A stretch of 33,771 nt of DNA from a bacterium (GTDB lineage: Bacteria; Patescibacteriota; Patescibacteriia; Patescibacteriales; JAKAJF01), in assembly GCA_021788015.1 (NCBI GenBank), contig JAJYLD010000003.1, forward strand, positions 1 through 33,771, read 5' to 3'. Numbering within the stretch: the stretch's first letter is position 1; the number at the start of each line of letters is the position of its first letter. Position numbers and translations under genes: made by a program. Under the pieces are notes generated by a model. It saw nothing but the letters and a program-made list of their open reading frames with translations, was not told the DNA's origin and searched no databases. Shown in pieces: positions 1-33,771 of the stretch.

Positions 1-3000
1 AGAACGTATCGGTCATGGAGGCATAGTCCGTGTTGGGAGAGGTGGAATATTTGCAGATGGCATTCTCATCGGTGGTGACGGAGAGAGTTGTTTGGGTGGT
101 GCCTGGAGAAAGAGAGCTTGAAGGAGAGCCGTTGGAGATGGTGGGAGGGGTATAGGTGGAACCAAAAGTTACCGGATAACCATTGACGTTGACGTCGCCA
201 TTGGCATTGATGACGTACAGATAAGATTGAGAGTCGTTAGAAAAAGCGCCTTGCCGGACCGTGGCGGTGATTGAAGTGTCAGACCAGTTTGTAACTGTCG
301 CTATCGAGAGATTGGTGCTGGAAGCATAGGTGGAAGCGTTGCCTATTTCAATGCGGGCTTGAGCGTTGGGGCCGGTGGCTACATAAATATTGTCATAAAT
401 CGGATTAATATTTTGACTGTTGGTTGGAGTAATCCAACCGGGCACATTTATCTGGTTGTAAGTAGCAATATTATTATTTGGAGTGGTTGAATTTATGTTT
501 ATAGTGCACTTGGTTCCTGTTCCCCCGCTAGTTGTAACTGGTCCCAATCCATTACTAACGGTACGCACGGGATATCCTAATCCCGCGTTATAAATCGATA
601 CGCCGGTTACCGCCCCATTGCTATCGACGGACGTGACTTGAGCTTTGCCGCCAGAACCTCCCCAGAGGATCAGAATATCGCCGACAGTGTAACCGCTACC
701 GCCTGAACTTATAGAAATAGATTGGATAGAACCTCCGAAAGCAGGAATAATAGATGTTCCAAATTGATTTACCGATCCGTTAATAGCTTGCCACCACCAA
801 TTACCATCAGTCGTCAAAGCGTTAACATCACCCTTAATCCATGTGGAAATTCTCATCCAATTCGTATAAGACACCCAAGAAGGATTAGCGCCACCCAAAC
901 CTATGTACCCAAAACTAGGAGGACCGCCTCCCGGCGTATACGCATTACCAGCATAAAAAAATTTCTGACTGACAAGCGTTGGAACTACCATGTCATTTGT
1001 TTTTCCGTCATATCCAGTATGTCCTGTCTCTTCATCGAGCAACCATGCCATTTTCCATGAACTGATGGAGGGCAAAGAATTTAAAGTTGTTGTTCCAGGA
1101 AAAGTTGTTCCTTGTGGTATCTTTATCCAAAATGAAACAAAAGCTTCAGTTGCATCGGGAAATGCCGATTGAAGTTGTCTTTCACCCAAACTCGCGCTGT
1201 CCCAGCTAGTCATTCCATAACCGGAACTTTTTAGGGCTATGGAACTGCATTGAGGATGATTGGTCCCGTAATTTGTCCAACTTCCGACAGTTGCAGTCAA
1301 AGGCACATCTTGACCTGCTGTGGCACATCCTGAAAAATCATCGTAAACGAGAATGTGTGGGCCGTTGGCTCCAAACCCCGATCCGGCTATAGTTATTGCT
1401 TGTCCGTCTTGCATCGTTCCCGATACGGAAGAAATATCGGGGTTTATAATCGTAAAACCGCTGACGCTTAGCGGTGATGAAACGTAGCCCAAAGGATCTG
1501 TCACAGTGATTGTGCAGTTATTGTGAGTGCCGGCCGCCAAAGTGTTAAAAGTGATGGTATTATTCCCTATTGCCGCCTCGGTAGTATTTGAAGAACAGTC
1601 TCCGCCGTAAGTGATGGTGCCTTCTTTGGTAGAACTGAAAGTGTAACTGGGAGCGGTATTTGTCGTCGGGGTGGTTACCGGAGCCACTTCGGAAAGGATG
1701 GGAGGAATGACGCCGACTGTCGAAACATCGGCGCCCATATCCGTTCCGTCGGAAGCGGCTCCTTTGCCGGGACTGCCGGCCAGGAGACCGAAATCATTGA
1801 TGGCTGAAAAATTGGTGCTGTTGAAAGTCGGGGCTTGGGAGATGTTATTGGTGCAGGTGGAGAGAGGGCAGGTACTTATGTCATAATACGATCCTGAAAC
1901 GTTGATATATCCGGTGGGGAAAGAAGAAGAGTAAATTAGGTTGTGGTCGAAGGTGGTGTTGCTGTTACTGCTGTCAGGAGAGTCTGTTTGGTATGGCCAA
2001 ACAGCCAACCCTCGCATTTCACCATTGGTAAAATTATAAATAACATTATTGCGGAGTATATTGTTTTTTGCTCCAGGACAAGCGCTGGATCCATATTCGA
2101 CAACACCTCTAGGCGCGTTGATTATGGTGTTGTGAGAAACTAAATAATTCTGTCCGCCATTGTCGCTACAGATGCTGCTAGATTCGTTGTAGATTCTTAT
2201 GCCACGAGCTTGAGCATTGTAGATTATGTTATTTAAGACTTGCGTATTATCATTGTCTAAATCAATTCCATCAGACCAGCCATTGGTGCCCAAAACTAGA
2301 TCGTGGATTAAATTATTTTTAATGACCGGATCAGGCAATGTCGTATCTGTCTGTAGATATTTCTCCCATACGCCTTGCAAAACATTATAGATCTCATTAT
2401 TTTCTATATCGAAAGCATTTGTTGATGGATTCATAAAAACTCCATCTCCGCTCATTTGCGTAGAGTCCGGAGTAAAATTCACCCCGTGTAATTTATTATT
2501 TTTGATTAAGATATTACTGGTCGTATGATTAAGCACAATTTCTCCGCTATTATCATACGCGTTTATATCATGTAAATCGCAATTTTGGATGGTAACGTTT
2601 GAAAGAAAGTTATTGCTGCCTAAAAGAAAATTCGCCCGCCATCCATTCTTAAGTTCCAGTCCATCAAAAATCAGACCGCCAATTGTATTATTTCCAAAAA
2701 CTCCGAGATTAAAAATAGGAATTGTGGATTGTCCCTCCATTCCTATTTCATTGATATTTACGGTACAGCCCGTTCCGGTTCCGCCGGTGGTTGAATCAGC
2801 GGTGCTCTTGGAATAACCGGTTCCGCCGGTTCCATTTATGGAAATGCCGGTGACCGCGCCGTTCGTATCGACTGAAGTGACATTCAGTTGTCCACCGGAA
2901 GCACCGGATTCCACGACGGTCAGAACATCGCCGACCGTATAGCCGGATCCACCGGCATTTATGGAAACCGCGCCTGAAGCGGTGCTGATGTTACTGGCGG

Positions 3001-3373
3001 TATTGGTAAAACCAGCATCAATAATCGGAATTTCTCCTGGATAATTAGTAATAGTAATTGGGGCGCCGGTTGTACCAGAATTTTTAATGTCTATATTATT
3101 TTCATTATATGTCCCGCCTCTCAAATACAACGTATCTCCAGCTTGGAGCAAATGGGAGTTTGATGTTTGAACTGGACACATATACGTCCCTCCGCACGTC
3201 GCATACGCGATATGCTGCCAGGGTTGGGAGATGGTTCCGGGATTGGAATCGGAGCCATTCACCGGATCGACGTAATAGTCGGCGGCATGGGAGATTTTTG
3301 CCAAACCGAAGAGGCCGAAAAAGAATATCAGCAAAAATGTAAATAGATTTTTGTTTATATTCGTTTTGTTCAT
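1..3373 (-). CDS. Secreted right-handed parallel beta-helix protein with Ig-like, IPT/TIG-like and LamG-like regions; C-terminus truncated by window start
   Basis: Manual reverse-strand translation from ATG at 3373 (MNKTNINKNLFTFLLIFFFGLFGLAKISHAADYYVDPVNGSDSNPGT...) stays open to base 1; signal peptide, NxI/NNxIY-type beta-helix repeats, SYTFSSTKEGTITYGGDCSS Ig-like segment, ITIAGSGFGANGP IPT-like segment. Missing from the ORF track because it has no stop in the window. Confidence 0.85.
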   Translation of the reverse strand, partial: MNKTNINKNLFTFLLIFFFGLFGLAKISHAADYYVDPVNGSDSNPGTISQPWQHIAYATCGGTYMCPVQTSNSHLLQAGDTLYLRGGTYNENNIDIKNSGTTGAPITITNYPGEIPIIDAGFTNTASNISTASGAVSINAGGSGYTVGDVLTVVESGASGGQLNVTSVDTNGAVTGISINGTGGTGYSKSTADSTTGGTGTGCTVNINEIGMEGQSTIPIFNLGVFGNNTIGGLIFDGLELKNGWRANFLLGSNNFLSNVTIQNCDLHDINAYDNSGEIVLNHTTSNILIKNNKLHGVNFTPDSTQMSGDGVFMNPSTNAFDIENNEIYNVLQGVWEKYLQTDTTLPDPVIKNNLIHDLVLGTNGWSDGIDLDNDNTQVLNNIIYNAQARGIRIYNESSSICSDNGGQNYLVSHNTIINAPRGVVEYGSSACPGAKNNILRNNVIYNFTNGEMRGLAVWPYQTDSPDSSNSNTTFDHNLIYSSSFPTGYINVSGSYYDISTCPLSTCTNNISQAPTFNSTNFSAINDFGLLAGSPGKGAASDGTDMGADVSTVGVIPPILSEVAPVTTPTTNTAPSYTFSSTKEGTITYGGDCSSNTTEAAIGNNTITFNTLAAGTHNNCTITVTDPLGYVSSPLSVSGFTIINPDISSVSGTMQDGQAITIAGSGFGANGPHILVYDDFSGCATAGQDVPLTATVGSWTNYGTNHPQCSSIALKSSGYGMTSWDSASLGERQLQSAFPDATEAFVSFWIKIPQGTTFPGTTTLNSLPSISSWKMAWLLDEETGHTGYDGKTNDMVVPTLVSQKFFYAGNAYTPGGGPPSFGYIGLGGANPSWVSYTNWMRISTWIKGDVNALTTDGNWWWQAINGSVNQFGTSIIPAFGGSIQSISISSGGSGYTVGDILILWGGSGGKAQVTSVDSNGAVTGVSIYNAGLGYPVRTVSNGLGPVTTSGGTGTKCTININSTTPNNNIATYNQINVPGWITPTNSQNINPIYDNIYVATGPNAQARIEIGNASTYASSTNLSIATVTNWSDTSITATVRQGAFSNDSQSYLYVINANGDVNVNGYPVTFGSTYTPPTISNGSPSSSLSPGTTQTTLSVTTDENAICKYSTSPNTDYASMTDTF

Positions 3374-3388
3374 TTATTTTTATTTTCT

Positions 3389-5308
3389 TTATTGCCCTTG
3401 CACGTACGTAATCACATTGTCGCCTTCGTTCACTCCGGAAACGATTTCTACCATGCCTTCGTCCCCTCTCAATCCGGTTTTGACGGGACGCTCCTCGACC
3501 GTGCCGTCCGGTTTTAAAATCCTCACGTCTTCGCTTCCATCCGCATTTTCGATAACGGCGCGACTGGGAATGGATACGACATTATCCTTTTCCGCCGTGG
3601 TGATGGTCAAGTTGGCGGTCATCCCGGGCTTTACGGTAATATTGTTCTCGCTTTCTATCTGGTTGCGATCGGTAAGTCTTGTCTTGACTCTGTAATAAAC
3701 CACGTCTTGAACCATTGTCGAAGCCGGATCGATAAAATAAACTTGACCGGCGAATTTTATGCCGTCTCCGAAAGCGTCAAATGTGATTTCCGCGTTTTGC
3801 CCGATCGCGATTTTGGCGATATCCGCCTCCGAAACCAAAACTTCCGCTTCGAGATCGTCGGGATTGAGCATGGTTATGACCGGCGTGTCCGGTGTGACAT
3901 TTTCTCCGACTTCGTAATTAACCGCGCTAATAATGCCGTCGATCGGCGCTTTGATTACGCTATTGTCAATCTGAGCCTGCGCGTAATCAAGCTGGGCCTG
4001 GGCTTCGTTAACTTGCGCTCTGGCCGCAAGCACATCTTCCGCTCGCGCCGGCGATGTGGTTCTGTCGAATTCAAGTTGGGAAACCGCCAACGCCTTTGAA
4101 GCCGAATCGACTTTTGATTGAGCGTTCTGAATCGATTGGTTGCCGTTCGTGACCGCTGAATTATAATTATTTTGAGCGCCGGTTAAAGCGTTGGCAAGAG
4201 ATGTGCTCGCCTGATCCAAGCCGTTCTGAGCGCTTTCTACGTTTGTTTTAAAAGCCAAATTCGCGTCATCCAAAGATTGTTGGGCTATCTGCAATGCGGA
4301 AATCCCACCGCTGATTATCGTTTCTTGCGCGCTGATATCCGTTTTATACGTGTCTATCAGGCTCTGCGGAAACGTGCTGCCCGTATAACTGTTTTCCAAG
4401 GCTTTATAACAATTGTCCAGGCCGTCGGAAACGGTATTGAGAAGATTCGAAACATCGTTTGAAGCCGCCGATATGTTTTCGTAAGTCTTGTTGTTTTCCG
4501 CATCGGTCAAGTCGGCCGAAGACTTTGCAATTAAATTCTTGCCGTTGCCGTAATCCGTTTTCGTGTTCAAAAGAAAAGAATTGTTTTGCGCGCTTAAATA
4601 AGCATTGGCGGAAGGATCAGTTAAAACTTTATTTATGGAATCGAGGGCCACTTCGGAAGCGTTAATTTGGCTGCCGATCGACGACAAAGCGCTGTCCATT
4701 TTATTATCCAAAGTTTGGCCGTAAGTTTTTTTCGCATTGTCCAGGTTGGATTGCGCTGTTTTCAAGGCCTGCTCATAAGTCGTCGGATCATGCCCGGGGA
4801 CCATGCTTAAATCATCGAGATTTTTTTTCGTTTGAGTGACATTTTCATTTACCGTCGCCTTGATTTTTTCAAGCTCGGCCAAAGCCGAATCATACGCGGT
4901 TTGAGCCTCGGCGTAATTGGCCCGGGAAACGGAATCGTCCTGTGACGAGCCTCCGTTTAAAGTTTTTTCAAGATTGGCGTTCGCGACAAGTAAATTCGCT
5001 TCCGCTTCGTCCGCTTTCATGGAAAGTTGGGAATAATCGAGTTCCGCCAAAACCTGACCTTTCTTTACCGTGGCCCCGACATCGACATTCTTTTTCGCCA
5101 ATACGCCCGAATTCAAAAAATTAAGATTTACCTCCGACGGCGATTTTACGGTTCCGGTCTGGGATACGGTTTGTATTAAATTGCCCCGTTCCGCTTTTAC
5201 GGTCGTGTATTCCGTTTTCGGTTTCCTTCCGTACTTAAAATAAAAAAAGGAACCGGCCAAAAAAACGGCTATGAAAATTAAAAAAATTTTCTTCTTCGTG
5301 ATTTTCAT
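3389..5308 (-). CDS. HlyD/MacA-like membrane-fusion (RND/ABC adaptor) protein with a long coiled-coil region
   Basis: ORF 3389..5356; likely start at MKITKKKIFLIFIAVFLAGSFFYFKYG (5308). Lipoyl-like halves (VKKGQVLAELDYSQL ... NSVIKAPIDGIISAVNYEVGENVTPDTPVITM) flank about 350 aa of helical sequence. Confidence 0.85.
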   Translation of the reverse strand: MKITKKKIFLIFIAVFLAGSFFYFKYGRKPKTEYTTVKAERGNLIQTVSQTGTVKSPSEVNLNFLNSGVLAKKNVDVGATVKKGQVLAELDYSQLSMKADEAEANLLVANANLEKTLNGGSSQDDSVSRANYAEAQTAYDSALAELEKIKATVNENVTQTKKNLDDLSMVPGHDPTTYEQALKTAQSNLDNAKKTYGQTLDNKMDSALSSIGSQINASEVALDSINKVLTDPSANAYLSAQNNSFLLNTKTDYGNGKNLIAKSSADLTDAENNKTYENISAASNDVSNLLNTVSDGLDNCYKALENSYTGSTFPQSLIDTYKTDISAQETIISGGISALQIAQQSLDDANLAFKTNVESAQNGLDQASTSLANALTGAQNNYNSAVTNGNQSIQNAQSKVDSASKALAVSQLEFDRTTSPARAEDVLAARAQVNEAQAQLDYAQAQIDNSVIKAPIDGIISAVNYEVGENVTPDTPVITMLNPDDLEAEVLVSEADIAKIAIGQNAEITFDAFGDGIKFAGQVYFIDPASTMVQDVVYYRVKTRLTDRNQIESENNITVKPGMTANLTITTAEKDNVVSIPSRAVIENADGSEDVRILKPDGTVEERPVKTGLRGDEGMVEIVSGVNEGDNVITYVQGQ

Positions 5309-5418
5309 TGTTTTAAAAAACCAAAAAGAGCAAGAAGATAAATAAGAATGAAACATTTTTTTCTTGTTCTTATCTTTCTTCTTGTTTTAAATGTCAAATT
5401 GTTTTGTAATCTGCATAA

Positions 5419-5808
5419 TCATTTCTCTCTGTTCTCAATTATTTTTTTTATTTTCGCGACAAAATCGTCTAAGGCGAAGTCATTTTTTAAAAAATAAAAA
5501 TCGGCGCCCAACTTTTCATTCCTTTCTCGGCTGTCGTTATCGCTTAAATTGGTAAATATAAAGACGCACGGCCTGTTCAGTTCTTCTTCCGATTTTAAAG
5601 CGGTTAAAAGTTTCTCGCTTTCAAGGGTCGGCAAAACCAAATCCAAGACGACATAATCCGGCTTGAATATTCTTAATTTAGTTTTAAGCGTTTCCAGATC
5701 GTTCCCGCCGTTATCCGAACCGACTTGAAACCCCTCAATTCTGAATTTCGCCGCGAGACCATAAAGGATATTGGCATCGTCTTCGATTATGAATAATCGC
5801 TTGTTCAT
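5419..5808 (-). CDS. Single-domain response regulator (REC only)
   Basis: 129 aa: MNKRLFIIEDDANIL...PDYVVLDLVLP...FIFTNLSD...GADFYFLKND; acidic pair, phosphoacceptor Asp and Lys as in CheY-like REC; no output domain. Confidence 0.88.
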   Translation of the reverse strand: MNKRLFIIEDDANILYGLAAKFRIEGFQVGSDNGGNDLETLKTKLRIFKPDYVVLDLVLPTLESEKLLTALKSEEELNRPCVFIFTNLSDNDSRERNEKLGADFYFLKNDFALDDFVAKIKKIIENREK

Positions 5809-6047
5809 CCCGTTAGAAGCAGGCCCCGGTAGTACACCTCGTAAACTCGGTGACTACGGGGCGAGACGTGGTTAAAAATAAGTTTTGTGCGATAGAACTT
5901 GTCCCGTAGCCAAATCCGACAGGATTTGTAATATCGGGATCGCGATCAAGAAATTGATTGCATAAACCTGCATAAGCTATTAAAGTCCTCCTGTAAATTT
6001 AACCAATTCCCATTGAAGCGATCGCGGCTTCTAACGGGAATCATGAA
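5809..6047 (-). repeat. Structured palindromic leader element, copy A (terminal inverted repeats GCTTCTAACGGG/CCCGTTAGAAGC)
   Basis: Perfect 12-bp inverted repeat 5809-5820 versus 6027-6038; internal hairpins; homologous blocks at 12803-12905. Confidence 0.75.
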
Positions 6048-6103
6048 TTTATTATAACATAAAAACCAGAAACAAAAAAACAAGAAAGCAAAAAACGAGT
6101 TTA

Positions 6104-6132
6104 TTGACCAATTAATTGTTTTTACCTAGAAT
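6104..6132 (+). promoter_or_regulatory. Sigma70-type promoter TTGACC-N17-TAGAAT
   Basis: -35 at 6104-6109, -10 at 6127-6132, 17-nt spacer, upstream of the AAGGAGG/GTG start at 6168. Confidence 0.75.
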
Positions 6133-6167
6133 AAAAATAAATAGAATATTTGAAAGAAGGAGGAATC

Positions 6168-6377
6168 GTGCTAACGGCTAAACAATTTTTAAAAGCCTTT
6201 AATATGAACCGGGCGTTGGGCCAAGATCCCGGTGTAAGCCTATCCGGGCCGTGCGATAAAGCCGGAGGTGTTCCATGGCGCCCCGACAACCGGTCGCCTC
6301 AAAAAAGGGGCAAGCGACCTAAAGGAAGAAAAATTAAAAGACAGGCTACTTACGGTCATGGCCAAGCCAGAACATAA
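6168..6377 (+). CDS. Small hypothetical protein with basic C-terminus (about 69 aa), GTG start
   Basis: AAGGAGG SD 5 nt before GTG; product LTAKQFLKAFNMNRALGQDPGVSLSGPCDKAGG...KRGKRPKGRKIKRQATYGHGQART; own promoter and terminator. Confidence 0.6.
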   Translation: MLTAKQFLKAFNMNRALGQDPGVSLSGPCDKAGGVPWRPDNRSPQKRGKRPKGRKIKRQATYGHGQART

Positions 6378-6413
6378 AGAGGAATTTAGTTACTTATTCC
6401 TCTTTTTATTTTT
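6377..6413 (+). terminator. Rho-independent terminator
   Basis: aagaggaat-ttagttactt-attcctctt followed by tttattttttt. Confidence 0.85.
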
Positions 6414-6446
6414 TTAATGATTCATTGCTGGCTTTAAAAAGAAAAA

Positions 6447-6546
6447 TCAAAAGGCAAAATGCCTGCCCGCCCATCGCTGCGCTCAAGGCGTTAGCAGGCG
6501 GGCAAAATTACAAGACAAAATTCAAAAATTAAATTTTGCCTTTTGA
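6447..6546. repeat. Foldback (MITE/REP-like) intergenic element with 14-bp perfect terminal inverted repeats and GC-rich core
   Basis: tcaaaaggcaaaat (6447-6460) versus attttgccttttga (6533-6546); inner TGCCCGCC/GGCGGGCA. Confidence 0.7.
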
Positions 6547-6691
6547 ATTGTCCCGCCACTTTTAATATTTTATTGAGAGCGGGATCCCGCCAGAGGCGGT
6601 GATAATTTTTATTTTTGAATTTTGACTTTTTAATTTTAACCCAAAAGGCGCGCCATTTAGCACGCCTCTAAATTCAGTGTAATCAGCATTC

Positions 6692-8770
6692 TCAATGCGA
6701 ATCAGCGGTCGGTCTTTCCGTCGGTATCTGCCAATAATTAAGCAAGAATTTGGCGATATCGCCCCATAGAGGCGTGGCCGTGCTTTCCGCCCAAGCGACG
6801 TCGCGCGGATGATCGATGCGAACAAGCATGACAAAAGCCGGATTGTCGACGGGCGCGAACCCCGCGAACGAACCGATATTTGAATTGGGATCGTAACCTC
6901 TCCCGTTTTTAAGCGGAACTTGAGCGGTTCCGGTTTTCCCGCCGACATAATATCCGGGCACCGCCGCTCTTTTGCCGAGTCCTTTATCGACAACATTAAC
7001 AAGCATGCCGCCGGTTAACATCGCCGCTCTTTCGGAAATTACTCGTCTGATTTCCTGCGGTTGCGTTTCGGTTCTAGTTCCGTCGCTATGAACGATTTCT
7101 TTGACAATGTAAGGTTTCATGAGAATGCCGCCGTTCGCGATGACGCCGAAAGCGTCGATCATTTGCAAAGGAGTGACGGCAATACCCTGGCCGAAAGAAG
7201 CGGTTGCGGCATAAATCTCTCTGTTAAATTTATTTTGCGCCAAACTGCTTATATCGCCCGCCGCTTCTCCTTCAAGCTCGATTCCCGTTTTTTCTCCAAA
7301 ACCGTAATTCTGAACATATTCATAGAACATGTCCGGACCGATTTTTCTCATGGCGAAAATCGCCCCGGTATTCAATGATTGCTCAAGAACGGTATTCATA
7401 TCCACTACTCCCATGGCTCTGTTTTCGGAATTTTTAATGGTATACTTATCTATCTTGACCTCGCCGGTATCGTCGTAGGTAGTCGCCGGGGTCAATTTTC
7501 CTTGATCTAAGGCCATGGACATGGTCAAAGCTTTAAAAATGGATCCCGGCTCGTATTGTGAAAATACGGCTTCATTATTGTAAATCTTTAAATTTTTTAC
7601 GTCTTGGTAATTGTTGGGGTCGAAATCGGGAGAAGAGCACATGGCGATAACGGCTCCGGTTTTGGGATTCATAATAATCACGCTTCCACTGTCGGCGCCG
7701 TGTTTCAAAACCGCTTCATCCAACTTTTGGCAAACCGTAAATTCAATCGTACGATCGATGGTCAGAATCAAATCGCTTCCATTTTGCGGTTTTGTGTATT
7801 TGCGATCGTCCACGATAATCAAATCCCCTCCAGCGCTTTTATCCGTCTGTACGAAACCGGGCTTACCGGTCAGCTCATCGTTAAAAAATCCTTCCAATCC
7901 GTATTGGCCTTTCGGCGTATCTCCGGCATAGCTCACAAAACCCAGAAGATTCGCTCCTATATTATTCTCCGGGTAATAACGATATGTTTTCATTATGTAA
8001 CCTAGGCCGGGAATAGCCAATTCGGAACCGTTCGCTTGCATGTAAATTTTATTGTTTTTCATTTCCAATTCATCCGGGGTTATCGCTTGCTCGCTTGAAC
8101 TTGCGATGCCGGCATAAACCGTCTTCAAATCGTTGTCTCCGACTCTTTGCTCGAGAAGATAATAAAGCAAATCTTTCTTGTTAAAAATATTCGTGTAATC
8201 AATGATGATCGATTTTTTCTTATTCGCTATTTCCGCTTCGATTCTCGCTTGGCGAGTCGCGATAAAATCCGGGCTTTGTTGATTTTTTGCAAAATTGGCC
8301 TTGACTTCGGCTTCTTTAACTTTGCGCACGGAATCCGGCAAATCTTTCAGCCGATCCAATTCATATTGCAAATCGCTCTTATCTTCCTGTTTAAGCATGT
8401 CATCTACGTCCTTCTTGACCTTGGCTTCGTCAAAAACGGTATAAAGCACGTTCGCGATTTTTTCCGGATCTTGCATATCTTTGGGGATAGCGTAAAGGAG
8501 CGCGAAATCTTTATTCGTGGCCAAAGGAAAAAGATCGCCGCCCGCCGCTCCGCCGGCGCTGGAATCTTTGATGAAAATTCTTCCTCGTTCCGGCTGTAAA
8601 ACGCTGGAAAAATCTTGCTGACCGGAAGCTTTGGCCACGTACAAATCGTAATTACTGACTTGCAAATTGTACAATTTGAACAAAACAAGGCCGGCCAACA
8701 AAAAAATAATCGCCAATATTACATTTATGCGATTATTCTCATGCGTGTTGTTTTCTTTGCGCCAGGGCAT
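6692..8770 (-). CDS. ftsI: Penicillin-binding protein 2 / FtsI-type transpeptidase
   Basis: N-terminal TM; EPGSIFKALTM (SxxK), SLNTG (SxN), KTGTAQV; located in the dcw cluster. Confidence 0.93.
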   Translation of the reverse strand: MPWRKENNTHENNRINVILAIIFLLAGLVLFKLYNLQVSNYDLYVAKASGQQDFSSVLQPERGRIFIKDSSAGGAAGGDLFPLATNKDFALLYAIPKDMQDPEKIANVLYTVFDEAKVKKDVDDMLKQEDKSDLQYELDRLKDLPDSVRKVKEAEVKANFAKNQQSPDFIATRQARIEAEIANKKKSIIIDYTNIFNKKDLLYYLLEQRVGDNDLKTVYAGIASSSEQAITPDELEMKNNKIYMQANGSELAIPGLGYIMKTYRYYPENNIGANLLGFVSYAGDTPKGQYGLEGFFNDELTGKPGFVQTDKSAGGDLIIVDDRKYTKPQNGSDLILTIDRTIEFTVCQKLDEAVLKHGADSGSVIIMNPKTGAVIAMCSSPDFDPNNYQDVKNLKIYNNEAVFSQYEPGSIFKALTMSMALDQGKLTPATTYDDTGEVKIDKYTIKNSENRAMGVVDMNTVLEQSLNTGAIFAMRKIGPDMFYEYVQNYGFGEKTGIELEGEAAGDISSLAQNKFNREIYAATASFGQGIAVTPLQMIDAFGVIANGGILMKPYIVKEIVHSDGTRTETQPQEIRRVISERAAMLTGGMLVNVVDKGLGKRAAVPGYYVGGKTGTAQVPLKNGRGYDPNSNIGSFAGFAPVDNPAFVMLVRIDHPRDVAWAESTATPLWGDIAKFLLNYWQIPTERPTADSH

Positions 8771-8788
8771 ATTTAATAAAAAAATCTT

Positions 8789-8924
8789 AAATCCTAATTT
8801 CTAAATTATAAATAATTTCAAATGACCAAAAATAGAAATTCAAAACTTTTCAATCATCTGGATTTGGAATTTTGGATTTGTTTAACCTGCCTGCCGGCGG
8901 GCAGGGATTTAGATATTAGGATTT
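8789..8924. repeat. Foldback element with 18-bp inverted repeats (17/18 match) and near-palindromic core CCTGCCTGCCGGCGGGCAGG
   Basis: aaatcctaatttctaaat (8789-8806) versus atttagatattaggattt (8907-8924); core 8886-8905. Confidence 0.7.
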
Positions 8925-8976
8925 AGGATTTAAATTATTCGAGTCATTCGCAGATTGATTCGGATTATGTTTATAT

Positions 8977-9333
8977 TTATCTCCGCGCAACCATTCCCGC
9001 TCCGGCTTCCACGTATTTCATATTATTAACGGAAACCATCCCCAAGTCCTGTATTTCTTTATCTATGTCGGTATAAGAATCCATGTTTATTATTCTGGAT
9101 TGCAAATTCATATTTTCGGAACTTACTTGATCCAATTGTTTTTTCAGATTCATAACCGTGAAACCTTTTACGGTAAGATCGTTAGCTCCGATTATATAAT
9201 AAACTCCGAAAATCACAATTAAAAGAAAAAGCGCCCTGTTTACCAATCTTAAATTGACTCTTGTATTTTTTCCATTCGCCATTGAATTGGTGATTACCGT
9301 TATTTTTGTTTCTTCTTTTTTTATTTTTGTCAT
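8977..9333 (-). CDS. FtsL/DivIC-like septum protein (single TM plus coiled coil)
   Basis: Position between rsmH and the PBP gene; RALFLLIVIFGVYYIIGA TM followed by LKKQLDQVSSENMNLQSRI. Confidence 0.7.
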   Translation of the reverse strand: MTKIKKEETKITVITNSMANGKNTRVNLRLVNRALFLLIVIFGVYYIIGANDLTVKGFTVMNLKKQLDQVSSENMNLQSRIINMDSYTDIDKEIQDLGMVSVNNMKYVEAGAGMVARR

Positions 9334-9437
9334 ATTGGTTATGGATGCGAGCAAATCTTATGTCAATCCGCAAATCGCGAATACCGCGATTACAATCGCA
9401 GTTTGTTCGGGTTATTAGGATAAAATTGAGATTCGAA

Positions 9438-10385
9438 TTATTTTATCTTCTCCGCAACTCTCATCTTAGCGCTCCTCGCCCTCGGGTTTTTCTTAACTTC
9501 AGCCTTGTCCGGAATCAAGGGTTTGCGCGTTATGATTTTTAAATCGGGTTTGTGCCCGCAGCGACATTCGGGAAAATCGGGCGGGCAGATACAGCCCCTG
9601 CTTTCATTTTTTAAAAATTTTTTTACAATCCTGTCTTCAAGACTGTGAAAAGAAATTATTATTATTCGTCCGCCTTTTTTCAAGGCCTCTACGGCTTGAG
9701 GCAAAACTTCTTCAAGGCTTCCCAATTCGTCGTTCGTTGCCATTCGCAACGCTTGAAACACTTTTGTGGCCGGATGAATTTTTAAATTTTGAAATTTTTT
9801 TGGAATCGCGCTTTTGATTATCTCGACTAATTGGCCCGTTGTTTCTATGAACGTTTCCTTTCTTTTTTCCGCTATCTTCCTCGCAATCCGCCTCGCGAAT
9901 CTTTCTTCTCCGTATTTCTTAAAAATTTCCGCGAGATCATCCTCTCCCCATTCATTCACAATTTCCTTTGTCTCGCCTTTTCCTTTAAAACTCATGTCCA
10001 AGGGGCTATCTTTTGCAAAAGAAAATCCCCTAGCCCGGTCTTCGAGTTGAGCTCCAGATAGGCCCAAATCAAATACAATGCCATCAAAGTCGGAAATTTC
10101 AAAGCCCGAGAAATTTTTTTCGATGATTTGCGACAAGTTTCGGAAGTTTTCATTTTCTAAAATTATGTTGTTTAATTTATTCTTTTGAATTTGTATTTTT
10201 GCGTTTTCAATGGCCATTGGGTCAAGATCGATAGCCAACACTTTTCCTTTTTCGCCCACCCTTTTCGCGATCTCGACCGTGTATCCGGCCCCGCCCAGAG
10301 TGCAATCTATGAAATATTCTCCATTTTTGGGATTCAGATATTCTAAAACCTCCTCAAGCATTACTGGGACATGTCTGTATTCCAT
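9438..10385 (-). CDS. rsmH: 16S rRNA (cytosine1402-N4)-methyltransferase RsmH
   Basis: MEYRHVPVMLEEVLEYL, DCTLGGAGY, SFHSLEDRIVKKF, next to mraZ. Confidence 0.96.
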   Translation of the reverse strand: MEYRHVPVMLEEVLEYLNPKNGEYFIDCTLGGAGYTVEIAKRVGEKGKVLAIDLDPMAIENAKIQIQKNKLNNIILENENFRNLSQIIEKNFSGFEISDFDGIVFDLGLSGAQLEDRARGFSFAKDSPLDMSFKGKGETKEIVNEWGEDDLAEIFKKYGEERFARRIARKIAEKRKETFIETTGQLVEIIKSAIPKKFQNLKIHPATKVFQALRMATNDELGSLEEVLPQAVEALKKGGRIIIISFHSLEDRIVKKFLKNESRGCICPPDFPECRCGHKPDLKIITRKPLIPDKAEVKKNPRARSAKMRVAEKIK

Positions 10386-10460
10386 AAATTTCTAATTTTT
10401 AAACAGTTTCAAATTTTAAAATTTTAAAAATTATAAATTATAAAATTAAAAATTAATTTT

Positions 10461-10895
10461 CTACACCCCCAATTCTCCCAGGGCTTGGGCGATGGAATTG
10501 CTGTCTTTTTCGGTTTTTAACTTATATCGGCTCCATGCTTTTTCTTCCCAAATTTCCAATTTATCGTAAAGACCGGCGATAACCGTTTCCTTTTTTAAAC
10601 CGGAGAATTTTCTTAAATATTCTGGTAAGGTTATTCGGCCCTGATTGTCGAAATCGACATCCATGGCTCCGGCGAGCATCAAGCGGGCCAAAGCTCGAGC
10701 TTTGGGCTGACTGATTGTCGGCAAATTGGCTAATTTTTTAGCAAGCGCCTCCCATTCCTTTTTCGGGTACAAAAAAAGACAATTATCCAAACCCCGGGTA
10801 ACCACCGCCCCTTCTTTTAGAAGGCTGCGGAATTTGGCCGGAATGGCTAATCTTCCTTTTTCATCCAAATTGTGATTGTATTCGCCTATGAACAT
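10461..10895 (-). CDS. mraZ: Transcriptional regulator MraZ
   Basis: MFIGEYNHNLDEKGRLAIPAKFRSLL and second AbrB-like repeat DFDNQGRITLPEYLRKFSGL. Confidence 0.96.
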   Translation of the reverse strand: MFIGEYNHNLDEKGRLAIPAKFRSLLKEGAVVTRGLDNCLFLYPKKEWEALAKKLANLPTISQPKARALARLMLAGAMDVDFDNQGRITLPEYLRKFSGLKKETVIAGLYDKLEIWEEKAWSRYKLKTEKDSNSIAQALGELGV

Positions 10896-11000
10896 TTATA
10901 CCGTGAATAAGAGCCGACAAAACTCAAATTTTAATTTTTAAAAATTCCCCCAGACTAAAATTGTTTAATAAATTTTCAATTATTTCTTAGAGGTTAATTT

Positions 11001-11025
11001 CACCATTTTCCCCCACTTTTCACCA
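11001..11025 (-). promoter_or_regulatory. MraZ-box-like triple direct repeat TGGTG-AAAAG-TGGGG-GAAAA-TGGTG
   Basis: Three TGGNG units with 10-bp period, just downstream of the mraZ -10. Confidence 0.75.
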
Positions 11026-11035
11026 ATTTAATTTA

Positions 11036-11064
11036 ATTATACACCACAAACCTCCTCGGGTCAA
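11036..11064 (-). promoter_or_regulatory. mraZ operon promoter TTGACC-N17-TATAAT
   Basis: -35 at 11059-11064, -10 at 11036-11041 (reverse strand), 17-nt spacer. Confidence 0.85.
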
Positions 11065-11113
11065 CACAAAAAACACTTCAAAAAAACTCAAAAATAAAAT
11101 TAAATACAACAAA

Positions 11114-11141
11114 AACGTCCACTTATTCACAAGTGAACGTT
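11114..11141 (-). terminator. Intrinsic terminator (possibly bidirectional) downstream of tsaB
   Basis: AACGTTCACTT-gtgaat-AAGTGGACGTT followed by TTTG on minus and TTTTTAT on plus. Confidence 0.75.
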
Positions 11142-11227
11142 TTTTATATCGAATAAAACAATTTTTGATCCAACTTTATCTGGCAATTTATCCACACGTT
11201 ATTCCCACCTCGGAAGACGTAAATATG

Positions 11228-11590
11228 TTATGTGATGCGTTTAATTGTTATGTTCGGTTCCTTTCCGTAAATAGGCTCAACAATTTCAATCCCCTTTATT
11301 TTTTTTGACCCGTTTTCGCCTTCTATTCTTATGCCCAAGGCGTAAGCCAAGGCGTTGGCTGTGACCACGCCGATACGTAGAGACGTAAAACTCCCCCCCC
11401 TGTTTCTCACTTTGATTTTTTTCACGTCTTTCAATTCGACTTTATTCTTTTTTAAAACCGCTTCTATTGCCGGAAGAAGCTTTTCCGCTTGATTATAATG
11501 GGCTTTGGTTCTTGTTCTTTTGATCTCTCCCGTTTTTTCCAAAGCAATTTCAAGAAATCCGTTATTTGTTGTGTCGATACGCAAGATCAT
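11228..11590 (-). CDS. tsaB: TsaB-like tRNA threonylcarbamoyladenosine biosynthesis protein (short form)
   Basis: MILRIDTTNNGFLEIAL, YNQAEKLLPAIEAVLKK, RGGSFTSLRIGVVTANALAYALGI. Confidence 0.82.
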   Translation of the reverse strand: MILRIDTTNNGFLEIALEKTGEIKRTRTKAHYNQAEKLLPAIEAVLKKNKVELKDVKKIKVRNRGGSFTSLRIGVVTANALAYALGIRIEGENGSKKIKGIEIVEPIYGKEPNITIKRIT

Positions 11591-11641
11591 GACCAAATAT
11601 TAACAATTTAAACGCGAAAAGGCAAACAAACGGACGTCCGC

Positions 11642-12802
11642 CTAAAACAAGCTGATAAACCTTCTTACAAATTTTAATTTTGCCGACTTATTTTTTCCCA
11701 AGAGCGCTTCTTTATAAACCGTTATCGTTTCCTCGGCTATCTTGTCCCAATTATAAAAATTTTTGACTCTTACTCTTCCCAACTTTTCCTTTTTTTTCAA
11801 TAAACGACGATTCCTTAAAATATACTTGATTTTTTCCCCGAGATCGTTCGCGTCTTTGCTTTTGAACGTAAAACCGGCGTCTCCGAGCGCTTCTTTGTTT
11901 TCCGGAATGTCACTGGCCAGTACAGCTTTGCCGTAAGACATGGCTTCGAGCAAGGCGACGGACAAACCTTCCAGCTCGGAAGATTGAATGAAAAAATACG
12001 CGTTTGAAAATAATTCGGCCAGTGTTCTGCCGGATTGGGTGCCCGTAAAAATAATATTTTTATTTCCTTTCGCCGATTTTTTCAAAAGATCGGAAAATCT
12101 ATCCGCGTAAACATTGTCGCCGACGATGACCAATTTTTTATTTATTTTCAGACCGTTAAAAGCTTTGATCGCGTATTGAATTCCTTTCACTTTTATCAAT
12201 CTGGCCACTATCAATATATAATTGCCGTTTTCGAGCCCCCATTTCTTAATTTCGCGCGCCCCGACTTTTTTCCCCGATTCCGCTCCGTTGGGAATATAGC
12301 AAATTTCTCTGCCGTATCTGTTTTTTACATATCTCGTCAAAGATTTTGAAACGGCGATTGTAAAATCCGCCGCATTACAGGCGGATTTTTCGCCCAAGCG
12401 AAGATAAAATCTGGCGAAAAGTCCCCATTTTTTATGAAGATAACATTTGCTGTGAAAGGTGGAAACAACCGGAACTCCCGGCTTTAGTAATTTTACGAGC
12501 CAGATCAAAGACGACGGCCCGATTGAATGAAAATGAATCACGTCTGCGTCCCTTCTCCAAACATCGAGACACGCCCTGAACGTATGAGTAATGGCGTCAA
12601 AGTTTTTTGTCGATATGCTCGGCAAACTTATCAAATTTACGCCGCGGTATTTTGTTAAATCCGGTTTTGTGTAATTGGGACGAGTATAAACAAAAACTTC
12701 GTGGCCGGCTTCGACCAAACGAACGGACAGTTCTTCGACATGTTTTTCAACTCCGCCGAATTGGGCCGGTATTCCTTTTTGTCCGATAAAATATATTTTC
12801 AT
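11642..12802 (-). CDS. GT4-family glycosyltransferase
   Basis: MKIYFIGQKGIPAQFGGVEKHVEELSVRL...SSELEGLSVALLEAMSYGKAVLASDIPENKEAL. Confidence 0.9.
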   Translation of the reverse strand: MKIYFIGQKGIPAQFGGVEKHVEELSVRLVEAGHEVFVYTRPNYTKPDLTKYRGVNLISLPSISTKNFDAITHTFRACLDVWRRDADVIHFHSIGPSSLIWLVKLLKPGVPVVSTFHSKCYLHKKWGLFARFYLRLGEKSACNAADFTIAVSKSLTRYVKNRYGREICYIPNGAESGKKVGAREIKKWGLENGNYILIVARLIKVKGIQYAIKAFNGLKINKKLVIVGDNVYADRFSDLLKKSAKGNKNIIFTGTQSGRTLAELFSNAYFFIQSSELEGLSVALLEAMSYGKAVLASDIPENKEALGDAGFTFKSKDANDLGEKIKYILRNRRLLKKKEKLGRVRVKNFYNWDKIAEETITVYKEALLGKNKSAKLKFVRRFISLF

Positions 12803-12905
12803 CCCGTTTAGAAGCAAACATCAATCAAAATTTTTGATTGCAATCTGCAAATTAGCTTATATTTTGATTCCCGCGGAAGTAATCGAAACTTCTAACGGGA
12901 TTCAT
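12803..12905 (-). repeat. Structured palindromic leader element, copy B
   Basis: CATGAATCCCGTTAGAAGTTTCGATTACTTCCGCGGGAAT...GCTTCTAAACGGG|ATG; homologous blocks to 5809-6047. Confidence 0.75.
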
Positions 12906-13033
12906 GTTTCTAAGCGCGTCAAACCGATAAACACGCTTATTTTTAATTTAATTTTTTATTTTATTAAAGGCGTATGGCTAAAAATTTTCCCTAAAGATTA
13001 GCACAAATTTAATTCTCTGTCAATAGCCGAAGA

Positions 13034-14287
13034 TCAACTCCTTTTTAAACTCAACTCACGCTTCTCAGTTTTCCCTCTTACTTCTATTCGCTTCCGTTTT
13101 CCGACAAACCGTTTATAAATCCTCAGTAAATTCTCAAAATAATCGGTCCCGTTCAAATTTCGAGAAAATTTTTTCGCGTTCTCGCCGATAGTTTCCATTT
13201 TTTCTTTTCCCAAACTTTTTAAAATCGAATTCAGTTCGGAGGAATCTCCGGGCGCGAATAAAATTCCGGTTTCGCCGTTTTTAATGACTTCGGGTATGCC
13301 GCCGATCTTCGAAGCGATTACAACCTTCCCTAAAGTCATCGCTTCCAATACGCTCAAGGGCATATTTTCCGGCCAAAGGGAAGGAACTACGACCGCCTTG
13401 GCTCCGATAATTATTTTTTTCAACTCTTCCCCGCTTTTATAACCGAGAATTTCAATCTGTCCCTCCAAACCGTTTTCGGCAATTTCCTTTTCTATTTTTT
13501 TTTGTTCCGATCCCGTTCCGGCTATTTTCAGTTTTTCTTTGACGCCGGCCATGGCTTTAAGTAAAACAAAAATTCCTTTTTCGTCGGCAAGGCGGCCGAA
13601 ATAAAGATAGTAATCGCCGACTTCGGCGTTATCTTCTTTCTGAAAGTTCGAAGGGATAAAATTATAAAGCTCGACGATTTTATTCTCGGGGATTCCGAAC
13701 GCCACGCAGATTTTTTCCATGAACGCACTCGGAGCGATAAACAAATCGACATCCTTGTACAACTTTTTATTGAAATAAAATTCCAAAGCTCCCAAGAGGC
13801 TTTTGGCCCAAGAATCTTTTATGCATTCGCGCAAAACGCAATGATAATAACCGCCTTTTTCGCAGCGGTAACAAACTTCGTTTTTTGAAAACAATTTGCG
13901 GTTGGGGCAAATCAACCCGTAATCATGCAAAGTTTGAATTACGGGAATGTTACGTTTCTTTAAAATTTTGATAATGGCCGGACCGATTTGATAATCGATG
14001 TTGTTCAAATGGGCCATGTCGATTTTTTCTTCTTTGAGCAACGCCTTGAGTTTTTTTACGGTTTCATAGTTGTAAAAAATTTTTACGATATTTTTTAAAC
14101 TGAATTTATCGACATCGACCGGAGAAACGAAAAATTTTTCATATTCCGTTTTTTCGTTCTTTTCGTCTCGCATGGAGAACGGAACGACTTCGTGCCCGTT
14201 TTCTTTTAAAATTTTTTCCAAATCGAAAAAATAGCGTTCCGAACCGCCCCTGAGATAATAAAATTTATTTACCAGTAGAATACGCAT
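13034..14287 (-). CDS. GT4-family glycosyltransferase with Cys-rich insertion
   Basis: MRILLVNKFYYLRGGSERYFFDLEKIL...WPENMPLSVLEAMTLGKVVIASKIGGIPEVI; CPNRKLFSKNEVCYRCEKGGYYHCVLREC. Confidence 0.9.
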   Translation of the reverse strand: MRILLVNKFYYLRGGSERYFFDLEKILKENGHEVVPFSMRDEKNEKTEYEKFFVSPVDVDKFSLKNIVKIFYNYETVKKLKALLKEEKIDMAHLNNIDYQIGPAIIKILKKRNIPVIQTLHDYGLICPNRKLFSKNEVCYRCEKGGYYHCVLRECIKDSWAKSLLGALEFYFNKKLYKDVDLFIAPSAFMEKICVAFGIPENKIVELYNFIPSNFQKEDNAEVGDYYLYFGRLADEKGIFVLLKAMAGVKEKLKIAGTGSEQKKIEKEIAENGLEGQIEILGYKSGEELKKIIIGAKAVVVPSLWPENMPLSVLEAMTLGKVVIASKIGGIPEVIKNGETGILFAPGDSSELNSILKSLGKEKMETIGENAKKFSRNLNGTDYFENLLRIYKRFVGKRKRIEVRGKTEKRELSLKRS

Positions 14288-14401
14288 GAATTTTATAATT
14301 TTTAATTTTGTAATTTTTAAATAATATTCTAATGAGTTAATTTTTAAAAATTTGTTATTAAAAATTGTTTAAAAATTAAAAATTGGAAATTAAAAATTTT
14401 T

Positions 14402-15394
14402 CTAAAATAGTCTTGCCACTTTGAATTTATTTCTAATTATCCACCATCCGATTTTTAAGGCGTTTTTCCTCATCTCCCCTCTTAAGGTGCAAATCGTCCA
14501 ACTCTCGTCAAATTTTTTCTCTTTTATTTCCTTTCTCGCTTTTTGCGCCTCCGCGCCGGCCCAAATTTCATCAAGATTGTTTTTATTGATATTCCCGATT
14601 TTTAAGTTGATCAGATTGCTCGGATAAACGCTTCCGTCGGCGTCGATAAAGGCGGAATCGAATCCCGCGCCGCTCGGCAAAAGCCTCTTTTTGTTTTTCG
14701 CGTAAAACAAAAGGCCGTATTCGAAATAAGCGCGGAGCCATTTTTTTATTTTTCGGCTCTTGAGTTCGTTTTTTATTATGTAATTCATGGCCGCTTCGAT
14801 TTTTTCCGACGGATTGACGGCGTTATCGTTTTTCTTAAAATAAATTTCCGAATTCTGGACCATGGACACGGAAAACTGCAAATCGTTTTCTGTCGCGAAA
14901 TCGTAAGCGCGGGACAAATCGTCCGCGTTGTCTTCCATCAAAGTAAAACCGATTCCCAAATTTTTCACCCCCGCTTTTTTAAGTCCGAAAAGAGTCGCCT
15001 TCGCTTTCTCAAAAATATTTTCAATCCCGCGAATTTCGTTATGCGTCTCCCCGATTCCGTCCAAAGAAATTCTTACGCCGATCTTCGGATCGATTTTTAT
15101 GGCTTTTTCCATTTGCGCCAAAATCAATTCTGTCGCGAGTCCGTTCGAAGAAATTATGATTTGCGCTTTCGGATTTTTCTTTTTCACAATCTCGACTATT
15201 TCCGGAAAGCGCGTATTTAAAAACGGTTCTCCGCCGGTCAGGTTTACGTATTTCAAATTTTCACCCAAATTCTCGAGGGCTTCAAAATTCAAATTTTCCG
15301 GATTCTCCATTTTCCAGATATTGCACATCTTGCATCTTGAATTGCATTTGTGGGTAATCGCCAAAGTTATGTCGACCAGTCTTGATTTTTCCAT
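14402..15394 (-). CDS. Radical SAM protein (SPASM-like C-terminus lacking most cysteines)
   Basis: THKCNSRCKMCNIW (CxxxCxxC), NLTGGEPFLN, FIDADGSVYPSNLINLKIGNINKNNLDEIW. Confidence 0.9.
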   Translation of the reverse strand: MEKSRLVDITLAITHKCNSRCKMCNIWKMENPENLNFEALENLGENLKYVNLTGGEPFLNTRFPEIVEIVKKKNPKAQIIISSNGLATELILAQMEKAIKIDPKIGVRISLDGIGETHNEIRGIENIFEKAKATLFGLKKAGVKNLGIGFTLMEDNADDLSRAYDFATENDLQFSVSMVQNSEIYFKKNDNAVNPSEKIEAAMNYIIKNELKSRKIKKWLRAYFEYGLLFYAKNKKRLLPSGAGFDSAFIDADGSVYPSNLINLKIGNINKNNLDEIWAGAEAQKARKEIKEKKFDESWTICTLRGEMRKNALKIGWWIIRNKFKVARLF

Positions 15395-15413
15395 AAAATT
15401 AAAGTAAAATTGG

Positions 15414-15443
15414 ATTACATGGGTCTGTCAGCAGACCCGTAAT
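15414..15443. promoter_or_regulatory. Palindrome/hairpin in divergent intergenic region
   Basis: ATTAC-at-GGGTCTG-TCAG-CAGACCC-GTAAT. Confidence 0.6.
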
Positions 15444-15463
15444 CTTATCACGAATTCTTAAAA

Positions 15464-16804
15464 ATGTCAACACTTAAAAAATACACCATTGTTCTTGTTT
15501 TCACCGTCCTGATCGCTTTAATTTTGCCGTTTATAAAACTTGATCCCGTCATTTTATTTTTGGCGGTCGCGATTATTTATGTCGTCATTTTCGCGTTTCT
15601 GAATAATAAAATCGGCCTCTTTTTTTTAATTCTGGTCCGGCCTTGTCTTGACATATTGGGAGACAAGCCGGTTTTTAATTTAGGAAAAACTTCGGTAAAT
15701 CTCGCTTCCTTTTTCGGAGTTTTGACTTTGCTTTTTTCTTTTTACGTGATCGCGAAAGGATTTAAAAAATTAAAGCGCCTCCCGCCCTTTTTCTATATTT
15801 TTATTTTTCTGGGGCTTACTTTGGCTTCGGTTTATTTTTCAATGAGTCCGGGAACGAGCTTTGTCGAATGGATTCGCCTCTTAAGCGTCTTCGCCCTTTA
15901 TCTGGCTTCATTCACCTTAATTGAAAATAAAAAAGATCTTGACACGCTTATCAAGGTCATAATCGCGTCGGCGATAGTTCCCGGCCTTTTCGCGTTTTAC
16001 CAATATTTTACGGGCACCGGTATGACCCTTCCGCTTGAAGGCATATATAACAGGATTTTTGGCACATTTTCCCATCCCAACCTATTCGCCTATTACTTGA
16101 TTCTGCCAATTTCTCTTTCCGTTTATCTTTTTTGGAAAGAAAAAAACGATATTGCCAATTTATTATTCGCTTCCTTTCTTCCTTTCTTTTTGATTTTGCT
16201 CCTTTTTACTTACACTCGCGGCGCTTGGCTCGCTTTCATAATAATCATTTTATTTTTGGGGATTTTCAAAAGCAAAAAATTATTGATACTCATGTTTTTG
16301 GGATTGCTTCTCGTTTATTTCGGAATAAGCTCCGTGCGAGAAAGAGTCGACAATTTGACAAACAGTCAATACACCTCCGTCAATTGGCGCATGGATCTCT
16401 GGAAAGACGCCGTTAAGTACGCGGAAGAAAAACCGATTGCCGGTTACGGAACGGGTACGGCGACGGAATTAATATTGGCCAAGCGCGGAACCCGGTTCGG
16501 TTCGACCGCGACGCATAATGATTATTTAAAAGTCGGTTTGGAAAACGGCTTGCTCGGCCTTTTGGCTTATCTCGGCATTATAATTTCCATGCTCGTCAAT
16601 TTGAAAAATGAATATTTTTTCGCGAAATCGGAAGAACTGAAAAAACTCATTTTAATCAGTATCGGATTCACAATCGCCATCTACGCCATGAGTTTCGGCG
16701 ATAACATTTTAAGAAATACGGCCTTGCAGTGGTCATATTTCGCCTTCTTGGGTGGGTTGTTTGCGTATATAATGAAAACAAAATTAAAAACGATAAATTC
16801 CTAA
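15464..16804 (+). CDS. O-antigen ligase/polymerase family (Wzy_C-like) membrane protein
   Basis: About 10 or more TM segments; RIFGTFSHPNLFAYYL, TRGAWLAF, THNDYLKVGLENGLLGLLAYLGI. Confidence 0.88.
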   Translation: MSTLKKYTIVLVFTVLIALILPFIKLDPVILFLAVAIIYVVIFAFLNNKIGLFFLILVRPCLDILGDKPVFNLGKTSVNLASFFGVLTLLFSFYVIAKGFKKLKRLPPFFYIFIFLGLTLASVYFSMSPGTSFVEWIRLLSVFALYLASFTLIENKKDLDTLIKVIIASAIVPGLFAFYQYFTGTGMTLPLEGIYNRIFGTFSHPNLFAYYLILPISLSVYLFWKEKNDIANLLFASFLPFFLILLLFTYTRGAWLAFIIIILFLGIFKSKKLLILMFLGLLLVYFGISSVRERVDNLTNSQYTSVNWRMDLWKDAVKYAEEKPIAGYGTGTATELILAKRGTRFGSTATHNDYLKVGLENGLLGLLAYLGIIISMLVNLKNEYFFAKSEELKKLILISIGFTIAIYAMSFGDNILRNTALQWSYFAFLGGLFAYIMKTKLKTINS

Positions 16805-16910
16805 ATCTCATTTTGAACACCATGGGGTTTGGGGGCGGAATTGAGCGCTGAGGCGAGAGAATTTAAGATAAATCAATGTGATAGCGAATTGGAGCCCCCA
16901 AAACTTTTTG

Positions 16911-16936
16911 GTTACTTTTTGGTTACAAAAAGTAAC
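16911..16936. repeat. Perfect inverted repeat GTTACTTTTTG-GTTA-CAAAAAGTAAC
   Basis: 11-bp arms with 4-nt loop; intergenic. Confidence 0.65.
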
Positions 16937-16966
16937 TCCTAGCGAAGCGTTTTGTAAAAAAAATAA

Positions 16967-17000
16967 GCCTCTCTGACCTGGTTAGTCATGAGAGGCTTTT
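16967..17000 (-). terminator. Bidirectional intrinsic terminator between convergent genes
   Basis: gcctctc...gagaggc with TTTTATT on plus and TTATTTTTTTT on minus. Confidence 0.8.
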
Positions 17001-17021
17001 ATTGTCCTCCTTTCTCCTCTA

Positions 17022-17711
17022 TTAGTGAGGAGTGTTTTGCGAAAAGTTCGATACCCCTTTCCGGCAGGTGTCTGCCAGTTCGGGGTGCGGGCCCTGGACT
17101 ATTTTGCCCAGGCCCAGATATTTTAACGGATAGACCTTGCCCTTGCACTCGAGAATGCCAATGGCAAGGCTGCCGAGGTTGGGTCTGCCCGATGCCGTTG
17201 TGTCGTAGACAACCCATGGGTTGTCCGGATTAAGGACGATAGGGTATGGGCTTCCGTTCAATCTGCCGTCGCCCCAAATGTGCTCTACGTCCGGCGTGGC
17301 ATCGGTAGCATAATTGGGGATGACAATTGTAGTCTCCCCTTCCTTTATGGCTCCCTCGGCGATATAGGGATGCGTAACGCCGGGAGCGCCTGCAGCCCTG
17401 GCCATGTCGAGAATGCCAGATGCGAGTCTGACCCTGTCCGGAACCATGCTCTGGAGCTCGGCATCGGTCATTACCTTGCCACTCTCGGTTACGTGGAGGC
17501 CGTAGAAAGTGATAAAAATTTTGTCTCCTTCGGCCTTCACGTCGACGGCGTTATCCCGGCTTGTCCCGAGATTAATGGCGTTTCCTACGGCCGCCGGGTC
17601 GTTCGCCGGGAGTGCGGTCCATTCGCCGGCAAATGCCGCAGTTATTCCGAAAAGCATTGCCATTGCCATTGCCATTGCCATAATACACGTCTTTTTCTTC
17701 ATTTTCTTCAT
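17022..17711 (-). CDS. Exported hypothetical protein
   Basis: MKKMKKKTCIMAMAMAMAMLFGITAAFA signal peptide; AGGAGGT SD; ATGA overlap with upstream gene. Confidence 0.75.
   Translation of the reverse strand: MKKMKKKTCIMAMAMAMAMLFGITAAFAGEWTALPANDPAAVGNAINLGTSRDNAVDVKAEGDKIFITFYGLHVTESGKVMTDAELQSMVPDRVRLASGILDMARAAGAPGVTHPYIAEGAIKEGETTIVIPNYATDATPDVEHIWGDGRLNGSPYPIVLNPDNPWVVYDTTASGRPNLGSLAIGILECKGKVYPLKYLGLGKIVQGPHPELADTCRKGVSNFSQNTPH
17655..17681. repeat. Hexanucleotide tandem repeat (ATGGCA on coding strand) in signal peptide
   Basis: Four cattgc units plus cat; encodes MAMAMAMAM. Confidence 0.85.
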
Positions 17712-19444
17712 TCCAGACCTCCTGTCAGATATTTCTGCCGTAGTTGCTCTTGTTTTCCCATATTGATCTTCACGCCATAGCCGATGCTTGGCGGAGAAGA
17801 CCTTTTCCTTTCCCTAAACATCTTCTCGAGCGCACCGCTTATGTCAATGGCGGTGCCGATTCCTAGATCAACGGGGTTAGGTCCGGCTATGTCATGATAG
17901 AGCTCGAATTGACCGACCCTATCGATGACGTAAACATCCGCTCCAACCCTTGTTTTTAGCTGGGCCGGATCCGCGAAATACATCTCGCGGGCACTCCCTC
18001 CGACCTCGACTCCATGATCCTGATCAAAGCTGTAAACGCTCGCGTCAACCCCGAGCGAAGCCGAAGTCCGGTTCTGGGCGGGGTTATGCAGCGGAGTAAC
18101 GATTCCGCTTGCCCCGTCCGTCCAGTCGTCAGCTTTTTTCCGGGCAACATCTACGTTCACTTCGCCCGCCAGCCGGATCATCGGGAACCACTGGCCCTCT
18201 CGGTAAAATGTATAATGATCATACGTCGAGAGCATGCTATGTCTCTCATGATCACTGTATTTTCCGAAAGGCGTCTCCAGTTCCGCCCGTTCGTCAAGCG
18301 GTCCGAAGCTTGCGCGCGACAGCCACTCGTAGCCGTCAGCGGATTGCTTGTAAGCCGCGCCGAGTTGGGCGAGATTGGCTTTATCCTCATATCCGGCATC
18401 CGTTCGGATGTCGAGATAGACGTCCCCCACGGCCGGACCCCATTGATGGAGCGTGCCATCACTGTCTCTGTATCCGTAGGGATAAAAATGTCCCCATGCC
18501 CAGGCGCCCCAGACGTTGGTATTTGCCTCGTCCCATTCGTAGAATCCGCCCGCGCTTATCTCGGCATCGGGCTGATACTCGTACGGAGTCGGACTGTATG
18601 TTACTGGAGTAGGAACTCCAGGTGACACTGCGACACCAGGCGGCGGAAGGAGAAGTAAAAGCAGCTTCTTCTTTAGCAAGGGTGCGGGGGGCGTAGGTGG
18701 AGCAACCGGCGGTGTCGGAGGCTTTGCCTCTTTCCACCAGCCGAGATTGTTACAAAGGTCGAGGAGTATGACTTTAAAGATATCCTCGTTCTTCGCGAAT
18801 TTATATAAGTCGCCATCGAGCTTCAGATGGCGATATTTCTTTGAAACGGCGACAATCACCTTATTGAAAATCTGGTAATTGCCATAGGTGAGCTGCTCGA
18901 GCTCATCTCCGTTTTTTAGAACATACCTGCCATCCGTTTCGCCCTTGGCGATTCGGAGTTTCAGTTCAACTTTTGCCCAGTCCGGCAGATCGAGTTTATC
19001 GATCATCTCGGACAGACTTCTCTTCCTACCGAACGGTTTTGCTCCCGGGTTGCGGTAATAAACAACCGCGGGAATGTTTATACGATGTCCTATCCGCAGT
19101 CTTCTCGGATTTACGCCCGGGTTGACTTGCCGGATTCCACGCACGCTCACGTGATAATGTCTGGCGAGTTTCGTAAAGTTATCGCCCTTTTTGATTTTAA
19201 CCACGTGAGTTTCTATTGCAACTTCAACCGCTTGCGTCTTCAAGACTTCGCCGGGGTAAATCAGATTTTTATTCCTGATCACGTTCCGGTTAATCTTGAA
19301 GAGCTCTTCCGTCCCCATTCCGTATTTTCTTGCGATTCTCGAAAGGCAATCGCCCTTCTTCACGACATAAGTCGTCGTGTTCGCGAAAACGGAAACGGGA
19401 ACGAGAAGAAAAATTAACGCGAAAATCATCCCTAACCTTTTCAT
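17708..19444 (-). CDS. Exported protein with two LysM domains, Pro-rich linker and beta-strand-rich C-terminal region
   Basis: MKRLGMIFALIFLLVPVSVFANTTTYVVKKGDCLSRIARKYGM...; second LysM HVVKIKKGDNFTKLARHYHV; AAGGAGGTGA SD before 19444. Confidence 0.82.
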   Translation of the reverse strand: MKRLGMIFALIFLLVPVSVFANTTTYVVKKGDCLSRIARKYGMGTEELFKINRNVIRNKNLIYPGEVLKTQAVEVAIETHVVKIKKGDNFTKLARHYHVSVRGIRQVNPGVNPRRLRIGHRINIPAVVYYRNPGAKPFGRKRSLSEMIDKLDLPDWAKVELKLRIAKGETDGRYVLKNGDELEQLTYGNYQIFNKVIVAVSKKYRHLKLDGDLYKFAKNEDIFKVILLDLCNNLGWWKEAKPPTPPVAPPTPPAPLLKKKLLLLLLPPPGVAVSPGVPTPVTYSPTPYEYQPDAEISAGGFYEWDEANTNVWGAWAWGHFYPYGYRDSDGTLHQWGPAVGDVYLDIRTDAGYEDKANLAQLGAAYKQSADGYEWLSRASFGPLDERAELETPFGKYSDHERHSMLSTYDHYTFYREGQWFPMIRLAGEVNVDVARKKADDWTDGASGIVTPLHNPAQNRTSASLGVDASVYSFDQDHGVEVGGSAREMYFADPAQLKTRVGADVYVIDRVGQFELYHDIAGPNPVDLGIGTAIDISGALEKMFRERKRSSPPSIGYGVKINMGKQEQLRQKYLTGGLE

Positions 19445-19592
19445 CAGTCTCACCTCCTTCGCGCTATGCGCTTTTGATCGCAAAATACTTTCATTTCCGT
19501 TTCTCATCACGCGTTTCGTCTTCTTATTCTCGGGCGCCTATAGGCGGCTTTCTGCGATGGCAGAAAACGGATCTCGATCGAGGTCTTTTATT

Positions 19593-19613
19593 CGGTTTGC
19601 GCGTGGCAAACCG
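19593..19613. repeat. Hairpin CGGTTTGC-gcgtg-GCAAACCG
   Basis: 8-bp perfect arms; outer TTTTATTC/GAATAAAA also complementary. Confidence 0.55.
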
Positions 19614-19894
19614 CCTTGAATAAAATTTCGGAACGACATGAATAAAAACATCTATGATTTCTTTTGCTTTTCAAATTTTACGGTTTATCCGAAATCATGG
19701 AGCATGCACATACTCGTAGCTTCTTGGCGTTTTGAATTTCGCTTTCGCGAAACTGGACGCCGAAACCAGAGTCTGCGACATGATCCATTTTTCTTGAACT
19801 TTGACGCTGACGTTAACTATGACGACGGAAGTTATGGGAGTTAAAGAATAGGCAACATCCGCCGCGCCTCTGACCCGTATTTCCTTATGAGTCT

Positions 19895-20284
19895 TTACCC
19901 GATGAAGCCGAATCTGATTGCGAGCCTGTGCGCCTCTCTGTCTGCCCACTTTTTCACCGCAACCTTCTCATTCAAACCCTTATAGCCAAACGCCTCAGGG
20001 TCTTTCATAAGCTGGCGGATAAAAGCGTGTTCTACGCCCTTACCGGAACCGGGTTTTATCACCGCGAGAACGCTCACGGCGTTCGTAATCGCCAGTTTCG
20101 GAGCGGGAACCGCGGTGGAGGGAGGTGTGGTGGTCATTGGCGTCATCCTCTCAATTTTCTTGCGCAGGCAAACCTCGTAACCCAGAAGGGCTGCGATTAT
20201 TGCCAACATCGAAAGGATATAAATCCCTATAAGAAACCACCTCCTTCTTTTCCTTTTGTTTGTCCAATCATCGTTTTCTGCCAT
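19895..20284 (-). CDS. Hypothetical single-TM protein
   Basis: MAENDDWTNKRKRRRWFLIGIYILSMLAIIAALLGYEV; AAAGGAGG SD. Confidence 0.65.
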   Translation of the reverse strand: MAENDDWTNKRKRRRWFLIGIYILSMLAIIAALLGYEVCLRKKIERMTPMTTTPPSTAVPAPKLAITNAVSVLAVIKPGSGKGVEHAFIRQLMKDPEAFGYKGLNEKVAVKKWADREAHRLAIRFGFIG

Positions 20285-20331
20285 AGCTCCCGCCTCCTTT
20301 GGTGGGTGGAGCGGGAGCCGAAGCCCCCCGC

Positions 20332-21330
20332 CTATTTTATTTTTGCATTATATTCCAGGACATACGCGTTGTATTCTTCGTATGTCTGGAATTCCTTGCC
20401 GGTTTCCGCTTTTATTTTCGCCTTGAGCTCAGGTGAAAGCGGAGCTGCTCCCGACGGAGCGGTTGCGGTAATCATAGCCGGAGCGGAAGGATACAACCCT
20501 CTCGCTCGCAAAACCATGTCCGCGACATCGCCGGCGTCCGGTTTGTAACTGAAACAGCCGGAGACGTTCTTGCTCGCCCGGAAGTCAGGCAATTTTACAA
20601 CTTTTGCCAGGAGGATGTACACCCCTTCTTCCACGGGGGTTACGATGGGATAAGCTATGAGTCCATACCACCCGCTCCCCAGTTCCCGGATAATACTCCT
20701 GACCGTCGAGTCTTTTTCGGCGATCGCCTCGAGCTGGTCTTTGGTCATGGTGGACATGTCGTAGATTCCGTATTTGTCCTCCAACCTTTTTTTCAGGACG
20801 GAGACAAACTTTAAGCCCGCCTCCTCCTGCATCTTGACCATGGCCCAGTACAAATCCGAGCCCTTGCGCACCTCTGTAATCCCGGGCGCGCCCGCTTTGA
20901 TCTCGGTCAGGAATGGGGAGTTGTACTTTATGCCGCTATTCTGGATGCAAGCGCCGGCCTGATTGCAGATCAATTCGCCGCACCTGTCCTCAATGCCAGT
21001 TTTCTTCCCCTCGTATTGCGCGAGAGACCCAGACAAAACAATGAACATCCCGCGCGGTGCCCTCGGGTTTATGACTCTGTAGTCAATCGCCCGATAATGC
21101 TCGTCCTTTTTTCCGTTCTTGTCCATTACAACTGCCGGCCACGCGAATCGGCCGCCGACACTGCCGGCAAGCTCGAGCTGACTATTCGGCTCGAACCGCA
21201 CGACTGTGAAAACTTCGGGCAGCGCCTGCAGGTCCGGCGCCCTGAACATGTCCTGTTGGCGCATGTTATGCGAACACGCGGACAGGAGAATTGTCAGCAA
21301 TATCCCTGTTATTAAAACCGTCCTTCTCAT
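20332..21330 (-). CDS. Putative lipoprotein
   Basis: MRRTVLITGILLTILLSACSHN lipobox; GGGAGGAG SD. Confidence 0.78.
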   Translation of the reverse strand: MRRTVLITGILLTILLSACSHNMRQQDMFRAPDLQALPEVFTVVRFEPNSQLELAGSVGGRFAWPAVVMDKNGKKDEHYRAIDYRVINPRAPRGMFIVLSGSLAQYEGKKTGIEDRCGELICNQAGACIQNSGIKYNSPFLTEIKAGAPGITEVRKGSDLYWAMVKMQEEAGLKFVSVLKKRLEDKYGIYDMSTMTKDQLEAIAEKDSTVRSIIRELGSGWYGLIAYPIVTPVEEGVYILLAKVVKLPDFRASKNVSGCFSYKPDAGDVADMVLRARGLYPSAPAMITATAPSGAAPLSPELKAKIKAETGKEFQTYEEYNAYVLEYNAKIK

Positions 21331-21331
21331 T

Positions 21332-22147
21332 TTAGCTCCTCCCATCCGCAACAGCCTGTTTTATAGACCGCGCGCGCGTTGAAGTTCTTACTATAATACC
21401 GGACGAGATGGCACCTTCTATTTTGGCGGGTATTTTGTTCGCAACGAACATTTCCCCAACCTTCTCGCCGGCCAAGAACCTGTGATAAGATGCGAGGTCG
21501 GACTTGATGCTTTTCTCGACCTCGTTTTCCGGGGAAGGAGCAATCGCTTCCCTGATCGGGTTGCCTAACAGCCCGTTCCCTCTCATCGGCAGTTTTACAT
21601 CATACTTGATCTCGGCCTCCGCTGTTAATACGCGGAGGGAAATCGTTTTAAAACCCGGCTTCCCTGTCTTTTTCACTTTCACTGCCTTAATAAGCGCTAA
21701 GGCGCTTGCTAAAATAACAAAAACAACGGCTTCCTTCTCGTACGGAAAAATCATTTTGGTAGCGGCGGCGGTAACAAAGACGTATTTCACTTCCACCGCC
21801 CTTTTATTCTCGCTGTCTCCCCGGGTAATTACCGTTATTCTGGCATCGGGGAAGTGCGATAGTAAGAACTCCTTCACCTGCTCGGCCCGTTCCTGGGCCA
21901 CGCGATCATTTTCGGGCGCGGACCCGGTACGATCCGCAAAACCGACGACGTTCACTCTAAACGAGCTTTCGCCTTTCGGTTTCGCCCGCTCAATGTCCTT
22001 CGTAAGACCGTTGAGTTGCGCTTCAACGGCCCCTTTTATCGCAAACTCGCCGAGGCCATAGCTTGTGATCGTTTTCACGCCGGCGTAAGCCGCCGTTGCG
22101 ACAAACGCGACTAAAACAAACACAAAAATCGCCGTCACTTGTCTCAT
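21332..22147 (-). CDS. Exported OmpA-like domain protein with an internal TM segment
   Basis: Signal peptide MRQVTAIFVFVLVAFVATAAYA; VNVVGFADRTGSAPENDRVAQERAEQVKEFLL; AAGGAGGTC SD. Confidence 0.78.
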   Translation of the reverse strand: MRQVTAIFVFVLVAFVATAAYAGVKTITSYGLGEFAIKGAVEAQLNGLTKDIERAKPKGESSFRVNVVGFADRTGSAPENDRVAQERAEQVKEFLLSHFPDARITVITRGDSENKRAVEVKYVFVTAAATKMIFPYEKEAVVFVILASALALIKAVKVKKTGKPGFKTISLRVLTAEAEIKYDVKLPMRGNGLLGNPIREAIAPSPENEVEKSIKSDLASYHRFLAGEKVGEMFVANKIPAKIEGAISSGIIVRTSTRARSIKQAVADGRS

Positions 22148-22182
22148 GTCGAGACCTCCTTTTCGCCTCATGGGCGTGAAAA

Positions 22183-22211
22183 AATATGTAGGACCGATGG
22201 TCCATTGTCAA
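22183..22211 (-). promoter_or_regulatory. Promoter TTGACA-N17-CATATT with GGACC-ATC-GGTCC palindrome in the spacer
   Basis: -35 at 22206-22211, -10 at 22183-22188, palindrome 22191-22203. Confidence 0.65.
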
Positions 22212-22216
22212 AGAAA

Positions 22217-22246
22217 CTATCCGAAAACCCGATCGGTTTTGGATAG
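22217..22246 (-). terminator. Hairpin, probable terminator of the Wzz-like gene
   Basis: ctatccgaaaacccgatcggttttggatag inverted repeat; weak T-tract (GTTTCTTTG). Confidence 0.5.
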
Positions 22247-22280
22247 CCGAAACTCCTATCGTCGAAAGACGGTAAGAGCT

Positions 22281-23114
22281 TTAGGTATCCAAAATGTTTT
22301 TTATGCTTCCGCTTTTGTCGATATTTCCCAATGGGTTATCTTTTTCGGGCGCGAAAATTTCTTCCGGCAAATTTTCTTCTCGAACGTCGTCTTTATGATA
22401 AACCGGCGCCGAATCCGAATCGACTCGCGGAGTGCTGTAAACGATATTTGTTTCCGCTTCCATTTTCTTTCTTTTCCTTTTCCCCCAAAGTTTCAAACTG
22501 TATTTTTCGTCCGGAAAAAGATAAATGTAAAAAAATGAAAAAATCAAACTCAATATGGAAGCGGAAATAAGATTCAAAACCAAGTTCGGCTTTACCGGCC
22601 AGCGCGAAACGACCGGTTCGTCGATTATTTTTATGTTCACTCTGTCGCCGCCGCCGTCATATTCCTGGTGCCTTGTTTTTAAAATATAATCGACGCCCTT
22701 CGCTATTTGCTCGACTTGATATTTATCGGGATGATAAACGCGCACGTCGATTATTCCCGTGTCGTTGATCGGACTGGCGGAAACGGTTTTCGTCCACGCG
22801 TCCATTTTCTGATCGGCCCTTTGCGGAAAATAATTCTGGTTGATATCAAAGCCGGAATTCATCACTTCGTCGAAAAAAGATTCCGAAGTTATGACATTGG
22901 CCAGAATATTGCTTAAATATTCATTCGACTGAGCGGCCGTATAAGGATCGACGTTGCCGTTGAAATCTTGCACGACCAGGATTTTGGAAGCGGCTTCGTA
23001 TTTTAACGGTTGAACAAGAATCAAAACGGCCGTACCCAAAATAAATAACAAAAAAATGGACAAAACGGTCTGCCCTTTTCGTTTTAAAAGCTGAATGAAT
23101 TCATTGATTTCCAT
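22281..23114 (-). CDS. Wzz/chain-length-determinant-like polysaccharide protein
   Basis: MEINEFIQLLKRKGQTVLSIFLLFILGTAVLIL...RWPVKPNLVLNLISASILSLIFSFFYIYL; two TMs flanking an extracytoplasmic domain. Confidence 0.78.
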   Translation of the reverse strand: MEINEFIQLLKRKGQTVLSIFLLFILGTAVLILVQPLKYEAASKILVVQDFNGNVDPYTAAQSNEYLSNILANVITSESFFDEVMNSGFDINQNYFPQRADQKMDAWTKTVSASPINDTGIIDVRVYHPDKYQVEQIAKGVDYILKTRHQEYDGGGDRVNIKIIDEPVVSRWPVKPNLVLNLISASILSLIFSFFYIYLFPDEKYSLKLWGKRKRKKMEAETNIVYSTPRVDSDSAPVYHKDDVREENLPEEIFAPEKDNPLGNIDKSGSIKNILDT

Positions 23115-23188
23115 ACACATTATTTAATACTAAGTTTCCAATATTAGCATTAAGTCCTAAAAAAGTCAAGACTGTAAAAAATTCAAAA

Positions 23189-23210
23189 AAAGAGCTTGGG
23201 TTAGCCCTTT
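23189..23210 (-). terminator. Intrinsic terminator for the wHTH gene
   Basis: AAAGGGCTaacccAAGCTCTTTTTTT on the minus strand. Confidence 0.6.
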
Positions 23211-23263
23211 CTTTATGATAATGCATAGTCAACAAGATTTAAATTTCGAATGCCGAAATTAAA

Positions 23264-23899
23264 CTACGATATCCCCAGTTCGTCAATGGCGATTATTTTC
23301 TTGCCCTCCAAAACGCCATAAAGAAATACATCCGTCATGTCTCTTCTGTACTTAAACTCTTTCAAATCCAATAAAGTATAGTTAAGTTCCCTGCCCATTT
23401 CCTTTTGCAAAGATTTGATCAATCTCGTCACTTTTTCGCGCTCAAATTTCCCGACAACGAGAATATCGATAGGTGATTCGGGGTTATTCACAAAGGCTCC
23501 GGAAAGAACGAGCAGTTTTATTTTGCCGGCTTTCTTAATTTTTTCCGTGAATTCTTCTTTGTGCAAAATTTGCGCTTTGACTATCAAGTTTCTCAACTCT
23601 TCGAATAAAACAAAATCGGTATTCGCCTGATAATATTTTTTTTCCTGATTCGTTCCGCCGTTCTTGTTTCCTTCGCCGATCGCCTCATTTCCGTTTTCGT
23701 TCGCATTTTCATTTTCTCTGCTCGTGGTCGAAATTAAAAGCCCCAATTTTTCCAAATTTTCCAGTTCGCGTCTGACCGAGTTGATTTGCAATTTCAAATC
23801 TCTCGACAGTTGCCTGATATAAAATTTTTTTCGCGGATGAAAGAGAAAAGTTTTTAAAATTTTAACTCTCGCGTTCGATCCGAATAAATGGCTAAGCAT
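23264..23899 (-). CDS. Winged-helix regulator with nucleotidyltransferase-like C-terminal domain
   Basis: MLSHLFGSNARVKILKTFLFHPRKKFYIRQLSRDLKLQINSVRRELENLEKLGLL; LLVLSGAFVNNPESPIDILVVGKFER. Confidence 0.75.
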   Translation of the reverse strand: MLSHLFGSNARVKILKTFLFHPRKKFYIRQLSRDLKLQINSVRRELENLEKLGLLISTTSRENENANENGNEAIGEGNKNGGTNQEKKYYQANTDFVLFEELRNLIVKAQILHKEEFTEKIKKAGKIKLLVLSGAFVNNPESPIDILVVGKFEREKVTRLIKSLQKEMGRELNYTLLDLKEFKYRRDMTDVFLYGVLEGKKIIAIDELGIS

Positions 23900-23910
23900 G
23901 CATTTAAGTT

Positions 23911-23987
23911 ACAAGGTTTATAAAGTTTGTAAAGTTATAAAGTCGGATTCACAAACACCTTATGAACTTTATAAACCTCATAGACTT
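23911..23987. repeat. AT-rich inverted-repeat intergenic element (GGTTTATAAAGT...ACTTTATAAACC)
   Basis: Complementary arms; related sequence at 29021-29090. Confidence 0.55.
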
Positions 23988-23994
23988 GGGGAAT

Positions 23995-24023
23995 TTAACA
24001 TCCACTTTATTTTATAGTATAAT
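23995..24023 (+). promoter_or_regulatory. Promoter TTAACA-N17-TATAAT
   Basis: -35 at 23995-24000, -10 at 24018-24023; upstream of the 24109 gene. Confidence 0.65.
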
Positions 24024-24072
24024 ATACGCATAAATAAGTCAAAATAGACAGTAAAGACGTTTGCTTGAAATT

Positions 24073-24090
24073 TATAGTAATTTTACTATA
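24073..24090. promoter_or_regulatory. Perfect 18-bp palindrome TATAGTAA-TT-TTACTATA
   Basis: 8-bp arms, in the divergent region between the wHTH gene and the 24109 gene. Confidence 0.6.
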
Positions 24091-24108
24091 TTTTTTTAAA
24101 TTCCACTA

Positions 24109-26424
24109 ATGTATTATAAAATGGCGCAACTCGTTTTGCGAGGTGCCGAGAAAAAAACCGGAACAACCAGCGAAATTTATATCGCCCAGCCCGATTCGGA
24201 AAAAGAAGATTTGGTCGGGAAATTATTTGTTTTGGTGGAAATAGATTCGAAAGCCGCCGGATACATAAAGTTGGTCAATTTCATAATCGACACTCTTGAA
24301 CATAATTTCTATTTCGGAGAGAGAACCGTCCTTCGGGAAAGAGTAAAGACGATCAAGGTGGAGCAGGTTTTTGAATCCGCCTTGGCGAAAACAAACAAAA
24401 GCCTTATCGATTTCTCCCGGGCCGAAGGAATTAAAATAGAAGCGGAAAAAATGAATATTATCGCCGGAGTCGCGTTTGAAAATGAAATTCATTTTACCAG
24501 TGCCGGTAAAAATAAAGCTTTCTTGATTTTTAAAGAAAAAGACAAAAAAATCAATTCGAGAAATAAAATTCAAACTCAGGAAGAGAAAAAATTCAAACTG
24601 GTTAACGTCACCGAGCAAGCCGAGGGGGAAGAAAAAAGGGAGGTTAACCCAGCTAAATTATTCGCGAGCGTGATTAGCGGAAACCTGCCTTTCGGCGGAT
24701 ATTTTGTTTTCGCGAACGAGGCTTTTTCTGAATATTTGTCTCCGAAACAACTTATTGAGATCGTGACGACATTGCCTCCCGCGAGCGCGGTCGAACAAAT
24801 TAAAAATATACTTTTAAGAATCAACGCTTACGTTTCTTTTTTGGGCGTAATAATAAAAAATACATCCGGTTTCGCGGAACCGGAAAAGAAAAAAGAAAAA
24901 TTCATTCCGGCATCAAGCACGCGTGAATCCATTTCCAATCTGCAAAGTCTCGAAGAAAAAACGGAAAAGATTCTTTCTCCCGGAGGTTACGTAAATTTTA
25001 AGAAGGGGCTTGGAAAAATTTCCGGCGCCTTGAACATTAAAACGCCGAATTTGCGCTTAGGAAAGGGTGGATTTTCCGGATCGGGCATTCTAAAGGATAA
25101 AATCGTTTTTAAGAAAAAACCGGCTTTTAATTTCTTGAAGACTTTTATTTCCGTCTTGAGAGATTTATTTTCCTATGCGGTTAATTTTTTTACTTTTGTT
25201 TTTAAAACGGCCGGGGACAAAGAAAAGATGGCCGGCATCGCAAACGAGGCGTCTTCCCGGATAAAATCATTTTTTGTCGATTTAAAATCAAAATTTTTAC
25301 AGTTTATTTTTTGGTTCAAAAATTTGAACAAAAAAGGGAAAGTTCTTCTTGTGATTATTCTACTTTCTCTTGTTCTCTTTACGCAAAATTTGATAGCTAC
25401 CAATATTAAAAATAAAAAAATAAAAGCGGAAACCGCTCTGGCCAATTCCGTAAGCGAAATAACGCAAACAGAGGATCAAATCGAGGCCGATTTGCTTTAT
25501 AATAATGAAGATACGGCCAAAGCGTCTTTGGCGGAAGTAAAAACCCTTTTGGCCGAATTGCCGCAAGACAACACGGGGAAATATAAATCGCTTTTTGACA
25601 AATATAATACGGAAATGGCGCAAATTAGCCATGTGGTTAAACTTGGCAATCTGACGGAAGTCGCCAATTTCACAAAGCTCGATCCAAACGCCAATCCCGA
25701 CAATTTGATCATGGACAATGCCAAAATTTACGCCGCCGATTCCGTAGCGAAATCGCTTTACATTGTGAATACGACCAACGATTCGATTTCGTCCAAAAAT
25801 CTGAGCAACGCCGTCAATCTTAAATTTCCTTTTATTGATAATAACGGCAATATCGATTATTACAACGGCGCCTATTTTATTTCTTTTGATCCAAAATCAA
25901 AAAGCGTTTCCGATCTAAAGGCCGATCTAAGCAATTACGATATCGCCGGAATTTCCGATTATAACGGCAGCCTGTATGTTTTGGACAAAAAGAGTGACCA
26001 AATTTATAAATTCAGAAAAACGGTTTCCGGTTTTTCCGAAATCGCGTCCTGGATGAAAGATCCCGTCAATTTAAACAATGCGTCTTCGATGGATATAGAC
26101 GGAAATATTTTCGTCGCGGAAAACAATGGCACCGTTTTAAAATTTACAAGAGGACGCGAAGAAAATTTCCAGCTCGATTCGGTTAATCCGAAAATTGACA
26201 CACCAATAAAAATTTACGCTGACAATTTGAACTTTATTTATATTTTAGAGCCGGCTAAAAACAGGTTGGCCGTATTTACCAAAGACGGAAAATATGTCGA
26301 GCAATTTCAATCCGATCAATTTACGAATTTAAAAGATTGCGTAATCGACGAAAAAAATAAAACTATTTATTTCCTAAACGGTCCGACCATACTCAAAGCC
26401 CAAATTCAGCTCCCGATGAAATAA
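24109..26424 (+). CDS. Membrane protein: degenerate PP2C-like cytoplasmic region, one TM, C-terminal NHL-like propeller
   Basis: GKNKAFLIFKEK...FGGYFVFANEAFSEYLSPKQLIEIV (PP2C-like pattern); VLLVIILLSLVLFTQNLIA TM; repeats such as GISDYNGSLYVLDKKSDQIYKF and NASSMDIDGNIFVAENNGTVLKF. Confidence 0.7.
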   Translation: MYYKMAQLVLRGAEKKTGTTSEIYIAQPDSEKEDLVGKLFVLVEIDSKAAGYIKLVNFIIDTLEHNFYFGERTVLRERVKTIKVEQVFESALAKTNKSLIDFSRAEGIKIEAEKMNIIAGVAFENEIHFTSAGKNKAFLIFKEKDKKINSRNKIQTQEEKKFKLVNVTEQAEGEEKREVNPAKLFASVISGNLPFGGYFVFANEAFSEYLSPKQLIEIVTTLPPASAVEQIKNILLRINAYVSFLGVIIKNTSGFAEPEKKKEKFIPASSTRESISNLQSLEEKTEKILSPGGYVNFKKGLGKISGALNIKTPNLRLGKGGFSGSGILKDKIVFKKKPAFNFLKTFISVLRDLFSYAVNFFTFVFKTAGDKEKMAGIANEASSRIKSFFVDLKSKFLQFIFWFKNLNKKGKVLLVIILLSLVLFTQNLIATNIKNKKIKAETALANSVSEITQTEDQIEADLLYNNEDTAKASLAEVKTLLAELPQDNTGKYKSLFDKYNTEMAQISHVVKLGNLTEVANFTKLDPNANPDNLIMDNAKIYAADSVAKSLYIVNTTNDSISSKNLSNAVNLKFPFIDNNGNIDYYNGAYFISFDPKSKSVSDLKADLSNYDIAGISDYNGSLYVLDKKSDQIYKFRKTVSGFSEIASWMKDPVNLNNASSMDIDGNIFVAENNGTVLKFTRGREENFQLDSVNPKIDTPIKIYADNLNFIYILEPAKNRLAVFTKDGKYVEQFQSDQFTNLKDCVIDEKNKTIYFLNGPTILKAQIQLPMK

Positions 26425-26599
26425 AATTGAATATTTGCTTTATCAGAAATTATTCCAGGAAAAGCAACATTAAATTTCTAATTTTTAATTTCTGAACAAT
26501 TTTAAATTTTTGAATTTTAAAATTTAGAAATTGAAAATTCATTGAAAATTAAAAATTTAAAATTGAAAATTTTTCTTTATTTTCATTTTAGAAATATAA

Positions 26600-26627
26600 A
26601 AAAAGACCCTTTTTAAAGGTCTTTTTT
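26600..26627. terminator. Bidirectional terminator between convergent 24109 gene and rplL
   Basis: aaaaaaagacccttttt-aaaggtctttttt. Confidence 0.85.
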
Positions 26628-26640
26628 GATGCTCTGTTTT

Positions 26641-27063
26641 CTATTTTAACGTTACCTTCGCTCCCGCTTCTTCCAATTTCTTCTTGATTTCTTCCGCTTC
26701 TTCTTTCTTTGCGCCTTCCTTCACCATTTTCGGAGCCGCGTCCACCAAATCTTTCGCGTCCTTCAACCCCATATTGGTGATTTCGCGAACAACTTTAATA
26801 ACGCCGATTTTGTTGGCGCCGGCATCGGTTAACTCAACATCGAAAGATGTTTTTTCTTCCACCGCCGGAGCGCCCGCTCCCGCTCCCGGCATAGCCGCCA
26901 TCATCATGGCCGGAGCGGCCGCTGAAACGCCGAATTTCTTTTCCAAAATTTTTACCAATTCGGCCAGATCGAGAACAGACATTTTTTCGACCTGTTCTAC
27001 CAATGATTTAAACTTTTCCGGAACTTCTACTGAAGTTTCCTCAACTTTTGTTTCTTCTGACAT
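26641..27063 (-). CDS. rplL: 50S ribosomal protein L7/L12
   Basis: [48 protein letters not shown]. Confidence 0.97.
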
Positions 27064-27069
27064 ATTTTA

Positions 27070-27132
27070 GAATTATGAATTATGAATTATGAATTATGAA
27101 TTCCTGGATTCATGATTCCTGATTCATGATTC
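27070..27132. repeat. Short tandem repeats in the rplJ-rplL spacer: (GAATTAT)n then GATTCATGATTCCT units
   Basis: gaattatgaattatgaattatgaattatgaattc and ggattcatgattcctgattcatgattc. Confidence 0.8.
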
Positions 27133-27150
27133 AAAAAATTAGTAATAAAT

Positions 27151-27678
27151 TTAAACTTTTTTATCTCCAACGGCTTTCAATACGTTTACCAGCCCTCTTA
27201 AATTGCCAGCCAAAGCGTTTACAAAACCTGAAACGGGGGCGTTTATCGAGCCCACCAATTTCGCGTACAGCTCTTCTCGCGAAGGTAATTCGGCCAGATC
27301 GGCCACGTTTTTGCCGGTTATGAATTTATTTTCCAGAATACCGCCCAAAAATTCAATCTTGCCTTCATGCGTTTTCCCGAATTTGGCGACGATTTTTGCC
27401 GGCGAAACTTCGTCCGAAAAACCGAAAATGGCGGCAAGCTGACCTTCCATGCTTTTCGTGTCGACGCCTTCTATGTCGGCGTCTTTCAAGGCGATGTTCA
27501 ACAGGGTCTTTTTGGCAACCAAATATTCGTTACCTTCCGATCGAAGCTCTTTTCTTAAGGTTTCATTGTCCTTAACGCCCAATCCGTTAAATTTTGTAAA
27601 AACAACGGATTTCGCCTTGCTCAAATTTTCCTTCAAATCCCTAAGCATTTGGCTTTTTTGTTCTTTTGTCTTTGGCAT
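27151..27678 (-). CDS. rplJ: 50S ribosomal protein L10
   Basis: MPKTKEQKSQMLRDLKENLSKAKSVVFTKFNGLGVKDNETLRKELR...; adjacent to rplL. Confidence 0.95.
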   Translation of the reverse strand: MPKTKEQKSQMLRDLKENLSKAKSVVFTKFNGLGVKDNETLRKELRSEGNEYLVAKKTLLNIALKDADIEGVDTKSMEGQLAAIFGFSDEVSPAKIVAKFGKTHEGKIEFLGGILENKFITGKNVADLAELPSREELYAKLVGSINAPVSGFVNALAGNLRGLVNVLKAVGDKKV

Positions 27679-27856
27679 ATTAAACGCGGATGAAACGAAT
27701 ATGACACGAAAATTAACGAATGCTATTTAACGTTTCTTCCTATATAAAATTAAAAAAAATATAAAAATTATTTTTTAGATCTAAGCTATTAAAAAATTTT
27801 AGTTCATCTCAAATCGTTCATTTCTTCGTGTGTTATTCGTTTTCTAGTGTTTAAAT

Positions 27857-27955
27857 AAAAAAATCCGTGGCTTCCCACAGACCCAAAATGACTGAAATTA
27901 GTCAGTTTCTCGGCCTCGGCAGGTCTTATTTTCTTGCCTGCTGTCTGTGGCTAAG
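27857..27955 (-). ncRNA. Ribosomal protein L10 leader with intrinsic terminator
   Basis: CCACAGACAGCAGG...CCTGCCGAGG...TGACTaatttcAGTCA...GTCTGTGG then CTGTGG-GAAG-CCACGG-ATTTTTTT, upstream of rplJ. Confidence 0.88.
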
Positions 27956-27969
27956 CTTTATATGAATTT

Positions 27970-27997
27970 ATATTAACACATTTACAATTCTTGTCAA
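27970..27997 (-). promoter_or_regulatory. rplJL promoter TTGACA-N16-TAATAT; -35 overlaps the mltG stop codon
   Basis: -35 at 27992-27997, -10 at 27970-27975; mltG ends GGC AAT TGA. Confidence 0.75.
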
Positions 27998-29013
27998 TTG
28001 CCCAGGTATTTCGCTTTATTTTGCAGATGTTCCGCGTAGGTTTTGCTAAAAATGGTCCTTCCGCTCGCGTCCGTCAAGAAATAATTGTAATCCGTTTCTT
28101 CGGGATAAATGGCCGCGTCGATCGCGTTCAGACTCGGATTCGCAATCGGTCCGGGCGGCAAACCTTTGTATTTATACGTATTATAAGGAGAATTGATTCG
28201 AGTTTCTTCGATTGAATGCGAAGTTTTGCTGTCTCCCAGGGCGTAAGTCAAGGTTGAATCCAGTTCCAAAGGCTGGCCGTTTTTAATTCTTTTCCAAAAA
28301 ATTCCGGAAACGATTTTCATGTCGCTTTCGGTTTTCACTTCTTTTTCGATCAGCGAGGCCATGGTTACTTCCTCATAAATCGTCCTCCCCCGCTTGGCGA
28401 TGTCCGCGCGCATTTCCGGAGTTAATTTTCTGTCAAAGTTGTCAAGCATCTTTTTTATAACGTCATTCACGCTCGCATCCTTATAAATGCGATAAGTATC
28501 GGGGAAAAGGTACCCTTCAAGGCTCGCGTCTTTAGGCTTGTCGCTTAAAAAGTCATAATCTTTTTTATATAAATCGGCATTTTTCGAATCGACGGCATTT
28601 AAAAAATCGCTTGCGGAAACAACATCATTATTTTCAAGATAAGAAGCGATTTCTTTCGCATTCCAGCCTTCGACGATTTTTATGGTTCTTTCTTTACTCA
28701 AAGTTTCTCCGCTCACAAAAACTTTGACGATTTCGGCCGTATTCAATTTCGAGCTTAAAGTAAAATCTCCGGCAACAAATTTTGATTGGCTTTTCGTAAG
28801 CCAAACATAAGTTTCAAAAAAGAAACTCGACCGAATCAGACCGGCATTTTGCAAGTCACGAGAGATCTCCTTTACGCCTTCGCCCTTGGAAACGGAAAAC
28901 ACCCGATCCGAGCCGTTTTTATTTACGGGGACATAAACATCGTAAGCGTAAACATAAATGCCGCCGGCCAAAAACAAAATTAAAATTATAATTGCATATT
29001 TAAACATTTTCAT
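27994..29013 (-). CDS. mltG: Endolytic transglycosylase MltG (YceG-like)
   Basis: TMASLIEKEVKTESDMKIVSGIFWKRIKNGQPLELDSTLTYALG, LPPGPIANPSLNAIDAAIYP. Confidence 0.93.
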   Translation of the reverse strand: MKMFKYAIIILILFLAGGIYVYAYDVYVPVNKNGSDRVFSVSKGEGVKEISRDLQNAGLIRSSFFFETYVWLTKSQSKFVAGDFTLSSKLNTAEIVKVFVSGETLSKERTIKIVEGWNAKEIASYLENNDVVSASDFLNAVDSKNADLYKKDYDFLSDKPKDASLEGYLFPDTYRIYKDASVNDVIKKMLDNFDRKLTPEMRADIAKRGRTIYEEVTMASLIEKEVKTESDMKIVSGIFWKRIKNGQPLELDSTLTYALGDSKTSHSIEETRINSPYNTYKYKGLPPGPIANPSLNAIDAAIYPEETDYNYFLTDASGRTIFSKTYAEHLQNKAKYLGN

Positions 29014-29020
29014 AGATCAT

Positions 29021-29090
29021 TTAGGTTCATAATGTTTATAAAGTGAAATAATGACTTACGAACCTTATTAACCTCATAAACTTTATGAAC
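29021..29090. repeat. AT-rich inverted-repeat intergenic element supplying the pcm stop codon
   Basis: aggttcataatgtttataaagt...aacctcataaactttatgaacc; related to 23911-23987. Confidence 0.55.
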
Positions 29091-29715
29091 CCTTAACCAG
29101 CGGAACAAAAATAAAACCGGGGAAATTTTTCTCCTCGAATTTATTTTCGCTCTTTTTGTCTATCGCCATTACCCGTTGCGAGCCGAACGGTTCTCCGATG
29201 GGAATTACCAAGCGTCCGCCGATTTTCAATTCTCGCAATAACTCTTCGGGAATTTTTCCCGCGGCCGCCGATACCAATATTTTATCAAACGGCGCGGATT
29301 GAGGCAACCCGAAACGCCCATTGCCCAAAATCATTTCCGCTCTCCTTTTTTTTATAAAATTATATTTTGAAACATTTTTCTCCCCGAATTTTTTTAATCC
29401 TTCAATAATTTCCACTCCATAAACCTTTCCTTTTCCCCCGACAATTTCGGCAAGCAAAGCCGTAGTCCAGCCCGAACCCGAGCCGATATCCAAAATTTTG
29501 TCGCCTTCGCTAGGTTCCAAAAGTTCGACCATAAAAGCGACCGTCAGGGGTTGGGAAATAGTCTGGCCGTAACCGATCGGAAGCGGAGCGTTCGCTTCGG
29601 CCGCGTATTCGTTTTCCGGCAAAACAAAATCCCTTCGTTTGATTTTTCTAAAGGCTCGGATAATTGCCGGGGTTTTTAAAATTCCTTCGTTAATTAATTC
29701 ATCGATTAAACCCAT
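29083..29715 (-). CDS. pcm: Protein-L-isoaspartate O-methyltransferase-like
   Basis: LPIGYGQTISQPLTVAFMVELLEPSEGDKILDIGSGSGWTTALLAEIVG. Confidence 0.9.
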   Translation of the reverse strand: MGLIDELINEGILKTPAIIRAFRKIKRRDFVLPENEYAAEANAPLPIGYGQTISQPLTVAFMVELLEPSEGDKILDIGSGSGWTTALLAEIVGGKGKVYGVEIIEGLKKFGEKNVSKYNFIKKRRAEMILGNGRFGLPQSAPFDKILVSAAAGKIPEELLRELKIGGRLVIPIGEPFGSQRVMAIDKKSENKFEEKNFPGFIFVPLVKGS

Positions 29716-29862
29716 ATTAATGCGGCTATTATAGCAAAAACGGCACAAAATGGACAGATTTCGGTTATCAACAGTTGCGAAATTTATTTTTAGGCTATAA
29801 TAAAATTAGATATGCACAGCTCTCTATAATCAACCGCCAATTTATTGGCAAGGAGGGAATCC

Positions 29863-30099
29863 ATGGCCACCACTAATGAAAAAAGTCTTCTCACATCTGG
29901 CCAAAAGCCCCGGCAGGACATCCGCTCCCGATTTACGCAATCTAAAGCCCGAGAGGTTTTGGCTCATGCCCAGGGCAAACTGAATGGTGCCTCAGTTGAA
30001 CAGGCTTGGGCAAAAGGTGTGTTAACAACACAGGAATTGCAAGATTATAATGAAGCCATGGCCATAATCGAGGGCCACAGGCTTCCGGCTATGGAATAA
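29863..30099 (+). CDS. Small hypothetical protein (78 aa)
   Basis: AAGGAGGG SD, ATG at 29863 (MATTNEKSLLTSGQKPRQDIRSRF...), terminator just downstream. Confidence 0.7.
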   Translation: MATTNEKSLLTSGQKPRQDIRSRFTQSKAREVLAHAQGKLNGASVEQAWAKGVLTTQELQDYNEAMAIIEGHRLPAME

Positions 30100-30104
30100 C
30101 AAAC

Positions 30105-30138
30105 AAAGCCCAATCCAATGATTCGGGCTTTTTTTTGT
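30105..30138 (+). terminator. Rho-independent terminator
   Basis: aaagcccaat-ccaatg-attcgggctttttttt. Confidence 0.85.
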
Positions 30139-30158
30139 AAAAAAGAAGCCCTGGCTTT

Positions 30159-31199
30159 TTAGCTTTGGGCTTTTACTTCCTTAATTTCCCTTGTATCAAG
30201 GTTCGTGACCACCGTCATGGAGTGCATAACCTTGATGAGGTCAGGATGATGTTTTTTTATTATACTCTGGGCCAAATTGCTCATGTAGAGCGCTTTCTCT
30301 TTGGCCCGGGTCAGTTTTGTTCCGGATTCGCTCGTGTACGCTGACGAGCAAAGGAGGACAAAGCAGTCATTAGAAATCCTGCCCGCTTCCATATTTCCCC
30401 TGATTATGCCGGCCGCTTTGGCGATCGGTACTTCAAGATTGGGATCATACGGGCCCACTATAAGAGCCAGATTAGGTTCATACAGCCAGTCGAATCCGCG
30501 ACCTACGGCAAGCACGCATTCCCTGTGTTCGACTTCGGTTATGGGCCTCTTTCTGCGTTTTATTTCCGTCATGTGGCGCAAATTGCCCCTTACCAACGGA
30601 ATGAAATCATTAAAAATGTCTTGGGGCATTTTCTTAAATATCTTGCGCACCGCACTTTCGTCCCCTTCGCCCAGTTGCGAAAGCGGAACAATGGTTCCGT
30701 CATCGCCGTGTAAAATTATTTCATCCTTATCGGTTTCGAATCCGATCACAACGGGACAGACAATCTGATGGGATGAACCATAGACCCTTTCTATTTGCGC
30801 CTTAAAATTAAAGACGTAAACCAGAGAGGCCTGCTTGTTGTAACCGAACCCGGCGCAACCGCGATGCTCATCCCCTTCGGAAAAATGATAAGTAATAAGC
30901 ATGAGCGTTTTTACCCCCTGGCTGACGCTGTATTCTATTTCCTCGCTGAATACGGTATCAAAATAAGGCCATCCGAGATCGACGTTTCCCGCGATGTTTC
31001 TAAATGACTTCATGATACCGAGCGGGGTTTCCGTTGCCAATGCGATGTTGATGCGACCGTCCATACATTCACCGAGAAGAATGCGCGTTGGATGCTGCCT
31101 GCGATAGAGTTGCCGTGCCATTTGAGCGTCCGGGCTGGAAAAGAGCGTTGAATGTTTTTTGTTTATCCCTACCAATTTCTGCGCTAATGGATGATGCAT
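30159..31199 (-). CDS. Large beta-carbonic-anhydrase-like protein, possibly CsoSCA-like two-domain form
   Basis: LGECMDGRIN (CxDxR), FRNIAGNV (NAGN-like), TYHFSEGDEHRGCAGFGYN (HxxC); about 200-aa C-terminal extension; GGGGAGG SD before 31199. Confidence 0.65.
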   Translation of the reverse strand: MHHPLAQKLVGINKKHSTLFSSPDAQMARQLYRRQHPTRILLGECMDGRINIALATETPLGIMKSFRNIAGNVDLGWPYFDTVFSEEIEYSVSQGVKTLMLITYHFSEGDEHRGCAGFGYNKQASLVYVFNFKAQIERVYGSSHQIVCPVVIGFETDKDEIILHGDDGTIVPLSQLGEGDESAVRKIFKKMPQDIFNDFIPLVRGNLRHMTEIKRRKRPITEVEHRECVLAVGRGFDWLYEPNLALIVGPYDPNLEVPIAKAAGIIRGNMEAGRISNDCFVLLCSSAYTSESGTKLTRAKEKALYMSNLAQSIIKKHHPDLIKVMHSMTVVTNLDTREIKEVKAQS

Positions 31200-31240
31200 G
31201 ATACCTCCCCGTTGCAATTTTTTAAAACAAACAAAAAAAC

Positions 31241-31261
31241 AAGTTCTGAAAATCAGAACTT
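31241..31261. promoter_or_regulatory. Perfect palindrome AAGTTCTGA-TTT-TCAGAACTT near the predicted start of transcription
   Basis: 9-bp arms, just downstream of the -10 region of the large CA-like gene. Confidence 0.7.
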
Positions 31262-31266
31262 ATTAT

Positions 31267-31294
31267 AATATACTACATTTGACGCTTCTGTCAA
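31267..31294 (-). promoter_or_regulatory. Promoter TTGACA-N16-TATATT with dyad TTGAC-AGAAGC-GTCAA over the -35
   Basis: -35 at 31289-31294, -10 at 31267-31272, dyad 31279-31294. Confidence 0.75.
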
Positions 31295-31343
31295 GAATTT
31301 AAAAAATCCTGTCGTCTGTTTTCTGTTATCTCCGTTATCTAAT

Positions 31344-31793
31344 TTATTCCACTTCCAAAAACTCGATATTTTCCTTATTATCAGCCAATTTCGCGTAAAG
31401 TAAAATAATTTCCTTGTCAGAGTATTTATTTTTAACAATATCTCGCGCTTTTCTTAACTCATTTTCATGGAATTTCTGTTCGGCTTCCCGGTCATTGTTA
31501 AACATCTTCGAACCGCCGTAAGCGCCACAGTCTTCATGATTTATAATGATAATTTTTTTGGCATGATGCAAATCGCAGGGCACGCTTATGCATTGCATGG
31601 CCAAGTCGTTCGGTTCGTCCGTGCTTTCGTTTATGGCCTTGGCCGATCCCGGAAGTGAAGGAAAATCAAATGTCTTAATGCCCGTTTCTTTTTCGATGTA
31701 TTCCAAACTCTCCCGCCAAAAACGGAAATCAATACAGGTCAAGACCAATGCTTCGCAGGAGTGAACGTCTTTAAATTTAAATGGTATTTTCAT
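31344..31793 (-). CDS. Small beta-carbonic-anhydrase-like protein
   Basis: LVLTCIDFRF (CxDxR) and IIIINHEDCGAYGG (HxxC), 149 aa. Confidence 0.78.
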   Translation of the reverse strand: MKIPFKFKDVHSCEALVLTCIDFRFWRESLEYIEKETGIKTFDFPSLPGSAKAINESTDEPNDLAMQCISVPCDLHHAKKIIIINHEDCGAYGGSKMFNNDREAEQKFHENELRKARDIVKNKYSDKEIILLYAKLADNKENIEFLEVE

Positions 31794-31795
31794 AA

Positions 31796-31868
31796 ATTGG
31801 TTATTATCCGGTTAACGAGTTAAAGAGCTAACGGGTTGTTTTTTAACTCATTAATCCGTTAATAGTTT
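31796..31868. repeat. Intergenic repeat R, copy 1
   Basis: aattggttattatccggttaacgagttaaagagctaacgggttgttttttaactcattaatccgttaat; matches 32324-32400. Confidence 0.75.
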
Positions 31869-31879
31869 AATCAAAAATT

Positions 31880-32320
31880 CTATTTATCCAAATTCTTAAT
31901 TTTTTTCCATTTTTTTACGGCCTTTGTTCTCGCCAATTCTTTTTCGATTTGGGCTTGTATTTCCGTAAAGTCTACATCATCCTTATGAATCGCGTTTTTC
32001 TTGGTTTGTTCGGCTCTTTTTCTCGCTTCTTCCGCCCTGTTCGTGTCGATTTCATGCGCGCGTTCCGCCGTATCGGCCAAAATCACAACCTTGTCTTTTA
32101 AAACTTCGAGAAAACCGCCGGACACGGACATGACCTCGATTTGGTTATCTTTTGTTTTCGCTTCAATGACTCCGGATTGCAAAGACGCGATCAAAGGAAT
32201 ATGATTCGGCAAAACCGTAATCTCCCCTTCCCTGGTAGGAACGGTTACCTGGAGCACATCCTCTTTTAAGACGACTCTTTCGGGTGTGACTATTTCGAAA
32301 TGGATTAATTTATTGTCCAT
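31880..32320 (-). CDS. atpC: ATP synthase F1 subunit epsilon
   Basis: IHFEIVTPERVVLKEDVLQVTVPTREGEITVLPNHIPLIASLQSGVIE; next to atpD. Confidence 0.95.
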   Translation of the reverse strand: MDNKLIHFEIVTPERVVLKEDVLQVTVPTREGEITVLPNHIPLIASLQSGVIEAKTKDNQIEVMSVSGGFLEVLKDKVVILADTAERAHEIDTNRAEEARKRAEQTKKNAIHKDDVDFTEIQAQIEKELARTKAVKKWKKIKNLDK

Positions 32321-32323
32321 ACC

Positions 32324-32400
32324 AATTAATTATTATCCGATTAACGAGTTAAAGAGTTAACGGGTTATTTTTTAACGCATTGACACGTTAATGCGTTAAT
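32324..32400. repeat. Intergenic repeat R, copy 2
   Basis: aattaattattatccgattaacgagttaaagagttaacgggttattttttaacgcattgacacgttaatgcgttaat. Confidence 0.75.
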
Positions 32401-32409
32401 AAATAATTC

Positions 32410-33771
<1,362 letters not shown>

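Follow-up and report, generated by a model that had tools for sequence, protein, structure and literature searches.

Rickettsia palindromic elements (RPEs) insert in frame within ORFs and encode a conserved peptide (PMC10969869), and the Byp-type inserts of Magnusiomyces mitochondrial genes break up coding frames, the ribosome bypassing them (PMC5009743). In genes 25 and 38 of phage T4, a helix shortens the over-long distance between the Shine-Dalgarno (SD) motif and the AUG, and efficient initiation requires that helix (PMC3014915). Here we describe a repeat family of Patescibacteria (CPR) that is best read as mobile but non-autonomous, MITE-like and targeted to start codons. The family came to light in a window of 33,771 nt (the whole stretch of DNA analysed, contig JAJYLD010000003.1 of assembly GCA_021788015.1), which holds two copies, elements A and B (Table 1). 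Our main reading, to which we give a probability of about 0.72, is that this MITE-like repeat inserts at ATG start codons with a duplication of about 5 bp, that its arm helix would rejoin the old leader with the start codon, and that its old copies are maintained.

Element A lies in front of the response-regulator gene, where the minus strand reads TATAAT-aaattc-ATGATT-CCCGTTAGAAGC...GCTTCTAACGGG-ATGAACAAG. As the initial annotation had claimed, the two 12-nt arms are perfect inverse complements (6038-6027 against 5820-5809); 206 nt separate them, and the GGG of the right arm directly adjoins the ATG at 5808-5806 of the PF00072 ORF, so that the element does end exactly at that start codon. The sequence shows all three of the internal hairpins noticed earlier, and so does the MFE fold, which has -85.6 kcal/mol and a z of -5.67, with 0 of 200 shuffles equally stable. 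Two of the earlier statements stood in part. The span proposed for the element, 5809-6047, holds for 5809-6038 together with the terminal T, whereas 6040-6044 is the start-codon target copy and not element; and the TATAAT hexamer is present at 6056-6051 of the minus strand, but the promoter scan did not list it as the likely promoter it had been taken for, and it is a part of the original gene's leader, outside element A. The inner module, with the hairpins TCCCG...AAATCC-TGTC-GGATTT...CGGGA and CCCCGTAGTCACC...GGTGTACTACCGGGG, characterises the long copies (L001-L006, L008) and is missing from the short form of about 115 nt. The comparison with Rfam that had been suggested gave no match on the element in Rfam 15, either at the gathering threshold or at E<=5.

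Table 1. Window coordinates of elements A and B and of the features adjoining them.
Feature	Position	Strand	Basis or remark
Element A core, 230 nt, long form with extra inner module	5809..6038	minus	BLAST and copy comparison
Left arm of A, CCCGTTAGAAGC	6027..6038	minus	
Right arm of A, GCTTCTAACGGG, adjoining the start codon	5809..5820	minus	
Target duplication of A, left copy ATGAT	6040..6044	minus	Element-terminal T = 6039
Target duplication of A, right copy ATGAA	5804..5808	minus	Response-regulator start and second codon
Response-regulator receiver-domain gene; insertion site is its start codon	5419..5808	minus	PF00072, E 8.2e-9
Inner module of the long form, approximate extent	5821..5953	minus	Long and short copies compared
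TATAAT-like hexamer just upstream of the left ATG	6051..6056	minus	Candidate only; absent from promoter-scan list
Element B core, 97 nt, same family, diverged interior	12803..12899	minus	
Target duplication of B, left copy ATGAA	12901..12905	minus	
Target duplication of B, right copy ATGAA	12798..12802	minus	Glycosyltransferase gene start
Family-4 glycosyltransferase gene, start codon adjoins element B	11642-12802	minus	

Other features of the window belong to different classes of sequence. An ordinary ribosomal-protein leader, L10_leader (RF00557), was found at 27847-27968 on the minus strand with 47.3 bits, which exceeds the gathering score. Two 87-nt direct repeats, 84% identical (31795-31881 and 32324-32410), each lie in the spacer between adjacent minus-strand genes and contain GTTAACGAGTTAAAGAG.TAACGGGTT motifs, possibly representing another small repeat family, and several intergenic regions (10387-10458, 14289-14403 and 26455-26576) hold A+T-rich repeats of AATTTTTAA/TTAAAAATT units in direct and inverted copies that are 62-92% alike.

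The dispersal of the element was overlooked by the initial annotation, even though element B at 12803-12899 is a second copy in the same window and matches occur genome-wide, with about 37 copies in the 1.13 Mb of the window's own genome. A BLAST search with element A returned 32 matches there, of which one, at G000:C1:156906-157154 ahead of a phosphoglycerate-mutase-like ORF, covers the full length with 98% identity. When at most 2 mismatches were allowed, the 16-nt right end matched the genome 54 times against once for a reversed-pattern control, both ends entering this count because they are inverse complements. The copies have the ends YCCCGTTAGAAGC...GCTTCTAACGGGR in common and are mostly 97-230 nt long, and none of the TIR pairs carries an ORF. 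The common form of about 115 nt consists of a left arm CCCGTTAGAAGC-C-GCGATCGC, an A+T-rich middle and a right arm GATCGCGATC-T-GCTTCTAACGGG. Across many CPR lineages the ends are conserved while the interiors turn over, to the point that interiors are wholly unlike between subfamilies, internal sequence is genome-specific, and only the arms of about 20 nt are shared. One further interior type, CCCGTTAGATATCC...ATATCTAACGGG, occupies 454-550 of locus L302 (own genome, C8:39900-40900) and lies directly against the ATG of a gene whose product has a signal-peptide-like N-terminus. A third type of about 75 nt (CCCGTTAGAAATCTTTGG...TTTCTAACGGG) is nested within the terminal hairpin of some long forms (L007, L010 and L011 of the own genome) and has its own duplication, GTGTAC/GCGTAC. 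A sister subfamily with a different target habit has the family's ends on elements of 66 or 99 nt (L192, L193, L194, L198, L199 and L212; flanks G-T...A-C); its members show 4-nt duplications (TTCA, TAAA) and lie mostly away from start codons. Several start codons carry elements in tandem, sometimes of differing subfamilies (L059, L081, L112, L143, L144 and L160).

The position of the copies is their most distinctive property. In a strict set of 19 elements of the own genome, chosen without regard to the bases that follow, 18 right ends adjoin an ATG and 1 a GTG. Genes that start at a right copy include those of GAPDH, LigA (DNA ligase), NrdR, L22, L36, S13, SecF and phosphoglycerate mutase. 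By sequence, the ORFs beginning at right ends are complete forms of familiar proteins, the GAPDH Pfam domain, for example, starting from residue 1. A scan of GTDB, one genome per species, matched bacterial MAGs only, nearly all of Patescibacteria lineages and the remainder without a lineage name; the 20-mer used in it included the ATG and was biased accordingly, and therefore eight element-rich CPR genomes were sampled with a pattern ending in GGG. In these, ATG comes directly after 66 of the 78 right ends, and no fewer than 61 of the 66 open an ORF that either has at least 60 aa or runs off the end of the locus; several of the leftovers are short real genes (rpmJ, 37 aa) or run into a second, tandem element. 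About 10% of the main-type insertions in this sample lie away from starts, with ACTTA and ATAAA among the off-start targets of the main type. By simple ORF calls, 819 kb of CPR DNA hold 403 ATGRR sites at starts against 714 at intergenic non-starts, so that about 36% of insertions would be expected at starts with neither targeting nor selection. Orientation is as strict as position: among 124 left ends only one is reversed (L282), and this one adjoins a start codon in reverse. With ends so nearly symmetric, this bias is explained neither by random insertion nor by any obvious selective filter. A fixed orientation on an asymmetric target would be expected if the target were read as a strand, either single-stranded DNA or RNA, and we infer that this may be the case. 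Recurrence in the same gene across lineages (rplI four times, rpmJ, ligA, rpsM) was also considered, but it is near chance for 174 elements and does not enter the argument. Scattered copies unrelated to start codons, which had been named in advance as favouring a simple dispersed repeat, were thus looked for, and copies sitting at start codons were found instead.

The flanks of the element have the form ATGNN plus T on the left and ATGNN on the right, and nucleotides 4-5 agree between left and right in 79 of 85 readable pairs, against 44.8±3.0 in shuffled pairs (maximum 56 in 2000). Since the start codon is duplicated, the downstream gene remains intact, with its start at the 3' end of the element. 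Related subfamilies are flanked by C...G in place of T...A and show 4-nt duplications of TTCA, TAAA and TTGA off start codons. Comparison of these flanks suggests that the terminal base (R, A or G) may be part of the element and the duplication may be of 4 bp (TGNN) rather than about 5 bp (ATGNN), and the flanks of L072 (left GTGAG, right ATGAG) fit such a 4-bp duplication. Empty sites are clearest at rplV, where, among about 28 readable loci, three species have the element between rpsS and rplV, and in about 25 relatives the rpsS stop codon leads on to the same ATG, in most cases over a short spacer; the rplV query, composed of the true first ~30 residues and an improvised tail, served solely for finding these loci. 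In one element-free relative (L311), the first ~20 nt of rplV are repeated about 75 nt upstream (ATGAAAGCATTTTTAAAAAACTA), a further oddity at this start codon. Of 380 genomes of the phylum 9 have the element, and of 60 relatives 3, a patchy distribution; no viral contig matched the 19-nt right end. Judged from such sequence comparisons, the element is dispersed in Patescibacteria by insertion at start codons, those of essential genes included. The suspicion that a palindromic mobile repeat had inserted at this start site to give element A is therefore well supported by the copy number, the target duplication, the empty sites, the tandem insertions and the patchiness.

The arms also covary, contrary to the lack of covariation that had been named in advance as favouring a simple dispersed repeat. 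In the outer 12-bp helix, scored over 65 distinct arm pairs, 765 of 780 cells (98%) are paired, with 6 both-side changes against 0.8±0.9 in shuffles (maximum 4 of 1000), and the inner helix GCGATC:GATCGC has 17 both-side changes against 4.0±1.8 (maximum 10), examples being GGTC with GACC and ACGATCAC with GATCGTGATC. Because the shuffles ignore relatedness, this covariation is supportive rather than proof, and recognition of inverted ends by one enzyme could be another source of it. In the fold set, the mean z is -5.4 and the terminal helix is predicted to be closed in 59 of 60. Orthologous copies are strongly conserved: the elements at rplV are 0.88-0.94 identical between species and those at murG 0.77-0.81, the unpaired middle included, while the third codon positions of the same genes are only 0.41-0.58 identical, and therefore the element is probably selectively maintained. 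The simplest reading would be purifying selection on a non-coding element following its insertion. The rplV copies of L073 and L111 are nearer to each other than to copies elsewhere, which argues against within-genome homogenisation, and independent fresh insertions at the same site keep a small share of probability as a source of this likeness.

Under our main reading, the element inserts at ATG start codons and duplicates about 5 bp (ATGNN), with hardly any exception to a single orientation, and its arms would pair in the mRNA as a helix of about 12-20 bp running from six nucleotides past the old leader to the AUG. This helix would rejoin the old leader with the AUG, by analogy with phage T4 genes 25 and 38; the host would for that reason tolerate the insertions, even in essential genes, and old copies would become selectively maintained. 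The basal helix probably lets the right-hand AUG serve as the translation start. In the sample examined, SD motifs are at background both at the left ATG and at other CPR starts, and 5-6-nt SD matches inside the element are likewise at background level, so that a "bridged SD" form of the model is unproven, and the rejoined part may be an unstructured A-rich leader instead. The 4-nt SD matches inside the element were set aside, their count being inflated by GATC in the query motif. In the degenerate copies L182 and L187 the left arm is lost and the gene still lies downstream, and hence the helix is not essential everywhere. Mutations (ACG, ATA, ACA) are frequent in the left ATG but the right ATG persists, which would fit a left ATG that acts as a harmful decoy. 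Tentatively, and with more doubt than belief, we would go further and propose that the element recognises a start site by its role in translation, perhaps by way of the mRNA or the initiation complex and not from the DNA sequence alone, that the built-in helix keeps the invaded gene translated, and that old copies have joined the host initiation apparatus.

As regards the mobilising enzyme, a search for an autonomous element with the same ends and an internal gene, which covered unpaired or distant ends in the fetched CPR loci (819 kb) and every end site in the own genome, found none. The reverse-transcriptase domain RVT_1 (PF00078) is absent from the own complete genome and from 7 of 8 element-rich genomes, and DDE_Tnp_1 is mostly absent from element-rich genomes. 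Of 9 element-rich genomes, 7 have divergent Y1_Tnp genes and two lack them; such genes also occur in element-poor genomes, one of which has 11. None of these three candidates occurs in every element-rich genome, and no common transposase was found among them.

It is possible, if doubtful, that we are dealing with an ordinary MITE of weak target preference (TNNA/ATGRR) whose copies are left at starts by selection, on the reasoning that the junction before an ATG is among the few harmless places in compact, largely SD-independent CPR genomes. The same-ended subfamilies at TTCA, TAAA and TTGA, the few main-type members off starts and the unenriched SD motifs at CPR starts all agree with this; yet starts hold more than 90% of the ATG-flanked copies despite the larger number of non-start sites, the orientation stands at about 100:1 in spite of nearly symmetric ends, and insertions occur within tight operon junctions such as rpsS-rplV. 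Position and orientation fixed relative to the AUG, covarying arms with stable folds, and orthologous copies conserved far above synonymous sites would also suit a host-domesticated leader RNA controlling the translation of many genes, its spread being secondary; such a general role is nevertheless unlikely in view of the patchy distribution, the gene sets that vary by species, the target duplications and empty sites, and the genome-specific internal sequence. The narrower proposal of a cis-regulatory RNA specific to the REC/HlyD/beta-helix genes is unsupported, given that copies of the element also stand before dozens of housekeeping genes unrelated to these.

Very improbable is an intron-like element excised from the mRNA so as to restore the continuity of leader and ATG: target duplication typifies DNA insertion and not introns, the subfamilies share nothing beyond the arms, RVT_1 is missing as described, and at E<=5 there was neither a group I/II intron nor any other Rfam match, bar one chance match, even if the duplicated start codon would give seamless removal and the element is tolerated in essential genes. 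We give hardly any credence to a leader peptide that starts at the left ATG (MNPVRSRDR...) and is read through the element, with reinitiation at the right ATG. In 19 of 86 copies with a left ATG, two rplV copies among the examples, the ORF does extend to a TAA 4 nt before the right ATG or to a TGA overlapping it, but in 66 of the 86 it stops within the element, the length modulo 3 is unconserved, and the left ATG is often mutated.

The reading as a mobile family with start-codon targeting has several consequences. It raises the question of how a DNA insertion machinery could locate translation starts, and in a single orientation; it indicates that tiny genomes can hold dozens of insertions in essential operons without gene loss; and it offers, in the same gene with and without the element, natural experiments on the translation start in Patescibacteria, where initiation, to our knowledge, has hardly been studied. 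For annotation, short ORFs of the MNPVRSRDR... type read from elements may be false genes. We found no description of the element or of start-codon insertion in published open-access papers, and it is a real possibility that the principle of start-codon targeting is new.

Among known systems, the element is MITE-like by its defining features, with the parent not found: like MITEs, it is short, non-coding and dispersed, has TIRs and a target-site duplication, is without a transposase and folds as an RNA hairpin. Unlike them, it lies nearly always exactly on start codons and in one orientation, its ends are conserved over CPR lineages while its interiors turn over, and no parent IS with the same ends was found. 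With REP/RAYT and IS200/IS605 it shares subterminal hairpins, and strand-specific insertion would suit its fixed orientation, but those systems (Y1_Tnp), as far as we know, make no target duplication, whereas here one is present and covaries between left and right. RPEs resemble it as palindromic mobile repeats of about 100-150 bp tolerated in or at housekeeping genes of small genomes, the difference being that our element lies before the ORF and its leader frame mostly contains stops. The Byp-type inserts are likewise nucleotide blocks present in many genes whose function is kept (PMC5009743), but the element leaves the coding frame whole. The split initiation regions of T4 genes 25 and 38 share with it a helix joining leader and AUG (PMC3014915), which in our case is predicted; they are single, immobile hairpins of about 17 nt with a clear SD, in contrast to a mobile element of 100-230 nt where an SD is usually absent. 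It is the start-codon position together with the polarity that distinguishes this element from MITEs, RPEs and REPs as reviewed in PMC10969869.
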